The position numbers and the translations under genes are program-made. 64,000 nt of DNA from Clostridia bacterium (GTDB lineage Bacteria > Bacillota > DAOUPZ01): assembly GCA_030625885.1 (NCBI GenBank), contig DAOUPZ010000019.1, positions 1 to 64,000 on the forward strand. Reading direction: 5' to 3'. Positions 1 to 64,000 of the stretch are shown here, piece after piece. The notes below the pieces were generated by a model, which was not told where the DNA came from, did no database searches, and saw only the letters and a list, made by a program, of their open reading frames with translations. Every line of letters starts with the position of its first letter. Positions within the stretch are counted from its first letter, which is position 1.

Positions 1-166
1 GTGGATAAGCCTCTTTGATGGCTTATTCATCATATTCCTTTCGTGTTTATAATTTGTTGGTAAGTTAGTATTATTATTAACATTTTCCCCAGAATTAACC
101 ACAGTTTTTCTTTTCCACATTTCTTGTACAGCTTATCCCCGCTTTTTTAACAATTTTCTACAATAA
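1..166. other. Downstream flank of dnaA (dnaA-dnaN side)
   Basis: This is non-coding DNA after the stop of dnaA. It holds a DnaA-box-like GTGGATAA at the very edge, a CTTATCCCC at about 129-137 and several runs of T. In Bacillota dnaN normally follows dnaA here, so it is probably just outside the window. The region may be the second half of a bipartite origin, but only weak boxes are visible. Confidence 0.45.
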
Positions 167-1522
167 TTAATTTTTTATTTCTTCTAAAATTTCTTCTATA
201 TTGGATGTTAATTTTGGATCTTTTTTCATGTCTTGCGATATCTTATCACATGCATGAATAACCGTGGTGTGATCACGACCACCAAATTCATCTCCGATTT
301 TTGGTAATGAAGCATCTGTTAATTCTCTGCATATGTACATGGCTATTTGTCTAGGATAGGTAATACTGCGCGTTCTTCTTTTTGATTTTAAATCAGGTAC
401 TTTTATATTAAAGTATTTTGCTACAACTTGTTGGATATTTTCTATAGATATTTGCTTTGGTTTATTAGAAGGTATAATATCTTTTAAAGCTTTATTGGCA
501 AGTTCTAATGTAATTTCATGATTTATTAAAGATGAATAGGCTACTACACGTATTAATGCACCTTCTAATTCACGAATATTGGAGACAATTTTATTTGCTA
601 TATAACTCATGACTTCGTTTGGTACACTTAGATTTTCCATATTGGCTTTTTTTCTAAGTATGGCAATTCTTGTCTCTAAATCAGGTGCCTGAATATCTGC
701 TATTAATCCCCATTCAAAACGTGAACGTAGTCGGTCTTCTAGAGTAGGAATTTCTTTAGGAGGACGATCACTAGAGATGATGATTTGTTTTGCTGCATCA
801 TGCAGCGCATTAAAAGTGTGGAAGAATTCTTCCTGAGTTCTTTCTTTTCCCGCTAAAAATTGAATATCGTCAACCATTAATACATCTATGTTACGATAAC
901 GATTGCGGAATTCTACTGTCTTATCATCACGAATTGAATTAATAAGTTCATTTGTAAATTTTTCTGATGATACGTATACGACTTGAGTTGAGGGATTTTG
1001 ATCAATGATGAAGTGTCCAATAGCATGCATAAGATGTGTTTTTCCTAGACCAACACCCCCGTATATGAATAACGGGTTGTATGCTTGAGCGGGTGCTTCT
1101 GCTACAGCTAGCGATGCAGCGTGAGCAAACCGGTTACCATTACCAATAACAAAGGTATCAAAGGTATACTTTTGATTAAGCATAGAGGGTATTGTTCTTT
1201 CTTGGGATTGATTTAATGTTTTTTCAGAAAAGTCTTTGGGTTTAAAGGTATTACTTTTTTCTTTCCTCGTATTAGGAATTGAAAATCCAATTTCTTTATC
1301 TTCGTTTGTTACTGTTTTTAAAGTTTCTTTAATTAAACTGGCATATTGAGTTTGGAGCCAGTCCTTTGCAAATTCATTGGGAACTTGAATAATGATGGCC
1401 TTTTCATTTATTGCAATGGCTTTTGTTGATTTTAACCAAGTTTCAAAGCTTGGTTTACTAATTTTTTGTTTAATTATTTCTAAAACTTGTTCCCAAAGTT
1501 GTTGCAATTCATATTCTTCCAT
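167..1522 (-). CDS. dnaA: Chromosomal replication initiator protein DnaA
   Basis: DnaA binds DnaA boxes in oriC, forms an ATP-dependent filament and melts the origin. All four domains are visible: an N-terminal helicase-loading domain (about 1-80), a short polar linker, an AAA+ core with Walker A GGVGLGKT near residues 155-162 and Walker B with DD near 218-219, and a C-terminal DNA-binding domain with the GGRDHTTV signature near 413. The length (451 aa) is normal for the family. It reads away from the box-rich region at 1523-2149, as in other Bacillota. A good ribosome site lies just upstream of the ATG. Autoregulation through the adjacent boxes is expected from the family but not shown by the sequence. 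Confidence 0.99.
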
Positions 1523-2149
1523 TAAGTTATCCTCCTACTTAAAAATATTTCTTATATTAACAGGTTATTCTAATACTATCAACAGATTATCCACAATATT
1601 TATTTTTTATTGGATATTTTTGTTATTAGTAACATGATAAGACCCCTTAATTTCATGGATGCTTTTGTATTGTTGGAAATATTAAATATTTATATTCTTT
1701 TATATATTTTAGTTCTATAGCTTGTTATATACATATTATATCTTATCCACATACTTTTACACAATTGTGGATAAATTAATTCACATACTTTATGCACAAA
1801 CTTATACACAGAGTGTGTATAAGTTTGTGCATAATCGAAGATATTAACTAAGTTAATGATAAATGTATTAATTTAGTTTAATAATATCAAATAATATTTT
1901 GCTATTCAATATAAAATGTTATTAGTATGTTAGTTAAACAGTTTTATCTTGACATTAATGATTTAAATAAGATATAATTTTTTAGGATATCCTTAATGTG
2001 ATATCCCTGTTTAGGAAAATTGCTAACAGAACATCAGATTATTAAGTGTTTGATGGTATGAATATGTAATAGAGAATCATTTTACCAAAAATATATTTCT
2101 AATATATATATTTTTTGATTCTCTTTTGTTGTTGAAAGGAGGGAAAAAA
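1523..2149. other. Replication origin oriC (dnaA-rpmH intergenic)
   Basis: This AT-rich 627-bp gap between dnaA and rpmH holds a cluster of DnaA boxes. TTATCCACA occurs at 1587-1595 and 1743-1751, and its complement TGTGGATAA at 1766-1774. Four variants (TTATGCACA, TTATACACA and their complements) lie at 1790-1834. Long AT tracts at about 1840-2000 and 2085-2115 could be the unwinding element. The position between dnaA and rpmH is the standard oriC location in Bacillota. The promoters of dnaA and of the rpmH operon must also lie here. Confidence 0.9.
1790..1834. repeat. Perfect 21-bp inverted repeat of DnaA boxes
   Basis: Two 21-nt arms, exact reverse complements, are separated by only GAG. 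Each arm contains two DnaA boxes: TTATGCACA (1790-1798) and TTATACACA (1802-1810) on the left, and TGTGTATAA (1814-1822) and TGTGCATAA (1826-1834) on the right. The symmetry suggests paired loading of DnaA in both orientations. Confidence 0.85.
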
Positions 2150-2284
2150 ATGCAACCAACATTCCAACCTAATACTAGAAAGAGAAAAAAAGTTCATGGG
2201 TTTAGAAAACGAATGAGTACAAGTAATGGGAGAAAAGTACTTGCTCGCAGAAGAAGAAAAGGAAGAAAAACATTGTCTGCTTAA
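2150..2284 (+). CDS. rpmH: Ribosomal protein bL34
   Basis: This 44-residue, very basic protein of the large ribosomal subunit starts [14 protein letters not shown] and ends in the Arg/Lys-rich tail KGRKTLSA, the unmistakable bL34 pattern. The ATG at 2150 follows a strong AAAGGAGGG ribosome site. It is the first gene of the rpmH-rnpA-yidD-yidC-jag string that reads away from oriC, the conserved order in Bacillota. A hairpin overlapping its stop codon probably attenuates transcription into rnpA, so that bL34 is made in excess over the RNase P protein. Confidence 0.98.
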
Positions 2285-2307
2285 GACCACTCCATTGTGG
2301 TCTTTTT
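2283..2307 (+). terminator. Attenuator hairpin between rpmH and rnpA
   Basis: AAGACCAC pairs with GTGGTCTT across a 6-nt loop, followed by a T-run. It begins inside the rpmH stop codon and precedes rnpA with no separate promoter visible, so partial termination is likely. Confidence 0.7.
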
Positions 2308-2354
2308 CCTCATTTTTTTGGAATTTTGGACTTAAGATTTGGGGGTTTCCCAAC

Positions 2355-2711
2355 ATGGTTAAAGAAGGAAGAATCGTTAAAAATCGTGAATACAAAAAAG
2401 TATATGCAAAAGGTAGATATTATTCGAGTAGGAATGCTGTTTTATATGTTTTAAAGAATGAGAATAATAAAAAGCGTGTTGGTTATTCAGTGAGTAAAAA
2501 AGTAGGAAATGCCGTTGTTAGAAATAAAATTAAAAGAAGATTAAGGGAAATTTATCGGTTAAATCAACATAGAATTAAACATGAAGTAGATATGATTTTA
2601 GTTGCACGTCGAGGTATTGGAGACCTTAATTTTCAGCAGATGGAAAAGAGTATTTTATCGTTATATAAAAGGGCAAATTTATTAACGAATGTTGAGGAGG
2701 CGTGTAATTAA
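2355..2711 (+). CDS. rnpA: Ribonuclease P protein component
   Basis: RnpA is the protein subunit of RNase P, which binds the catalytic RNA and matures tRNA 5' ends. The 118-residue protein is basic and carries the RNR signature region (residues about 45-70: [20 protein letters not shown]). The reading frame is open upstream to 2226, but the ATG at 2355 gives the normal family length and N-terminus ([16 protein letters not shown]). No strong ribosome site precedes it, consistent with low expression compared with rpmH. yidD starts 2 nt after its stop. Confidence 0.96.
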
Positions 2712-2713
2712 TC

Positions 2714-2920
2714 GTGAAGTTTATTTTGGTTTTGCTTATTCGCATTTACCAACGTTTTATCTCTTCATGGACGCCAAAAACGTGTCGCTTTTACCCAACT
2801 TGTTCTGAATATGCTGTTTTAGCAATTGAAAAATATGGGCCAATGAAAGGGGTTTTTTTGGCTTTAAAGCGAATATTGAAATGTCATCCGTTTCATCCGG
2901 GTGGATATGATCCGCTATAA
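2714..2920 (+). CDS. yidD: Membrane protein insertion efficiency factor YidD
   Basis: This 68-residue protein is of the YidD (DUF37/haemolytic) family, which helps YidC insert membrane proteins. The hallmarks [20 protein letters not shown] and the C-terminal [11 protein letters not shown] are present. It starts with GTG 2 nt after rnpA and sits just before yidC, so the group is probably translationally coupled. It has an N-terminal amphipathic segment and acts at the inner face of the membrane. Confidence 0.96.
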
Positions 2921-2942
2921 AAGATTTTGAGGAGGAGAATCA

Positions 2943-3581
2943 TTGTTAAAACCATTAAGTGATCTTATGGTATTTGTTTTAAATTATTTTTATGATTTAA
3001 CGAGTAGTTATGGTATTTCAATTATTTTACTTACTTTAGGGATAAAGATTGTTCTTTTTCCTTTAATGCATACACAAACGAAATCTATGGGAGCAATGCA
3101 AGCCATACAGCCTAAGATAAAAGAACTTCAAGAAAAATATAAAAGTGATCCTAAAAAAATGAATCAAGAAATGGCAAAGCTATATAAGGAAAACAAAGTT
3201 AATCCAGCTGCAGGTTGCTTGCCATTGCTTATTCAGTTACCTTTCTTATTTGCATTGTTTAAAGTTTTACAAACATATAGTTATGATGTTGATAGTGCAG
3301 GTTTCTTATGGCTACAAAATCTTGGTAATCCTGATCCTTATTATATCTTGCCAGTATTAGTTGGTGTAACGACTTATTTACAGCAAAAGCTCACTCCTGG
3401 TGCTAATCAAGGCGGACAATCTCAAAAAACAATGTTAATGATGATGCCATTGTTAATAGGGTTTATGAGTATGCGTTTTCCAGCAGGATTATCTTTATAT
3501 TGGACTGTTTCTAACCTATTTACCATTGTACAAACCTATTTGATGGTCAAAAAGAGTCCTACTGCTGCGAAGGAGGAATAA
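2943..3581 (+). CDS. yidC: Membrane protein insertase YidC/Oxa1 family
   Basis: YidC inserts and folds membrane proteins with or without SecYEG. This 212-residue form is of the short Gram-positive type. The core has about five membrane segments, with the conserved PLMHTQTKSM and the NPAAGCLPLLIQLPF hairpin region. No lipoprotein cysteine is seen at the very N-terminus, and it lacks the large periplasmic domain of Gram-negative YidC. The start is TTG at 2943 after GAGGAGGAG. It is followed 2 nt later by jag, as in most Bacillota. Confidence 0.96.
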   Translation: MLKPLSDLMVFVLNYFYDLTSSYGISIILLTLGIKIVLFPLMHTQTKSMGAMQAIQPKIKELQEKYKSDPKKMNQEMAKLYKENKVNPAAGCLPLLIQLPFLFALFKVLQTYSYDVDSAGFLWLQNLGNPDPYYILPVLVGVTTYLQQKLTPGANQGGQSQKTMLMMMPLLIGFMSMRFPAGLSLYWTVSNLFTIVQTYLMVKKSPTAAKEE

Positions 3582-3583
3582 AA

Positions 3584-4204
3584 TTGAAATCTGTTGTTGC
3601 TACTGGACGAACTATTGAGGAAGCTGTGGAAAAGGCTTTATCTAATCTTAGTGTTAGTAGAGATCAAGTTGATGTTGAGGTATTAGAAAAACCAACAAGA
3701 GGATTTTTTGGTTTTATTGGATCAAAAACTGCTAAAATTGAAGTTATAGTGCATAAATCTAAGTGTGATCATATTGTAGAATTGTTACAAGATATTTTTA
3801 ACAAGATGTATATTTCTGTTACTGTTAATATTGATGAAGACCCAGATGCTATTCATGTTAATTTAGAAGGTGAAAATTTAGGGATTTTGATAGGAAGACG
3901 TGGTCAAACTTTAGACGCATTACAATATATTGTTAATTTGGCTGTTAATAAAGTTGATGGAGAGCGAAAACGTGTGATTCTTAATATTGAGGGTTATCGC
4001 GAACGAAGAGAAGAAACTTTACAGCAATTAGCTTTTAAGTTAGCTGAAAAAGCTAAACGTAAACATGGTGATATTGTATTAGAGCCTATGAATTCTCACG
4101 AGCGACGTATTATTCATACAGCCCTTCAGGGGAATCCAAATGTTAATACGTATAGTGAAGGAGAAGATCCTTATCGCAAGGTTATTATTTCTTATAAAAA
4201 GTAA
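3584..4204 (+). CDS. khpB: RNA-binding protein KhpB (Jag/SpoIIIJ-associated)
   Basis: This 206-residue RNA-binding protein has three parts: a Jag N-terminal domain (about 1-50, with the KPTRGFFGFIGSKTAKIEV core), a KH domain around residues 75-140 containing GILIGRRGQTLDALQ, and a C-terminal R3H domain with the MNSHERRIIH motif. In other Bacillota it works with KhpA and affects cell elongation and division. The start is TTG at 3584 after AAGGAGG. It is the last gene of the rpmH operon and is followed by a clear terminator. Confidence 0.96.
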   Translation: MKSVVATGRTIEEAVEKALSNLSVSRDQVDVEVLEKPTRGFFGFIGSKTAKIEVIVHKSKCDHIVELLQDIFNKMYISVTVNIDEDPDAIHVNLEGENLGILIGRRGQTLDALQYIVNLAVNKVDGERKRVILNIEGYRERREETLQQLAFKLAEKAKRKHGDIVLEPMNSHERRIIHTALQGNPNVNTYSEGEDPYRKVIISYKK

Positions 4205-4211
4205 ATTTTTT

Positions 4212-4243
4212 AAAACCCGGTAAGTAAATTACTGGGTTTTTTT
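4212..4243 (+). terminator. Rho-independent terminator after khpB
   Basis: An AAACCCGGTAA arm pairs with TTACTGGGTTT, with one G-T pair, followed by seven Ts. It ends the rpmH-khpB operon. Confidence 0.85.
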
Positions 4244-4428
4244 ATAGCAATTTCTTACTCATTATGTTAAGGTATCTTTGTTGTTATTTTACTTATAGAA
4301 AATAAAAATAAATGAATATTTTATTCTCTATTACAAATAAATAAAACGATGTCTATTTTTGATATTTAAAATATTGTCTTTTTATTTATAATAATTAACA
4401 GTTAATAATCTAAGTTGAGGTGTTTATG

Positions 4429-5820
4429 ATGAAAAATGATTTATCTGATAGTATTGTTGCTATTTCTACGCCACTTGGTGAAGGTGGCATTGGAATTGTG
4501 CGATTGTCGGGTGATGGTATTTTTGATGTTATAAAGAAAATATTTCGTTCTTCTAAATATAAGGATGTTAATCAATTATTATCTCATAGAATCTACTATG
4601 GGGTTATTATTGACCCTGATAATAATAAGACAATTGATGAAGTTTTATTGATGGTTATGAGAAGGCCGAATACTTATACTCATGAAGATGTTATAGAGAT
4701 TAATTGCCATGGTGGTATTGTTTCTGTTAAGAAAATTTTACACTTGTGTTTATTAAATGGTGCTCGAATGGCTGAACCAGGTGAGTTTACGAAAAGGGCC
4801 TTTTTAAATGGTCGTATTGATTTAGCTCAAGCTGAAGCAGTCATTGACATTATTCGTGCTAAAACTGAGACAAGCTTGGATGTTGCGATGGATCAATTAT
4901 CTGGTAATCTGTCGGAAACGGTTAGAAAGATTAATTATGAGATTATTAATCTTTTAGCACATGTTGAAGCGTGCATTGATTTTCCTGAACATGATATTGA
5001 CGACATTACCTTTAAGTATATATCAGAAAAGTGTGATGAGGTTACTTCTCAATTAAATAATTTAATTGAAACTGCTGATACTGGAAAAGTGTTGCGAGAA
5101 GGATTACGTACTGTTATTGTTGGAAAGCCTAATGTAGGAAAGTCTAGTCTTCTAAATGCGCTTTTACGAGAGAAAAGAGCTATTGTAACTGAAATTCCAG
5201 GAACCACTCGTGATGTCATTGAAGAAGTAATGAATGTCCGTGGTGTGCCTTTGAAAATTGTAGATACTGCGGGTATCCGTGAAACACATGACTTAGTCGA
5301 GAAGATGGGTGTTGAACGCACAAAATCTTTTTTACAAAGTGCTGACTTAATTTTATTTGTTGTTGATGCCTCAAGAAAAATTGAATTAGAAGATATTAAA
5401 ATTTTAGAGATGATACATGGCAAAAAAGTAATTTTTTTGTTAAATAAAACGGATTTACCGCTTCAAATTGATAAGAATGATATTGAAAAGTTTATTGGAC
5501 AAAAACCTTTTGTTGAATTATCTGTTAAGGAAAATAAAGGTTTAGACCGCTTAGAAGATAAGATTCTAAATTTATTTTTTGAGGGTAATATAACTTTTGG
5601 GGATCAAACAATCGTGACTAATGTGCGCCATAAAGTTGCTTTAGAAAAAGCAAAGCAAGCCATTCTAGATGTACAACAAGCAATTCATAATAAGGTATCT
5701 ATTGATTTATTATCTATCGATTTAAAAAATACATGGGAATATTTAGGCGAAATTACGGGAGAGTGTATTGACGAGGATATTATTGATAGAATATTCACGC
5801 AATTTTGCATTGGAAAATAG
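4429..5820 (+). CDS. mnmE: tRNA modification GTPase MnmE
   Basis: MnmE and MnmG together install the (carboxymethyl)aminomethyl group on U34 of certain tRNAs, using a formyl-folate one-carbon unit. The N-terminal folate-binding domain (IVAISTPLGEGGIGIVRLSG) is followed by helices, the inserted G domain (G1 GKPNVGKSS near residues 232-240, G3 DTAG, G4 NKTD) and the C-terminal catalytic cysteine in FCIGK. The length is normal. The frame runs back to a GTG at 4420, but that GTG overlaps the GAGGTG ribosome site, so the ATG at 4429 (or 4426) is the likely start. Two MnmG-family genes follow. Confidence 0.97.
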   Translation: MKNDLSDSIVAISTPLGEGGIGIVRLSGDGIFDVIKKIFRSSKYKDVNQLLSHRIYYGVIIDPDNNKTIDEVLLMVMRRPNTYTHEDVIEINCHGGIVSVKKILHLCLLNGARMAEPGEFTKRAFLNGRIDLAQAEAVIDIIRAKTETSLDVAMDQLSGNLSETVRKINYEIINLLAHVEACIDFPEHDIDDITFKYISEKCDEVTSQLNNLIETADTGKVLREGLRTVIVGKPNVGKSSLLNALLREKRAIVTEIPGTTRDVIEEVMNVRGVPLKIVDTAGIRETHDLVEKMGVERTKSFLQSADLILFVVDASRKIELEDIKILEMIHGKKVIFLLNKTDLPLQIDKNDIEKFIGQKPFVELSVKENKGLDRLEDKILNLFFEGNITFGDQTIVTNVRHKVALEKAKQAILDVQQAIHNKVSIDLLSIDLKNTWEYLGEITGECIDEDIIDRIFTQFCIGK

Positions 5821-5960
5821 TCTTATAGTGACAGACTAATAAGAATTTATTTATTTCTTCCTCATTTATGCAAGGTATTAAATTTCTTTTTGTAGAAATT
5901 TTAAACTAGAATAGATGATATTTTATTTTTAACTGAATTTTTGAAAAGGATGTGAATATA

Positions 5961-7379
5961 TTGGCTTTCGAAGTAATGGATTATGATGTAATTATTATTG
6001 GCGCAGGTCATGCTGGTTGTGAAGCAGCATTAGCTGCTTCAAAAATGGGATGTAAGACGTTAATTTTTACACTTAATGTTGATACGATTGCTTTAATGCC
6101 GTTTAATCCTTCTATTGGAGGTCCTGGAAAAAGTCATTTGGTTAGAGAAATTGATGCATTAGGTGGAGAAATGGCAAAAGTAGCAGATCAAACTCGAATG
6201 CAAATAAGATACTTTGATCATTCAAGTTGTCCTTCTCAAAAGTCAATTTTGTGTCAGGTTGATCGAATATCATATCAGATGGAAATGCGGTTGCGGTTAG
6301 AAAGACAAGAAAATTTAGATATTAAACAGGCAGTAATAGAAGAAATATTAGTTGAAGATGGCAAAGTTACAGGAATTCGGACAAAAAATGATGCCATTTA
6401 TCATTCTCATGTTGTTGTTTTAGCTACAGGCACTTTTATGGCAGCAAAAATTAGTGTCGGTGAGGTTTCTTTAGATGCTGGTCGTCAGGGTGAAATGACT
6501 ACTTTCTCCCTTTCTAATAGTTTATCAAGTTTAGGATTACAATTTAATCGTTTTCAGGTTGTAACTTCACCTCGTATTCATAGACGTTCAGTTGACTTTA
6601 AAAAAATGACTGCAATTGAAGGGGAATATGATAATCTAGATTTTTCATCTTATTCTGATTCTAATCATATTCCTCAGGTTCCTGTATATTTAGCACACAT
6701 GCCCCAGAATACAGTAGATATTATGAACAGGCATGTTAAAGCGTCTTTATTCTATAGGTCTTTTATCAAAAATATTAAATCATACGCTGACGATGTACAT
6801 TTTTATAGTGATATATTTAGAAAAGATATTGTTGATTGTAGTATTTTAATTGAACCAGATGGTTTGAAGACAGATGAATGTTATATTCGAGGTCTACATA
6901 ATGCTTTACCACCAAAAATCCAGTTAGAGTTATTACAAAGCATTCCTGGTTTTGAGAAAGTAGAAATGACACGGGCTGGCTATGGTATTGAATTTGATAT
7001 TTTAGACCCTACTCAGTTAAATCATACACTTGAAACAAAGCTAATTAAAGGATTATTTACTGCCGGACAGATAAATGGGACATCTGGTTATGAAGAAGCG
7101 GCTGCGCAGGGTTTGATTGCTGGAATTAATAGTGCTAGTTTTGTAAAGTGTTTAGAACCGCTTAAGTTGGATTCATATGATTCTTATATTGGCGTTATGA
7201 TTGATGATTTAATTACGAAAGGTATTCCTAACTATTATGTGACAGAGAGTAATAGCGCTAGTCATGAGTCAAAACTCAAGATTAATAATACCATTTCATT
7301 TTTAGGGGATAAAGGATATCGTTATGGATTACGTGTGTATAATGATTCTATGGAGGGGGGCAATAAGTATAATGGTTAG
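5961..7379 (+). CDS. MnmG-like FAD protein, truncated and altered paralog
   Basis: This protein of about 472 residues is clearly homologous to the full-length MnmG next to it. It keeps the FAD site [19 protein letters not shown] and the long block ending [19 protein letters not shown]. It differs at conserved MnmG positions. The PCNPS cysteine is Phe (MPFNPSIGG), the KGPAVxxxRAQ motif is replaced, the second cysteine region RYCPSIEDK is missing, and the MTSRAEYRL motif and the whole C-terminal helical domain are absent. The start is probably TTG at 5961 after AAAGGATGTG; ATG 5976 is possible. It overlaps mnmG by 8 nt, so the two are probably co-translated. It looks intact rather than decayed. 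Its role is unknown: a non-catalytic partner of MnmG/MnmE or a new FAD enzyme are both possible. TrmFO is unlikely. Confidence 0.85.
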
Positions 7380-9261
7380 TGACCATCATTATGATATTAT
7401 TGTTGTAGGCGCAGGTCATGCTGGGTGTGAAGCAGCATTAGCTGCTGCAAGAATGGGATGCCAAACTTTATTCTTAACAATTGATTTAGATAATGTTGCT
7501 TTAATGCCTTGCAATCCTTCTTTAGGGGGGCCTGCTAAAGGGAATATTGTTCGCGAAATTGATGCTTTGGGCGGACAAATGGGTATTAGTATTGATAATA
7601 CGTTTATTCAAATGAGATTACTAAATACTCGTAAAGGACCAGCAGTTCAAGCTTTGAGAGCACAGGCAGATAAAAAATATTACCAAATATATATGAAACA
7701 AGTTTTAGAAAATCAGGATAATTTAGTACTGAAAGAAGCGATGGTTGATGAAATTTTAATTGAAGATAATTCTGTCACTGGGATTGTGACCCAAACGGGT
7801 GTAAGATACTTTTGTGATGCATTGATTGTAACGACGGGAACTTATTTAAAGGGACGAATTATTGTTGGGGAAACAAATTATGAAGGTGGGCCTAATGGAC
7901 AATTTCCTTCTATCAATCTATCCAGTAGTTTAGCCAAGATTGGTTTAGAATTAGGTCGATTTAAGACGGGGACCCCTGCTCGTGTTGATGGTCGAACACT
8001 TGATTATTCTAAAATGGAAATTCAACCGGGTCATGAACGGACGCCTTATTTTTCTTTCACAGATTCACATAGAGAAATTAAGCAGCAGCCTTGTTGGTTA
8101 ACTTATACGAACGAGCTTACACATGAAGTTATCAGAAATAATCTTCATCGTTCACCGTTATATGCTGGTATCATTGAAGGAGTCGGTCCGCGTTATTGTC
8201 CTTCTATTGAAGATAAGGTTGTACGTTTTTCTGATCGAACAAGCCATCAAGTTTTTGTAGAGCCGGAGGGGACACACACACATGAAATGTATATTCAAGG
8301 GATGTCTAGTAGTTTACCAGAAGATGTACAAATAGAGATGTATAAAACGCTCCCTGGTTTTGAAAATATGAAAATGGTTCGTCCTGCATATGCAATTGAG
8401 TATGATTATGTGATTCCTACTCAGTTGAAGCTCACTTTGGAAACTAAAATAATTTCAGGTCTTTTTACAGCTGGACAAATCAATGGTAGTTCAGGTTATG
8501 AGGAAGCTGCGGGACAAGGCCTTATGGCGGGTATTAATGCGGCATGTCTTATTCAAAATAAGCCTTCTCTTATTTTAGATCGGTCTGATGCTTACATTGG
8601 TGTACTAATAGACGATTTAGTTACTAAAGGAACACCTGAACCTTATCGTATGATGACTTCTCGTGCTGAATATCGTTTGATTTTACGTCAGGATAATGCA
8701 GATTTACGTTTAACTGAAATGGGTCGTAAAATAGGTCTGATTTCTGAGGAACGTTTTCAAAAATTTATGGTGAAGAAGAATTTAATAGATGATGAATTTA
8801 ATCGTTTATCTCAGTTTAGAATAACACCTAATGCTGATGTTAATCGAAAACTAGTTGATTTAGGAACAAGTGAGATACGTAATCTTTCTTCATTAGCTGA
8901 ATTACTAAAGCGTCCTGAGTTGTCATATCAGGATGTCCTTTCAATGATTGGTGAAGATTCAACTTTGCCAGATGATGTCATTGAACAAGTACAAATTCAG
9001 ATTAAATATCAAGGGTATATTGTTAAACAACTCAATCAGGTTGAACGCTTTAAAAAATTAGAGAATCATCTTATTCATGATAACCTTAATTATGACGAAA
9101 TTGTTGGACTTTCAACAGAGGGTCGTCAGAAACTTTCGCGTATTCGACCTCATTCTATTGGTCAGGCTTCTCGTATTTCGGGCGTGTCTTCTTCTGATGT
9201 TTCTGTTTTAATGATATGGCTTGAGAAAAAAAGAAAAATGCGTAAAGGCAGGGAAGCTTGA
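7372..9261 (+). CDS. mnmG: tRNA uridine 5-carboxymethylaminomethyl modification enzyme MnmG
   Basis: MnmG is the FAD/NADH partner of MnmE in wobble-uridine modification. This copy has every expected feature: [10 protein letters not shown], the PCNPS cysteine, [11 protein letters not shown], the RYCPSIEDK cysteine, MTSRAEYRL, and the C-terminal helical domain ending in [19 protein letters not shown]. The length is 629 aa from the ATG at 7372, which follows GGAGGGGGG. An earlier in-frame ATG (7324) lies inside the upstream gene and would add 16 non-family residues. Its stop overlaps the rsmG start. Confidence 0.98.
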
Positions 9262-9983
9262 TGAAGCAGGATGAAAGAGAGTTGTTTATCAATGAGCTTA
9301 AGAATATTAATATTTCATTATCTGAAAAGCAAGTTAAGCAATTTGATGCGTATATAGATATTCTTTTGGAATGGAATCAGCACATCAATTTAACGGCTAT
9401 CACAAAAGTTGATGAAATTTTGATGAAGCATTTTTATGATTCTTTAGTTTTTTCACAGTTTATTACTTTAGATAATGATATTTCTTTAATGGATGTAGGG
9501 ACGGGTGCTGGTTTTCCGGGCGTTCCATTAAAAATAGTATTTCCTGATGTACGTTTAACTTTATTAGATTCATTACGCAAACGAACAGATTTTCTTCAGT
9601 TTCTCTGTGAAAAGCTATCATTAGAATTTGTTAACATTCTCAATGGTCGAGCAGAAAAGTTTGGAAGAGAAGCTCTATACCGAGATCAATATGATTATGT
9701 CGTATCTAGGGCGGTTGCACCGTTACGAATTTTATCAGAGTTTTGCTTACCTTTTGTTAAGAATGGTGGATTATTTATTTCTTTTAAGGGACCCGATATT
9801 GATATTGAACTACAGGACGCACATCATGCTATTGATGCTTTAGGTGGAAAGGTTGAAGCTGTTAAATCTATAACTTTACCATACCAAAATGATAAGCGTA
9901 CGATTATTATGATTCGAAAAATCAATAATACCCCTGAGAGATTTCCTCGACGTGAAGGTATTCCTGCTAAACGCCCACTTTAG
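9261..9983 (+). CDS. rsmG: 16S rRNA (guanine527-N7)-methyltransferase RsmG
   Basis: RsmG methylates N7 of G527 in 16S rRNA using S-adenosylmethionine; its loss gives low-level streptomycin resistance. The SAM-binding motif DVGTGAGFPGVPLKI and the VSRAVAPL segment are typical. The C-terminal PERFPRREGIPAKRPL is the usual ending in Bacillota. The ATG overlaps the mnmG TGA by one base, so translation is coupled. A terminator follows before noc. Confidence 0.97.
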   Translation: MKQDERELFINELKNINISLSEKQVKQFDAYIDILLEWNQHINLTAITKVDEILMKHFYDSLVFSQFITLDNDISLMDVGTGAGFPGVPLKIVFPDVRLTLLDSLRKRTDFLQFLCEKLSLEFVNILNGRAEKFGREALYRDQYDYVVSRAVAPLRILSEFCLPFVKNGGLFISFKGPDIDIELQDAHHAIDALGGKVEAVKSITLPYQNDKRTIIMIRKINNTPERFPRREGIPAKRPL

Positions 9984-10006
9984 AAACAATTAATGATTAA
10001 TTATTT

Positions 10007-10045
10007 AAAAACCCTCTTTTCTTTTTGAAGAGAGGGTTTTTTTTT
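10007..10045 (+). terminator. Terminator after rsmG
   Basis: AAAACCCTCTT pairs with an AAGAGAGGGTTTT arm, followed by a run of Ts. It ends the mnmE-mnmG-rsmG operon. Confidence 0.9.
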
Positions 10046-10125
10046 ATGTTATCGAATATTTATATATATTGTAATGTTTTTCTTTTCAATTAATATTAAT
10101 TTTTTTCAGAAGGATGTGTGATTTT

Positions 10126-10974
10126 ATGAAGAAGCATTTAGCAAAGCTTTTGGGTGTTGATGAAGAACATATAAATAATAATGAGATTAAATATTTAACG
10201 ATTAATGAAATATGCGCTAATCCTTATCAACCTCGAAAAAACTTTGATATTGAAAGTTTGACTGAGCTTAAGGAATCTATTTTACAATATGGTGTCCTTC
10301 AACCTATTATTGTTCGCCATATTTCCAGCGGTAGTTATGAATTAGTTGCAGGTGAACGCCGTTGGCGAGCATCTCAGCTAGCAGGCTTAAGTGTTATACC
10401 TGCTGTGATTAAAGAACTTGATGATAAGATGATGGCTGAAATTGCTTTAATTGAAAATTTACAACGTGAAAATCTTTCTGTCGTTGATGAGGCTCAAGCT
10501 TATAGACAACTAATAGATCATTTTCAATATACGCAGGATCAATTATCTCATCGTATTGGTAAAAGTCAATCTTCTATTGCAAATAAACTTCGCTTACTTA
10601 AGTTACCTGATTTTATTCTTAAAGAACTCAATCTTAGCCGTATCTCTGAGCGCCATGCACGTGCCTTGTTGAAAATCAATGATTCTCAGCAGTTAAATGA
10701 ATGTTTGCGGGAGATAATTGATAATAACTTAACTGTCAAACACACAGAGGCATTAATTAATGATGTGCAATTAGGTAGAAATATTTCCCGGGAAATAAAG
10801 AAAAATCCTGTTCGAAAGAAACAAAGACGCAAGGTTATTATTAAAGATTTTCGGCTTTTTAAAAATACAATCGATAAATCTATTAAAACGCTTAAGGAAG
10901 GTGGTTTTAATGTAAGTGTTGATGAAGATATTGAGGAAAATAAAATGGAGTTACATATTATTATAAAGAAATAG
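10126..10974 (+). CDS. noc: Nucleoid occlusion protein Noc (ParB family)
   Basis: Noc is a ParB-like CTP-dependent DNA clamp that keeps the division septum off the nucleoid. The N-terminus (MKKHLAKLLG) resembles the membrane-binding amphipathic helix of Noc. Then come the ParB CTPase motifs (ANPYQPRKNF, GVLQPIIVR, ELVAGERRWRAS, ALIENLQREN) and a helix-turn-helix (LSHRIGKSQSSIANKLRLLKL). Its position after rsmG and a perfect Noc-binding palindrome inside its own gene (10783-10796) favour Noc over Spo0J/ParB, which is encoded separately at 13601-14494. The ATG at 10126 is preceded by AAGGATG; an ATG at 10114 lies inside that site. Confidence 0.93.
   Translation: MKKHLAKLLGVDEEHINNNEIKYLTINEICANPYQPRKNFDIESLTELKESILQYGVLQPIIVRHISSGSYELVAGERRWRASQLAGLSVIPAVIKELDDKMMAEIALIENLQRENLSVVDEAQAYRQLIDHFQYTQDQLSHRIGKSQSSIANKLRLLKLPDFILKELNLSRISERHARALLKINDSQQLNECLREIIDNNLTVKHTEALINDVQLGRNISREIKKNPVRKKQRRKVIIKDFRLFKNTIDKSIKTLKEGGFNVSVDEDIEENKMELHIIIKK
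10783..10796. promoter_or_regulatory. Noc-binding site (NBS) inside noc
   Basis: ATTTCCCGGGAAAT, a perfect 14-bp palindrome, is the consensus recalled for the Bacillus subtilis Noc-binding site. It sits in the 3' part of noc, much as parS lies in parB. Confidence 0.8.
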
Positions 10975-11267
10975 GTTTCAATTACAGACTTTACCTAGAT
11001 ATAAGGCGATTAAAATAAATATTATATATAATTTGGCTCTTCAATAAAGCGTGTTGTTGTCCTGAATTCAAAATCTAAAATTCTACATATTGGTAATAAA
11101 AATGACTATAACGAAATGCTATGAGATTTAATTAGATTACGAATTTGTATGAAAAGCAAAGGCAGGAGCGGGGACATTCACAAGGTATGAGTGGTGTGGA
11201 TACGTGTTGAAAGCACAACTCTAAATAAAATTTTTTTATTTGAAAGCATATATTATTATGTATGAGG

Positions 11268-11313
11268 ACACCAATCTATAAGTACTAAAAATTTAGTGCT
11301 TATAGATTGGTGT
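11268..11313. terminator. Long hairpin downstream of noc
   Basis: Arms of about 22 bp (ACACCAATCTATAAG... and its complement, with one G-T pair) are followed by TTTGCTTT. It could be a distal terminator for noc or a fragment of a mobile element; the T-run is poor. Confidence 0.45.
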
Positions 11314-11361
11314 TTGCTTTAGTTAAAATTTAACAATTTAATAGAAGAGTTTACTAGGATT

Positions 11362-11532
11362 ATGTTAACTATCTTTATCCTAGAATTAGGTTTTATTATA
11401 TCAGGAAGTTTGATTCTTGTTTTGTATATAAAGGGCGTAAAATAAGCAGGGTTTTTAATATTTTTATACTTATCCTTTGTTTTGGTTATTGGATTATTTT
11501 TTATTATTTACCAATGTAGAGAAATAAAATGA
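11362..11532 (+). pseudogene. Possible broken small two-helix membrane protein
   Basis: From the ATG at 11362 the frame codes 27 strongly hydrophobic residues (MLTIFILELGFIISGS... ending KGVK) and then meets TAA at 11443-11445. The same frame continues with 28 more hydrophobic residues ending YQCREIK before a TGA at 11530-11532. Read through, it would be a 56-residue protein with two membrane helices. The ribosome site is weak. AT-rich DNA often gives hydrophobic frames by chance, so this is only a suggestion. Confidence 0.2.
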
Positions 11533-11670
11533 ATAAATGAGATATTAATAATTTTAGAATTTTTTTGTTTAGCTAACTTATTCGGATGGGGGTATTTTAA
11601 TTAATGTAGTTATAATAAATATCTCTTAGGTAAATACTATCCTAATAGAAATAATGAATGAGGTGTTTAT

Positions 11671-12312
11671 ATGAAAAAATTACTTTATGTTACCTGTAAT
11701 TCAAAGCCTGAGAATTTATCTGCTAGTAAGTCTGTTGGCAGAGTGTTTATAGATGCATTAATTGAAGGTCACAGTGATTTTGAACTTAAGGAATTAGATC
11801 TTTACGAGATGTATCTTCCAAAACTTCAATATAAGTATTTTCAAGACAGAAATTCAGTAGTTGATTCACAGACGTATAGCAGCCTATCTCAGGAAGAGAA
11901 AAAAGATGTAGATAGAATAATTGAACTTGCTAATGAATTTAGAGAGACTGACTTTTATGTAATAGCAGTCCCTATGTGGAGTCTTATGTTTCCCGCACCA
12001 CTAAAAGAATACTTAGATTGTATAATACAAAATGATATAACAGTAAAGATTGATTCAGAAGATATAGGCGGGCTCTTAAGTGATAAAGAGAGAACGATGG
12101 TATATATTCAATCTTCTGGAGGAGGCATTCCATGGCTTCTAGAAAGAAAAATTAATCATGGTGGAACTTATATTAAGGATATATTTAAATTTATTGGCGT
12201 CAAAAACTTTTATGAAATTCTTGTTGATAAGACGGGGTTTACTATAGAAGAACAACTTGTAGCTATTGAACAAGGAAAGAAGGATGCCAGAGCTTTGGTA
12301 TCAAAGATTTAG
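11671..12312 (+). CDS. Flavodoxin-fold NAD(P)H-dependent FMN reductase / azoreductase
   Basis: This 213-residue protein of the flavodoxin-2 (AzoR/AcpD) family transfers hydride from NAD(P)H through FMN to quinones or azo compounds. The FMN phosphate-binding N-terminus (YVTCNSKPENLSASKSVG), the central AVPMWSLMFPAPLKEYLD segment and a glycine loop near QSSGGGIPW fit the family. The start ATG follows GAGGTG. It stands alone in AT-rich DNA between noc and comB, with hairpins on both sides and no operon partners, so it may be a later insertion into the origin region. The physiological substrate cannot be read from the sequence. Confidence 0.85.
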   Translation: MKKLLYVTCNSKPENLSASKSVGRVFIDALIEGHSDFELKELDLYEMYLPKLQYKYFQDRNSVVDSQTYSSLSQEEKKDVDRIIELANEFRETDFYVIAVPMWSLMFPAPLKEYLDCIIQNDITVKIDSEDIGGLLSDKERTMVYIQSSGGGIPWLLERKINHGGTYIKDIFKFIGVKNFYEILVDKTGFTIEEQLVAIEQGKKDARALVSKI

Positions 12313-12540
12313 GAATAAGTTCTCATATGAGATAAATTTCCTGATCTAGGATGATGAAACAATTGGGTTCTTTATGTAACGATTAGGAAGAATGGAAAGG
12401 GAATACGTTATTATGATAATGATATTTTAATAATAATAGAATTATAGGTGTGTTTCATTTGTAACTTTTTCGTAAGAATTATGTTATATTACTTTAAAAG
12501 TTATTTGGCAGCATCAGAAGAATATGATTTAAGATAAGAA

Positions 12541-12575
12541 AATCTCACATGTCATAGATTATGACATGTGAGATT
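12541..12575. repeat. Perfect 15-bp inverted repeat
   Basis: AATCTCACATGTCAT and its exact complement are separated by 5 nt. A T-run follows only on the minus strand, so it could end minus-strand transcription; it lies 230 nt past the flavin reductase stop. Confidence 0.55.
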
Positions 12576-12778
12576 TGTAATTGTTTTACGGATTATTTAC
12601 TGATAAAATTGTTAATAAGCTTTAATATTGATATATTATGCTGTTTCAAATAATGATTTATTAGGACAAAGGGTATATGTGTTAATAATATAACTTACTA
12701 GAAATAGTGAGGTGTTCAATTATATATAGTGAATATGAGAAGGGTAAAATATATATGATAACTATATTTTAATTTCAT

Positions 12779-12830
12779 TACTACGAAAGGACTGGGAGGA
12801 GAACGATCCATAACCAGTCCTTTCGTAGTA
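12779..12830. repeat. Perfect 17-bp inverted repeat downstream of comB
   Basis: TACTACGAAAGGACTGG and its exact complement flank an 18-nt loop. There is no proper T-run. It lies just past the end of the comB-parB-parA transcript and may be its 3' stem-loop. Confidence 0.55.
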
Positions 12831-12869
12831 TGGGAGTAAATTTTTTGGTTGTTTGTTTTGATTACTGAT

Positions 12870-13598
12870 TTAAGATGGTAAACTTTTATTTCTTATCAGA
12901 CCATTTTTATATTCTGGGACAATATGGTATTTATTAATTGTAAGGCAAAATTCAATATCTTTTTGGAGACCTAAATTAGTGAGTGTTTGATAATGAGTGG
13001 CTTGACTAATCCAATCCTTTAAGTTTTGTGAATTTGATGTATATAACGAATGTGCTGCTATTGCAAGATCAGTTAGAAAAAGATCGGCGGCTTGCATTGT
13101 AAGATAATGGATGATCAAACCTGCACAACTAATATCTTCTAGTGAGAATTTTCCATCTGTTCCCGCACATATTATTACGATATCTTTGTTCTCCTCTAAT
13201 AATTTATGAGCGACACTTTTAGCATTGATGAATGCTCCTATGTATATATGATGAGCCGGGGAAGCATAATGCAGTGCTTTTGTACCATTTGTAGTTGTAA
13301 TAATAATATGCTTATTTTTTACTTTTTCTGAAGTGTATTCTAATGGTGAATTTGATAGATTAAAACCTTTTATTTTTATCCCTTTTCTTTCTCCACCTAA
13401 TAGTTTCTCATCTGTAATTTTTGCAGCGATATCTTTTGCTTTTGCAATGCTTAGGCATGGTGTTATATTTGAACAATTGTTATTGCAAGCTTGAATCATA
13501 GTTGTTGTTGCTCTTAGTACATCAACTATAACAATATTTTTGTTAATAAAGGAATGGTTTTTTGCATTACTTGCTGTGGCTATCGCGTCTACTTTCAT
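12870..13598 (-). CDS. comB: 2-phosphosulfolactate phosphatase (ComB)
   Basis: ComB removes phosphate from 2-phosphosulfolactate to give sulfolactate, a step known from coenzyme M synthesis in methanogens. This 242-residue protein shows the family motifs IVDVLRATTT, GGERKGIKIKGFNLSNSPLEY, TTTNGTKAL and ICAGTDGKFSLED. It is 2 nt downstream of parB and clearly in the same operon. Coenzyme M genes are not otherwise present here. Sulfolactate is a known spore solute in Bacillus, so a sporulation role is a plausible inference. The substrate has not been tested here, and some ComB-like proteins may have other substrates. Confidence 0.85.
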   Translation of the reverse strand: MKVDAIATASNAKNHSFINKNIVIVDVLRATTTMIQACNNNCSNITPCLSIAKAKDIAAKITDEKLLGGERKGIKIKGFNLSNSPLEYTSEKVKNKHIIITTTNGTKALHYASPAHHIYIGAFINAKSVAHKLLEENKDIVIICAGTDGKFSLEDISCAGLIIHYLTMQAADLFLTDLAIAAHSLYTSNSQNLKDWISQATHYQTLTNLGLQKDIEFCLTINKYHIVPEYKNGLIRNKSLPS

Positions 13599-13600
13599 TC

Positions 13601-14494
13601 TTATTCACTTCCTTGAATATACTCGATAATTCGGTTCAAGTCTTCTAATGAATAATATTCTATTTCGATTTTCCCCCGTTTGTTTTTTGAAAGAGGATGA
13701 ATAGTTGCCTTAGTACTTAAATAATCCATTAAGTCTTCCTCAGCTTTTTGTAAATATATATCTTTAGGTACTTTTGGTTTGGGGATGGAACTTGTTCCAC
13801 GTGGAACATAAGTTTGCTGAATTGTTAATTGTTTGATTCTTTCTTCTGTTTTCCGTACTGAGTAACCATTATCAATAATTTCATTATAGAGCTGCTTTTG
13901 TGTAGCAGGCTTATCTTCTAAAGAGAGCAAGAGTTTAGCATGTCCTGAAGAAAGTGTTCCACGTGAAACACTTTCTTGAATATAATTTGGTAAACGAATA
14001 AGGCGGAGAATGTTAGCAATAGCAGAACGACTTCTACCCAAACGTTGTGCTAAATGATTCTGAGTATAAGAGAATTTATCCATTAAACTTTTTAAAGCAG
14101 AAGCCTCTTCTATAGGGGATAATTCCTCGCGTTGTATATTTTCGATTAAGGCAATTTCCATTACTTCTTGCTCGGATAAATTTCGTATAATGGCAGGAAT
14201 TTTAGTTAATTGAGTTTTTCTAGCAGCACGCCAACGCCTCTCTCCAGCGACAATTTCGTAACGTTGGTTTTCTATGGGTCGAATGATAATGGGTTGTACC
14301 ACACCATGTTCCTTAATAGATAGAGAAAGCTCTTCAATTTTTTCATTGTCAAAATGGGTGCGAGGTTGTGAAGGATTTGGGGAAATAAGGTCAATAGAAA
14401 TTTCTGCGATGTCTGATTCGTTTTTATCGGGTAAATCAGACAGCAATGCTTGCAGGCCTTTTCCGAGTCCAGCTTTAGATTTAGCCAAGATCAA
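13601..14494 (-). CDS. parB: Chromosome partitioning protein ParB (Spo0J)
   Basis: ParB is a CTP-dependent clamp that loads at parS near the origin, spreads and recruits condensin. The N-terminus (SKAGLGKGLQALLSD) is the ParA-stimulating segment of Spo0J. It is followed by SPNPSQPRTHF, GVVQPIIIRP, EIVAGERRWRAAR, ALIENIQREE and a helix-turn-helix with LAQRLGRSRSAIANILRLIRL, which reads parS. It overlaps the parA end by 14 nt. Two good parS sites lie inside the gene. It is distinct from Noc at 10126-10974. Confidence 0.97.
   Translation of the reverse strand: MILAKSKAGLGKGLQALLSDLPDKNESDIAEISIDLISPNPSQPRTHFDNEKIEELSLSIKEHGVVQPIIIRPIENQRYEIVAGERRWRAARKTQLTKIPAIIRNLSEQEVMEIALIENIQREELSPIEEASALKSLMDKFSYTQNHLAQRLGRSRSAIANILRLIRLPNYIQESVSRGTLSSGHAKLLLSLEDKPATQKQLYNEIIDNGYSVRKTEERIKQLTIQQTYVPRGTSSIPKPKVPKDIYLQKAEEDLMDYLSTKATIHPLSKNKRGKIEIEYYSLEDLNRIIEYIQGSE
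13793..13808. promoter_or_regulatory. parS site 1 (in parB)
   Basis: TGTTCCACGTGGAACA is a perfect 16-bp palindrome matching the parS consensus TGTTNCACGTGAAACA except for one G for A. Confidence 0.88.
13955..13970. promoter_or_regulatory. parS site 2 (in parB)
   Basis: TGTTCCACGTGAAACA matches the parS consensus at every position. Confidence 0.93.
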
Positions 14495-15242
14495 TCACTT
14501 CCTTTGCTAATTTTAAATAAACCTCCGCACCTCGAGAGTTGGGTGAATAAAGAGAAATTGGTTCTCCATAACTGGGGGCTTCGCTTAAGCGAACATTTCG
14601 AGGAATAAGTGTCTTAAACACTTTTTCTTTTCCATATGATCTTAATTCAGAAACAACCTGTGCGGATAATTTTGTGCGCGCATCAAACATAGTAAGTAAA
14701 AAACCAAGAATGTCAAGGTTTGGATTGAGATGACGTTGAACAAGTTGAATGGTTTGAGTTAATTGGGTTAATCCCTCAAGCGCAAAAAATTCACATTGGA
14801 TTGGAATAAGGACCTCACTTGCAGCAGTGAGAGCATTTAAAGTTAAAAGGCCTAAAGAGGGTGGACAATCAATTAAAATATAATCAAATTGATCTTTGAT
14901 GATAGTTAGAGGCCCTTTTAACTTTGTTTCACGTGATAAAGCAGAGACTAATTCAACTTCAGCACCAGCTAGGCTAATATGAGCAGGTATCAGAAATAAA
15001 TTAGTAACTTTAGTTGGAACAACTACGTCTTGGACAGGTGCATTATTAATTAATAGATCATATATACTTAAATCCAAAGAATTTTTATCAAGTCCTAACC
15101 CACTAGTTGCATTTCCCTGGGGGTCAGTATCAATAATTAAAACTTTTTTATTTAGGAGTGCAAGGTAAGCTCCAAGATTAATGGTAGTTGTGGTTTTACC
15201 TACGCCTCCTTTTTGATTAGTAATAGCAATAATTTTACCCAT
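14481..15242 (-). CDS. parA: Chromosome partitioning ATPase ParA (Soj)
   Basis: ParA/Soj is a deviant Walker ATPase that binds DNA as an ATP dimer, moves origins with ParB and, in Bacillus, also tunes DnaA activity. The N-terminal NQKGGVGKTTTTINLGA is the deviant Walker A motif; DTDPQGNATSGLG and the IDCPPSLGLLTLNAL Walker B region follow. The length (253 aa) is normal. The ATG is preceded by GGAGGTAAC. It is the first gene of a minus-strand parA-parB-comB operon. Confidence 0.97.
   Translation of the reverse strand: MGKIIAITNQKGGVGKTTTTINLGAYLALLNKKVLIIDTDPQGNATSGLGLDKNSLDLSIYDLLINNAPVQDVVVPTKVTNLFLIPAHISLAGAEVELVSALSRETKLKGPLTIIKDQFDYILIDCPPSLGLLTLNALTAASEVLIPIQCEFFALEGLTQLTQTIQLVQRHLNPNLDILGFLLTMFDARTKLSAQVVSELRSYGKEKVFKTLIPRNVRLSEAPSYGEPISLYSPNSRGAEVYLKLAKEVIDLG
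14925..14940. promoter_or_regulatory. Weak parS-like site (in parA)
   Basis: TGTTTCACGTGATAAA differs from the parS consensus at two positions in its right half. It lies in parA, about 1 kb from the good sites. Confidence 0.5.
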
Positions 15243-15813
15243 TCAGTTACCTCCTTATGAAATAAAAAATAGTATTTGCTGGGTGATAATTAAAAAAAAG
15301 TAAAAGTTAATCCTAAAAAGCAGGGAATATAATGAAAAAAGTATAACGAGTTGCCTATTCATATTACTTCGCATTTAATTATAACATTCCTCTATTTATT
15401 AATATATTAATATGCAATATTATAATATAAGCTAATATACAATATGAAAAAAATTACAATTATGCGATATATTAAATTTAATCAATAAATGTTGCTATAT
15501 ACAACGCATTAAATACATTACATAAATTTGATAACAAAGAACGAAACCGATAAGCTTTCTCGCTATTTCGATTTTAGGGAAAAGGGGAAAGGCTGCTTCC
15601 TTTGGTCGCTGAAAGGGGAAAGCAAAAAATCTGGATTAAAGCTAAAGAATAAAAGCTGAAGATAGATAATGAAAAAATTTTATGTAAATTATATATAATT
15701 TACATAAAAAGAAGGAAAAAAATAATATATGGAGAATACTGTAAAAATATAACTGTAGCAAAAACTAAGAATAATGATAAAATATTGTAAAGTTACATGA
15801 GGTGATTAAAAAA
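15243..15813. other. AT-rich gap between parA and divIC-like gene
   Basis: This gap should contain the divergent promoters. It includes a 32-nt perfect AT-rich palindrome (15678-15709, TTTTATGTAAATTAT and complement) and a G-rich stretch at about 15575-15620 with imperfect repeats of GGGGAAAG. No gene was seen. Confidence 0.55.
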
Positions 15814-16158
15814 TTGAATCGTGTAAAAAGAAAATCAAATAATCAAAATGATTATAAAATAACATACTTAAATAAAAATACGAAACAAAAAAATACTAAA
15901 ACTCTAAAATTGGGGATATTATGTCTACTTATATTTTTGGGTTGTAATTTTACTTATCAACAGTATAAAATATGGACATTAAATAATGAAATAAGTGAAG
16001 TTCAGGAACAATGTAAAATACAAGAAAAACATAATACTGATCTCAAGCAAAAAATAAAGTTACTTAACGATTCAGAGTATGTTGCAAAAGTTGCAAGAGA
16101 TAAACTAGGGCTTGTAAAAAAGGGGGAAAGCGTGTATAAGATTTCCGCAAATAATTAA
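15814..16158 (+). CDS. Septum formation initiator protein (FtsB/DivIC family)
   Basis: This is a small bitopic division protein, about 114 aa from the TTG at 15814. A basic cytoplasmic N-terminus of about 45 residues is followed by one membrane helix (LKLGILCLLIFLGCNF). An extracytoplasmic coiled coil (YQQYKIWTLNNEISEVQEQ...) and the characteristic end YVAKVARDKLGLVKKGE complete it. FtsB/DivIC proteins link the FtsQ/DivIB complex at the septum. The frame also has a GTG at 15802, but that overlaps the GAGGTG ribosome site, so TTG 15814 is preferred. It is followed by an S1-domain gene, the usual neighbour in Clostridia. Confidence 0.88.
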   Translation: MNRVKRKSNNQNDYKITYLNKNTKQKNTKTLKLGILCLLIFLGCNFTYQQYKIWTLNNEISEVQEQCKIQEKHNTDLKQKIKLLNDSEYVAKVARDKLGLVKKGESVYKISANN

Positions 16159-16207
16159 ATAATTAAAAAGAAGAAATAAAGGAGGGTGAAAACATAATAT
16201 AAGAACG

Positions 16208-16236
16208 TTGACATATATATGTTAGTAATGTATTCT
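16208..16236 (+). promoter_or_regulatory. SigA-type promoter of the S1-domain gene
   Basis: TTGACA (16208-16213), a 17-nt spacer and TATTCT (16231-16236) lie about 38 nt before the S1 gene start. Confidence 0.65.
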
Positions 16237-16274
16237 AAGGATATAATAAAAAAACTAAGGAGGAAGATTTTTGC

Positions 16275-16763
16275 ATGTCAATTGCAGTAGGAAGTGTGAT
16301 TTCTGGTGTTGTGACAGGTATTACTAAGTTTGGAGCATTTGTAGATATTGGTGAAGGAAAAACAGGGTTAGTTCATATTTCAGAAGTGGCTGATGCCTAT
16401 GTTAAAGATGTGAATGATTATTTAAAGGTAGCGGATAAGGTACAAGTTAAGATTATTAATATTGAAGATAATGGAAAAATCGGCTTATCAATACGTCAAG
16501 CACAGCCAAAGGTAGTATCTGTTTCACACGTTAAACAGGATAAAGAAGGAAAACCAAACTATCCAAGAAAAGAATTTAGGCAAGATAGAGGGAAACGGGA
16601 TAATCGGGGGAAAAGAGATAAAGTAGTTTCTCTTACATTTGAAGATAAACTGGCTAAATTCTTAAAAGATAGTGATGAAGTGCAACAAAGCTTAAAGCTA
16701 ACATCAGAATCTAGAAAAAGAAGAGGACGTAGCGGCGGAGGCGATTGCAAAGAGCAAAGATAA
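16275..16763 (+). CDS. S1 RNA-binding domain protein (YabR/GSP13-like)
   Basis: This 162-residue protein has one N-terminal S1 OB-fold (residues about 4-75: VGSVISGVVTGITKFGAFVDI ... IGLSIRQA). A basic, charged linker (about 85-120) and a short C-terminal FEDKLAKFLKDSDEVQQSLK tail rich in Arg and Gly follow. Such single-S1 proteins associate with ribosomes or RNA and are near divIC in many Clostridia and Bacilli. AAGGAGGA precedes the ATG. A hairpin follows before the ppx gene. Confidence 0.92.
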   Translation: MSIAVGSVISGVVTGITKFGAFVDIGEGKTGLVHISEVADAYVKDVNDYLKVADKVQVKIINIEDNGKIGLSIRQAQPKVVSVSHVKQDKEGKPNYPRKEFRQDRGKRDNRGKRDKVVSLTFEDKLAKFLKDSDEVQQSLKLTSESRKRRGRSGGGDCKEQR

Positions 16764-16788
16764 TTGCATATCGTTAATAATATTAGAG

Positions 16789-16820
16789 GAGTATTCCTAA
16801 AAAGGAATACTCTATCTTTT
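16789..16820 (+). terminator. Hairpin between S1 gene and ppx
   Basis: GAGTATTCCT pairs perfectly with AGGAATACTC over a 4-nt loop, followed by TATCTTTT. The ppx ribosome site follows at once, so it may only attenuate. Confidence 0.65.
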
Positions 16821-16835
16821 TGAAAAGGTGAGGAA

Positions 16836-17747
16836 ATGAAACAAGAAGCAGTGATAGATATCGGTACAAATTCAATAAGATTATTAGTTGGAGAAAAATC
16901 TAACCAGGGTGAAGTCATTCCTATTTATACGGATAATAAAATAACGCGTTTAGGGGACGGGGTAGATAAAAGTGGTTACCTTAATTCCCAAGCTATTATG
17001 CGAACATTAGAAGGATTAGTGGAATATAGGACAAAGATTACTAACATGAATATTGATATCTTTAGTATAATAGCAACAAGTGCTGTGCGTGATGCAAAAA
17101 ACAAAGAAAGTTTTGCTGAAAAAATTGCTGATATAATGGGAAGACCACTAGAAATATTGAGCGGAGAGGAAGAAGCACAGCTCAGTTATCTAGGTGTAAT
17201 TAAGGGATTGAAAAAAAATACAGAAAATATCTTGGTAATTGATATTGGAGGAGGCAGTACAGAAATAACCTGGGGGATATCTGAAAAAATAATTAACGCA
17301 CAAAGCTTACAAATGGGTGCGGTACGCTTAACAGAAAGATTCATAGAGAGGGATTGTATTAGCCAAAGAAATTACCAGGATATGATTAAATATATAAAGC
17401 AACAGTTAAAAGAACAGATAGACGTAAACCATTTAATATCTGAGATGCAGGTGATTGGAGTAGGTGGTACAGCAACAACCTGTGCAGCAATAGATCAAAA
17501 TATGGAAGTGTATAATAGGGAAAAGATACATGGTTATGTATTACAGGGAGAAAATATTGATAGGATTCAGAGTATCCTCCTATCAAAATCTCTAAAAGAA
17601 CGTCAAAAAGTTAAAGGACTACAACCTCAGCGAGCAGATATAATCGTCTCTGGTATTGCAGTTTTATTACAAACGTTGAAATATTTTAACTGTAAGGAAA
17701 TCATAATTAGTGAAACTGACTTGTTATATGGAAGATTGGCAAAGTAA
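16836..17747 (+). CDS. Exopolyphosphatase/guanosine pentaphosphatase family (Ppx/GppA)
   Basis: This 303-residue protein of the actin/hsp70-fold phosphatase family cleaves polyphosphate ends or pppGpp. It has the N-terminal phosphate loop IDIGTNSIRLLV, a second loop VIDIGGGSTEITW near residues 130-145, and the VGVGGTATTCAA segment. It is the short, two-domain form, lacking the C-terminal HD-like domain of Escherichia coli Ppx. Substrate preference cannot be told from sequence. It lies just before the tRNA cluster and is probably co-transcribed with the S1 gene. Confidence 0.92.
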   Translation: MKQEAVIDIGTNSIRLLVGEKSNQGEVIPIYTDNKITRLGDGVDKSGYLNSQAIMRTLEGLVEYRTKITNMNIDIFSIIATSAVRDAKNKESFAEKIADIMGRPLEILSGEEEAQLSYLGVIKGLKKNTENILVIDIGGGSTEITWGISEKIINAQSLQMGAVRLTERFIERDCISQRNYQDMIKYIKQQLKEQIDVNHLISEMQVIGVGGTATTCAAIDQNMEVYNREKIHGYVLQGENIDRIQSILLSKSLKERQKVKGLQPQRADIIVSGIAVLLQTLKYFNCKEIIISETDLLYGRLAK

Positions 17748-17795
17748 ATATGGAATAAATTTGTACTAAATACAGTAAATTATATCGTTTTTATC

Positions 17796-17825
17796 TTGAC
17801 AATACACACTAATGTGTTATATAAT
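17796..17825 (+). promoter_or_regulatory. Promoter of the tRNA cluster
   Basis: TTGACA (17796-17801), an 18-nt spacer and TATAAT (17820-17825) lie 21 nt before tRNA-Leu. Confidence 0.8.
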
Positions 17826-17846
17826 AAATCTTGCATTAAATTATAT

Positions 17847-17935
17847 GCCGGGGTGGCGGAACTGGCAGACGCACGGGACTTAAAATCCCGCGAGGCTTAC
17901 CCCTCGTACCGGTTCGATTCCGGTCCTCGGCACCA
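17847..17935 (+). tRNA. tRNA-Leu (anticodon TAA)
   Basis: This 89-nt class II tRNA folds as a cloverleaf with an acceptor stem GCCGGGG/CCTCGGC (one G-T pair). It has a long variable arm (CGAGGCTTACCCCTCG), the anticodon loop ACTTAAAAT region giving TAA, the GGTTCGATTCC T-arm and an encoded CCA end. Confidence 0.96.
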
Positions 17936-17953
17936 TAATTTCATAATATTTAT

Positions 17954-18029
<76 letters not shown>

Positions 18030-18036
18030 AGTTAAT

Positions 18037-18113
18037 GGCGGCGTAGCTCAGCTGGCTAGAGCATACGGTTCATACCCGTAGTGTCCAGAGTTCGAATCTC
18101 CGCGCCGCCACCA
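18037..18113 (+). tRNA. Elongator tRNA-Met (anticodon CAT)
   Basis: A fully paired acceptor stem (GGCGGCG/CGCCGCC), anticodon loop TTCATAC and an encoded CCA are visible. The body resembles elongator Met tRNAs more than the lysidine-modified tRNA-Ile, which shares the CAT anticodon. Confidence 0.92.
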
Positions 18114-18167
18114 TATATGATAATTTATCTGGGAGAATACTTGTAAGTCTACCAGGGAGAAGATAGC

Positions 18168-18200
18168 AATAGCAAGGGTTAAGAGCCCTTGCTATTTTTT
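18168..18200 (+). terminator. Terminator of the tRNA operon
   Basis: AATAGCAAGGG pairs with CCCTTGCTATT and is followed by Ts. Confidence 0.9.
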
Positions 18201-18226
18201 GTGTGAGCCCATGGCGAGCGTACAAT

Positions 18227-18266
18227 AAAAAGACTGCTGGTTTTTATAAAAACCAGCAGTCTTTTT
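18227..18266. terminator. Bidirectional terminator
   Basis: AAAAAGACTGCTGGT pairs with ACCAGCAGTCTTTTT. Runs of A and T on both sides allow it to end transcripts from either direction; it overlaps the stop codon of the minus-strand DUF3892 gene. Confidence 0.85.
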
Positions 18267-18489
18267 ATTCAAAAGTTGGTAAATAGTCTAGATTATCCTC
18301 TTTTTTATCATTAGGGTTGGCTCGAAGAAACTTTCGGCCATTTTTAGCTGTTCCTACATTGACACCATCGATTTTTCCTGAATCCACTAATTCTATAGCA
18401 GTGTCCATATCTAAGATCTGACCATCATCTAGCATAACTTGTTCGATATCATTGTTAGCATTTTTATTGACTTTAATGATATGTGTCAT
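18265..18489 (-). CDS. DUF3892 family protein, copy 1
   Basis: This 74-residue acidic protein of the DUF3892 family starts MTHIIKVNK and carries the family blocks VMLDDGQILDMDTAIELV and INGVNVG/FLRANPN-like segments (here GVNVGTAKNGRKFLRANPN). It ends LPTFE. The ATG at 18489 follows AGGAGGTG; a GTG three codons earlier overlaps that site. Its function is unknown; such proteins are common in spore-formers. It shares about half its residues with the protein at 18619-18843, so the pair arose by duplication. Confidence 0.85.
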   Translation of the reverse strand: MTHIIKVNKNANNDIEQVMLDDGQILDMDTAIELVDSGKIDGVNVGTAKNGRKFLRANPNDKKEDNLDYLPTFE

Positions 18490-18618
18490 ATCTAACACCT
18501 CCTTAAAGACTAGTTTACCTACTTTTAAGAAGTACTATTCATTTTCATCATTCTGCTTATTATGGAGAAAAAATAAAAACTTTTTACCATAGTTTTAACA
18601 GCAGTGGAAAGTCTTATT

Positions 18619-18843
18619 TTAACCAAATGCAGGTAGGTCTCCTAAAAGAATTTTTTCTTGATCATCATTGGCTTGAAGGAATTTTTGACCATTCTCTGTT
18701 GTACCAACACTAAAATCATCTATTTGCCCCGAATCAGCTAATTCTATGGCAGTTTCTTTACTTAGAATTCGACCGTCTTCTAATAGAACTTGCTTAATGT
18801 CATTATCTGTAGTTTTATCAATTTTAATAATACGTGTCATCAT
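18619..18843 (-). CDS. DUF3892 family protein, copy 2
   Basis: This 74-residue paralog of the previous gene has the same ordered blocks (TRIIKIDK, VLLEDGRILSKETAIELA, FSVGTTENGQKFLQAN) and ends LPAFG. The start has two adjacent ATGs after AGGAGGTG. About 130 nt separate the copies, each with the same AGGAGGTGTTAGAT leader, so the leader was copied with the gene. Function unknown. Confidence 0.83.
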   Translation of the reverse strand: MMTRIIKIDKTTDNDIKQVLLEDGRILSKETAIELADSGQIDDFSVGTTENGQKFLQANDDQEKILLGDLPAFG

Positions 18844-18886
18844 CTAACACCTCCTTAAAGCCTAGTTTATCCAGGCATTGAAAGTG

Positions 18887-19348
18887 TTATTCTTTTTTCT
18901 TTATTTTTCCTGTTATTGTACCCATAGGGCAAACTGTGCACCAGCTGCGAGGTTTATAAATAATGCCCATGAAGATACCCACAATGCTACTAGCAAGCAT
19001 GAAGCGGAAAATAGTAAAGCTAATTTTTTTTATATCCATTCCTGCATGATATAGAGAAACAATCATTAATGCAAGCATCAGTACAATGAGTGCATATCGG
19101 AAAGTGTCTGTCTTTATCCTTGCAGGTAAATTATTTTTTAGACTGATTTGGCTCAAAAATTTTTGAAAAAATGAGCCTCTAGGGCAATACTTTGCGCAGT
19201 GAATTTTACCTCTTCCCTTTACAGCATGATATATGGGTGCACCCATACAAATAAATCCTAAAAGACCAAAGCGAATATCCACAATGGATAACACAAAAAA
19301 TGAAACCATGAAAATCCAAGACCATTCCAAGTGAGATTTGACTCTCAT
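18887..19348 (-). CDS. 4Fe-4S binding membrane protein (NapH/YccM-like)
   Basis: This 153-residue membrane protein has about four membrane segments and two cysteine clusters on the same side: HCAKYCPRGSFF near residues 50-62 and WCTVCPMGTI near 136-146. This resembles the C-terminal half of NapH/NosR-type membrane ferredoxins, which pass electrons between quinol and soluble partners. It is transcribed divergently from the MinD/NifX-like cluster, with the shared, symmetrical operator at 19426-19485 between them, so a common function with that cluster is likely. The electron partners are unknown. Confidence 0.78.
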   Translation of the reverse strand: MRVKSHLEWSWIFMVSFFVLSIVDIRFGLLGFICMGAPIYHAVKGRGKIHCAKYCPRGSFFQKFLSQISLKNNLPARIKTDTFRYALIVLMLALMIVSLYHAGMDIKKISFTIFRFMLASSIVGIFMGIIYKPRSWCTVCPMGTITGKIKKKE

Positions 19349-19425
19349 AAAATCAGCTCCTTTAATTTATATTATTATAATATTACAATATATAGATTAA
19401 ATTGTCAATAATTATTTTAATTTAA

Positions 19426-19485
19426 TTATGGGCACTTGCCAATTATTTTTAAAAGGGTTATAATATAATTAGCAAATGCCCATAA
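19426..19485 (+). promoter_or_regulatory. Promoter with paired symmetrical operators
   Basis: A 20-nt arm TTATGGGCACTTGCCAATTA (19426-19445) is mirrored by TAATTAGCAAATGCCCATAA (19466-19485) with two mismatches. Between and inside them lies a promoter: -35 TTGCCA (19436-19441), 17-nt spacer and -10 TATAAT (19459-19464). One arm covers the -35 box and the other the start site, a typical repression layout. Each arm contains its own small palindrome (GGCA-TGCC, GCA-TGC). The DUF134 regulator at 22171 is the obvious candidate to bind it. Confidence 0.75.
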
Positions 19486-19529
19486 TAACAAATGGGATTA
19501 AAAATTTAAAATAAAAAGGAGGAAATACG

Positions 19530-19853
19530 ATGCCAGGATTTAATGGAATGGGGCCGCAAGGTGATGGGCCAAGAACAGGTGGTGGCTTTGGTTATTGTTC
19601 ACCAGCTAGAACAGGTCGTAATGATGCTGGCTATGGAGTTGGTAGGGGCGGTAAGCCATACGGTGGTGGTCGTGGACGCTGCTTTGGGGGCCGTGGAGAA
19701 GGAAGAGGATATGGATTTCAGGCTTGGGGTGCACAGCCTAGACCGGAAGAAAATGGCGATTCTGTAAATGAAAAATTGGATTTTTTGATGCAACAAATGG
19801 AAATGATTGAAAGAGAAATTTCTGAATTAAGGCGTAATGCAGGAGAAAAATAA
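19530..19853 (+). CDS. DUF5320 family glycine-rich protein
   Basis: This 107-residue protein starts MPGFNGMGPQGDGPRTGGG, the signature of DUF5320 proteins found beside NifX/NifB-like and MinD-ferredoxin genes in anaerobes. The middle (about 25-65) is Gly/Arg-rich with few cysteines (two). The last 35 residues form a probable coiled coil (EKLDFLMQQMEMIEREISELRR). It follows AAAGGAGG and is the first gene after the regulated promoter. Function unknown; a scaffold or metal-binding role is a guess. Confidence 0.85.
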   Translation: MPGFNGMGPQGDGPRTGGGFGYCSPARTGRNDAGYGVGRGGKPYGGGRGRCFGGRGEGRGYGFQAWGAQPRPEENGDSVNEKLDFLMQQMEMIEREISELRRNAGEK

Positions 19854-19889
19854 ATAAGGCAGGTACACAAGACTGGTAGGGATGGTCCT

Positions 19890-19929
19890 GCAGTAGAAGT
19901 AGAGAGAAATTTCTCTCTACTTCTACTGC
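19890..19929. repeat. Perfect 40-nt palindrome after DUF5320 gene
   Basis: Two 20-nt arms (GCAGTAGAAGTAGAGAGAAA and complement) meet without a loop. No T-run follows, so it is more likely an RNA-processing or stability stem, or a weak terminator, than a classical terminator. Confidence 0.65.
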
Positions 19930-19992
19930 CCCATATATTAACATGTTATAATGTTTATAATAATATGGATTGAAAAAAAGGAGGAAATAGAT

Positions 19993-20370
19993 ATGAAAAT
20001 AGCTTTTAGTTGTAGTGGAAATGATTTGGATGCTATGTTAGATCCCCGTTTTGGACGGGCTGCTAATTTTTTAATTGTAGATGAGGATACGTTGGCGTAC
20101 AAAGTTATATCTAATGCTGCCATTTCTGCTTCTGGTGGGGCAGGGATAGCTGCAGCACAAAGTATTTTAGATGAGGGTGTAGAAACACTTATAACTGGCA
20201 ATTGCGGACCTAATGCTTTTCAAGTATTAAATACGGCTGGTGTGAAAATATTTACCGGTCAAAGCGGACAAATTAAAGGTTTAATAGAAGACTATAAAAA
20301 GGGTGTGTTTACAGATTCTATTAAAGAAGCTACTGTACAATCTCATTCTGGAATGGGAAAAGGACTTTAG
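19993..20370 (+). CDS. NifX/NifB-type dinitrogenase cofactor family protein (ORP-like)
   Basis: This 125-residue protein belongs to the NifX/NafY/ORP fold that binds molybdenum-containing clusters. Typical features are MKIAFSCSGND, DPRFGRAANFLIVD and the GAGIAAAQSI...GVETLITGNCGPNAF block. The ATG at 19993 follows AAGGAGG; the frame upstream is open but not family-like. It sits between DUF5320 and two MinD-ferredoxin ATPases, the arrangement of the ORP cluster in sulfate reducers, where the NifX-fold protein carries a Mo-Cu cluster. No nif structural genes are present, so nitrogen fixation is not implied. Confidence 0.88.
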   Translation: MKIAFSCSGNDLDAMLDPRFGRAANFLIVDEDTLAYKVISNAAISASGGAGIAAAQSILDEGVETLITGNCGPNAFQVLNTAGVKIFTGQSGQIKGLIEDYKKGVFTDSIKEATVQSHSGMGKGL

Positions 20371-20384
20371 AAGGAGCTGCGGGT

Positions 20385-21221
20385 ATGATTATTTCAGTTG
20401 TAAGTGGTAAAGGGGGTACGGGTAAGACCAGTATTGCGATTAACCTTGCCCTAGCATTAGAAGAAGGGCAATTTTTGGATTGTGATGTTGAAGAACCGAA
20501 TGCTTTTTTGTTTTTAAAGCCAGAAATTACAAATCAAATGGATGTGCAGGTATCTATCCCTGACATTGATACAGTGCTTTGCAGCGGGTGTGGTGCGTGT
20601 GTAAAAGCATGTTCGTTTCATGCTCTGGCTCAGGCTGGGAATAAGATTTTAACGTTTGAAAATATCTGTCATGGTTGTAGTGCTTGTTGGCTGGTTTGTC
20701 CGCAAAAAGCGATCAAGGAAGGGAAAAGAAGCATTGGGTTCATTGAAAAAGGCCAAGTGAAATCATTGGAATGTATTCAAGGGGAATTAAATTTGAAAGA
20801 ACCTTCTGCGGTTCCCATAATCAAAAAAATGAAAACATTAATCGATCAAAAGAAAACAATTATTATTGATGGTCCTCCGGGTACATCGTGTCCAGCTGTT
20901 GAAGCCATCAAGGGAAGTGATTTTTGTCTTTTGGTTACAGAACCCACGCCTTTTGGTTTACATGATTTAAAAGTCGTTGTAGAAGTTGTAAAACAGCAGG
21001 GGATTCCTTGTGGGTTGGTTATCAATCGTTCGCAAGGGGATGATCAAATAGCAGAGGAATTTGCACAAAAAGAAAATTTACCTATTCTATTAACCATTCC
21101 ACTGGAAAAGGAAATTGCACAGCTATATTCTAAAGGGATACCATTTGGTAAAGTCATGCCTCAATGGCAGCATAAGTTTAAACTTCTTTTGGAAAGCATA
21201 AAGGCAGGTGACGCGTCATGA
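20385..21221 (+). CDS. MinD/ParA-family ATPase with inserted ferredoxin domain, 1
   Basis: This 278-residue P-loop ATPase has a deviant Walker A (SGKGGTGKTS) at residues 6-15. Two [4Fe-4S] motifs are inserted near 65-110 (CSGCGACVKAC, CHGCSACWLVC). The Walker B region follows (IIDGPPGTSCPAVEA near 160) and then the LVTEPTPFGLHDL segment. Such proteins occur in pairs beside NifX-fold proteins and probably couple ATP hydrolysis to cluster transfer or electron transfer. It starts 14 nt after the NifX-like gene and overlaps the next ATPase by 4 nt (ATGA), showing one operon. Confidence 0.92.
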   Translation: MIISVVSGKGGTGKTSIAINLALALEEGQFLDCDVEEPNAFLFLKPEITNQMDVQVSIPDIDTVLCSGCGACVKACSFHALAQAGNKILTFENICHGCSACWLVCPQKAIKEGKRSIGFIEKGQVKSLECIQGELNLKEPSAVPIIKKMKTLIDQKKTIIIDGPPGTSCPAVEAIKGSDFCLLVTEPTPFGLHDLKVVVEVVKQQGIPCGLVINRSQGDDQIAEEFAQKENLPILLTIPLEKEIAQLYSKGIPFGKVMPQWQHKFKLLLESIKAGDAS

Positions 21222-22096
21222 AGCAATTGGTTGTTCTTAGTGGAAAAGGTGGCACAGGTAAAACGACAATTACAGGTAGTTTAGCTTATTTAGCAGGCGA
21301 AGAAGCCATTATGGTAGATTGTGATGTAGATGCTGCCAATCTGCATTTACTAGTTAATTATAAGTTGGAAAATAGAGAGGATTTCATGGGTGGAAAAGCA
21401 ATAAAAATTGATAACAGTCGCTGCAACTCGTGTGGCCTTTGTTCCCAATTGTGCAGATTTGATGTTTTATCTGTTGAAATGTTTCCTTTAAAAAATAATC
21501 AATTAATACCTTGTGAAGGGTGTGGGGTTTGTGCGCGTTTTTGTCCAAAAGGGGCAATGACTGTGCAAGACATTAAAAATGGTCAAATTTATACATCGCG
21601 TAGTGGGCAAAGATGGCTCGTTTATGCTGAATTGGATCCCGGCGCGGATGCCTCCGGTAAATTGGTTACGGAAGTGCGTCAGCGTGCGTTGGCAATAGAG
21701 GAAAAAGAAAGTAAGCCTTACATTATTATCGATGGGCCACCAGGAATTGGGTGTCCTGTGATTGCTTCATTAACCGGGACGGATATGGCGTTGCTTGTAA
21801 CGGAACCAACGATTTCAGGTCTGCATGATCTCGAACGGATTTTAGGATTGACAGAAAGTTTTTCAGTAAAGACAGCTGTATGTATCAATCGTTATGATAT
21901 TAATGCTGAAATATCAGAGACAATAGAAAAATATTGTAAGCAATCCGGGGTTGAATGGGTAAAACGGATTCCTTTTGACGAAACGGTTATTAAAAATCTA
22001 AAAATGGGGCAGCCTGTTATAAAAGATGAAACAAGTGTAGCAGGGCAAATCATACGGGAAATGTGGTCTCAAATAGCTAAAAGCCTTGTATCATAG
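21218..22096 (+). CDS. MinD/ParA-family ATPase with inserted ferredoxin domain, 2
   Basis: This is the second, 292-residue member of the pair. The Walker A is SGKGGTGKTT near residues 8-17, the ferredoxin insert has CNSCGLCSQLC and CEGCGVCARFC near 68-110, and the Walker B is IIDGPPGIGCPVIAS. The LVTEPTISGLHDLERIL block matches its partner. The two probably form a heterodimer, as MinD-type ATPases dimerise on ATP. It starts by ATGA overlap with its partner and is followed 74 nt later by the DUF134 regulator. Confidence 0.92.
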   Translation: MKQLVVLSGKGGTGKTTITGSLAYLAGEEAIMVDCDVDAANLHLLVNYKLENREDFMGGKAIKIDNSRCNSCGLCSQLCRFDVLSVEMFPLKNNQLIPCEGCGVCARFCPKGAMTVQDIKNGQIYTSRSGQRWLVYAELDPGADASGKLVTEVRQRALAIEEKESKPYIIIDGPPGIGCPVIASLTGTDMALLVTEPTISGLHDLERILGLTESFSVKTAVCINRYDINAEISETIEKYCKQSGVEWVKRIPFDETVIKNLKMGQPVIKDETSVAGQIIREMWSQIAKSLVS

Positions 22097-22170
22097 GGGA
22101 AGTTTCCGGTAAAATTAAGAAGTAGTTTTAATGATTTCTCTAGCAAAAAAGAAAAGGAGCGGAAAAGGCT

Positions 22171-22644
22171 ATGGGACGACCGCCAAAGTGGAGAAAGGTA
22201 GAATTTATTCCCCAAGATTGTTATTTTAAGCCGATAGGCAAACCAATGTATGAATTAGAAGAAGTGATCCTTAAGGTGGAAGAATTGGAAGCGTTACGTT
22301 TGAAAGAGCTTGAAGATTTGGAGCAAAGTGAGTGTGCTGAACGTATGGAAGTTTCCCGGCAAACATTCCAGCGTATTTTGAACATGGCTCATAAAAAGAT
22401 GACAGAGGCATTGGTTAATGGTAAAGCCATTCGTATTGAGGGAGGTAACTACACCCGTAATATTTGCATATTAACGTGTAGAAATTGTAAGTATTCCTGG
22501 CAGGAAAGTTATGAAGCTTATATTAAAAAAACACAAAATCATATTGATATTTCTTGTCCTCAATGTGGTGGGCAAGAGATTACGTGTCAGCAGGACAATG
22601 ATTTTTGCAAAGGACATTGTCATCGGCATGGAAGAAGACCGTAG
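22171..22644 (+). CDS. DUF134 family HTH regulator with Cys-rich tail
   Basis: This 157-residue protein opens with MGRPPKWRKVEFIPQDCYFKP, typical of DUF134. It has a sigma-70-region-4-like helix-turn-helix (LEALRLKELEDLEQSECAERM ... SRQTFQRILNMAHKKM). The C-terminal third has CRNCKY and CPQCGG zinc-ribbon-like pairs plus a His/Cys end (CKGHCHRHGRR). The tail could sense a metal or cluster. It is the last gene of the cluster and the most likely binder of the operators at 19426-19485; this is inference. Confidence 0.87.
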   Translation: MGRPPKWRKVEFIPQDCYFKPIGKPMYELEEVILKVEELEALRLKELEDLEQSECAERMEVSRQTFQRILNMAHKKMTEALVNGKAIRIEGGNYTRNICILTCRNCKYSWQESYEAYIKKTQNHIDISCPQCGGQEITCQQDNDFCKGHCHRHGRRP

Positions 22645-22647
22645 AAA

Positions 22648-22679
22648 AAACTTTGGATCAATTGATCCAAAGTTTTTTT
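22648..22679 (+). terminator. Terminator of the NifX/MinD cluster
   Basis: AAACTTTGGATCAA and its exact complement form a stem followed by a T-run. Confidence 0.9.
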
Positions 22680-22818
22680 GTGTATTATCAGTAAGTAAAA
22701 AGCCTATCTAAGAAGACATAGATACAAACTATTTTTCACATAAAGCGATTAACCTTCTCATAATATTAAATGATTGAATAGAAATAATGACTATAACAAG
22801 ATGAAGGAGGTATAGTAA

Positions 22819-23586
22819 ATGCTTATTAATGATGTTTTAAAATATGTAAGAGTTGATGCGCAACAAAGAAAAATTACCAATGTTTGTGTAGGGTTAAATT
22901 ATGTGGGGGTTGAGTTGGATGATCAAGCGACAGGGATTGCATATGTTTTTCGAAATGAGTTGGGCGCACACTATGGCATTTTAACTGAGGCAGGGATATT
23001 AAAGGGAAAAAATGCCTGGGAATTAGCTCAATGGGCAGCAGATCCATATCATATTTTGAAGAGTTCTATTGGGGTAGCGGTTTTGAATGCTTTAACAAAT
23101 TATGACTTATTAGAAAAGCAGGGAAAGAAAGAGAATGCCATTCAATTACTTAATATTTGTCCTAATGACAAGGTAGGTATGGTGGGTTCTTTTATGCCGA
23201 TTATTGAAAGAATTAAAAGTAGGGCTGGGGAGTTAGTGATATTTGAAAGACAGTTAATGTTAAATGATGTTGGCGTTTATCCTGATTGGGCGGCACCAAA
23301 AATGTTGCCAACTTGTGATATTGTGATTATGACGGGTTCGGCTTTTATAAACAAAACAATTGAGCCCACTCTAAGGTATTGTGGTCATGCACGTGAGGTA
23401 GCTGTGATTGGACCGACAACCTTACTTTATCCGCAAGTGTTTAAAGGCAGCGGGATTACACTACTGGGTGGATCAATTGTAAAACCTAGTCAAAAGGATA
23501 ATGCTTTTTGTGTTATAGCGGAAGGCGGGGGTGAAAAAGAATTAACGGGAAGCCTGGAAAAGATTTCAGTAAGGGTTGATAATTAG
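22819..23586 (+). CDS. DUF364/DUF4213 putative heavy-metal chelation protein
   Basis: This 255-residue protein has an N-terminal DUF4213 domain (about 1-90: ENV-like fold, with GIAYVFRNELG...) and a C-terminal Rossmann-like DUF364 domain (KVGMVGSFMPIIERIK ... DIVIMTGSAFINKTIEPTL ... VIGPTTLLYPQVF). Families of this kind are linked to metal or cofactor handling and are often next to molybdenum/tungsten enzymes. It has a clear AAGGAGG site and stands between the NifX/MinD cluster and the AOR riboswitch. The metal or ligand is unknown. Confidence 0.82.
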   Translation: MLINDVLKYVRVDAQQRKITNVCVGLNYVGVELDDQATGIAYVFRNELGAHYGILTEAGILKGKNAWELAQWAADPYHILKSSIGVAVLNALTNYDLLEKQGKKENAIQLLNICPNDKVGMVGSFMPIIERIKSRAGELVIFERQLMLNDVGVYPDWAAPKMLPTCDIVIMTGSAFINKTIEPTLRYCGHAREVAVIGPTTLLYPQVFKGSGITLLGGSIVKPSQKDNAFCVIAEGGGEKELTGSLEKISVRVDN

Positions 23587-23806
23587 AGGAATCAGTATTA
23601 AATGCTAACAAAAATTAAAAAATCAACAACATTATCAAATATATTGAAGTTAATTATGTTATATGAAGAAAAATACAGATATTTTGAATTTTTTGTGAAA
23701 AATATGTTGAAGTGTCTAATAAAATCAGATAAGATAGACTTGAGTATGAAACTTATTATTAAAGGTTTCAATCTTGTTTGGCAAGCAATTAAAATTTTAT
23801 ATGTTT

Positions 23807-23965
23807 TCTCCGAATTAATTTGCCTAAAGGAGTTTTCCTATGGCAATTAATCGATGGGTATTCGTGGAAACATGAATGCCTCCCGCATTTGGAAAGGAGA
23901 TCGTTTTTGAAAGCTGGTATGTTCCTTTGAAGTGGGCGTACTGGCTTTTTTTATTTGCCAGCAAG
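23807..23965 (+). ncRNA. Moco/Tuco-type riboswitch upstream of AOR
   Basis: The conserved blocks of the Moco RNA motif occur in order: CTCCGA (23809-23814), CCTAAAGGA (23823-23831), CTATGGC (23838-23844), GGGTAT, GGAAAC, and the hallmark GCCTCCC...TTGGAAAGGAGA (23878-23901). A shared 3' block TATTTGCCAGCA ends near 23963. These blocks align one-to-one with the element at 27144-27262. It lies about 110 nt before the AOR start, so it probably controls AOR in response to molybdenum or tungsten cofactor. No clear terminator follows, so control may act on translation or by a less obvious structure. Confidence 0.85.
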
Positions 23966-24076
23966 TATCATAACAAATTTCCTGAAAGGGGGGATATTTA
24001 CAGTCGTTGAAAGGAATTTGTTGAGGGATATTAAGGTAAAAGACATCATTATCAGCTTTAAGGGGGAGGTAAACAG

Positions 24077-25831
24077 ATGGAAAAGATGGAGAAAATTTAC
24101 CGTGTAAACATGACTGATCAGACCGTATCAGTCGAACCTACGCCTGAATGTTATAGGCTTATTGGTGGTAGAGCATTGATTACTCAAATTATGAATGAAG
24201 AAATGGATCCTCAATGTCATCCAATAGGACCAAACAATAAATTGATTATTGCTACGGGATTGTTTAATGGAACGACTGCGCCGTGTTCAGGTCGGATTAG
24301 TATTGGGGCTAAAAGTCCGCTGACTAACGGTTCCAAGGAAAGTAATGCAGGTGGACCGACTGGTACGATGTTGGGGAGAATGAAAATAAAAGCAATTATT
24401 ATTGAAGGGTTACCCAAAGTAGGAGAAGATGATTTTTTTGTTTTGCGGGTAACACCAGCAGGAATCGAAATATTGCCGGCACCTCAGGAAATTATCGGTA
24501 AAGGTTGCTATGAAACAGCACGTTATTGTAAGAAAAAATATGGTTATTCTCATACGGCCAGTGTATTAACCATTGGACAGGCAGGTGAAATGCGGGCGAC
24601 TGCGGCATGTATTTCACTGACCAATATGGAAGGCGATACGTCTCGCCAAGCTGGACGTGGTGGTCTAGGAGCTGTAATGGGTTCCAAAAAAATTAAAGCT
24701 ATTGTTATTGATAACCGGGGTGAGAATCACATTACATATGCTGATCCAAAAGCCTATAGAGATGCTTCCTACCGGTTGGCCAAGATCGTTAATAAAGCAG
24801 GAAAAGGTTTGAATGCTTATGGAACAGCTGTACTCGTAACGCCGATTAATAACGTAGGTGGTTTGCCAGTTAGAAACTTTAGTGAAGGTACATGGGATGA
24901 TCGTTTTAAGAAAATTACGGGTCAGGAGCTCCATCGTTTAGCCGATGAACGTGGCGGTCAGTGGGGGCATTCCTGTCATCCAGGTTGTTGTATTGCTTGT
25001 TCCAATGTAGTAGCCGATAAGGATGGAGAATATGTTACGGGTTCATTAGAATTTGAAACGGTTGCACTGTTTGGTTCTAACTGTGATATAGATGATTTGG
25101 ATTGTATTGCTCGTTGTGATTATAAATGTGATGATTATGGTGTGGATTCTATTGATACTTCAGTTGCAGCTGGTATAGCTATGGAAGCAGGCGTCATTGA
25201 ATGGGGCGATAAGGAAGGGTTAGAAGCATTTTTAGATGAAATGGGCAAAAAGACGCCTTTAGGACGAGTGATTGCCTGTGGTGCTGCTACTTTTGGTAAA
25301 GTTTTTGGTCAATGGCGTGTTTCTCAAACCAAAGGACAAGCTACAGCAGCTTATGATCCGCGTGGGTGTAAAGGAACAGGTGCGACTTATGCAACTTCAA
25401 CGATGGGTGGAGACCATACAGTGGGTAACGCGTTGCCGGGACGTGGTGGTATTGATCCGCACAGTACTGAAAAACAGGCTGGTTTGATTCGAAATTTACA
25501 GGCGTATAGCGCTTATATGATTGATAGTACAGGCTGGTGTCTCTTTGTTGGACCATCCTTTACGAAATTACCATTTGCAGTTGAACTGATTAATGCAAAA
25601 TATGGAACATCTTTAACGGAAAAAGATGTTTATAAAATGGGTATTGAGACATTGAAAAATGAAATCAAATTTAATAGAGCAGCGGGTGTGCCGGATATCG
25701 ATATTCCTGAATTTGAAAAAGTTGAGCCTCTGCCTCCGCATAATGATGTATTTAATGTATCGATGGAAGATATGAAAAATATTCATAACTTTGATTATGA
25801 ATTCCCAGAAGAAAAGACAACAGATTGGTAA
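24077..25831 (+). CDS. aor: Aldehyde:ferredoxin oxidoreductase (tungsten enzyme)
   Basis: AOR oxidises aldehydes to acids, or reduces acids, using a tungsten bis-pterin centre and one [4Fe-4S] cluster. This 584-residue protein has the AOR N-terminal domain (RLIGGRALITQ, GLFNGTTAPCSGRISIGAKSPLT, NAGGPTG, GRGGLGAVMGSKKIKAI). The iron-sulfur cysteines appear in CHPGCCIAC near residue 307, with the distal cysteine in DSTGWCLF. It is preceded by a Moco-type riboswitch and followed by two ferredoxin genes, its likely electron partners. The exact substrate cannot be read: the AOR superfamily also includes formaldehyde, glyceraldehyde-3-phosphate and benzoyl-CoA type enzymes. Confidence 0.93.
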   Translation: MEKMEKIYRVNMTDQTVSVEPTPECYRLIGGRALITQIMNEEMDPQCHPIGPNNKLIIATGLFNGTTAPCSGRISIGAKSPLTNGSKESNAGGPTGTMLGRMKIKAIIIEGLPKVGEDDFFVLRVTPAGIEILPAPQEIIGKGCYETARYCKKKYGYSHTASVLTIGQAGEMRATAACISLTNMEGDTSRQAGRGGLGAVMGSKKIKAIVIDNRGENHITYADPKAYRDASYRLAKIVNKAGKGLNAYGTAVLVTPINNVGGLPVRNFSEGTWDDRFKKITGQELHRLADERGGQWGHSCHPGCCIACSNVVADKDGEYVTGSLEFETVALFGSNCDIDDLDCIARCDYKCDDYGVDSIDTSVAAGIAMEAGVIEWGDKEGLEAFLDEMGKKTPLGRVIACGAATFGKVFGQWRVSQTKGQATAAYDPRGCKGTGATYATSTMGGDHTVGNALPGRGGIDPHSTEKQAGLIRNLQAYSAYMIDSTGWCLFVGPSFTKLPFAVELINAKYGTSLTEKDVYKMGIETLKNEIKFNRAAGVPDIDIPEFEKVEPLPPHNDVFNVSMEDMKNIHNFDYEFPEEKTTDW

Positions 25832-25859
25832 AATCTAAGGTATGGAGGAGGAGATTACG

Positions 25860-26636
25860 GTGGCTAAATCCAAAAAAGTAGCGCGTCTAGCTTGCCAGGG
25901 CAGTAAAACTATGTTAAGCATACCACGACAACTAGGTGGTATAACAAATTGTGTGGAAGCAAATGAAATTGATGATGGGGCTTGTCAATACGGGTGTCTG
26001 GGCTTGGGGACTTGTGTTGCAGCTTGTAAATTTGATGCCATAAAGGTTGGCGAAAATGGTATTATTGAGATTGATGAGGAAAAGTGCATTGGTTGTGGTA
26101 TTTGTGCCAAAAAATGCCCTCGTGATGTTATAACGATCGTAAAACGAGAACAAACGGTTTACGTGAGATGTAATGCTAAAGGTAAGGGTAAAGATAAGAC
26201 GCCTCTTTGTAAGACGGCATGTATAGGTTGTACGATTTGTGAGCAAAGATGTCCTTTTGATGCTATAAAAGTAGTGGACGGATTAGCTCAGATTGATTAC
26301 ACTAAATGCCGTAATTGTGGTTTCTGTGTAGAGGTTTGTCCTTCCGTTCTTTCATATAGTAAGGTTATTGCCAATGTTGCACTTGAAGAAGAACGTATGA
26401 CGGCATTAATTGATTCAGAAGAATGTATTGGCTGCACATTGTGTAAAAAAGTTTGCCCAATGATCAATGCGATTAGTGGTAACAGAAAAGAAGCGCATAC
26501 GGTTAATCCAGATTTTTGCGTTGCCTGTGGCGCTTGTATTGATAAATGTCCTAAAGATGCAATTGTATTAAAGCCAGTTAAATTATTAGCTGCAACTGAT
26601 GTTGCTCAGATTGCGTCAGGTTCAGAAGAAGTATAA
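25860..26636 (+). CDS. Polyferredoxin (RnfB-like iron-sulfur protein)
   Basis: This iron-sulfur protein of about 258 residues carries many cysteine motifs. A RnfB-like GACQYGCLGLGTCVAAC segment is followed by CIGCGICAKKC, CKTACIGCTICEQRC, CRNCGFCVEVC, CIGCTLCKKVC and CVACGACIDKC. These give roughly six [4Fe-4S] clusters. No membrane segment is seen, so unlike RnfB it is soluble. The GTG at 25860 follows GGAGGAGGA; an upstream ATG at 25842 lies before that site. It sits 28 nt after AOR and most likely carries electrons to or from it. Confidence 0.9.
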   Translation: MAKSKKVARLACQGSKTMLSIPRQLGGITNCVEANEIDDGACQYGCLGLGTCVAACKFDAIKVGENGIIEIDEEKCIGCGICAKKCPRDVITIVKREQTVYVRCNAKGKGKDKTPLCKTACIGCTICEQRCPFDAIKVVDGLAQIDYTKCRNCGFCVEVCPSVLSYSKVIANVALEEERMTALIDSEECIGCTLCKKVCPMINAISGNRKEAHTVNPDFCVACGACIDKCPKDAIVLKPVKLLAATDVAQIASGSEEV

Positions 26637-26653
26637 AAAAGGAGGTCAGGAAG

Positions 26654-27052
26654 ATGGCGCTTTATATTGTTCCAGATAAGTGTATAAAATGTGGAGCCTG
26701 TTGGGCAGAGTGCCCCGTTAATGCGGTTCATGAAAACCATGTATTCTATATTGATTCAGAAAAATGTATTGATTGTGGGGCATGTGATTTTATTTGTCCA
26801 ATTAATGCGGTTTTTTATGATATAGAAGCTGCATTGAAATGTTTACAAGAAGAAGCGGGAGAAGCAAAATTAAGTATGGAAGAGGCAGAGATTAAAGCAA
26901 AAGAAGCTGAGGATAAAGCGAAAGAGACAAATACTGAGGAAGATAAGGAAGCGGTTCAAGCGGCAACTGATGCGGCAACGGCAGCAAAATCAGCTTTTGA
27001 GGCTGCGGAAGCTTCATTGGCTAAAGTTCAGGCTGAGTATGAAGCTTCATAA
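26654..27052 (+). CDS. 2[4Fe-4S] ferredoxin with long Ala/Glu-rich tail
   Basis: This 132-residue protein has an N-terminal 60-residue ferredoxin with two classical motifs (CIKCGACWAEC, CIDCGACDFIC). A 70-residue low-complexity, strongly helical tail rich in Ala, Glu and Lys follows (AEIKAKEAEDKAKE... AKSAFEAAEASLAKVQ). The tail should form a coiled coil and is unusual for a ferredoxin. It is 17 nt after the polyferredoxin gene and completes the AOR operon. The tail may tether it to AOR or promote assembly. Confidence 0.9.
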   Translation: MALYIVPDKCIKCGACWAECPVNAVHENHVFYIDSEKCIDCGACDFICPINAVFYDIEAALKCLQEEAGEAKLSMEEAEIKAKEAEDKAKETNTEEDKEAVQAATDAATAAKSAFEAAEASLAKVQAEYEAS

Positions 27053-27091
27053 TTAGTAATTAAAATATATTTCAAAAAAGTAAAATTTTAC

Positions 27092-27120
27092 TTGCAATTT
27101 TTGTTTAAATGCAATATAAT
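27092..27120 (+). promoter_or_regulatory. Promoter of the second Moco-type riboswitch
   Basis: TTGCAA (27092-27097), a 17-nt spacer and a perfect TATAAT (27115-27120) lie just before the element at 27144, so that RNA is made independently of the AOR operon. Confidence 0.7.
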
Positions 27121-27143
27121 AAAAAACGAAAAGAAAATATTTT

Positions 27144-27262
27144 GTCTCCGAGCTTGACCACCTAAAGGAAACTATGGTGTAAAGCCGTTAGGGTATGAAG
27201 GGAAACTTTTATGCCTCCCATGTTGGAAAGGAGAAAGGCTGTGGGCTAGTTATGTTATTTGC
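27144..27262 (+). ncRNA. Orphan Moco/Tuco-type riboswitch
   Basis: The motif blocks match those at 23807-23965: CTCCGAG (27146-27152), CCTAAAGGA (27161-27169), CTATGG, GGGTAT, GGAAAC and GCCTCCC...TTGGAAAGGAGA (27213-27236), then TTATTTGCCAGCA. It has its own promoter and runs straight into a strong terminator. No gene follows on the plus strand until spoIIE at 28860; instead the transcript would run antisense to the storage-protein gene at 27356-28189. It could therefore be a small RNA, an antisense regulator or a remnant. Confidence 0.85.
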
Positions 27263-27295
27263 CAGCACCTACCAACATGGTAGGTGCTGTTTTTT
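27263..27295 (+). terminator. Terminator after the orphan riboswitch
   Basis: CAGCACCTACC pairs perfectly with GGTAGGTGCTG over 5 nt and is followed by six Ts. It is only a plus-strand terminator. Part of its left arm overlaps the conserved 3' end of the aptamer, so ligand binding could control it. Confidence 0.9.
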
Positions 27296-27355
27296 GTAAC
27301 CCCCCAGCTTCAAAGCATATCATCTTGCATGTGTGTTTTGAGGCTTTTTATATTT

Positions 27356-28189
27356 TTATACGTCTTTAAAAATAATGGTCCCTATATGCTCTCCCCGCAA
27401 GGCTTTGGTAATATTTCCCCGCTTCATACCGTTTATAATTTGAATTTGTTTAACCCCCTGACTATGACACAAACTTTCCAGTAAAGTGCGTTCCACAACT
27501 AAATCATCTTGGTTGCGATTCAGCAATTCCCGGGCACCAATTTCGGAAATAAATGATGCATGAGGGTTTTTCTTAGGATCATCTGTATAAAGACCATTTT
27601 CGTCTTTAATATAAATGCACTGTTTAGCACCCAACACTTCAGCAAGAAGAAAAGCACCTATATCGGTTCGATTTGGAGGGATGCGGCCTACTTCTGGTGG
27701 TCTTTCAAAATAATGATAGGGCGGCATGCCGTGAGTGACAGGAATACAATCTTCATTAAAGTAAGCAGCTAACTTTACGATATCGTCATGCCCCACTTTA
27801 ATACCGCCGTAAGGTGCTAAAAGCGTGGCAATCATCAGCGAGTTTTGTTCGGAGATACTAGCACCCAGTTTAGCAATAATCCCTGTTGGCATTCCCAAAT
27901 CTAAAGCAATGGCATAGACATGGCGGGAGCGAGTTCCACCACCGCTAGAAATCATCATTTTATGATTTTTGGAATTTTGGGCTATTTCGTCAATGATTGG
28001 TAAAAGGACTTTTGCGCCTCGATCTGTAATGCTTTGCCCGCCAATTTTTAAAACACTGATATTGGGATAAGCGCGAAATTGAGGTTTTTCTTCCAGGCTG
28101 GCTATAAAAGACTTACTATTCAAAGATTCCCCCATCAATTTACTTTCTACATGCAAACGCGTACTATTTTTCTCCTTGACCATGCTCAT
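27356..28189 (-). CDS. Molybdenum storage protein homolog (amino acid kinase fold)
   Basis: This 277-residue protein of the uridylate/aspartate kinase fold closely resembles the recalled alpha/beta subunits of the Azotobacter molybdenum/tungsten storage protein. Shared features include VLKIGGQSITDRGAKVLLP, ISSGGGTRSRHVYAIA, IPVTHGMPPYHYFE, RIPPNRTDIGAFLLAEVLGAKQ, IYIKDENGLYTDDPKKNPHA, DDLVVERTLLE and QIINGMKRGNITKAL. The storage protein packs polyoxomolybdate or tungstate in an ATP-dependent way. Only one subunit gene is present, so a homohexamer is expected. It converges on the AOR operon and its riboswitch, which supports a Mo/W role. A UMP kinase is less likely because of the extra N-terminus and the motifs above. 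Confidence 0.85.
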   Translation of the reverse strand: MSMVKEKNSTRLHVESKLMGESLNSKSFIASLEEKPQFRAYPNISVLKIGGQSITDRGAKVLLPIIDEIAQNSKNHKMMISSGGGTRSRHVYAIALDLGMPTGIIAKLGASISEQNSLMIATLLAPYGGIKVGHDDIVKLAAYFNEDCIPVTHGMPPYHYFERPPEVGRIPPNRTDIGAFLLAEVLGAKQCIYIKDENGLYTDDPKKNPHASFISEIGARELLNRNQDDLVVERTLLESLCHSQGVKQIQIINGMKRGNITKALRGEHIGTIIFKDV

Positions 28190-28859
28190 CTATTATTCCC
28201 CCCTTATAAACATTTAAGATGAAAACAAAAACGCTTTAATAAAAATAATATGACCAAATATATAGATATGTGATTAAATATTCTAACCATTACAGTAACT
28301 TGTAGTGGAGAAGTGATTCTTTAAATAGGAATGGTGCTTTTAACAAATGATCATGTATAACAATTGTCAACTTAAATGCTAAAAACATTTTTTATGGGAA
28401 AAATACCCAAAATAAAGTTGTTTTTCGACATTATTAATAAATATTTTTTTATATATAAGTTCATATACCTAAGTAGATACATATGCGTGACTTAGGATGA
28501 TTAGTATTTTTATAAATATCTTTGTTATATGAATATTATTGTCGAAATGGTATAAATAAGGATAACCATATTATGACAAAAAAAAGAAAATAATAAATGT
28601 ACAATATAATATGATAGTTTGTCTATGTTCCAATAAGAAATGAGAACAAACAATTCCACCAGTTATGGCATATTCAAAAAAATAACAAGGCAGTATGCTA
28701 GTCTATTTTGCGTCATACTGTATCAACAGAACCAGTTGATAGAACCAACTATCAATGGAACCTGTTTCTTTGTCTGATATAAAATATCCATCGCATCTTT
28801 GAATTGTTATTTTTTTCATAAGCCTAATATTTAAATGATTACAAAAGGGGTGAAGTGTT
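28190..28859. other. Divergent regulatory gap between storage protein and spoIIE
   Basis: No gene was seen in this AT-rich 670 bp. It holds two Spo0A boxes and a TATAAT before spoIIE (see 28424-28610), and imperfect GTTGATAG/CTATCAA repeats near 28733-28756. Confidence 0.6.
28424..28610 (+). promoter_or_regulatory. Candidate Spo0A boxes and promoter of spoIIE
   Basis: TTCGACA (28424-28430) and its complement form TGTCGAA (28540-28546) match the core of the Spo0A box TGNCGAA. A TATAAT lies at 28605-28610, about 60 nt after the second box, with no good -35 at normal spacing. In Bacillus, spoIIE is a Spo0A-activated promoter with unusual spacing, which fits. Confidence 0.6.
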
Positions 28860-31316
28860 TTGTTAACCGAAGAAATAGAAATTGGCACTTATGAGAGAAT
28901 GGATCAAGATGATAAATCACAAAAAGGACAAGCCGAAGTATTTTATTTCAATCGATTAGGGCATACATTTAAGCACGGACTGAATGCGTTATATAGATCA
29001 TGGCTCAAGGAAATTGGGGTAATTTGTGTGTTAGGATTTATTTTAGCAAGGGCAGAGATATTGGGTGAGTTAGCGCCGTTTGGCGTTGCCTTTTATGCTG
29101 TTGCTTTGAAAAAGTACCGTAAGTATGCGTTAGGCCTTATGCTTTCTATAGGATTAGGGATGCTAAGTGCGGGGAGATTTGATAGTGGTTGGTCTTATAT
29201 GATTTTATTGATTACAATGGGTATGATGGCGATGCCTTTTTTAGCTCAATTGGAAAACCGTTTGTATTATGGTATGGCGATTGCTAGTGTACACCTTATT
29301 TTTAAAGGGATTTTAGGTTTAGGGCACACGTTGACTTTATACCATTTTGTATCTATCGCCTTGGAATCTATTCTAGTACTGGTATTTACCATGATATTTT
29401 TCAAAGCTTTTTTTGTAATAGAAAACAAATCAAAAAAGTGGCAGTTAACCAGTGAAGAAGAATTGGCTATTGGCATATTATTTATGATTGTGTTGATCGG
29501 CTTACCTAGTTTCAAAGTTGGCCAGTTTGATTTAAAAGTGATGCTTATGAAACTGATTATTCTCCTTTTTGCTGCCAAGGGAGGCGCAGGGATAGGGGCT
29601 TCTGTAGGCGTTATGGTTGGATTAATCGATGGTATTTCTAGTATTTTTACGGGTCTTATGATTAACTTATATGCTTTTTCGGGATTAATAGCAGGAGTCT
29701 TTAAAGATTATGGTAAATGGGCGGTTGGCGTCGGATTTTTGTTAGGGCAAACCATTTTGTCTTATATGATGGGACAACAGGGAAACATGATCTATTCGGC
29801 AGGAGAAACCATTCTAGCATTATTAATCATGCAAATGATTCCAGAACGCTATATGAACTGGTTTGATAAATATGCTCAAGAAGGAAAAAGTAATTCAGAA
29901 GCTGCTGCTGTCAGAGAAAGCAACCTGCTATCACAGAAATTAATGGACTTTTCCCAAGTATTTGTAGAGCTGGCAAATATCTTTAAGCAAACAGGTAAAG
30001 AAGAAACGCCACCAGGTGCTGAAGATAACAATGTGACGATGATGATTAATACCATTGCAGGGCGAGTATGTAAAGATTGTACTTATTATTCTTTGTGTTG
30101 GGAAAAAAGGTTTTATAAAACGTATAGCCAAATGTTTGATTTGTTTTCATTAGTAGAAGAATTAGGTCATTTGACTGAGAGTGATATCCCTGAAGAAATA
30201 GCGTCTCGTTGTGGGAAAACAAAGGATTTGGCGTTACATATTAGTTATCTTTATGAACTATATAAGCTTAACTACTATTGGCAGAAAAAAATATGTGAAG
30301 GCAGAGAAATTGTTTCTGGAGAGTTAAAGGGAATTTCTCATATTATTTCCGATTTATCATCTCAGTTGTATCAGCCAAAGCAAGATCGAGACGGGTTAGA
30401 AGAATTACTGATTGATAAAGTGCGAGGTTCAGGGATAGAAATTGAGCAAGTTCGAATCAATGATTTAGAAGATGACCATTTAGAAATTGCTATGATGAAG
30501 AAAGCTTGTAATGGTTGTCACGAATGTGAGAAAGTCATTACAACGTTGGTTAGTGAGGTATTGGATAAGCGATTTGTTGTCGATCCTCACCGTTGTGCAT
30601 TGAAAAATGGTAAAAATCATTGTGGGTTCAAACTGTATTCTATGCCGCCTTATACGGTTACGACAGGAATTGCTAAATCAGCCCGCTTGGGAAATTTTGT
30701 ATCGGGTGATAATTACCGTATATCAAAATTTAAAAATGATAAGTTCGCTATGATTTTAAGCGATGGTATGGGGGTAGGGCCAAAGGCAGCGGTAGAAAGC
30801 AATGATACGATTTCTATGTTAGAACAACTGATGAAAGTAGGTTACAATCGTGAGTTTGCGGTGCAAACCATCAATTCGTTGCTTATTTTACGCTCTCCAG
30901 AGGAAACATTTGCAACGGTAGACTTAGCGGTGATCGATCTTCATACGGCAAAAGCAGAATTTATTAAGATTGGTTCTTCGCCCTGTTTTATTAAAAACGA
31001 TCAGGAAATAAACGTGCTTAAATCGACTACTTTACCGATTGGCATTTTAAACCAAATAGAAGTGGAGCCTGTCAGTAAAGATTTGAAACCAGGGGATATT
31101 CTAATTATGGTAACAGATGGTATATTAGATGCACCTAAAGAAGTCGAAGATAAAGAAGGATGGATGGTAACGCTGTTAGAAGATATTAATACCAATGATC
31201 CACAGATGATGGCCAATACCATTTTACAAAAAGCCCGTGAAGCAGGACATGATGATGATTTAGATGATATGACCATTCTAGTAGCACGTGTTGATGATGA
31301 GTATTTGGGGCACTAG
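28860..31316 (+). CDS. spoIIE: Stage II sporulation protein E (SpoIIE)
   Basis: SpoIIE is a PP2C-type serine phosphatase at the polar septum that dephosphorylates SpoIIAA to activate sigma-F in the forespore. The 818-residue protein has about ten membrane helices (roughly residues 45-330) and a central region with cysteines (CKDCTYYSLC, CNGCHECEKV) linked to FtsZ binding and regulation. The C-terminal PP2C domain (about 600-815) carries LSDGMGVGPKAAVES, ATVDLAVIDL and MVTDGILDAP. The start is TTG at 28860 after GGGGTGAAG. This proves endospore formation in the lineage. Confidence 0.97.
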   Translation: MLTEEIEIGTYERMDQDDKSQKGQAEVFYFNRLGHTFKHGLNALYRSWLKEIGVICVLGFILARAEILGELAPFGVAFYAVALKKYRKYALGLMLSIGLGMLSAGRFDSGWSYMILLITMGMMAMPFLAQLENRLYYGMAIASVHLIFKGILGLGHTLTLYHFVSIALESILVLVFTMIFFKAFFVIENKSKKWQLTSEEELAIGILFMIVLIGLPSFKVGQFDLKVMLMKLIILLFAAKGGAGIGASVGVMVGLIDGISSIFTGLMINLYAFSGLIAGVFKDYGKWAVGVGFLLGQTILSYMMGQQGNMIYSAGETILALLIMQMIPERYMNWFDKYAQEGKSNSEAAAVRESNLLSQKLMDFSQVFVELANIFKQTGKEETPPGAEDNNVTMMINTIAGRVCKDCTYYSLCWEKRFYKTYSQMFDLFSLVEELGHLTESDIPEEIASRCGKTKDLALHISYLYELYKLNYYWQKKICEGREIVSGELKGISHIISDLSSQLYQPKQDRDGLEELLIDKVRGSGIEIEQVRINDLEDDHLEIAMMKKACNGCHECEKVITTLVSEVLDKRFVVDPHRCALKNGKNHCGFKLYSMPPYTVTTGIAKSARLGNFVSGDNYRISKFKNDKFAMILSDGMGVGPKAAVESNDTISMLEQLMKVGYNREFAVQTINSLLILRSPEETFATVDLAVIDLHTAKAEFIKIGSSPCFIKNDQEINVLKSTTLPIGILNQIEVEPVSKDLKPGDILIMVTDGILDAPKEVEDKEGWMVTLLEDINTNDPQMMANTILQKAREAGHDDDLDDMTILVARVDDEYLGH

Positions 31317-31344
31317 GGTTGTTTGCTGCTTAACAAAAGACATG

Positions 31345-31511
31345 AAAGTTTGTACTTAGGATATGGTTATGCTTCCAGCAAATTTCTGAAGCTAAAGAAT
31401 GATGTATAAGGAGAGAAATAGCTTAATGCAGATAATTTGTAGAATATGATGAGGTGTTAGTCCACAGACGCCAGTAATTGTCTTCCAGGATAATCATGTC
31501 CAAGTAGGTTT
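31345..31511. repeat. Dispersed structured element, copy 1
   Basis: This segment of about 167 nt shares ordered blocks with 44325-44476: AAGTTTGTACTTAGG, ATGGTTATGCTTCCAG, AAGCTAAAGAA, GACGCC and CCAAGTAGGTT. Its ends pair (TACTTAGGATATGGTTAT against ATAATCATGTCCAAGTA), with G-T pairs where the other copy has Watson-Crick pairs. It lies between spoIIE and the TPP riboswitch. It may be a small mobile element or a structured RNA. Confidence 0.7.
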
Positions 31512-31519
31512 GATCTTTT

Positions 31520-31550
31520 CCTACCTGCTACCTGCTGATTGCTACCTGCC
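31520..31550. repeat. Short CCTACCTGC-type repeat
   Basis: Three near-copies of CTACCTGC in 31 nt directly follow the structured element. A close match in reverse orientation lies at 55001-55030. A hairpin (GATAAACATCC...GGATGTTTATC, 31551-31575) follows. Confidence 0.65.
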
Positions 31551-31632
31551 GATAAACATCCAAAGGATGTTTATCTAAGTTGTGCTTGACGCTAAGGCAA
31601 CTATGAATTACAATATATCTAAATTGAATGAT

Positions 31633-31726
31633 TAACTGGGGAGCTGGATGCATCTGGCTGAGAGGGAGTTGTGTAATTTCGACCCATTTAACTTGAACTG
31701 GATAATGCCAGCGAAAGGAGTGGAGA
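31633..31726 (+). ncRNA. TPP riboswitch (THI element)
   Basis: The conserved THI blocks are present: GGGGAGCTGGATG...CTGGCTGAGAGGG (31638-31665), GACCC (31681-31685), and GAACTGGATAATGCCAGCGAAAGGAG (31695-31720, listed as adjoining blocks). It controls the thiamine operon that starts at 31854 and is followed by a strong terminator. Confidence 0.96.
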
Positions 31727-31757
31727 AGACAGTTTTTCTGATGTCATATGTTAATTG

Positions 31758-31799
31758 AGACTCTGTATCCAGTACTGGATACAGAGTCTTGTTTTTTTA
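31758..31799 (+). terminator. TPP-controlled terminator
   Basis: A perfect 16-bp stem (AGACTCTGTATCCAGT and complement) is followed by a T-run, 55 nt before thiD. With TPP bound, transcription should stop here. Confidence 0.93.
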
Positions 31800-31853
31800 T
31801 ATTATCATTCTTATAGTCCAAAAAAATGTGCTGTGAAGAGATGAGGTGATAAG

Positions 31854-32657
31854 ATGGAGAACGTATTAACCATTGCTGGTTCTGATAGCAGCGGCGGTGC
31901 TGGGATACAGGCTGATTTAAAAACATTTGCTGCACACGGCGTTTACGGAATGAGCGTGATAACGGCTGTTACTGCGCAAAATACGCAGGGTGTTATTGAT
32001 GTACAGGATATTTGCCAAGATATCATTGCCAAACAATTAGATGCTGTTTTTCAGGATATTGAAGTCGCTGCTGTAAAAGTAGGAATGGTTTCTCAAATTG
32101 AAACGATAACAACCATTGCCTTAAAGTTAGAAAAGTATCATGTGCAAAATATGGTTCTAGATCCCGTGATGGTTTCTAAAAGTGGTTATCATCTCTTAAA
32201 AACGGATGCCAAAGCGGCTTTAGTTCATAAAATTTTGCCTTTAGCGTCAATGGTTACACCTAATATTCCAGAAGCTGAAGTGATAACGGGACATGTTATT
32301 AAAACACTAAGGGATATGGAGCGAGCTGCAGAAGTGATTTATAAAATGGGTCCCAAACATGTTTTGGTTAAAGGGGGTCATTTGGAAAATGATGCAACCG
32401 ATATTCTCTTTGATGGAGAAAACTTCACATATTTTAGAGGGGAAAAAATAAGTACTAAGAATACACATGGGACGGGTTGTACCCTGTCATCGGCAATTGC
32501 CGCTAATATTGGAAAAGGGTATTCGGTCATTGATGCGGTTACAGAAGCTAAAAAATACATAACTATTGCAATTGAACATGCTTTATCAATTGGGAAAGGC
32601 TATGGTCCATTAAATCATTTCTATGCACTTTATCAAAAGACAGAACACTTTAAATAA
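31854..32657 (+). CDS. thiD: Hydroxymethylpyrimidine/phosphomethylpyrimidine kinase ThiD
   Basis: ThiD phosphorylates HMP and HMP-P to HMP-PP for thiamine synthesis. This ribokinase-fold protein of 267 residues has [20 protein letters not shown] at the N-terminus, [13 protein letters not shown], the [10 protein letters not shown] segment and the catalytic [12 protein letters not shown] loop near residue 205. It is the first gene after the TPP-controlled terminator and makes the pyrimidine half of the pathway with thiC. Confidence 0.97.
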
Positions 32658-32732
32658 AAGACTATCTATTTAGGGAGCAGAGAATACACACGGATTATTT
32701 ATAATAAATGATTGAAAAGGAGAATGAAAAAT

Positions 32733-34049
32733 ATGAATTATACAACACAAATGGACGCTGCTCGGAAGGGAATCATCACAAATGAAATGAAAGTTGTAGC
32801 TGGTAAGGAAAAAATAGAGATCGATCGTTTAAGAGCGCTTATTGCGGAAGGAAAAATTGTTATACCGGCTAATAAAAACCATAAATCTCTGGATCCGGAA
32901 GGAATTGGACAGGGGCTCCGAACAAAAGTAAATGTTAATTTGGGTATTTCAAAAGATTGTTGTAACATCGATATAGAATTGGAAAAAGTTAAAAAAGCCA
33001 TAGAAATGAAAGCGGAAGCCATCATGGATTTAAGCTCTTTTGGAAAAACAGAAGCGTTTAGAACACGGCTTGTGGATCTCTCACCCGCAATGATTGGTAC
33101 GGTTCCTGTATATGATGCAGTAGGTTTTTATGATAAGGAATTGAAAGACATTACAGCAGAAGAATTTTTAGAAGTAGTGGAAAAACATGCGCAAAATGGT
33201 GTTGATTTTATGACAATTCATGCGGGCATAAACAAAGAAACTGTTCAGGTTTTCAAAAGGAACAAGCGATTGACAAACATTGTTTCTAGAGGGGGAGCGC
33301 TTATTTATGCTTGGATGGAACTTAATCATAAAGAGAATCCATTTTACGAATACTATGATGAACTTTTAGAGATCTGTGCAAAATACGATGTCACTCTAAG
33401 TTTAGGTGATGCCTGTCGTCCCGGGAGTATTAATGATGCTACAGATGCCAGTCAAATTAAAGAATTAATGACATTAGGCGAGTTAACACAAAGAGCATGG
33501 GAGAAAAATGTTCAAGTCATTATCGAAGGACCCGGACATATGACGCTCAATGAAATTGTTGCCAATATGGTGTTGGAGAAAAAATTATGTTTTGGTGCGC
33601 CTTTTTATGTGCTGGGACCCATTGTTACGGACATTGCGCCGGGCTATGATCATATTACCAGTGCAATTGGCGGGGCTATTGCTGCAGCAAACGGTGCGGA
33701 TTTCTTGTGCTATGTAACGCCGGCAGAACATTTAAGACTGCCCACATTAGAAGATATGAAAGAGGGCATCATTGCTACTAGAATTGCGGCACATGCGGCA
33801 GATTTAGCCAAAGGCATTGCGGGCGCAGCTCAGTGGGATCATGAAATGAGTCAAGCGAGACAGGCGCTAGACTGGAAAGAAATGTTTTCTCTAGCAATCG
33901 ACCCAGAAAAAGCAGAAAAATATCGAGAGGAATCTTCACCGGAACATGAAGGTTCTTGTACCATGTGTGGCAAGATGTGTGCGGTAAGAAATGTAAATAA
34001 GGTTATGGCAGGTAAAGATATTAATATTTTAAGAGAAGATGATAAATAA
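32733..34049 (+). CDS. thiC: Phosphomethylpyrimidine synthase ThiC
   Basis: ThiC is a radical SAM enzyme that converts aminoimidazole ribotide to HMP-P. The protein of about 438 residues has the ThiC barrel ([64 protein letters not shown]) and the C-terminal cluster motif CTMCGKMC (CxxCxxxC), which binds the [4Fe-4S] cluster. The ATG at 32733 lies 10 nt after AAAGGAG; earlier in-frame starts at 32712 and 32724 overlap the ribosome site. The enzyme is oxygen-sensitive. Confidence 0.97.
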
Positions 34050-34061
34050 GGGGGGATTACG

Positions 34062-34868
34062 TTGCCACAATCAATTATAAAGGTAATCCATAAAGTAAAA
34101 GAAAACAACCCTTTGGTACATTGCATTACAAATTATGTAACCGTCAATGATTGTGCCAATATTTTATTAAGCTTGGGCGCTTCACCGGCGATGTGTGAAG
34201 CACAGGAAGAAGTTGCTGATTTTGTGGGTATTTCTGGATCATTGTATTTAAACATTGGAACGTTAACATCAGAGCAAAAAGAATCTATGCGGATTGCCGC
34301 AAAAACAGCCTCTCATTTGGGAACGCCTATTGTAATCGATCCTGTTGGTGCAGGTGCGCTTAAAAGCAGACATGATTTTATCCTTGAGCTTCTTGAAAAT
34401 AATAAAATATCAATTATTAAAGGGAATTTGGGTGAAATTAAGACTTTAGCAGGTTTCGATACCTGTGTTAAAGGGGTAGATTCTATTGATAACGGTGAAA
34501 ACGGAATAGAAGCCTGCAAAGTGCTTGCCCAAAGATATCAAACGGTTGTTGCCGCAACCGGAAAGGTAGATGTTATAACAGATGGGAAGCGAGTTTGTTT
34601 GATAGAAAACGGACATCTTATGCTGACGAAAGTAACCGGGGCAGGCTGTATGATCGGTGCGCTGGCGGGTGCGACTGCGGCTGTAGAAGCAGATTATTTT
34701 CTGGCAACGGCAGCAGCAGTAGGTATTATGGGGATCGTCGGAGAAATAACCGCTTTGGGAGGCAAGAACCAGCTTTTGCCGGGAACGTTTAGGATAAAAC
34801 TTTTTGATAATATCTATCAGATTCATGATGAAGAGATTAAAAAGGTGGGTAAACTAAAATGGCTATAA
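34062..34868 (+). CDS. thiM: Hydroxyethylthiazole kinase ThiM
   Basis: ThiM phosphorylates the salvaged thiazole alcohol (THZ). The 268-residue ribokinase-fold protein has VHCITNYVTVNDCANILLSLGASPAM at its N-terminus (listed as a family block), VIDPVGAGAL, IKGNLGEI and the TKVTGAGCMIGALAGA catalytic loop with its conserved cysteine. The start is TTG after AGGGGGG. It overlaps thiE by 10 nt. No thiazole synthesis genes (thiG, thiH, thiS, thiF) are in this operon, so the thiazole moiety is at least partly salvaged. Confidence 0.97.
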   Translation: MPQSIIKVIHKVKENNPLVHCITNYVTVNDCANILLSLGASPAMCEAQEEVADFVGISGSLYLNIGTLTSEQKESMRIAAKTASHLGTPIVIDPVGAGALKSRHDFILELLENNKISIIKGNLGEIKTLAGFDTCVKGVDSIDNGENGIEACKVLAQRYQTVVAATGKVDVITDGKRVCLIENGHLMLTKVTGAGCMIGALAGATAAVEADYFLATAAAVGIMGIVGEITALGGKNQLLPGTFRIKLFDNIYQIHDEEIKKVGKLKWL

Positions 34869-35494
34869 ACAAATCAGGTATAGATTATGCCTTGTATCTC
34901 GTAACGGATAGAAGCATATTGGCAGGAAGGGATTTTCTGAGTTGTATTGAAGAGGCTATCATAGGTGGGGTAACACTCGTACAGCTGAGAGAGAAAAATT
35001 TAGAAAGCGGAGATTTTTATAGGGCAGCCGCAGCAGTAAAAGCGTTAACAAAAAAGTATGACATTCCTTTAATCATCAATGATCGAATGGATATTATGCT
35101 GGCAATTGATGCTGATGGATTGCACATAGGACAAAAGGATCTGCCACTGGATATAGCGAGGAAAATGATCGGAGAAGATAAGATACTGGGATATTCCGTA
35201 TCTACCGTTGATGAGGCAATATATGGAGAAAAATATGCGGACTATTTGGGAGCAGGCGCTGTATTTCCCACGATGAGTAAATCGGATGTCGGCAGTCCAA
35301 TAGGTATTGAAGGCATAACGGAAATTAAAAAATCGGTTTCTATACCGGTTGTGGGTATTGGCGGCATTAACAAAGATAATATCAGGGATTTAAAAGAAGC
35401 GGAGATCGATGGTATTTCCCTTATATCTGCCATTTTAGGAACAGCAGATATTAAAGGAGCAGCTGAAAATTTACTTGGAATGTGGGCGCGTTAG
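34859..35494 (+). CDS. thiE: Thiamine phosphate synthase ThiE
   Basis: ThiE joins HMP-PP and THZ-P to thiamine phosphate. This 211-residue TIM-barrel protein has YLVTDRSI, GVTLVQLREKNL, LIINDRMDIMLAIDADGLHIGQ, LGYSVST, YLGAGAVFPTMSK and VVGIGGIN, all ThiE hallmarks. It overlaps thiM by 10 nt and its stop is followed at once by the next gene, so the operon is tightly coupled. Confidence 0.97.
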   Translation: MAINKSGIDYALYLVTDRSILAGRDFLSCIEEAIIGGVTLVQLREKNLESGDFYRAAAAVKALTKKYDIPLIINDRMDIMLAIDADGLHIGQKDLPLDIARKMIGEDKILGYSVSTVDEAIYGEKYADYLGAGAVFPTMSKSDVGSPIGIEGITEIKKSVSIPVVGIGGINKDNIRDLKEAEIDGISLISAILGTADIKGAAENLLGMWAR

Positions 35495-35495
35495 G

Positions 35496-36125
35496 ATGAA
35501 GAAAATATTTTTTATTGATTTTGATGGTACTATTACGTTAGAAGATTCTTGTTTTTTGATGGTAAAGCGTTTTTCCGGTTCAGGATGGGAAGAGATTAAT
35601 GAACTTTGGGAGAAAGGCGAATTAGGAACGGTTGAATGTGCTAATAGAACATTTCAACTCTTTGATGGCAATATGGAAGAACTGGTTCAATTTTTAAAAC
35701 AAGTACCCATTGATTCTTATTTTAAAGCGTTTATTAGTATAACTAGAAAGATGGGAGATGAAATTTACATATTAAGTGATGGTTATGATATCAATATCAA
35801 AACGATATTAGAAGAAAATGATATTGATGATGTTTTATTTTACTCTAATAAACTTTTGTATTCAGATGGTGTCTTTCAAATTGGATGTCCATACCATAAT
35901 CATCATTGCGGTAAATGTGGCAATTGCAAAACAACACTTCTCAAAAGACTGTGCAAAGAAGATGCACAAATCATTTATATTGGAGACGGCACGTCAGATC
36001 AATGTCCTGTAAAACATGCAGATGTTGTATTTGCGAAAAAGGGGTTGCTGACATATTGTCAGGAAAATGACATAAACGCCAAAGCATATGAAAGTTTTAG
36101 AGATATTCTAGATTGGTTAGAATAA
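35496..36125 (+). CDS. HAD-IB phosphatase, probable thiamine-pathway phosphatase
   Basis: This 209-residue haloacid-dehalogenase phosphatase has the nucleophile motif IDFDGTIT (first Asp catalytic), motif II ILSDGYD and motif III GDGTSDQCPVKHAD. It also has an insert with HHCGKCGNCK, which could bind zinc; this occurs in MtnX-like proteins. No methionine-salvage genes are nearby, and the operon lacks thiL. It follows thiE by 1 nt, so dephosphorylation of thiamine phosphate or another pathway phosphate is the best inference. MtnX activity is not excluded. Confidence 0.85.
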   Translation: MKKIFFIDFDGTITLEDSCFLMVKRFSGSGWEEINELWEKGELGTVECANRTFQLFDGNMEELVQFLKQVPIDSYFKAFISITRKMGDEIYILSDGYDINIKTILEENDIDDVLFYSNKLLYSDGVFQIGCPYHNHHCGKCGNCKTTLLKRLCKEDAQIIYIGDGTSDQCPVKHADVVFAKKGLLTYCQENDINAKAYESFRDILDWLE

Positions 36126-36172
36126 CACCACAATGTGATGTGAGGATTTTAACTTAAAAGGAGTGAATTAAT

Positions 36173-36463
36173 ATGGCGGGGATTAATGTTAGTTTACAGG
36201 TTATTCCGAGGGTAAAGGAAGAAAATGTTTATGAAGTGGTCGACAGAGTCATTGAATATATTGATTCCTGTGGTGTAAACTATGAAGTAGGACCAATGGA
36301 AACAACGATGGAAGGCGAGTTGGATGAATTATTAGACATTGTGAAGAAAGCACAAGAAATATGTGTTAATGAAGGCGCAACGCGAGTGATGTCCGTTGTC
36401 AAAATAGACTATAAACCAGAAGGCGTGACGATGAATGAAAAAGTGGGTAAGTATAGAGGATAA
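36173..36463 (+). CDS. MTH1187/YkoF-type thiamine-binding protein, 1
   Basis: This 96-residue protein of the MTH1187 (DUF77) family has a small ferredoxin-like fold that binds thiamine or its HMP part. The conserved blocks are INVSLQVIPRV, DRVIEYIDSCGVNYEVGPMETTMEG, and ATRVMSVVKIDYKPEG. It follows AAAGGAG. Its 3' end overlaps the permease gene by 29 nt, so the two are coupled. A related, more diverged protein is encoded at 38945-39217. Confidence 0.9.
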   Translation: MAGINVSLQVIPRVKEENVYEVVDRVIEYIDSCGVNYEVGPMETTMEGELDELLDIVKKAQEICVNEGATRVMSVVKIDYKPEGVTMNEKVGKYRG

Positions 36464-37190
36464 AATCATACCGGGTTTGTTTATAGTCCTATTGATTTTT
36501 ATATGGCAATTTGTAGTAGGGCAGGGATGGATCGAAAAATATATTTTACCTGCGCCTAGTGATATCGGATATACATTAATACAAATTATTCCTGAGATAA
36601 AAACGCATCTTTTTTACACGCTTGAAGAGGCGTTAATAGGATTATTTCTTGCTACATTTTTTGCCATTTTTTTAGCTGTTTTAATGGAAAATATTAAATT
36701 ATTAAAGAAAGTCGTTTATCCTCTGGTGATTGTTTCTCAGACGGTTCCAATTATTGTCTTAGCACCTTTGTTTGTTTTATGGTTTGGTTTTGGGTTGTTA
36801 CCTAAGATTATCATTGTTGTATTGGTTTGTTTTTTCCCCATTGTTATTAGTTTATTGGATGGTTTTGAATCAATAGATCCGGATATTTTAAACTTGCTAA
36901 AATCAATGGAGGCCAGTTCATTTCAGATATTTAAATTGGTTAAATTCCCGGCTGCAATGGCTCATTTTTTTTCAGGGTTAAGAATTGCAGCGACATATAG
37001 TATTATGGGTGCTATTATAGGGGAATGGGTCGGTGGAAGCAATGGTCTTGGCGTGTATATGATACGAGCCAAGCATTCATATGCATTGGATAAAGTTTTT
37101 GCAGTTGTCATTATTATTGTGATCCTAAGTATGATGATTTTTAAAATGATTGCTTTATTGCAATATCTTTTGATGCCGTGGGATCGGTAA
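36435..37190 (+). CDS. thiX: ABC transporter permease ThiX (thiamine precursor uptake)
   Basis: This 251-residue ABC permease of the SsuC/TauC type has about six membrane helices and the conserved EAA-loop region (LLKSMEASSFQIFKLVKFPAA) that contacts the ATPase. It sits between an MTH1187 protein and a ThiY-like lipoprotein. This matches ThiXYZ transporters, which import formylaminopyrimidine or another HMP precursor. No ATPase gene (ThiZ) is present in the operon. The ATG at 36435 lies inside the previous gene. Confidence 0.9.
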   Translation: MKKWVSIEDKIIPGLFIVLLIFIWQFVVGQGWIEKYILPAPSDIGYTLIQIIPEIKTHLFYTLEEALIGLFLATFFAIFLAVLMENIKLLKKVVYPLVIVSQTVPIIVLAPLFVLWFGFGLLPKIIIVVLVCFFPIVISLLDGFESIDPDILNLLKSMEASSFQIFKLVKFPAAMAHFFSGLRIAATYSIMGAIIGEWVGGSNGLGVYMIRAKHSYALDKVFAVVIIIVILSMMIFKMIALLQYLLMPWDR

Positions 37191-37227
37191 TTAAGTGTCT
37201 AAATAAAAACAAATAGGAGGCTATAAA

Positions 37228-38238
37228 ATGTTTAAAAAAATAATTGTATTATTATTTGCTGTTATTTTAATGATGAGTTTAACCGCTGGGTGTGCAAAAA
37301 ATGAACAAGCTGCTCCTGCGGGTGAAAATTTGAAAAAAGTGAAGCTGCTATTAGACTGGGTTCCTAATACCAATCATACAGGATTGTATGCAGCGAAAGA
37401 TAAAGGATACTTTAAAGAAGTTGGATTGGATGTTGAGATTATTCAGCCATCAGAAGGCGGCAGTGCTGATCTTATCGCTGCCGGTCAAGGTGATTTTGGG
37501 ATTAGTTATCAGGAACAGGTGACCTATGCCCGGACTTCAAAAAATCCGCTTCCCGTAAAAGCGATTGCTGCCATTATCCAACATAATACATCTGGGTTTG
37601 CTTCACCTGTTGCAAAAAATATAAAATCGGCAAAAGATTTTGAAGGTAAAAGATATGGGGGTTGGGGTTCTCCTGTAGAGGAAGCCATGTTAAAAGCATT
37701 AATGCAAAAAGAAGGTGCAGATTTTTCTAAGCTGGAAAGGGTTAATATTGGTGCGGCTGACTTTTTTACCAGTGTACAAAAAGATGTTGATTTTACCTGG
37801 ATTTACTATGGATGGGATGGGGTTGCGGCTCAACATCGGAATTTTCCCATTAATTTCATGAAGCTGCAGGATTTAGATGCTGATTTGGACTTCTATACAC
37901 CTGTGATCATTGCCAGTGAAGATTTGTTAAATAAAGAGCCTGAACTTACTAAGCAATTCTTAAAAGCCGTAACGAAAGGATATGAATTTGCAATAACACA
38001 TCCTGAAGACGCGGTGAAATCTTTGCTGAAAGAGGTGCCGGAGATCGACGAACAAATGGCTGTAGCCAGTCAAAAATATTTAGCTGAGGAATATCAGGCA
38101 GATGCCGGCAGATGGGGTGAAATGGAGGAAGAAATGTGGGCAAACTATGGTCAATGGATGTATGAGCAGGGCTTACTTGAAAATAAATTAGACGCAAAAA
38201 CGGCTTTTAGCAATGCGTATCTACCGGAAACAAAATAA
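37228..38238 (+). CDS. thiY: ThiY-like substrate-binding lipoprotein (NMT1/THI5 family)
   Basis: This 336-residue secreted protein has a lipobox (LTAGC, Cys22), so it should be anchored to the membrane. It is an NMT1/THI5-fold binding protein with VKLLLDWVPNTNHTGLYAAKDKGYF, a family signature, and GDFGISYQEQ. In the thiamine operon it most likely binds a pyrimidine precursor such as formylaminopyrimidine. It is followed by a methyltransferase gene. Confidence 0.92.
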   Translation: MFKKIIVLLFAVILMMSLTAGCAKNEQAAPAGENLKKVKLLLDWVPNTNHTGLYAAKDKGYFKEVGLDVEIIQPSEGGSADLIAAGQGDFGISYQEQVTYARTSKNPLPVKAIAAIIQHNTSGFASPVAKNIKSAKDFEGKRYGGWGSPVEEAMLKALMQKEGADFSKLERVNIGAADFFTSVQKDVDFTWIYYGWDGVAAQHRNFPINFMKLQDLDADLDFYTPVIIASEDLLNKEPELTKQFLKAVTKGYEFAITHPEDAVKSLLKEVPEIDEQMAVASQKYLAEEYQADAGRWGEMEEEMWANYGQWMYEQGLLENKLDAKTAFSNAYLPETK

Positions 38239-38294
38239 AAAATTAGAAATTTATCAATCATGAAGAATATACTTTAAGGAAAAGAGGGATATGC

Positions 38295-38966
38295 ATGGAG
38301 ATATTTGATAAAGAGGCATCTTCCTATGACCAGTGGTATCAAACCAAAATGGGGGATTTTATCGATCAGGTTGAAACCGGCTTAGCGTTTAATTTGTTCA
38401 GCGTTAAAAAAGGGATGAAAGTTTTAGATATTGGTTGTGGAACCGGGAATTTTAGCATGAAACTGGCTCAAAAGGGGTGCAAGGTAACAGGGGTTGATAT
38501 TTCTGAAGATATGCTCAGTGTAGCTAGAGAAAAAGCAAAAGAAAGCGGATTAGATATTGAATATTACCCTGTGGATGTATATGATTTAAAGTTTAAGGAT
38601 GAATGCTTTGATGCTATATTTTCTATGGCAGCGTTTGAATTTATTAAAGAACCCCAAAAAGCCATGGATGAAATTTTCCGTGTTGCGAAGAAAGGTTCTG
38701 AAATTTTAATTGGAACCATTAATAAGGATAGTCAATGGGGAGAACTTTATCTCAGCGAATCATTTCAAGAAAACAGTGTCTTTAAGTATGCTGATTTCAA
38801 AACATTAGATCATTTCAGAAGTTTAAAAGATGACAATCTGATGGATACAGGAGAGTGCTTATTTATTTCTCCTGATGCCAAAGAACAAGATATTGATATG
38901 GAAAACGAGAGGGTGCTTTCTAATAGTAATAGAGGTGGATTTATATGTGCCCTATGGAAAAAATAG
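38295..38966 (+). CDS. Class I SAM-dependent methyltransferase
   Basis: This 223-residue methyltransferase of the UbiE/type-11 kind has motif I VLDIGCGTGNFSMKLA near residues 45-60, then VTGVDISEDML and FDAIFSMAAFEF. It starts MEIFDKEASSYDQWYQTKMG, a common N-terminus. It follows thiY by 56 nt and overlaps the next gene, so it belongs to the TPP-controlled operon. A role in thiamine transport or salvage is not known for such proteins; the substrate is unknown. Confidence 0.88.
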   Translation: MEIFDKEASSYDQWYQTKMGDFIDQVETGLAFNLFSVKKGMKVLDIGCGTGNFSMKLAQKGCKVTGVDISEDMLSVAREKAKESGLDIEYYPVDVYDLKFKDECFDAIFSMAAFEFIKEPQKAMDEIFRVAKKGSEILIGTINKDSQWGELYLSESFQENSVFKYADFKTLDHFRSLKDDNLMDTGECLFISPDAKEQDIDMENERVLSNSNRGGFICALWKK

Positions 38967-39217
38967 TTTCCTGTCAAATATCATTTATCCCAGTTAACAG
39001 TGATGATTATATAGAAGATATTAATAAGGTATTGAGTATCATAAAAGACTATCAATTAGAATACTATATTGGCATGCTATCGACGACTATAAGAGGGAAT
39101 AAGAATATGGTATTTGATTTAATAAAGCAGATTTATGAAACAATGGATTCGATTTGCAGTTTTACAATGGATATTAAACTTTCCAATGTTTGTGGGTGTA
39201 CTCAAAAAAATTCATAG
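38945..39217 (+). CDS. MTH1187/YkoF-like protein, 2 (diverged)
   Basis: This 90-residue protein resembles a YkoF/MTH1187 domain. It has VSCQISFIPVNSDDYIEDINKVLSII, then YYIGMLSTTIRGNKNMVFDLIKQIYETMD, and ends CGCTQ. It is shorter and more diverged than the copy at 36173. The ATG at 38945 follows AGAGGTGG and overlaps the methyltransferase by 22 nt. It may be a second thiamine/HMP-binding subunit of the transporter. It is the last gene before an HcpR-like operator. Confidence 0.7.
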   Translation: MCPMEKIVSCQISFIPVNSDDYIEDINKVLSIIKDYQLEYYIGMLSTTIRGNKNMVFDLIKQIYETMDSICSFTMDIKLSNVCGCTQKNS

Positions 39218-39230
39218 AGAAATAAAAAAT

Positions 39231-39248
39231 ATGTAACTAATGTTACGT
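39231..39248 (+). promoter_or_regulatory. HcpR-like Crp/Fnr operator before cupin-hcp
   Basis: ATGTAACTAATGTTACGT contains GTAAC-N4-GTTAC, the palindrome recalled for HcpR (a Crp/Fnr regulator of hcp) in Clostridia. It lies about 55 nt before the cupin gene; a Crp/Fnr gene is at 42674-43351. Confidence 0.75.
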
Positions 39249-39300
39249 ATTTTTTTTATGCTTCAAGTTATAATAACCATAAAGAAAGGAGGTATACACA

Positions 39301-39621
39301 TTGATTGAAAAAATTTATAAATTTACGGATGAAAAAAATGTAGAGAAAATTGTGGATGATGAGCATGTGGCGTTGAATCATATGGTACTTCGTAAGGGAG
39401 AAGGATTACCGGAGCATTATTCTAATTCTAATGTTTATATGATTATTACGGGAGGGACGATGTCCATCAAATTAGACGATCAGGATGCTCAAGCGTACGT
39501 TGCAGGAACCATCATCAATATTCCCTATCATATAAAAATGAATGTCATTAATAATTATGAAACTGTTTTAGAGTTCTTTGTGGTTAAAGCACCTAACCCG
39601 AGAAATTATGTAGCAGAATAG
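39301..39621 (+). CDS. Cupin-domain protein
   Basis: This 106-residue single-domain cupin has HMVLRKGEGLPEHYSNSNVYMII, GTMSIKLDDQ, and FVVKAPNPRNY as beta-barrel strands. Of the usual metal-binding motif GX5HXH, only a partial set is seen (LPEHYSNSN), so metal binding is uncertain. TTG at 39301 is the start after AAAGGAGG. It lies just after the HcpR-like operator and 46 nt before hcp, so it is probably part of the nitrosative-stress operon. Confidence 0.85.
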   Translation: MIEKIYKFTDEKNVEKIVDDEHVALNHMVLRKGEGLPEHYSNSNVYMIITGGTMSIKLDDQDAQAYVAGTIINIPYHIKMNVINNYETVLEFFVVKAPNPRNYVAE

Positions 39622-39667
39622 TATCATTTCTACAAATATATTATAAATGAGGATGGAGGTTTTAAAG

Positions 39668-41314
39668 ATGGGTATGTTTTGTTATCAATGTCAAGAAGCG
39701 GCAAAAGGAACGGGTTGTACAAAGATCGGTGTATGTGGAAAAAAGGAAGATGTTGCGAATCTACAGGACTTATTAATTTACACGCTGAAAGGGATTTCTA
39801 TTTTTAACTTAAGAGCAAAAGAATTGGGTGTAACCAATGAAGCAATCGATCATTTTATTATGGAAAGCCTTTTTACAACGATTACAAATGCTAATTTTGA
39901 CCGTTCTATTTTTGTAAACCGGATTCAGGAAGGATTAAAACTAAGAGATGAAGCTCGGGATGCTTTAATTAACGCGGGAGGAAAAGTTGATGATATCGTT
40001 CATGATGCAGCACTTTGGACATTAGAACCAGCAGATTTTGATCAAAAAGCAACTGATGTGGGTGTCCTAAGAACTGAGAATGAAGATGTTCGTTCACTGC
40101 GAGAATTAGTGATTTATGGTCTTAAAGGAATGGCGGCTTATGCAGAGCATGCCTGTAATTTAGGCTATGAGGAAAATGACATTTATGACTTTATGCAAAA
40201 AGCATTAGCTGCTACAACGGATGATACTTTAACGGCTGATGAATTAGTAGCTCTAGTACTCGAGTGTGGTAAATATGGTGTTGATGTGATGTCCTTATTG
40301 GACAAAGCCAATACGTCTACCTATGGCAGCCCTGAAATTACCAAAGTTAATATTGGCGTTCGTAATCATCCGGGTATTTTAATAAGTGGGCATGATTTAA
40401 AAGATATGGAAGAATTATTAAAGCAAACAGAGGGTACAGGTGTGGATGTTTATACCCACAGTGAAATGCTCCCGGCTCATTATTATCCGGCGTTTAAAAA
40501 GTATGATCACTTTGTTGGCAATTACGGGAATGCATGGTGGAAACAGGACAAAGAATTCACTTCTTTTAATGGCCCAATTTTGATGACTACGAATTGTATT
40601 ATTCCGCCGCGTGATGATTATAAAGATCGTATCTATACAACGGGCAGCGCTGGGTTTGAAGGGGTTAAGCATATTCCGGATCGCAGGGACGGGCAACCGA
40701 AAGATTTTTCCCAAATTATTGCGCAAGCTAAACAATGTGAGCCACCGGTAGAAATTGAAAAAGGAGAAATTGTGGGTGGATTTGCTCATAATCAGGTTTT
40801 AAGCTTAGCGGACAAAGTAGTGGAAGGGGTTAAATCTGGAGCTATTAAACGTTTCTTTGTGATGGCTGGATGTGATGGTCGAATGAAGTCTCGGGAATAC
40901 TATACAGAATTTGCCAATCAATTACCACAGGATATGATTATATTAACAGCAGGTTGTGCTAAATATCGTTATAACAAATTAGATCTAGGTGATATTGGCG
41001 GTATTCCCCGTGTATTGGATGCGGGACAATGTAACGACTCTTATTCACTGGCTGTGATTGCGATGAAGTTAAAAGAAGTTTTTGAATTGGAAGATATTAA
41101 TGATTTGCCTATTTCTTATAATATTGCGTGGTATGAGCAAAAAGCAGTGATTGTGCTGTTAGCACTTTTGTACCTGGGTGTTAAAAATATTCACTTAGGA
41201 CCGACATTGCCTGCTTTCTTATCCCCTAATGTGGTTAATGTTCTCGTTGAGAACTTTGGCATTGGCGGTATTACGAATGTAGAAGATGATATTACAATGT
41301 TCATGGAAGGCTAG
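39668..41314 (+). CDS. hcp: Hydroxylamine reductase / hybrid cluster protein
   Basis: Hcp reduces nitric oxide or hydroxylamine and protects against nitrosative stress. This 548-residue protein has the N-terminal cysteine motif [19 protein letters not shown] (CxxC-x8-CxxxxxC). The hybrid-cluster ligands appear in the C-terminal half ([62 protein letters not shown]). The ATG at 39668 lies after a GGAGG site; earlier in-frame ATGs (39647, 39653) precede that site. It shares the HcpR-like operator with the cupin gene. Confidence 0.96.
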
Positions 41315-41347
41315 TGATACTAAAACAGTATAGTTTGTAAGATGATA

Positions 41348-41387
41348 AAAGGGATAATGAATGAGAATGCCATTATCCCTTTTTTTA
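41348..41387 (+). terminator. Terminator after hcp
   Basis: AAAGGGATAATG pairs with CATTATCCCTTT, followed by more Ts. Confidence 0.88.
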
Positions 41388-41483
41388 TAAAATAAAGGTA
41401 GAAAGAACTAACCTTTTTATCGTGTGATTTCAGATGAAATCAGTCAATAATTGTGTTTGATATAATGAAAGGTGTGTTGTGGT

Positions 41484-41960
41484 ATGGATACTATTGTGTT
41501 AATTGCCATAACTATTTTGGCTTTTACGATCGCTTTTGTCAAGGATAAGTCTAAGACAAAGAAAAGCATGGAAGTTGCCAAAAAAATGTTTCAAAATACA
41601 TTTTTAGAGGTTTTAACAATTATGGCTTTGGTGGCACTTTTTTTATCCTGGATTCCAGCGTCAGTTATCAAAAACATGTTGGGAAACGCCAATGAGATGT
41701 TAAGCATTGTGTTAGGGGTAGCCATTGGAACCATCACCATCATTCCAGCCTTTGTGGCTTTTCCTTTGGCAGGTTCGTTATTAGAAAGTGGTGCGCATTT
41801 AAGAGCTATTGCGGCTTTTATAACGACGTTGACTATGGTTGGTTTTGCGACCATGCCGATTGAAATTAAATACTTTGGCAGAAAATTTACTTTTGTGCGT
41901 AATGGGATCAGTATATTAGCGGCATTGTTGATTGCATTAGGAATGGGGTTGATCCTATGA
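41484..41960 (+). CDS. Permease (DUF318/ArsP-type), first half
   Basis: This 158-residue membrane protein has about four membrane helices. It matches one half of a PF03773-type permease, with the re-entrant-like block TIIPAFVAFPLAGSLLESGAHLRA and the end VGFATMPIEIKYFGRKFT. The ATG at 41484 follows AAAGGTG. It overlaps the next gene by 4 nt (ATGA); that protein repeats the same pattern. The two probably form one heterodimeric permease. The substrate (metal ion, arsenical or other) cannot be told. Confidence 0.8.
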   Translation: MDTIVLIAITILAFTIAFVKDKSKTKKSMEVAKKMFQNTFLEVLTIMALVALFLSWIPASVIKNMLGNANEMLSIVLGVAIGTITIIPAFVAFPLAGSLLESGAHLRAIAAFITTLTMVGFATMPIEIKYFGRKFTFVRNGISILAALLIALGMGLIL

Positions 41961-42682
41961 GTTATGTAGAGAAAATTAAAAAATATAAACTACAAATAAT
42001 AACGGCAGTCCTTTACTTGATAACGGTAGTTTACAAACAGGAAATGGCGCTATATGCGGCTCAGATAACATTTGGTTATCTTAAAGAGATGATTCAGATT
42101 CTCCCTGCTGTATTTATAATTTCTGGATTGATTACAATTTGGGTTCCTAAAGAAGTGGTTATGAAAAATTTTGGTAAAGAATCTGGGTTCAAAGGAAAAA
42201 CTTTTTCAATTTTAATGGGTTCTGTTTCAGCGGGTCCAATTTATGCTGCATTTCCTGTTGCCTTTTCACTTTTATCCAAAGGGGCGAGCATTTCTAATGT
42301 TGTGGTTATTATCAGTGCCTGGGCTGTTGTAAAAATACCTATGCTTTTGGTTGAAGCAAAATTTTTAAGCCTTAATTTCATGATGGTTAGAGCCTTATTC
42401 ACAATACCAGCTATTTTATTAGTGGGTTATATAACAGGTCGATTGGTAAAAGAAGAAGACGTGATGGCAAATAAAGATGAATCTGATTTTCGGAAAAATA
42501 TAATTATTCAAATAGAAAGTGTATTACCCCATTATGATTGTGGCGGTTGCGGTTACAAAAATTGCCGCCGTTATGCTGAAGATATTGTTGCCGGCAAAAG
42601 TGATATTGATCAATGTTCCGTTGGTGGTGAAGAGGTTCAAGAAAGAATCCAAGAAATTCTTCGGCCAATAAGTTTAGAATAG
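41957..42682 (+). CDS. Permease second half fused to an Fe-S domain
   Basis: This 241-residue protein has about four to five membrane helices with AGPIYAAFPVAFSLLSKGASIS and VKIPMLLVEAKFLSLNFM, parallel to the half encoded just upstream. A soluble tail (about 175-241) holds a [4Fe-4S] motif DCGGCGYKNCRRYAEDIVAG...QC, as in RnfB and corrinoid Fe-S proteins (PF04060). The fusion of a permease to a redox cluster suggests redox control or electron-coupled transport. Its 3' end overlaps the convergent Crp/Fnr gene by 9 nt. Confidence 0.85.
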   Translation: MSYVEKIKKYKLQIITAVLYLITVVYKQEMALYAAQITFGYLKEMIQILPAVFIISGLITIWVPKEVVMKNFGKESGFKGKTFSILMGSVSAGPIYAAFPVAFSLLSKGASISNVVVIISAWAVVKIPMLLVEAKFLSLNFMMVRALFTIPAILLVGYITGRLVKEEDVMANKDESDFRKNIIIQIESVLPHYDCGGCGYKNCRRYAEDIVAGKSDIDQCSVGGEEVQERIQEILRPISLE

Positions 42683-43351
42683 CACGTCTTCCAGACGCTC
42701 TAAATCCTTGATTTCTATTGTTTTTTTAGCAAAATCAATTAAACCATCATTTTTCATATTGATCAGCTCTCGTGATAATGAAGGTCGGGTGGTGCCAAAT
42801 TGCTCGGCCATTTCCTTACGCGAAAAGGGAATGTGAAGAATCAAGTTGTTTTGTCGTGTATATTCATCAAGTAAATAACTGACAATTTTCTCTCTTATGG
42901 TCTGATAAGAGAGATTTCTTAATTTAGCATTGAGAAAGAGTATCTTATTAGAAAGCAATCCCATGAAATTGTTGAGAAAAACAGTATGTGTACGGCAAAG
43001 GTTAATAATATCAGGTTTAGAGATAAATAGAACTTTGGAATCATCAGTGGAAATAACGGTTGAGGGATAGGTCTTCATTTCCGAAAAGATAATCACTTCA
43101 CCAAAGAGTTTTCCTCTTTTCATGCGTGTAACGGTAATGGTTTTACCGGAAGGATAATTTTTTTGAATTTCAACTGTTCCTTCCAAAATAATACCGATAT
43201 GAGATATTTGATCTCCTTCTATAGCAATAATTTCATCTTTGGCAAAATCGGTAATTTTATAGCGGGTTTCAATTAGCATGTTGGTAATATCTTTTTCTGT
43301 GAAATCTTTAAATAAGCAGCTTGTTTGTAATGATTTTTTTAAATTATACAT
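42674..43351 (-). CDS. Crp/Fnr family regulator, HcpR-like
   Basis: This regulator of about 225 residues has an N-terminal cyclic-nucleotide-type beta-barrel (about 20-130: GDQISHIGIILEGTVEIQ, RGKLFGEVIIF). The C-terminal winged helix has a SRKEMAEQFGTTRPSLSRELINM recognition region. It lacks the four-cysteine FNR iron-sulfur motif at its N-terminus; HcpR proteins may use heme instead. The ATG at 43351 follows AGAGGTG. Its closeness to hcp and a GTAAC-N4-GTTAC operator makes HcpR the best assignment. Confidence 0.85.
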   Translation of the reverse strand: MYNLKKSLQTSCLFKDFTEKDITNMLIETRYKITDFAKDEIIAIEGDQISHIGIILEGTVEIQKNYPSGKTITVTRMKRGKLFGEVIIFSEMKTYPSTVISTDDSKVLFISKPDIINLCRTHTVFLNNFMGLLSNKILFLNAKLRNLSYQTIREKIVSYLLDEYTRQNNLILHIPFSRKEMAEQFGTTRPSLSRELINMKNDGLIDFAKKTIEIKDLERLEDVLF

Positions 43352-43441
43352 TTTCTCACCTCTAATTTTGGTAATTTTACACAATATATATTATAATATA
43401 TATTAAAACAAAATGTTTTTAAAGATTAAGGAGGTAAGCGT

Positions 43442-44242
43442 ATGGGAAGGGCTGATGAAGTAGATTACAAGATATATGGTAGTGAAATGCAATGTGTAGA
43501 AATTGAATTAGACCCTAGTGAAAGTGTTATCGCAGAAGCAGGCGGTATGCTGCATATGGATGATGTGATTGAGATGGAAACAATTTTTGGGGACGGATCA
43601 GGGAAAAATAGCGGCGGCGGTTTAATGGGTAAACTGTTTGGGGCCGGGAAACGCGTTTTAACGGGTGAGAGTTTGTTTATGACGGTTTTTACCAATCAGG
43701 GTCAAGGTAAAAAACACGTTTCTTTTGCTTCACCTTATCCCGGTAAAATTATTCCTTTAGATTTGGCCGCATTGGGTGGAAAAATGATTTGTCAGAAGGA
43801 TGCTTTTTTGTGTGCCGCCAAAGGTGTTTCTATTGGCATTGAATTTAAAAGAAATTTAGGTACGGGTTTCTTTGGCGGGGAAGGTTTTATCATGCAAAAA
43901 TTAGAAGGAGACGGATTGGCTTTTTTGCATGCCGGGGGAACGATATTAAAGAAAGAGCTTCAGGCAGGTGAAAGAATTAAAGTGGATACGGGTTGTTTGG
44001 TTGCTTTTACACCCCATGTTCATTATGATATTGAAATGGTGAAAGGTATTAAAAGTGCCTTTTTTGGGGGTGAAGGATTATTTTTTGCCACACTATCAGG
44101 ACCGGGTACCGTGTACCTTCAAACCTTACCATTCAGCCGGTTAGCAGATCGTATCTATAAAGCAGCGCCTCAGTCAGCAACGCAAAGAAAGGGAGAAGGT
44201 TCCTTGCTAGGTGCATTAGGGGATATGTTGGATGGAGATTAA
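43442..44242 (+). CDS. TIGR00266/AIM24 family protein
   Basis: This 266-residue protein of the AIM24/TIGR00266 beta-sandwich family has [74 protein letters not shown] and [21 protein letters not shown]. Its function in bacteria is not known. A strong AAGGAGG precedes the start. It is divergent from the Crp/Fnr gene and followed by the second structured element. Confidence 0.88.
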
Positions 44243-44324
44243 TAGGTAGCAGCATATTTCGCTCAGTGGTCAGGCTAAAAGTCTGGCTTCTTTTTATAGG
44301 ATGTGAAAGTATAAATTTTATGTG

Positions 44325-44476
44325 GAAGTTTGTACTTAGGCATGGTTATGCTTCCAGTTACCTTCTAAGCTAAAGAAGGTCGTGTGATATAGAAAGTTGC
44401 TGCTCTTGAAGTAGGGTAGGTAATAATTAGATAGGATTGAGGCCATCGACGCCATAACCATGCCCAAGTAGGTTGA
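44325..44476. repeat. Dispersed structured element, copy 2
   Basis: This segment of about 152 nt has the same ordered blocks as 31345-31511. Its closing stem is nearly perfect: TACTTAGGCATGGTTAT (44333-44349) pairs with ATAACCATGCCCAAGTA (44454-44470) with one mismatch. Like copy 1 it is followed at once by a short tandem repeat. Either a MITE-like element or a structured RNA. Confidence 0.72.
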
Positions 44477-44484
44477 ATCTTTAT

Positions 44485-44546
44485 CTTTTAACTGTCAACT
44501 GTCCACTATCAACTGTCAACTAAAAACAGTCCCCGACTGTTTTTTA
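44485..44546 (+). repeat. AACTGTC simple repeat with terminator hairpin
   Basis: Repeats of AACTGTCAACTGTCC-type units are followed by an AAAACAGTC-CCCC-GACTGTTTT stem and a T-run. A near-identical module, with a different stem, lies at 56010-56078. Confidence 0.7.
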
Positions 44547-44561
44547 AAGGGGGTATAAGTT

Positions 44562-44972
44562 ATGAAAATGAAAGAATTTACTTTGGGAACATGGAAGACG
44601 AAACCTTGTATTGAGGTAAAAGTGAAGCTTGAGGAGCCGTCAGGCACTTTACGGGTTTTGCTCGCTAAGGCAGCGTCGAGGCAGAAGCACTTTGTGATTA
44701 AATTTTATCCCGGCGAGCAGATGGTGAGAGGATTTGAGTTATTGGATGGTGAAAAGCCGCCGGAATCCTTGCAACGGGAAAATGTGATGCGGTTTTTTCA
44801 GGATCCTGATGAGGTGGATGTTTGTTTTAGCCGGGCTAAACCAGCTGTGCGAGAAATGATGGGCTTAGAGATTGATGATCAACGCTTTCCCATTAAGCAG
44901 GATGTGGTATATGAGGCGATTATTGAGTTTAAGAAGATGTTAGATGAAATGCAGTATATTTTAATGAGGTAA
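44562..44972 (+). CDS. Unknown 136-residue protein
   Basis: No family was recognised. The protein is soluble and mildly basic, with alternating charged strands and helices. It has GTWKTKPCIEVKVKLEEPSG near the start, HFVIKFYPGEQMVRGFELLDG in the middle and a C-terminal helix EAIIEFKKMLDEMQYIL. There is no signal peptide or membrane helix. GGGGGTAT before the ATG is an acceptable ribosome site. It stands alone between the structured repeat and the metal transporter genes. Confidence 0.65.
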   Translation: MKMKEFTLGTWKTKPCIEVKVKLEEPSGTLRVLLAKAASRQKHFVIKFYPGEQMVRGFELLDGEKPPESLQRENVMRFFQDPDEVDVCFSRAKPAVREMMGLEIDDQRFPIKQDVVYEAIIEFKKMLDEMQYILMR

Positions 44973-45084
44973 AGGGCATTTCTAGAATAGAAGATTTAGG
45001 TTAATATGATGAATTGACAGGGTAAAAACTTACTGCTGTAATAAATTTAAGTATCAGCAAGCATTTATTAGGAGGCAGATTTTG

Positions 45085-45954
45085 ATGAAACGGGCAGGCG
45101 TTATGATACGATTTGTGCTAGGTTTGATGTTGCTTTTGTCGGGGTGTTCTCAACAGGCTCAGCCTATGGGGACAGCACCAAGGGAGCAAAAAATTCCAGT
45201 GGTGGTTTCTATATTACCGCAAAAAACATTTGTTGAGAAAATAGGTGGGGATCGCGTCCATGTATCGGTCATGGTCCCACCAGGGGCAAGCCCTGCAACT
45301 TATGCGCCTGCGCCGCAGCAATTGAAAGAGATAACGCATGCACAATTATATGTGATGGTCGGTTCGCCCCTTCCTTTTGAGAATACATGGATGCAGAAAA
45401 TAATGGATGTTAATCCTAATATGAAAGTGGTTAATTCAGCTGAGGGAATTAAAATACTAGGGAACGATCCACACATTTGGCTTTCTCCTTCCCGTGTTAT
45501 GGGGCAGGTAGAAAACATTTACGAGGCACTTGTTGAGGCAGATCCCGATTATCAAGCTGTTTATCAAGAGAATAAGGAACATTTTATTACGGAATTAGAG
45601 ATGGTGGATCAGAGGATAACAGCAGAAATGGCTGTAGTAGAAAACAAAAAGTTTATGATCTTTCATCCATCTTGGGGATATTTTGCAGCAGACTATGGTT
45701 TAGAGCAGATTCCTATTCAGTATGAAGGGAAGGAGGCCAATCCGGCAGCATTACAACAGCTGATCGATAAGGCCAAAGCAGAAGGAATCACAGTTATCTT
45801 TGTGCAAAAACAATTGAGTATCAAAAGTGCCCAGATGATTTCTAATGCAATCAATGGCAAGGTGATGATCATTGATCCATTAGCGCCTAATTACATTGAG
45901 AATTTAAAAGCAGTAGCAAAAGGATTTCAGCAAGGGATGAAGGATAATGAATAA
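45085..45954 (+). CDS. Zinc/manganese ABC transporter binding lipoprotein (ZnuA/TroA)
   Basis: This 289-residue cluster A-I metal-binding protein has a lipoprotein signal (LLLSGC). The family fold shows PVVVSILPQKTFVEKIGGDRVHVSVMVPPGASPATYAP and metal-ligand residues in DPHIWLSP, FHPSWGYFA and a C-terminal IIDPLAP. Typical members bind Zn2+ or Mn2+ with His/Asp/Glu. One usual His in PPGASPHTYEP is Ala here (SPATYAP), which is unusual and may alter the metal. It overlaps the ATPase gene by 8 nt. Confidence 0.92.
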   Translation: MKRAGVMIRFVLGLMLLLSGCSQQAQPMGTAPREQKIPVVVSILPQKTFVEKIGGDRVHVSVMVPPGASPATYAPAPQQLKEITHAQLYVMVGSPLPFENTWMQKIMDVNPNMKVVNSAEGIKILGNDPHIWLSPSRVMGQVENIYEALVEADPDYQAVYQENKEHFITELEMVDQRITAEMAVVENKKFMIFHPSWGYFAADYGLEQIPIQYEGKEANPAALQQLIDKAKAEGITVIFVQKQLSIKSAQMISNAINGKVMIIDPLAPNYIENLKAVAKGFQQGMKDNE

Positions 45955-46720
45955 TGAATTGGTTAAATTAAATCAAATTTCAATCAGCTTTGATAAAATA
46001 TGTGTTTTAAAGGATGTTAACCTTACCATTAAACAAGGTGATTTTGTGGGGATTATTGGTCCTAATGGCGGAGGGAAAACCACACTCCTTAAAGTTATTT
46101 TAGGGTTACTTAAACCGACAACGGGTAAACGTCTCGTGGCAGGAAACTGTATTTTGGGATATGTGCCCCAATATTCTCAATTTGAAAGAGATTTTCCCAT
46201 TCGGGTATGGGATGTCGTTTTAATGGGGCGTTTGGGAAGACGGATGATTTTTAAACGATATGATAACACGGATCGAAAAATGGCTGAGGATGCTTTAGAA
46301 GCGGTGGATATGGTACCATTTAAAAATTATCAGGTTAGTAAACTTTCAGGGGGGCAACGGCAACGGGTTATGATTGCGAGGGCGTTAGCAGCTCAGCCTA
46401 AGATGCTTCTGCTGGACGAACCTACCGCCAATGTAGATTGTCAACATGGCTATGATTTGTATGAGTTGCTCAAGAAGTTGAATGATGAACGCGTAACTAT
46501 TGTTATGGTATCCCACGATATGAGCGCAATATCGACTTATGTCAAGCAGATTGCTTGTGTGAATAAAACACTTTTTTATCACGATTCGAAAGAAATAACG
46601 ACAGAAATGCTAGAGGCAACTTATGGCTGCAGTTTTGAATTGTTGGGGCATGGTATTCCCCATCGTGTTTTAAAAAAACATAAGGAGAACGAATGGGATG
46701 TTAGAAATTCTACATTATGA
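45947..46720 (+). CDS. Metal ABC transporter ATPase (ZnuC-like)
   Basis: This 257-residue ABC ATPase has Walker A GPNGGGKTTLLK near residue 39. The Q-loop YVPQYSQ, the signature LSGGQRQRVMIARAL, Walker B LLLDEPTANVD and the switch His SHD are all present. It lies between the binding protein and permease, giving a complete ZnuABC/MntABC-type importer. It overlaps both neighbours, so the operon is translationally coupled. Confidence 0.95.
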   Translation: MNNELVKLNQISISFDKICVLKDVNLTIKQGDFVGIIGPNGGGKTTLLKVILGLLKPTTGKRLVAGNCILGYVPQYSQFERDFPIRVWDVVLMGRLGRRMIFKRYDNTDRKMAEDALEAVDMVPFKNYQVSKLSGGQRQRVMIARALAAQPKMLLLDEPTANVDCQHGYDLYELLKKLNDERVTIVMVSHDMSAISTYVKQIACVNKTLFYHDSKEITTEMLEATYGCSFELLGHGIPHRVLKKHKENEWDVRNSTL

Positions 46721-47561
46721 ATTTATGCAAAACGCATGGGTTGCCGGGATCTTGGCTAGTATTGCCTGTGGTATGATTGGAACCTATGTGGTGGTTAAGC
46801 GAATATCATTTATTAGCGGAGGCATTTCCCACGCTGCTTTTGGGGGGATTGGGTTAGGGTATTTTCTGGGTATTAATCCTATGATTGGTGCAATGGTGTT
46901 TGGTGTAGCATCTGCGGTGGGATTAGGGATCATTAGTAAAAGGACCCATCAACATGAAGAAACGGTAATAGGGGTATTATGGTCCATGGGAATGGCTTTA
47001 GGTATCATTTTTATTTATTTAACACCCGGATATGCGCCTGATTTGATGAGTTATCTGTTTGGGGATATTTTAATGGTTCCGAGAATGGACTTAATGATGA
47101 TGGCTATTTTAGACGGGATGATTATGGTTATTGTTTTTTTATTTTACAAAGAATTTCTTGCTTTTTGCTTTGATGAAGAATTTTGTGCAGCTATGGGGGT
47201 GCCTGTATATCCCTTATATTTGCTTTTGTTGTGTTTGATTTCTCTTACGGTAGTTACTTTGATAAGAGTGGTTGGAATTATTTTAGTGATGGCGCTTTTG
47301 ATTATTCCACCCTCGATCAGTCGTCGTTTTACACATCATCTTGGCAAGATGATGTGTATTTCCATTGCATTAGGCATGGCTTTTACGACTCTAGGGTTAT
47401 GGCTTTCTTATCAATTTTCTCTCCCTTCCGGGGCTGTGATTATTCTTGTGGCGGGTATCAATTTTTTGTTATTTGCTTTTATTCCCAAAACAATATTTTT
47501 AGTCAAGTTGAAATGCTTAATAGGACACTTTACAGGAGAAGCTTATTTAGATGAAAAATAA
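46698..47561 (+). CDS. Metal ABC transporter permease (ZnuB-like)
   Basis: This 287-residue permease of the ABC-3 family has about eight membrane helices. It has the family blocks GTYVVVKRISFISGGISHAAFGGIGLGYF and VVGIILVMALLIIPPSISRRFTH. It overlaps the ATPase gene by 23 nt and ends the operon. The metal transported (Zn or Mn) is not decided by the sequence. Confidence 0.94.
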   Translation: MLEILHYEFMQNAWVAGILASIACGMIGTYVVVKRISFISGGISHAAFGGIGLGYFLGINPMIGAMVFGVASAVGLGIISKRTHQHEETVIGVLWSMGMALGIIFIYLTPGYAPDLMSYLFGDILMVPRMDLMMMAILDGMIMVIVFLFYKEFLAFCFDEEFCAAMGVPVYPLYLLLLCLISLTVVTLIRVVGIILVMALLIIPPSISRRFTHHLGKMMCISIALGMAFTTLGLWLSYQFSLPSGAVIILVAGINFLLFAFIPKTIFLVKLKCLIGHFTGEAYLDEK

Positions 47562-47648
47562 AAAATATTGTTGGAATCGGATAAAGGATTTTTTTCTCAT
47601 TAAATAGAAAGTATTAGCAAATGAATAAGAAAAACCGGGGGAATGTAA

Positions 47649-48680
47649 ATGACTAACAAGAGTAATTCAATCCGTGAGTATATCACAAATGTTCTTAATG
47701 GTATGGCTTTAGGTCTTTTTGCTTCTTTAATTATTGGTTTGATTCTTAAGCAAATCGGGGATTTTTCTAATGTGTCTGCTCTGGTTTACTTTGGGAAAGT
47801 TGCTCAATTGATGATGGGGCCTGCTATTGGGGCAGGTGTAGCTTTCAGTGTGGGTGCCCCGCCACTGGGTATTTTTGCTTCCTTAGCAACGGGTGCTATA
47901 GGGGCAGGTACGGTGGGGATGGATGAAGCAGGGCAAGTTTTAATAAAGATTGGGGAACCTGTGGGTGCATTGGTAGCAGCATGGGTCGGTGCAGAATTTG
48001 CTAAACTCATTGGGGGAAAGACCAAAGTGGATATTGTTCTAGTTCCTTTGGGAACGATTTTAATAGGCGGGTTTGCAGGGGTTTTTGTCGGGCCATTTGT
48101 CGCTTCTCTTATGAAAGGTTTGGGCGCCCTTATTAATCGTGCCACTTTATTGCATCCCATTCCGATGGGTATAACGGTAGCGGTTTTAATGGGTATGATT
48201 TTAACACTGCCGATCAGCAGTGCCGCACTTGCCATTGCCTTAGGGTTGGATGGACTGGCAGCCGGGGCAGCAACGGTAGGGTGTTCAGCGCAAATGATTG
48301 GGTTTGCGGTTGCAAGTTTCAAGGAAAATGGAATTGGCGGTTTGATTGCTCAGGGTCTAGGAACATCTATGTTACAAGTTCCTAACATTATCCGCAATCC
48401 TCGGATTTGGATCCCACCGACAGTTGCAGGCGGTTTACTGGGTCCTTTGGCGACACGTGTTTTCTATATGCATAATAACAGTATCGGGGCTGGTATGGGG
48501 ACGGCTGGTTTGGTAGGTCAGTTTGGTACGTTGGCAGCGATGGGGGGACAAGCGTCAACTAATGGTATTCTTATTAAGATTGCTTTACTCCACTTTATTC
48601 TTCCGGCGATTATTACACTCATTATTACACAATACTTACGGAAAATAGGTTGGATTAAACAGGGGGATATGAAGCTTTAA
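47649..48680 (+). CDS. PTS_IIC_2 family membrane protein
   Basis: This 343-residue protein has about nine membrane helices, rich in Gly and Ala. It matches the PTS_EIIC_2 (PF13303) family: LIIGLILKQIGDFSNVSALVYFGKVAQLMMGPAIG, GAPPLGIFASLATGAIGAGTVG, PIPMGITVAVLMGMILTLPISSAAL, and NGILIKIALLHFILPA. It has no IIA or IIB domain and no PTS genes nearby, so phosphotransfer is doubtful and a stand-alone transport role is possible. GGGGG precedes the ATG. Confidence 0.85.
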   Translation: MTNKSNSIREYITNVLNGMALGLFASLIIGLILKQIGDFSNVSALVYFGKVAQLMMGPAIGAGVAFSVGAPPLGIFASLATGAIGAGTVGMDEAGQVLIKIGEPVGALVAAWVGAEFAKLIGGKTKVDIVLVPLGTILIGGFAGVFVGPFVASLMKGLGALINRATLLHPIPMGITVAVLMGMILTLPISSAALAIALGLDGLAAGAATVGCSAQMIGFAVASFKENGIGGLIAQGLGTSMLQVPNIIRNPRIWIPPTVAGGLLGPLATRVFYMHNNSIGAGMGTAGLVGQFGTLAAMGGQASTNGILIKIALLHFILPAIITLIITQYLRKIGWIKQGDMKL

Positions 48681-48710
48681 CAATATACTCAGCACATTGA
48701 GCAATAATTG

Positions 48711-48739
48711 TTGAAATAAAAGGTGAAATTAAGTATAAT
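48711..48739 (+). promoter_or_regulatory. Promoter of the fluoride riboswitch
   Basis: TTGAAA (48711-48716), a 17-nt spacer and a perfect TATAAT (48734-48739) lie just before the riboswitch. Confidence 0.8.
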
Positions 48740-48764
48740 CGAAGTACAAAAAACATAAAAGCAC

Positions 48765-48830
48765 TTAAGGGGATGAGGCTCCCCGGAGCATATTTGCTCA
48801 AACCCAGAATTGGTAATAGCTTCTACTGGT
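48765..48830 (+). ncRNA. Fluoride riboswitch (crcB motif)
   Basis: The core matches the recalled fluoride aptamer. A GGGG-ATGAGGCT-CCCC helix comes first, with the conserved GATGAGG loop, then AAAC (48799-48803), a short CCAG/TGG stem and TAATAGCTTCTACTGG. The GAGGC of the first loop can pair with GCTTC, forming the known pseudoknot. An extra small hairpin (GAGCATATTTGCTC) is inserted before AAAC. It overlaps a terminator and is followed by a dynamin-like gene. Confidence 0.88.
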
Positions 48831-48857
48831 TATAAGAGAGTAGAAGCTATTTTTTTA
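48816..48857 (+). terminator. Fluoride-controlled terminator
   Basis: ATAGCTTCTAC (48816-48826) pairs perfectly with GTAGAAGCTAT (48840-48850), followed by Ts. Its left arm is part of the aptamer pseudoknot, so fluoride binding should prevent termination: an ON switch. Confidence 0.9.
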
Positions 48858-48883
48858 TATAAAGCACTCATAGGAGGGGAAAA

Positions 48884-50650
48884 ATGAAACTTGATTATTT
48901 TATAGCAAAAGATGGGATGATTCACCTATGCCATCTTCTTGAGGAAGAGGCAAAGTCCATTCGAAAAGATTTATATCATAAAATGGAGCGCCTGGTTCAT
49001 AAAGCAGAGGAAAATCAATTTAATTTAGTTGTGCTCGGCCAATTTAAACGAGGGAAGACAACGTTTATCAATGCGATGTTAGGTCAAGATATTTTGCCTA
49101 CATCCGTAACGCCTTTAACATCTGTCATTACTAAGATTGCCTATGGTCAAAAAATACAATTGGAAGTGGTATTTTTAAATCAGGAACGAAAAATGATTCC
49201 TCTAGATCAATTATCTCAGTATGTGACAGAACGGGAGAACCCTAAAAACGAAAAAGGGGTCCAGGAAGTTTTCATTTATTATCCTGCTGAGTTTTTAAAA
49301 GGTGGTATTTTTATGATTGATACGCCGGGTGTTGGATCAGTCTATCAACATAATACCGATGTAGCCCATGAAATTATTCCTGAGGTTGATGCGGCTTTAT
49401 TTCTTCTAGGTGTTGATCCGCCCATCAGTGAAGTTGAATATCATTTTTTGCATGATGTCAAATCCTATGCCCCTAAAATATTTTTCTTACAAAATAAAAT
49501 TGATTTAATGCAGGAAAAGGAGCAGGTGGAATCATTAGAATTCTCGGCTAAAGTGATCAGGGAAGCCTTGGAATCGGATGAGGTTTTTATCTATCCTATT
49601 TCTGCGCGCAAAGCATTAGAGGGAAGGATACAAGAAAATGATGCTTTGGTTGAGGCAAGTAAACTGCCTGTTTTTGAAAACGATTTAATGTCCTTTTTGA
49701 TAGAAAATAAGGGCCGTGTTATGCTGCAAAAAGTGCTTAAACAATCGTTAAATGTTGCCAGTGAATTGCTTCTTGATCTTCAATTAAGAGAAAAAGCAAC
49801 ACAGTTACCCGTGCAAGTTTTGCAGGAAAAAAACACGGCTTTTGAGCGGTCTATGGTGAGCATTGATCAGGATAAAAAGGATAATATCTACCTTTTGCAA
49901 GGGGAAACTGCGTCGTTGATAGATGTTGTCCAGGAAGATTTAAACCAACTGAAAAACCAATTGATTGAAACATTGAAAGAAGAACGCAAACGGTTCTTAA
50001 AAACAAAAAAGGAGTTAAGAGGTAAAGGACTGGAAGATGCATTATGGGCTATGATTCAGGATAAAGTATACGCAGCTTTTGAAAGCTGGCAAAAGGGAGA
50101 AGAAGATAAAATTGAGGGGTTATTATTAAAAATAATGCATCGTTTTGAGAAAAAGACAAACGAGGTTGTGGAAACGATTGTCAGAATCTCGACTGAGTTA
50201 TTTGATTTAAAAATAGATTATTTTTCTGCGATTGAAACGGCAATGCCTTCCAAAGGGCTATATTACATCGCGCGACGAGAGAAGTCTTTCTGGCTTATCA
50301 GCTTTAAAAGTTTTTACCGCTGGATCCCGGATCATTTTCATCGTCAATTTTTAATGCGGGAATCACAGCGTAAGATTGAGGATTGGGTGGACAATAACTG
50401 CGGTCGGGTAAGATATGATTTTGTAATGCGCTTAAAAGAAACTTTGGGAGCATTTTCAGGCCAGTTAGAAGAAAAAATACAGGAGACACAGAATCATATT
50501 CATCAAGTCATTCAGGAGATTGCTTTAAAGAAGCAGAAAGACCAGCAAGAAATATCCGTTATGGAAGACGAAATAAATGCTCATGTAAAGGCGATTGAGT
50601 GTATAAAAAAAGAGCTGGAATCATGGCAGCAACGATTTGACAGGGAGTAG
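48884..50650 (+). CDS. Dynamin-like GTPase
   Basis: This 588-residue dynamin-family protein has an N-terminal GTPase domain: G1 GQFKRGKTT near residues 51-59, G2 threonines in PTSVTPLTSV, G3 DTPGVGS near 146, and G4 NKIDL near 204. A long helical region of about 350 residues is predicted to form the stalk (coiled coils from about 310). A hydrophobic, aromatic stretch near 450-490 (KSFWLISFKSFYRWIPDHF) could be the membrane paddle. Bacterial dynamins remodel or protect membranes. Its only visible control is a fluoride riboswitch with a terminator. No partner dynamin gene is adjacent. Confidence 0.92.
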   Translation: MKLDYFIAKDGMIHLCHLLEEEAKSIRKDLYHKMERLVHKAEENQFNLVVLGQFKRGKTTFINAMLGQDILPTSVTPLTSVITKIAYGQKIQLEVVFLNQERKMIPLDQLSQYVTERENPKNEKGVQEVFIYYPAEFLKGGIFMIDTPGVGSVYQHNTDVAHEIIPEVDAALFLLGVDPPISEVEYHFLHDVKSYAPKIFFLQNKIDLMQEKEQVESLEFSAKVIREALESDEVFIYPISARKALEGRIQENDALVEASKLPVFENDLMSFLIENKGRVMLQKVLKQSLNVASELLLDLQLREKATQLPVQVLQEKNTAFERSMVSIDQDKKDNIYLLQGETASLIDVVQEDLNQLKNQLIETLKEERKRFLKTKKELRGKGLEDALWAMIQDKVYAAFESWQKGEEDKIEGLLLKIMHRFEKKTNEVVETIVRISTELFDLKIDYFSAIETAMPSKGLYYIARREKSFWLISFKSFYRWIPDHFHRQFLMRESQRKIEDWVDNNCGRVRYDFVMRLKETLGAFSGQLEEKIQETQNHIHQVIQEIALKKQKDQQEISVMEDEINAHVKAIECIKKELESWQQRFDRE

Positions 50651-50765
50651 AAGGGTTAACTTATATCATTGGGACACACTACTCGTATCTCGTAGAATGT
50701 ACCCAATATGTATATATTTTACTTTTCTCTTTCAACAGTCGTAAGCTCCGGCCTTTCCTCTTTCC

Positions 50766-50793
50766 AATGAAAACGGTATTAGCCGTTTTCATT
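50766..50793. terminator. Bidirectional hairpin at the ferritin-like gene end
   Basis: AATGAAAACGG pairs with CCGTTTTCATT. The minus-strand stop codon is in the loop, and similar AAAACGG...CCGTTTT stems recur in other gaps. Confidence 0.65.
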
Positions 50794-51441
50794 TACTTTC
50801 TCTAGTGCTTCTTCAGCAGTATACCCTTGACCGACTAGAACACCAGATAATATGAATTTCTGGAAGACCTGTTCTAAATCAAGGGTTTCTTCTGCTTCTT
50901 CTAGTCCCTGTTTAATCAAAGGGTTAATGTATTTTCCCCATTGTCTAGGCTCAGAATTTTCAACGTTAGGGTGATTGGCTGTTGCCATATTTAAAGTGAA
51001 TAAATAGTTATATTTAGCAGAATGTTTTATCTCATCTGTAATAATTTCAAACAACATGTCTCGATATATTTTTGTAGGGAGTCCTGCCCTAATTTCCCGA
51101 TACATTTCTATCGCTCTTAGCTCACCAAATAATGCTTTTTTAATGCCTTCAACATAAGATTTTGGCTTTTGAAAAAGGTCTTCATTGGTAAGGGTAATAT
51201 CTCTGCCCGTAAAATCTCGATAAATTTTTTTAAACATTTTAAAGTGTTTGCGTTCATCATCGCGAATGGAAGCAATGATATTTTTTTCTTCTTTTGAGGG
51301 AGCGAGACCGATCAGATATTCATAAAACAATTCATCGGCTCTTTCTCCCTGTACGGCTTTTTGGATTAGTGAAAGCGATCTTTCCAAAGCCTTGGGATCA
51401 TATACTTTGCCATACTCTATATCGGGTCTATATTTTCTCAT
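50779..51441 (-). CDS. Ferritin-like (rubrerythrin-type) protein
   Basis: This 220-residue, four-helix-bundle protein has two EXXH-type diiron half-sites: DDERKH near residue 83 and DEIKHSAKY near 137, with other Glu residues in ERADELFYEYL and GELRAIEMYREI. There is no rubredoxin domain. The C-terminal part (about 155-220) is a separate helical extension. Such proteins handle peroxide or iron, in line with an anaerobe. AAGGAGG precedes the ATG. It is alone on the minus strand. Confidence 0.85.
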   Translation of the reverse strand: MRKYRPDIEYGKVYDPKALERSLSLIQKAVQGERADELFYEYLIGLAPSKEEKNIIASIRDDERKHFKMFKKIYRDFTGRDITLTNEDLFQKPKSYVEGIKKALFGELRAIEMYREIRAGLPTKIYRDMLFEIITDEIKHSAKYNYLFTLNMATANHPNVENSEPRQWGKYINPLIKQGLEEAEETLDLEQVFQKFILSGVLVGQGYTAEEALEKVNENG

Positions 51442-51726
51442 GATATAACCTCCTTGAAATTAGTAAAATCTCATTGTTAGAATATGAAAAAGCAAAAAAG
51501 GAGGTGCCTTGTAAATACTATTTTTTTTGTATTTAAAAGCCAAAAAATTTTTTCCATAGGATAAATGTAATATTAATTTTAAAAGAACTTAGGAAAAATA
51601 GGGCGCATAAATTGCTTGCTAATGCATATTTTTTACATAGTAGAATTAAAGTATTTGGCGTATAATTGTAATAGGTGTTTTTTATGGTAATAAAGAATAA
51701 TATATCCAAAAGGAGGCGAATGGAAT
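51442..51726. other. Promoter gap
   Basis: This AT-rich gap of 285 nt separates two divergent genes and presumably holds both promoters. No specific site was recognised. Confidence 0.4.
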
Positions 51727-52971
51727 ATGAAAAGAAAGATGATTTTAATGATGAGTCTTATGATTAGTTTATTAGCGTTTTGCGCAATTGGATTGGCTGA
51801 TGAAGGTCCTTCTATTGTCATTAATGGAACGATTTTGCCATGTGATGTGGCCCCTGTTGCACAGTCAGATGAAATGTTAGTTCCTTTACGAGCAATTTCA
51901 GAATCTTTAGGATGGGATCTTTTATGGGATGGTGAAAAACAGGAAATCACCATAATTAAGGGTGATGATGTAATGGTCGTTACCATTGGGAACACGGAAG
52001 CTACAGTTAATGGGAAAACAATTATTTTGCCTCAACAGCCAGTAATTGTAGAAGGGCATACGATACTGCCGTTAGAATTTATTCGCGAGGCGCTTGGGGC
52101 AGAAGCGAGTTGGGACGAGGCAAAACAGGTTTTTAACATTGATAAGTTAGAATATCGTGAAGATCTTTTGCCGGAAGAAATGCTGGCTAAATCTAACAAG
52201 ATTATGGCAGACACAAAGACGTATAAGTATCAGGGAAATTTTGATATGGACATATTTACCAGTTTCCCTCAGTCCGAAGATGGCCAAATTAAGATGGCCA
52301 TGGAAATGAATGGGCAGGCTCGTATGCCTGATGAATCTTATGTTTCGGTCAAATATAATTCAGTCAGCGACCCTAATTTTCCTCAGGAGATGTTAGCTCA
52401 ACCCACGGAAACCTATCTCAATAAAAATGTGATTTATCAACGGATGTTTGGCGGCCCATGGCAGAAAATGGACCTTGAAATTCCTGGAGAATTGATGAAT
52501 ATGAATAATAGCTTGCAGAATTCAAGTCCTCAGGAATATATTGACCAAATCAAACAATACGGTCTTTTCCCTGCTTATGCTGGAGATAAAACGATAGAAG
52601 GCCAGTCTTACTATGTTATTAAAGTTAAATTGGATGAGGAGAAGTACAAAGAGGTTATGAAAGCATCTATGGATTTAGCGAAACAGCAGGTGATGGATCA
52701 AACAGCAGAGCAGAATGAAGGAGAAGAGATGCCTGTTGATTTTGGACAGATGATCAGTCAGATGCTAGATTCCATGAGCATGAATTATGGTTATAAGATG
52801 TACGTTAATACGGATACTTATTTTATGGATCGTATCGATTTCGATGGTGCGGTAACCATGGCTCTTCCAGAACAAGCTACGATGCGTACGCATTTTACGG
52901 GGAGCATGAATATGTATGATATCAATCAACCAGTAGAAATGCCGGATGTTTCGGGGATTACTAATAACTAA
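51727..52971 (+). CDS. Secreted protein with copper-amine-oxidase N-terminal domain
   Basis: This 414-residue protein has an N-terminal signal peptide (MKRKMILMMSLMISLLAFCAIGLA). A copper-amine-oxidase N-terminal domain (about 28-135) follows, with SIVINGTILPCDVAP, MLVPLRAISESLGW and ILPLEFIREALGAEASWD. The rest (about 145-414) resembles the LppX/LprG-like fold of DUF6612 proteins. These domains are common on the surface of Clostridia; they are not amine oxidases. Its ligand is unknown. AAGGAGG precedes the start and a clear terminator follows. Confidence 0.85.
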   Translation: MKRKMILMMSLMISLLAFCAIGLADEGPSIVINGTILPCDVAPVAQSDEMLVPLRAISESLGWDLLWDGEKQEITIIKGDDVMVVTIGNTEATVNGKTIILPQQPVIVEGHTILPLEFIREALGAEASWDEAKQVFNIDKLEYREDLLPEEMLAKSNKIMADTKTYKYQGNFDMDIFTSFPQSEDGQIKMAMEMNGQARMPDESYVSVKYNSVSDPNFPQEMLAQPTETYLNKNVIYQRMFGGPWQKMDLEIPGELMNMNNSLQNSSPQEYIDQIKQYGLFPAYAGDKTIEGQSYYVIKVKLDEEKYKEVMKASMDLAKQQVMDQTAEQNEGEEMPVDFGQMISQMLDSMSMNYGYKMYVNTDTYFMDRIDFDGAVTMALPEQATMRTHFTGSMNMYDINQPVEMPDVSGITNN

Positions 52972-52977
52972 TATAAC

Positions 52978-53022
52978 AAAAGGTCAACCTATTAATAGAG
53001 GTTGACCTTTTACTTTTTTTGC
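52978..53022 (+). terminator. Terminator after the secreted protein
   Basis: AAAAGGTCAACCT pairs with AGGTTGACCTTTT, followed by a T-rich tail. Confidence 0.88.
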
Positions 53023-53066
53023 AGTCTTTCTGCATTCCATTAAAAACGGTGTCAGCTATTTTTATA

Positions 53067-53133
53067 TTGACAATCATCTTAAAAAAGGTTAGAATACAGA
53101 CAGTTAGAAACAAGACTATTAGAAATAAGACTA
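53067..53133 (+). promoter_or_regulatory. Promoter and tandem MarR operator
   Basis: TTGACA (53067-53072), a 17-nt spacer and TAGAAT (53090-53095) are followed by two head-to-tail 15-nt repeats, TTAGAAACAAGACTA (53104-53118) and TTAGAAATAAGACTA (53119-53133). They lie over the expected start, so the MarR protein probably represses its own operon there. Confidence 0.75.
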
Positions 53134-53151
53134 TCTTGGGAGGCGGATGAA

Positions 53152-53598
53152 TTGAATGAAGAAACTTTAAATCAGCTGCAAATGGCTCTAATGAAGTTAA
53201 TGCCCTTATATTCCCATAAAGTAGGAATTATCTTTAAGAAACGACATTCCCCCATATATGGCTGTAACCGTGCACAAAATAAGGCGCTTTTGATGCTCAA
53301 TTATCATCATAAGCTCATGTTATCTCAATTAGGAGAAGCGTTGGATATGCCTAAAGGCAGCTTGACAAGCATGGTTGACAGCTTAGAGCAAAAAGGACTT
53401 GTTTTTAGGGAAGCAGACCCCAAAGATCGGCGGAAAACGTATGTGGATTTGACGAATAAAGGGAAGGAATACATTGCGTTAAAAATGGCAGACTATAAAA
53501 ACCATTTAAAAGAACAATTGAATAAGCTAACCCTAGAAGAACAAGAAAAGTTTACTCAATCAGTGTATGATTTAGTAGATATGTTAATGAAAATGTAG
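53152..53598 (+). CDS. MarR family transcriptional regulator
   Basis: This 148-residue winged-helix repressor has a central helix-turn-helix (HHKLMLSQLGEALDMPKGSLTSMVDSLEQKGLV) and the typical wing EADPKDRRKTYVDLT. The start is TTG at 53152 after GGGAGGCGG. It lies 12 nt before a MATE pump gene, so it likely represses its own operon until a toxic ligand is bound. Tandem repeats in the leader are the likely operator. Confidence 0.92.
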   Translation: MNEETLNQLQMALMKLMPLYSHKVGIIFKKRHSPIYGCNRAQNKALLMLNYHHKLMLSQLGEALDMPKGSLTSMVDSLEQKGLVFREADPKDRRKTYVDLTNKGKEYIALKMADYKNHLKEQLNKLTLEEQEKFTQSVYDLVDMLMKM

Positions 53599-53610
53599 AG
53601 GAGAGAAGTA

Positions 53611-54996
53611 ATGACTAAATCTCGTGAAAGTTTGTTAAATGATAAAATTACAAGCCTGCTAATAAAGTTCTCTGCGCCTGCCATGGTAGGGATGATGGTG
53701 AACGCGTTATACAATTTGGTGGATACGATCTTTGTAGGTAAGGGGGTTGGCACACTAGCTATTACCGCTTTAGCAGTTGCTTTTCCCATTCAGATGGTGA
53801 TGATGGCGATTGCACAGACGGTTGGCATCGGATCGGCATCCATTATTTCCCGTGCTTTGGGTGCGGGTGATAATGAGAAGGCAGATGAGGTTGTGGGGGG
53901 TGCTATTGCCCTGAATTTAGTTTCTACCTTGATATTTGTTATTTTAGGTTTGGTATTTTTAAATCCCCTTTTGCGTTTATTCGGTGCATCGGAAACAGTT
54001 CTGCCCTATGCACGAGAATACATGCAGGTAATTTTTGTAGGGATGGTCTTTTTTGCTTTTTCGATGAGTTCTAATAACTTTATTAGAGCAGAAGGCAATG
54101 CGAAGATGGCGATGTATAGTATGATTTTAGGGGCTGTCTCTAATATGATTTTGGATCCAATCCTGATATTTGGTTTTAAAATGGGTGTTCAAGGGGCGGC
54201 CATTGCTACGGTTACATCACAAATATTATCTACTCTCTTTATTATTCTTTATTTTACTTCAGGGAAAAGCGCCCTTGCATTGCGATTTCAAGATATTCGT
54301 CTTAAAAAGCAGTTATCTCAGGAGATTATTAAGGTGGGTTCAGCTTCATTTGCGCGTCAAATTTCAGGTAGTATTATAGCTGTTATTGTGAATAATAGTT
54401 TGCTGTATTATGGTGGTGATATGGCCATTGCGATTATGGGTGTTTCGATGCGTTTGTTGATGTTTCTCGTTATGCCTATTTTTGGTATTGTGCAAGGATT
54501 TCAGCCAATTGTCGGTTTTAATTACGGCGCCAGGCAATTCGGGCGGGTAAAAGAAGCCTTAAAAACAGCCAGTTTATTTGCGACGGGGTATGTATTTATC
54601 GGATTTTTGGTTATTATGATCTGGCCGCAAGCCATGTTAAGCATTTTTAGTAATGATGTAGAATTAATACAAGCAGGGACTACCCCCTTACGAATCATGA
54701 ATGTTTTTTTGCCGCTTATTGGGATTCAAGTATTAGCAGCGAGTCTTTTTCAGGCGATTGGTAAGTCAAAGCCTGCACTAATTTTGACCATGTCCCGGCA
54801 AATTATCTTTTTCATTCCTATTGTATTGATATTACCCTTGTTTTTTAAACTAACCGGTGTATGGATGGCGACACCTGCTGCTGATTTGCTTTCATTTATT
54901 GTTACAGGTATTTGGGTGATGAAAGAAATGCGATTGTTGGATGAGCAAGAGGAAAAGGAAACGGGAGGCTATAATCCTGCTTTAAATGAAGGATAG
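53611..54996 (+). CDS. MATE family multidrug efflux transporter
   Basis: This 461-residue MATE transporter has about twelve membrane helices. The two repeated halves show FSAPAMVGMMVNALYNLVDTIFVGKGVGTLAI and the second-half block IFGIVQGFQPIVGFNYGA, typical of the DinF/NorM type. Members export drugs or dyes with Na+ or H+. It is 12 nt after the MarR gene and presumably under its control. It is followed by a low-complexity repeat region with a bidirectional stem. Confidence 0.94.
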   Translation: MTKSRESLLNDKITSLLIKFSAPAMVGMMVNALYNLVDTIFVGKGVGTLAITALAVAFPIQMVMMAIAQTVGIGSASIISRALGAGDNEKADEVVGGAIALNLVSTLIFVILGLVFLNPLLRLFGASETVLPYAREYMQVIFVGMVFFAFSMSSNNFIRAEGNAKMAMYSMILGAVSNMILDPILIFGFKMGVQGAAIATVTSQILSTLFIILYFTSGKSALALRFQDIRLKKQLSQEIIKVGSASFARQISGSIIAVIVNNSLLYYGGDMAIAIMGVSMRLLMFLVMPIFGIVQGFQPIVGFNYGARQFGRVKEALKTASLFATGYVFIGFLVIMIWPQAMLSIFSNDVELIQAGTTPLRIMNVFLPLIGIQVLAASLFQAIGKSKPALILTMSRQIIFFIPIVLILPLFFKLTGVWMATPAADLLSFIVTGIWVMKEMRLLDEQEEKETGGYNPALNEG

Positions 54997-55000
54997 TAAA

Positions 55001-55030
55001 GCAGGTAGGAAACAGCAGGTAGCAGGTAGG
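55001..55030. repeat. Short GCAGGTAGG-type repeat
   Basis: Three near-copies of GCAGGTAG in 30 nt match, in reverse orientation, the repeat at 31520-31550. It lies right after the MATE stop codon, followed by AAGCTAAAAG-rich sequence. Confidence 0.65.
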
Positions 55031-55068
55031 AAAAAACTAAAAGAAGCTAAAAGCTAAAGGATTAAGGC

Positions 55069-55117
55069 CTAAAGCAAAAGACAAAACTAAAAATATTTTT
55101 TTATCTTTTGCTTTTAG
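55069..55117. terminator. Bidirectional terminator between convergent genes
   Basis: CTAAAGCAAAAGA pairs with TCTTTTGCTTTTAG, with one bulge, around an A/T-rich loop. It separates the convergent MATE and DUF1385 genes. Confidence 0.6.
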
Positions 55118-55119
55118 CT

Positions 55120-55887
55120 TTAAGCTAATATCTCACTTTCTAAAGTAAGAAGTGTTTGCAGGCCTTGCTGTGCTACCAGGAGTTGTTCTCCTGTGGGCTC
55201 TTTAGTCGTAAGATATTGGAGAGCGCCTCCTAGGGTGTTGCTCCAGCGTAAACATCTGTAGTTTCTTTTTTTCAGTGCTGCAGCAATGACGATAGAACAT
55301 ATAAAGGATATCGTATCAGGGATATGAAAGGCGTAAGTGAATATAAGAAAGAGAGGCAGGACTAGAAAAATTAAGACAGAGCCGCAGCGATTATGGATAC
55401 GGCTTTGTTTTGCTATATTTTGGTAGGTTAACGGCAATCCAATTTCACTGCAAGCAATCGATTTATGTTCAGCACCATGATACATACGGCCTGTATTGAT
55501 TCGTTGGGGGATTTTGAGCCATAACCCCAATAGGATCAAAAACAATCCTTTAGCGCTTTCCAGTAGACCGACATTGAAAGTTCCTTGTATGAAAGCATGG
55601 TAACTCTTTAGTAAAAATTCAAAGCTGCCGGTAATCCAGAGTTCAACGAATAGTAAAAAGAGGAATGTATATAAAAATTGGATATGCAAAAATATACTCA
55701 GGAGGCTGGCTGGTATTTTGAGAAAACGATTGTTTTTCATCCATTGCAGCCATCTGGGAACAGGTTTTACCTTTGTAATAATTTGTCCTTTGCGCCAGTA
55801 GCTAAACACACTGTAACGCTGACTAAAGAAGCCAATACCACGATTCAGAAGGGCTACTCCAGAAATTTTATGAGCTTGATTTGACAT
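55120..55887 (-). CDS. DUF1385 family membrane protein
   Basis: This 255-residue membrane protein of the DUF1385 (YqhQ-like) family has about four membrane helices. The hallmark is RMYHGAEHKSIACSE near residue 135, followed by RIHNRCGSVLIF. It is shorter at the N-terminus than typical members (about 300 aa) and lacks part of the usual MEGVMMR segment; here SGVALLNRGIGFF takes its place. It is alone on the minus strand. Function unknown. Confidence 0.82.
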   Translation of the reverse strand: MSNQAHKISGVALLNRGIGFFSQRYSVFSYWRKGQIITKVKPVPRWLQWMKNNRFLKIPASLLSIFLHIQFLYTFLFLLFVELWITGSFEFLLKSYHAFIQGTFNVGLLESAKGLFLILLGLWLKIPQRINTGRMYHGAEHKSIACSEIGLPLTYQNIAKQSRIHNRCGSVLIFLVLPLFLIFTYAFHIPDTISFICSIVIAAALKKRNYRCLRWSNTLGGALQYLTTKEPTGEQLLVAQQGLQTLLTLESEILA

Positions 55888-56273
55888 AATAGAATCTCCT
55901 TTATTCTATTAGAAAGCATAAGTTATAGTTATGTGACATTAGAGTTAAATTAATTATTAGCAAAAGAATGTTGATCCTGATATGATCTTATTTTTTATCT
56001 ATAAGGGTTTATCTTTTTAACTGTAAACTGTCCACTATCAACTGTCAACTGAAAAACGGTTAAGCCGTTTTTCTTATTATACCCATTTTCACAAGGATTT
56101 GGAACACATACCCATTATTAAACATATAATAAAATTATAATTACGAGTCAAGATCATGAAAAAGGATGTTGCTTTTGATTGTGGATTTTGCTATACTTAA
56201 GTAAGTTGTACGGTAGCATGGTGGTTAGGCCACTCGTAGAAAAAAACAGATGTAGAATGGGAGGATGGTAGAA
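55888..56273. other. Divergent gap with simple repeat
   Basis: This gap contains the AACTGTC repeat with hairpin (56010-56078) and, at about 56213-56236, a GTGGTTAGGCCAC hairpin just before the symporter gene. No gene was seen. Confidence 0.5.
56010..56078 (+). repeat. AACTGTC simple repeat with hairpin, copy 2
   Basis: The sequence is nearly the same as at 44485-44546 (AACTGT repeats with CCACTATC between) but ends with an AAAACGGTTAAGCCGTTTTT stem instead of AAAACAGTC. Confidence 0.68.
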
Positions 56274-57767
56274 ATGAAGGTTTTTTTGTTGTGTCTTTAT
56301 GTAGGTGCTATTATCGGAGTGAGCATTTTTAGTGCTAGGAAAACGTCTAGTTTGAACGATTTTGTTCTCGGGGGGCGTTCGATTGGTCCTTGGATGTCTG
56401 CTTTTGCGTATGGCACCACTTATTTTTCTGCAGTGCTTATTATTGGTTATGCAGGAAAAATTGGATGGAGTTTTGGACTTGGTGCATTGTTGATTGCGCT
56501 GGGAAATGGATTTGTAGGGAGTTTTTTAGCTTGGAAAGTGCTGGCGCGGAAAACGCGGGAGATGACAGAACGACTCAATGTGATGACCATGCCCGAATTT
56601 TTGGAAGCGCGTTATGATAGTAAGCCGCTTAAGGTGGTATCAGCACTGATTATATTTATATTTTTAGTTCCGTACTCTGCTTCCGTATTTATGGGTTTAA
56701 GTTACTTATTTCAGGAAATATTTCATATTCCATATATTCAAACGTTGATTGGTATGGCTGCCCTGACAGCACTTTACCTAGTAGCGGGTGGGTATTTTGC
56801 GATTAACTTACTGGATTTTATTCAGGCAATTATCATGTTGATTGGCGTAAGCTTAATGGTATTTTTTGTGATGATTCATCCTAATGTGGGGGGCATCACG
56901 GGTTTAATTGAAAAGATTCCTCAGTTGCCGCTGCCACAGGGAGGCCAAGGGTGGTTGTCACTTATTTCACTTGTGATTTTAACCAGCTTAGGTTCTTGGG
57001 GACTGCCACAAATGATTCTTAAATTTTATGCCATTAAAGATGAGAAATCAATCAGTATCGCAACGATTGTATCAACCTTGTTTGCATTTATCATTACCTT
57101 TGCTGCTTATTTTACAGGTTCTTTAACGCATTTGTTTTTCGAGGAATTACCCGTTTTCAATGGTATTAGCACACCTGATTTATTGATGCCGCAATTATTT
57201 AATCAGGTATTACCAGAGTTTGTAGCGGTATTGATTTTAATTTTAGTCTTATCGGCATCCATGTCTACCCTTTCTTCGTTAGTCATGGTTTCCAGTTCCG
57301 CCATTGTGGTTGACTTGCTTAAGGGTTATCTTGCTCCTAATATGCGGCAACACCGTTCTGTATTATATATGCGGATACTTTGCTTTATCTTTGTGATTCT
57401 ATCCTTGTATCTAGCGCTTAAGCCCAATATTATTTTATCTTTAATGGCTCTTTCTTGGGGGACAGTGGCAGGTTCTTTCCTGGCAATATACCTTTATGGG
57501 TTGTATTGGCAAGGGGCTACCAAAGTAGGGGCATGGTCTGGATTAATTTCCGGTTTCGGAATATCCATTGGATTAACGCTTATCTTAGGATCAAAGTTTA
57601 TCCCAATGGCAGGATCCTTAGCGATGTTGGTACCGCTGGCTGTCGTACCTGCTGTTAGTGCAATAACTCGTCCATATGGGGAAAGCCATTTGAAGCATGT
57701 ATTTGGAGAGCGTTTTCGTGGTAAAGAGAAGGCGATGCACGAAAGTGAAGAATACAGTATTGGGTAG
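56274..57767 (+). CDS. Sodium:solute symporter family protein
   Basis: This 497-residue SSS-family transporter has about thirteen membrane helices, with SLNDFVLGGRSIGPWMSAFAYGTTYFSAV near the N-terminus and ALSWGTVAGSFLAIYLYGLYWQG late in the protein. It resembles the PutP/PanF branch and carries substrate in with Na+. The substrate cannot be read. The ATG at 56274 lies 9 nt after GGGAGG; an earlier ATG at 56265 abuts that site. A terminator follows. Confidence 0.9.
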   Translation: MKVFLLCLYVGAIIGVSIFSARKTSSLNDFVLGGRSIGPWMSAFAYGTTYFSAVLIIGYAGKIGWSFGLGALLIALGNGFVGSFLAWKVLARKTREMTERLNVMTMPEFLEARYDSKPLKVVSALIIFIFLVPYSASVFMGLSYLFQEIFHIPYIQTLIGMAALTALYLVAGGYFAINLLDFIQAIIMLIGVSLMVFFVMIHPNVGGITGLIEKIPQLPLPQGGQGWLSLISLVILTSLGSWGLPQMILKFYAIKDEKSISIATIVSTLFAFIITFAAYFTGSLTHLFFEELPVFNGISTPDLLMPQLFNQVLPEFVAVLILILVLSASMSTLSSLVMVSSSAIVVDLLKGYLAPNMRQHRSVLYMRILCFIFVILSLYLALKPNIILSLMALSWGTVAGSFLAIYLYGLYWQGATKVGAWSGLISGFGISIGLTLILGSKFIPMAGSLAMLVPLAVVPAVSAITRPYGESHLKHVFGERFRGKEKAMHESEEYSIG

Positions 57768-57789
57768 AAAATTAATAGGATATAACAAG

Positions 57790-57819
57790 AGGCCTGATTG
57801 AAATACTCAGGCCTTTTTT
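57790..57819 (+). terminator. Terminator after the symporter
   Basis: AGGCCTGA pairs with TCAGGCCT over 9 nt and is followed by Ts. Confidence 0.88.
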
Positions 57820-57888
57820 GAATTTCTTTGTCATTTATACCGCTATTAAGATATAATAATAGAGTAAGCAACGAAAGGAGGGGGTATT

Positions 57889-58221
57889 ATGTATATTACA
57901 GCAGAACAAAAAATTGTGGCATCTATCTGTCACTTGGGTGGGCTATTAATGGCAATGCCTATTTTGGTTCCTCTTGTTGTTTTTTTAGTAACAACGGATT
58001 CATTTATGCGAGTTCAAGCAAAAGAAGCACTTTTCTTTCAGATTGGGTTGGTTATTGCGGGGGTAGCAGTCAGTATCTTAATGCTTTTGTTAGTAGGCTT
58101 CTTATTGGTACCGGTATTAGCCGTAATAGGGTTAATTTTACCAGTTATTGCTACGATTAACATCTGGAAACAAAGGGATTATTCTTATCCCATTACAGGT
58201 AAATATGCGCGTTTGCCTTAA
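57889..58221 (+). CDS. DUF4870 family small membrane protein
   Basis: This 110-residue protein has about three membrane helices. The pattern ICHLGGLLMAMPILVPLVVFL ... RVQAKEALFFQIG ... VIGLILPVIATINIWKQRDYSYPI is that of DUF4870 (Tic20-like) proteins. It follows AAAGGAGGGGG and is flanked by terminators, so it is a single-gene unit. Function unknown. Confidence 0.85.
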   Translation: MYITAEQKIVASICHLGGLLMAMPILVPLVVFLVTTDSFMRVQAKEALFFQIGLVIAGVAVSILMLLLVGFLLVPVLAVIGLILPVIATINIWKQRDYSYPITGKYARLP

Positions 58222-58424
58222 GGCGTATCAACTTCTTGGTGGATTTGAAACACATCAAGAAGTTTCTTTTTGTTTTTTGTCGCTTCCAGCAGATGGATAT
58301 GATAAAATAATATTCGTTGAAAACAAGTGTATAACCTGTGGCTTTCATCATATACTACAAATAATCTTTGAATTTTCATATATATAAAGTACGAGATCAA
58401 AATTATACATAGCGAGGTAAGTTT

Positions 58425-59240
58425 ATGAAGGGAAAAGTGGATAAGTGTTTACCGATTGGTGTTTTTGATTCCGGGGTGGGGGGTATTAGTGTTTTGGCAG
58501 AATTATCAAAGCAACTTCCCCAGGAGCATTTTATTTATTTCGGGGACTCACTTAATGCACCCTATGGGGTAAGGCCGCCAATTGAGATTCGACAGCTTAC
58601 TTTTAAGGCAGTGAAGTTTTTAACTGATAAAGGAATAAAAGCATTGGTGGTAGCATGTAATACAGCTACCAGCGCTGCAATTCATCTTCTCCGCCAGGAG
58701 CTTTCCATTCCAGTTATTGGAATGGAGCCGGCTTTAAAACCTGCCGTGTCCTTGGGACGGCAGGGTAAAATTGTTGTAATGGCAACACCTTTGACATTAA
58801 AGGAGAAAAAGTTTTCCAATTTATTAAATCGTTTCAAAGATGAAGCGGATGTGATTACATTACCTTGTCCCGGTCTAGTCGAATTAGTAGAGCGTGGTAT
58901 GATTCAAGATGAAGCCATTACACAGTATTTGACGGAGCTGTTTGCAGCACTTAATTTCAGGGAAGTGGCTGCAGTGGTATTAGGATGTACGCATTATGTG
59001 TTTGTGAAAGGGCAGATTAAGCAAATGATTGGAAAGGATACTTGCGTTTTAGACGGCAATTGTGGTACAGTAAAACACTTAAAACAAGTCCTGGAACAAA
59101 ATGATCTGAGGCTATTACCTTTAAGTGAGAAAAGGGATACAGAAGAACAGATTAAACTTTTTACGTCAGGTAATGAAATAGAAAAGCTGCCCTTGTTCAA
59201 GCAGTTGTTAGAGATGGGGTTAAAGCAAAGTGCGAATTAA
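58425..59240 (+). CDS. murI: Glutamate racemase
   Basis: MurI makes D-glutamate for peptidoglycan. The 271-residue protein has the two catalytic cysteines in VVACNTATSAA near residue 79 and LGCTHYVFV near 189. It also has the N-terminal PIGVFDSGVGGISVLAEL and FGDSLNAPYG motifs. The start follows GAGGTAAG. A terminator lies downstream. Confidence 0.97.
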   Translation: MKGKVDKCLPIGVFDSGVGGISVLAELSKQLPQEHFIYFGDSLNAPYGVRPPIEIRQLTFKAVKFLTDKGIKALVVACNTATSAAIHLLRQELSIPVIGMEPALKPAVSLGRQGKIVVMATPLTLKEKKFSNLLNRFKDEADVITLPCPGLVELVERGMIQDEAITQYLTELFAALNFREVAAVVLGCTHYVFVKGQIKQMIGKDTCVLDGNCGTVKHLKQVLEQNDLRLLPLSEKRDTEEQIKLFTSGNEIEKLPLFKQLLEMGLKQSAN

Positions 59241-59267
59241 TATAATTTGTGAAAATAGGTGGATAAG

Positions 59268-59305
59268 AAAGATTTTATCGCACAAGGATAAAATCTTTCT
59301 TTTTT
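59268..59305 (+). terminator. Terminator after murI
   Basis: AAGATTTTATC pairs perfectly with GATAAAATCTT and is followed by a T-run. Confidence 0.9.
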
Positions 59306-59393
59306 TATAAAAAAGTAATATGATATAAGAGGAATGACTTAAGGTTATTTTGGAATGGATGTAATATAAATTATCAGGAAAGAGGTTATCGGG

Positions 59394-60581
59394 ATGCAGT
59401 TTGAAAAAGATCCGGTTTTAAAGAAATATAGTTTCTATATTATCATAACAGCTATAGGGGTTTTTATTTCTTTTTTTATAATTAAGGACTTTTATACAAT
59501 TTCTACAATTTTGCTTAATGGAGTGAGCCGTTTCCTAAAAGTGATTACACCTTTGACGACAGGACTTATTTTAGCTTATATTTTGAGCAGGCCGCTTAAG
59601 CAGATTGAAAAGTTTTATAGCATGATTTCTTTCAGTCGTAAAATTAAATGGGGGAAAAAAGACCGCTCGTTTCCTAATCCCTTGAATCGCACATTAAGTA
59701 TTATAACGTTATATTTAATAATCATCTTAATATTTATTCTTATAGGTATTTTTGTGATTCCACAACTTTCTAATAATATTCGTCAGTTATCCGGTATTCT
59801 CTCTGATACGTCTCATTCTATGGATGAAAATATTGAGAAAGGGTTAACTTGGCTGGAAAAAGCATCTATTCCGATTGATACTCAGGATGCAAAAAAGATG
59901 CTGACACAACTTTCGGATTGGTCTTCTAGTTTTGGCAGCAGTCTTCTTCTGGCGTTGAAAGTATTTTCAGTGAGAGTATTAAATATCTTTTTGGCTATTG
60001 TTATTACTTTTTATATTCTTCAGAGTAAAGAACGTATTGCATATAAAATAAGGGACATTGCCCTATTATATTTTAAGCCGGGTACTGTAAAGCATGTTGA
60101 AGGTTTCTTAGAAGATGTTGATCATGTTTTGGGACGATTTATTATCGGGGTGATTACGGATGCTTTTATCATTGGGACGACAGCGACGATTATTCTTACC
60201 TTTTTAGATCATAACTTTGCCGTTTTAGGGGGAATGATTGTGGGATGTACTAATGTTGTTCCTTATTTTGGCCCCATTATTGGAGGGGGTATTGCGGCTA
60301 CTTTAGGTTTGTTGCAGGGCACAAGTAAGGCCGTAGCAACACTTTTGTTCATTCTGGCGCTGCAGCAGATTGACGGCAATATATTACAACCGCGTATTGT
60401 AGGCAAGAAGGTAGGTCTAGATCCTTTGTTTGTAATTCTCGCGGTGATTGTTTTTGGGCGTTACTGGGGTTTTAAGGGAATGGTGATCGCGGTGCCAACG
60501 ATGGCAGTCATAAAAGTCATTATCATAAAAATTATCAATCATCGTAAAACGACAATTAATACAAGAACAGGGCATATTTAA
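59394..60581 (+). CDS. AI-2E family transporter (YtvI/PerM)
   Basis: This 395-residue membrane protein of the AI-2E (UPF0118) family has about seven membrane helices and an amphipathic region in the first half. Typical blocks are TTGLILAYILSRPLKQIE, FVIPQLSNNIRQL, the VVPYFGPIIGGGIAATLGLL segment and LQQIDGNILQPRIVGKKVGLDPLFVILAVIVFG. Members export small molecules or sodium; the substrate here is unknown. An unknown small coiled-coil gene follows. Confidence 0.92.
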   Translation: MQFEKDPVLKKYSFYIIITAIGVFISFFIIKDFYTISTILLNGVSRFLKVITPLTTGLILAYILSRPLKQIEKFYSMISFSRKIKWGKKDRSFPNPLNRTLSIITLYLIIILIFILIGIFVIPQLSNNIRQLSGILSDTSHSMDENIEKGLTWLEKASIPIDTQDAKKMLTQLSDWSSSFGSSLLLALKVFSVRVLNIFLAIVITFYILQSKERIAYKIRDIALLYFKPGTVKHVEGFLEDVDHVLGRFIIGVITDAFIIGTTATIILTFLDHNFAVLGGMIVGCTNVVPYFGPIIGGGIAATLGLLQGTSKAVATLLFILALQQIDGNILQPRIVGKKVGLDPLFVILAVIVFGRYWGFKGMVIAVPTMAVIKVIIIKIINHRKTTINTRTGHI

Positions 60582-60673
60582 GATTTTTTTGTGTCACTTT
60601 ATGATCACTTCTTTCATACTATGTAAACAGATATATATGTTTATTTACCGGGTAGGGAAGGAGGGGTATTAGA

Positions 60674-61135
60674 ATGGTTAAGGGAAAAGAAGAAAATAGC
60701 GGGAAGAAAAAAGATTATGTAATGACTATTAATCAAATTGTATCCCGTTTAACTGAGGGAACAGAGCGCATGACCTCTATTCTTGATGCAGTGACCAAAA
60801 TAGCAGAACAAGGGGATCAGGTTAAGGGCAAAGTGAAAAAGCAGAGCGATATTAAAAAGCTTCTGAAGCAGAGACGATTTAACCGGGAAGTAGGCCGTTT
60901 ACAGAGGATGGCAAAGGATACGAGCCGTTCAACACAGCAAATGGCTCTTTTAATTAATGCCTTAAATGAAATGATTCTTAATCCACAAAAAGAAACAAAT
61001 GAAAGCGTAGAGTTTGAGACAGATGCAGCAGATTTAGAAAGCTCAGATCATAAGGAAGCGGAAAGCGTACAAGCAGAAACGAAGGAAGAGATTCCTGTGG
61101 TTGAAGGAGAAGTGATTCCCCCTCAAAACGAGTAA
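60674..61135 (+). CDS. Unknown charged 153-residue protein
   Basis: No family was recognised. The protein is highly charged. It has a basic first two-thirds (VKGKVKKQSDIKKLLKQRRFNREVGRLQRM) that should be helical, and an acidic C-terminal tail (about 115-153, rich in Glu and Asp). No membrane helix or signal is seen. A GAAGGAGGGG site precedes the ATG. A terminator lies just downstream. Confidence 0.65.
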   Translation: MVKGKEENSGKKKDYVMTINQIVSRLTEGTERMTSILDAVTKIAEQGDQVKGKVKKQSDIKKLLKQRRFNREVGRLQRMAKDTSRSTQQMALLINALNEMILNPQKETNESVEFETDAADLESSDHKEAESVQAETKEEIPVVEGEVIPPQNE

Positions 61136-61151
61136 TATTAGGGAAAAGAAA

Positions 61152-61180
61152 AGACAGGTTAATCAGCCTGTTTTTCTTTT
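61152..61180 (+). terminator. Terminator after the charged protein
   Basis: ACAGG pairs with CCTGT with an inner AT stem, then T-rich sequence. Confidence 0.7.
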
Positions 61181-61277
61181 TTGCTTTTTAGCAAGAAAAG
61201 GATAGCGTGTTTTGAACCATGATCTTTTGGGAAAGTATGTATCATATAGTATAATAATGAGCAGGGGAGGCTTTAGG

Positions 61278-62084
61278 ATGAGTAGTCATATCAGTGCACT
61301 AGGATATATAGGAATGGATAATAAAAAAGAATATGGCAAATTACTGGCTTGGGCCATCAATGAGGTTGAACAGTGGCAAATCATACAGGTTTCTTCAACA
61401 AATGATGTGTTCTGGCAAGGTAAAGCGGTGGTTAATGAAGATGTGGGTTTTATGCTCTATGGAGTGAATGATGTTCAGGATGAGCCGGGAGAAATTCTTG
61501 GCATGACGCCATGGGGCAGGGCACGCTATCCTTTTAGCCTTCAGGAAATAGATTTTGATGTGAAAGATCAAGGTGGATTTGAAATATTTGCCGAAGGATG
61601 GGAAAAGAATTATGGTAAATGGGTAACGTTTTATGTACAAAATGTGCTGGAATATTATGAATGGTTAGCAAACAATGATATGAAAACAGAAATGGCATGT
61701 TATCTAGCTGGATTGTGTTATACAGGAGAAATCATGGCACCTTATAATGACCATATAGCAGCTGAGCAAGAGGTGGCTGCAGCAGGTACAGAAGATCATG
61801 CACAAAAGCGGAGACGTAAAAAGAAGTTATCTGATCAGGTACTGGGATACTTTATTCAAAAGCAAAATACGGTAGAAGATGTTGTTTTTATGGGTGAAAT
61901 TCTGGAATTGGAGCTTTTGGTGAACCCAGAAACAGAAGAAGGGTTTTATTGGATGTATATTAAAATGGAAGATGAATTGAGAGTAGAGGTATATATCAAC
62001 ACATCCGATTTAGAGGGAAGCCCTGAAGTAGGACGCCGTTTAAAAGGGGCATGTTGGTTACAGGGTGATGTGCAATTCGCATAG
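61278..62084 (+). CDS. Unknown 268-residue protein (possibly DUF3881-like)
   Basis: This soluble protein begins MSSHISALGYIGMDNKKEYGKLL. This resembles the opening of some uncharacterised Clostridia proteins (perhaps DUF3881), but the match is from memory and weak. It has many aromatic residues and acidic stretches. A basic break at about residues 177-190 (KRRRKKKLS) separates two possible domains, the second with VEDVVFMGEILELELL. The ATG at 61278 follows GGGGAGG. Function unknown. Confidence 0.6.
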   Translation: MSSHISALGYIGMDNKKEYGKLLAWAINEVEQWQIIQVSSTNDVFWQGKAVVNEDVGFMLYGVNDVQDEPGEILGMTPWGRARYPFSLQEIDFDVKDQGGFEIFAEGWEKNYGKWVTFYVQNVLEYYEWLANNDMKTEMACYLAGLCYTGEIMAPYNDHIAAEQEVAAAGTEDHAQKRRRKKKLSDQVLGYFIQKQNTVEDVVFMGEILELELLVNPETEEGFYWMYIKMEDELRVEVYINTSDLEGSPEVGRRLKGACWLQGDVQFA

Positions 62085-62138
62085 CATAAAGAAAACGATT
62101 TTTAGGACAGTCTTGATATAAGAAAGGTGAGAGAGTAT

Positions 62139-62750
62139 ATGAGTTTTCTAAGAGTTTTGAAGAAGACAGCAGGTTTTTCTCCTGAAAAGCTTTCAAATTT
62201 AATAGCGGTTGACAATCTATACGTTGAGGAAATGGATGAATATATTATTTTTAGGTTTAGTGTGCTTGCAGATGAACAAACGATACGTAAAAAATTATGG
62301 AACTGTGGTTGCCAGAGTTTACATCTTTCTAATAGGTTAATTTTGAAAATAATTAAAAAATTAAGTCCAACCCATCAGTTTAAGGATTTTTCTTATGGGT
62401 TGGATGTATTTAATCGAAATATTCTCTTAGAAATTGAAAAGAATATGGTTTATGATCAGAATATGTTTCGTTATCTTTCTTGTGGACAGGGCATAGACTC
62501 TGTTATTCAATGTATTGAGACGTTTATTGCTGACTGGGAAGTAGATATTACAAAAATTGTATTAAGAGGCCATGTAGAACCACATGATGTTTTGGAAATT
62601 TATCGCAGCCTGATATTTAAAATGCATACGCATGATGATATCACAAAAGATTTAAAGTTTGTCCGTGAAGTGCTTGATATGATTGAGCAGTTTATAGAGG
62701 ATGATGGAATGGTCTCCAGATGGGATGAAAATATTGTTGGGCTTCAATAG
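62139..62750 (+). CDS. Unknown 203-residue helical protein
   Basis: No family was recognised. The protein starts MSFLRVLKKTAGFSPEKLSNLI and is mostly helical and soluble. It has one Trp-Asn-Cys-Gly-Cys (KLWNCGCQSLH) site and an acidic end (MIEQFIEDDGMVSRWDEN). AGAAAGGTGAG precedes the ATG at 62139, and an upstream GTG at 62127 overlaps that site. It follows another unknown gene by 54 nt, so they may form an operon. Confidence 0.6.
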   Translation: MSFLRVLKKTAGFSPEKLSNLIAVDNLYVEEMDEYIIFRFSVLADEQTIRKKLWNCGCQSLHLSNRLILKIIKKLSPTHQFKDFSYGLDVFNRNILLEIEKNMVYDQNMFRYLSCGQGIDSVIQCIETFIADWEVDITKIVLRGHVEPHDVLEIYRSLIFKMHTHDDITKDLKFVREVLDMIEQFIEDDGMVSRWDENIVGLQ

Positions 62751-62879
62751 GGAAGATGGGTTTGAGGGGTTATGAATTTGTAGTAAAAGAATTATATATC
62801 TAAATTCCAGGTATTTACAAACGCCATTCTTAAGACTATAATAGTGTTATAAAGGTAGAATAAAAAGGGGTTATGAGAA

Positions 62880-63185
62880 ATGGATAATCAGCAATTTCAG
62901 GAAATTGTTCTTAAACAGCTTACAAAATTAACAGAAGATGTGTCGGGAATAAAGCGAGATGTATCGGGATTAAAAACCAAAGTAGATGGCTTGGAAACCA
63001 AAGTAGATAGTTTGGAAAACAAGGTTGATGGTTTGGAAAATAAGGTAGATGGTTTGGAAAACAAGGTTGATCGGATTGAAGAGAAAGTAGATAGCCTTCA
63101 GATGGATGTGAATAGTATTTCCATTAAAACTTCTTCACACGATAATAAGATTATTGAGTTAAGCAAAATAATAAAAAAGGCATAA
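62880..63185 (+). CDS. Heptad-repeat coiled-coil protein
   Basis: This 101-residue protein is almost entirely an exact seven-residue repeat. Residues 21-76 are eight heptads of the VDGLENK type, encoded by 21-nt near-identical units. Hydrophobic V and L/I alternate at positions a and d, so a long parallel coiled coil is expected. The N-terminus (MDNQQFQEIVLKQLTKLTED) and C-terminus (IIELSKIIKK) cap the rod. Similar small proteins occur in Bacillota as unnamed proteins; no enzymatic domain is seen. Confidence 0.8.
   Translation: MDNQQFQEIVLKQLTKLTEDVSGIKRDVSGLKTKVDGLETKVDSLENKVDGLENKVDGLENKVDRIEEKVDSLQMDVNSISIKTSSHDNKIIELSKIIKKA
62940..63107 (+). repeat. Tandem 21-nt repeats in the coiled-coil gene
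   Basis: Eight units, e.g. AAGGTTGATGGTTTGGAAAAC and close variants, encode the heptads. Units 5 and 6 encode identical heptads, so copy number may vary between strains. Confidence 0.85.
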
Positions 63186-63222
63186 AATATACAAAAATTA
63201 TTCATCTACATAATAGTAAACC

Positions 63223-63260
63223 GGCACCGGGATAGAGAAAATCTGTCTCAGTGCTTTTTT
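63223..63260 (+). terminator. Terminator after the coiled-coil gene
   Basis: GCACCGGGATAGA pairs with TCTGTCTCAGTGC, with G-T and mismatch positions, followed by six Ts. Confidence 0.75.
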
Positions 63261-63297
63261 GTTGGGGGAATATTGAATTACATGGGGGATATGTAAT

Positions 63298-63327
63298 AAA
63301 AGGAACTTGTTTTCAAGTTCCTTTTAT
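63298..63327. terminator. Bidirectional terminator
   Basis: AAAAGGAACTTG pairs perfectly with CAAGTTCCTTTT; A and T runs on both sides allow it to serve the minus-strand oxidoreductase too. Confidence 0.85.
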
Positions 63328-63358
63328 CCATTAGTACACATAGGCTTTTATTTTTCAA

Positions 63359-63937
63359 TTATAAATTCTCAAGCAGTTGGGTGACCATTTGCAGCATTTT
63401 ATCTTTTTGCTCTCCACCTGTTTCAGGTACCTCAAAAAATTCTTGATTGGTTACAGGCTTAATGCCGCAGAATCCTAGAGTGGCTTGTGCCATGCAAATA
63501 TGCATCGCTTCCAGGATGCCTGATTTTTCTACCGCATCTTGGCTGGCAGCAAAAGTGCAAAGAACGAGGGCGCGTTTACCAGAAAGAAGCCCGCGAATGC
63601 CTTCGCTGCTTTCTTGAAAAGCAAAACCCTGAGAAAGAACCCGGTCAATCCAACCCTTAACAATGGCCGGTTCGCGGCTCCACCAGACGGGATAGATGAA
63701 AATGAGGGTATCAGCCCACGTCACTTTCTCTTGCTCTGCGGTAACATCTGATGGGAGATTTCCACTTTCTCTATTTTGATATTCCTCTAAAGAAAGTACA
63801 GGATTAAAATTCATTTCGTAAAGGTTGCTTACCTTATATTCTACGCCTTTATTAGCGAAAAAATCTTTAACGGTTGAAAGAATTTCTCCGTTGAAAGTGT
63901 TGTTGTTAGGATGGCCAAAAATAACAAGTGGTTTCAT
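63359..63937 (-). CDS. NAD(P)H oxidoreductase, flavodoxin-like (YwrO/KefF family)
   Basis: This 192-residue flavodoxin-fold quinone reductase has the N-terminal FMN phosphate region VIFGHPNNNTFNGEIL. The family signature FIYPVWWSREPAIVKGWIDRVLSQGFAF (listed as a block) and a third loop GKRALVLCTFAASQ follow. Members reduce quinones or act as regulatory subunits of potassium efflux (KefF). It stands alone after a bidirectional terminator; AAGGAG precedes the ATG. Confidence 0.9.
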   Translation of the reverse strand: MKPLVIFGHPNNNTFNGEILSTVKDFFANKGVEYKVSNLYEMNFNPVLSLEEYQNRESGNLPSDVTAEQEKVTWADTLIFIYPVWWSREPAIVKGWIDRVLSQGFAFQESSEGIRGLLSGKRALVLCTFAASQDAVEKSGILEAMHICMAQATLGFCGIKPVTNQEFFEVPETGGEQKDKMLQMVTQLLENL

Positions 63938-64000
63938 GATTATTCAACTCCTTTAGGTCATATTTAGATAAAAATCAATCATTAAGTATTATCAATATGC

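Follow-up and report, generated by a model that had tools for sequence, protein, structure and literature searches.

A predicted fluoride riboswitch upstream of a dynamin-like GTPase gene, and the recurrent linkage of fluoride aptamers with one clade of bacterial dynamins

The stretch of DNA analysed here (64,000 nucleotides of a Clostridia bacterium genome, hereafter the window) contains a gene for a dynamin-like protein (DLP) directly behind a leader with the features of a fluoride riboswitch. Overall, we consider it probable that the leader and the gene form a fluoride-induced unit, in which a DLP of a distinct clade has been recruited to the fluoride regulon and likely serves membrane remodelling. 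The sequence-only reading of the window had proposed that fluoride controls the dynamin, and this proposal is now strongly supported by comparative genomics, that is, by a covariance match to the leader and by aptamer-DLP pairs that recur in dozens of other, distantly related genomes. The role of the DLP in membrane maintenance is suggested by its homology to the dynamins BDLP and IniA.

To our knowledge, no other dynamin is under a riboswitch. We found no mention of the aptamer-dynamin pairing in the open literature (an entry in the tables of the founding paper, Baker et al. 2012, is conceivable), no open paper we found contains "fluoride riboswitch" and "dynamin" together, and dynamin is absent from the fluoride-switch genes in PMC11139923, PMC2864571 and PMC7266159. 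The known defences against fluoride are export, pH balance and the replacement of inhibited enzymes (PMC11139923), and the pairing suggests that the response of bacteria to fluoride also has a membrane arm, apparently not described before. If this is true, a fluoride-induced dynamin adds membrane maintenance to these defences, a group of bacterial dynamins gains a defined inducer, and sodium fluoride becomes a simple on/off handle for asking what the cellular job of a bacterial dynamin is.

The leader and its genomic setting

The observation was confirmed: all the leader elements described in the sequence-only reading were located on the forward strand, at the positions given. The promoter, a sigma-70-type TTGAAA-17-TATAAT at 48711-48739, matches 11 of the 12 consensus bases; a single match of this quality arises at about the rate seen in shuffled sequence, and its weight comes from its position. 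Running a covariance model over the leader, as had been suggested, gave a match to the fluoride riboswitch family RF01734 at 48760-48832 (31.8 bits, E = 3.8e-7, cmscan against all of Rfam). The same aptamer was recovered by a covariance model built without the window (21.8 bits, E = 0.004), and it is the sole RF01734 match detected across the 3.1-Mb genome (E = 6.8e-7). A chance match was therefore rejected on this genome-wide uniqueness, together with the E-value of 3.8e-7 and the covariation described below.

The score of 31.8 bits falls short of the curated cut-off, the Rfam gathering score of 34, which the aptamers of directly comparable relatives reach. The shortfall is probably caused by an inserted hairpin at 48785-48799 (GGAGCATATTTGCTC), an optional element placed by RNA folding between P1 and AAAC; a hairpin occurs at the same position in the relative L093 and in variant aptamers of L091 and L095. 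Despite the sub-cut-off score, the leader was filed as an RF01734 fluoride riboswitch because the core, the pseudoknot, the terminator and the conserved context are all present.

The 5' strand of the pseudoknot, GAGGC, lies in the P1 loop at 48775-48779 and pairs with GCTTC at 48819-48823, the partner that had been claimed. Most relatives have GGAG/CTCC at the pseudoknot; the GAGGC/GCUUC of the window contains a compensatory A-U pair that also occurs elsewhere, and this replacement of G-C by A-U at the second pseudoknot pair is one of nine double changes there. When aligned with 36 relatives, the window aptamer retains the invariant columns, and its P1 and pseudoknot strands pair; its short P3, which was misplaced in the covariation alignment, was read by eye. 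In the relatives' alignment P1, P3 and the pseudoknot jointly covary, with 155 double-change cells versus 43 in shuffles, and 96.5% of their cells are paired versus at most 50.4% in slid versions.

The pseudoknot strand GCTTC is also part of an intrinsic terminator at 48815-48856, as had been claimed, with a 13-bp stem (48815-48827/48839-48851), an 11-nt loop and a run of seven T (RNA fold -16.8 kcal/mol). A simple terminator scan missed it because of the length of its loop. Since GCTTC lies within the terminator stem, the aptamer and the terminator are mutually exclusive, and fluoride binding should therefore prevent termination. A ribosome-binding site, AGGAGGGG, was read in the sequence at 48872-48879. 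The aptamer core, the pseudoknot and the logic of the terminator overlap are the same as in the RF01734 fluoride (crcB) riboswitches, from which the window leader differs in its extra hairpin and in its target gene, a dynamin.

The DLP gene is solitary, with the end of a PTS EIIC-like gene 80 nt 5' of the aptamer and a convergent rubrerythrin-like gene downstream. We rejected the idea that the window aptamer serves another gene, the next plus-strand gene being the DLP gene 52 nt away; divergent genes are served in L093 (a Na+/H+ exchanger-like ORF, judged by eye) and in L124 (crcB). The earlier statement that crcB and eriC-F are missing is true of the window; elsewhere, a different contig carries the genome's single crcB, which lacks an aptamer, and the genome has one CLC, whose GSGIP and GREGP motifs mark it as the ordinary chloride type. 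By this search, the dynamin gene is the only one found under a predicted fluoride switch in the window genome, and the DLP's aptamer is likewise the sole fluoride aptamer found in G399, G401 and G402. The window also contains two molybdenum-cofactor riboswitches and one TPP riboswitch, at 23796-23915, 27134-27249 and 31627-31736.

The dynamin-like protein and its clade

The single dynamin-family gene that had been reported behind the leader is present at 48884-50650 on the plus strand and encodes a GTPase of 588 aa (Pfam Dynamin_N, PF00350, E = 5.6e-29) with intact G1, G3 and G4 motifs; trees and profile and fold matches in the PDB agree with this identity. The best profile match was Nostoc BDLP (2J68, E = 3e-48); Mycobacterium IniA (6J72, E = 7.6e-30) and Campylobacter DLPs are also among its nearest solved relatives by sequence profile. 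The AlphaFold model is of moderate quality (pLDDT 72.6, pTM 0.60) and predicts long helices that form a BDLP-type helical neck and trunk; its best fold match is again 2J68 (TM 0.62, rmsd 9.3), with the placement of the arms uncertain. Residues 446-493, a possible membrane-facing tip, have pLDDT below 50. The nearest aptamer-linked relative shares just 37% identity.

BDLP and IniA, the best profile and fold matches, have the full GTPase motifs, as does the window DLP. By contrast with them, the fluoride-linked DLPs form a separate clade, in which most members carry DTPG[VI]GS, and the window DLP is shorter (588 aa versus 695 in the BDLP chain) and is predicted to be induced through a fluoride switch. 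The paired dynamins CjDLP1/2 and LeoABC belong to the same superfamily and are fold matches, with only weak PADLOC similarity between LeoA/LeoBC and the window DLP. Bacterial DLP genes are mostly paired in operons (PMC6104087); unlike these pairs, the window DLP and most of its clade are single genes without the LeoABC-type tandem arrangement, and the surveyed tandem pairs lack an aptamer. A phage-defence DLP of the LeoABC kind was rejected, as the similarity is weak and the tandem DLPs fall outside the fluoride clade.

All fluoride-linked DLPs included in the tree fell into one clade of 46 proteins (support 99/93). This second tree leaves out six long-branch tandem DLPs; in the first tree, which includes them, the linked DLPs also group (35/40, support 86/84). 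A fluoride aptamer precedes, or shares the upstream region with, 39 of the 46 clade members. Three of the seven exceptions (L071, L097 and L138) are truncated at contig ends; a divergent aptamer is present within 90 nt of L093, and L101 lies 7 kb inside a fluoride island; for L099 and L098, no linked aptamer was found in the neighbourhood scan. The branches of L098 and of the Lichenicola protein described below are long, and their exact positions in the tree are unsure. The neighbourhood scan found no fluoride aptamer at the tandem-pair DLPs of the same phylum, and other bacterial DLPs, mostly tandem pairs, are not linked to aptamers. We also observed that the frame of the fluoride-linked dynamin is interrupted by stop codons in L083 (G115), L088 (G179) and L135 (G406).

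Recurrence of the linkage in relatives

The window genome is the only representative of its class in our survey, which made comparison at family to class level uninformative, and relatives were therefore sought across the phylum. The survey took in 399 genomes of this phylum, along with a second phylum and one alphaproteobacterial plasmid. DLPs were found in 51 of the 399 genomes and aptamers in 155, the latter an undercount because the strict phylum-wide search missed even the window's own aptamer. The neighbourhoods were then scanned with a covariance model built excluding the window, to look for aptamers before homologous DLPs, as had been proposed. Among DLPs of at least 200 aa, 21 have a same-strand aptamer no more than 350 nt ahead of their start and nothing intervening, a count that includes the window and four loci from the other phylum; 17 further DLPs lie in an apparent operon under an aptamer. 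These pairs occur in two phyla.

Protein similarity was the sole criterion for fetching four loci from another collection, and each of them has an aptamer directly upstream. Their NCBI titles read Aquificota, Thermodesulfobacteriota or just bacterium, but the genome index assigns all four to a single phylum, and they are counted accordingly. In this second phylum, a DLP occurs in 8 of nine genomes, and all 7 DLP genomes with upstream sequence have an aptamer, six of them directly upstream and one about 0.8 kb away. A third phylum contributes a divergent case: on a plasmid of Lichenicola cladoniae, an alphaproteobacterium from an Antarctic lichen, an aptamer-crcB-Usp unit diverges from a fluoride-clade dynamin (L124, NZ_CP053712.1, 2668-6551). 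It was the one linked record from the plasmid searches, and the fluoride dynamin set may travel on plasmids.

At the genome level, 36 of the 38 genomes that carry the clade have an aptamer, compared with 119 of the 361 without it (p = 3.3e-14, with genomes that are not independent samples). For genomes with only other DLPs, the figure is 4 of 13, at the background level. Many numbered families of the phylum show the association between clade and aptamer. A lineage-specific accident was rejected on the counts of aptamer-DLP pairs, their presence in the second phylum and the single clade.

The expression platforms differ by lineage. In most DLP leaders of the home phylum, the terminator includes the pseudoknot strand, as judged by a simple script. 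In L004-L007, the strand CCTCTACC faces GGAGGTAGAGG just 5' of an ATG, an arrangement that looks like ribosome-binding-site masking; the script's platform label for L007 was ignored, the T-run lying inside the gene. That the same gene is served by two platforms favours the DLP as a genuine target.

The genes that recur under or beside the same aptamers encode a Na+/H+ exchanger, a universal stress protein, a DUF6062 protein, paired MutS-like proteins, an MFS transporter, a HEAT-repeat protein, enolase, CrcB with DUF190, a P-type ATPase and MoxR/DUF58 proteins. Among them, antiporters, enolase, crcB and mutS are already known from fluoride switches (PMC11139923; PMC2864571). The clade is recurrently linked, across lineages, both to the aptamers and to known fluoride genes, as a member of a fluoride regulon would be.

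Proposed role, rival explanations and variant aptamers

Without fluoride, the leader RNA would fold the terminator, and transcription would stop before the DLP gene. When fluoride enters the cell, the aptamer would bind it together with Mg2+ and its pseudoknot would sequester GCUUC; the terminator could then not form, and read-through would allow the GTPase to be made. Its clade, made up of bacterial dynamins that are mostly encoded by single genes, appears to have been largely recruited into the fluoride regulon. Drugs induce IniA, which causes membrane fission in vitro (PMC6715688). The window DLP would most likely assemble at the cytoplasmic membrane, where it would use GTP for remodelling or patching, and this action may protect the cell by limiting HF/proton leak or membrane damage, beside the exporters and Na+/H+ antiporters. 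On balance, we lean towards a general reading of the clade as a conserved non-transport arm of fluoride resistance that acts on membranes and is induced by riboswitches, through a terminator or through apparent Shine-Dalgarno masking depending on the lineage; in some genomes, that of the window included, no gene other than the DLP was found under such a switch.

The strongest competing explanation is that fluoride targets the GTPase itself, and that the switch overproduces an inhibited enzyme, as proposed for enolase. GDP with AlFx or MgFx blocks P-loop NTPases. Increased enolase production has been described as a response to inhibition by fluoride (PMC11139923). In our survey, the enolase gene of L086 is under a fluoride aptamer close to a clade DLP, and that of L095 comes after the DLP. 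However, linkage to aptamers is confined to one DLP clade; the phylum's other DLPs have a GTPase site of the same kind and are unlinked, and no other fluoride-sensitive enzyme was found under a fluoride switch in the window genome. We consider this explanation unlikely.

Slightly less credible still is a general envelope-stress dynamin, for which fluoride would be one of several inducing stresses and which would have no fluoride-specific role. Related bacterial dynamins respond to other membrane stresses or protect against them, IniA in the case of anti-tuberculosis drugs (PMC6715688) and DynA in that of antibiotics or phage (PMC8844932). Yet linkage specifically to the fluoride aptamer is what recurs in the clade across lineages, and in four genomes, that of the window among them, the only fluoride aptamer found is the one at the DLP. 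That the window aptamer alone is decayed or non-functional, the relatives' aptamers being real, would fit its sub-threshold score and extra hairpin, but is very improbable given its conserved core columns, the intact pseudoknot with a compensatory pair, the coupled terminator and the pairing conserved in relatives.

Some further features of the surveyed loci were recorded. At 18 loci (L123:2541-3302 and relatives), the gene that comes first behind a fluoride aptamer encodes a DUF6062 protein; no link between DUF6062 and fluoride was found in the open literature. In fluoride operons, the HEAT-repeat gene recurrently has just upstream of it a gene for a small protein (about 115 aa) that looks coiled-coil-like by eye (L082:10623-10964, L086:13777-14133). 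Lastly, in three genomes that belong to a single genus, six fluoride-like aptamers carry CAAG at the near-invariant GATG position of the core (L091:15102-15176 and 7752-7825; L095:8245-8318, 11741-11822 and 16769-16844; L096:8360-8433). They keep the pseudoknot strand and terminator-like sequence, some lie 5' of MFS or DUF190 genes, and they may represent a variant with altered ligand binding.
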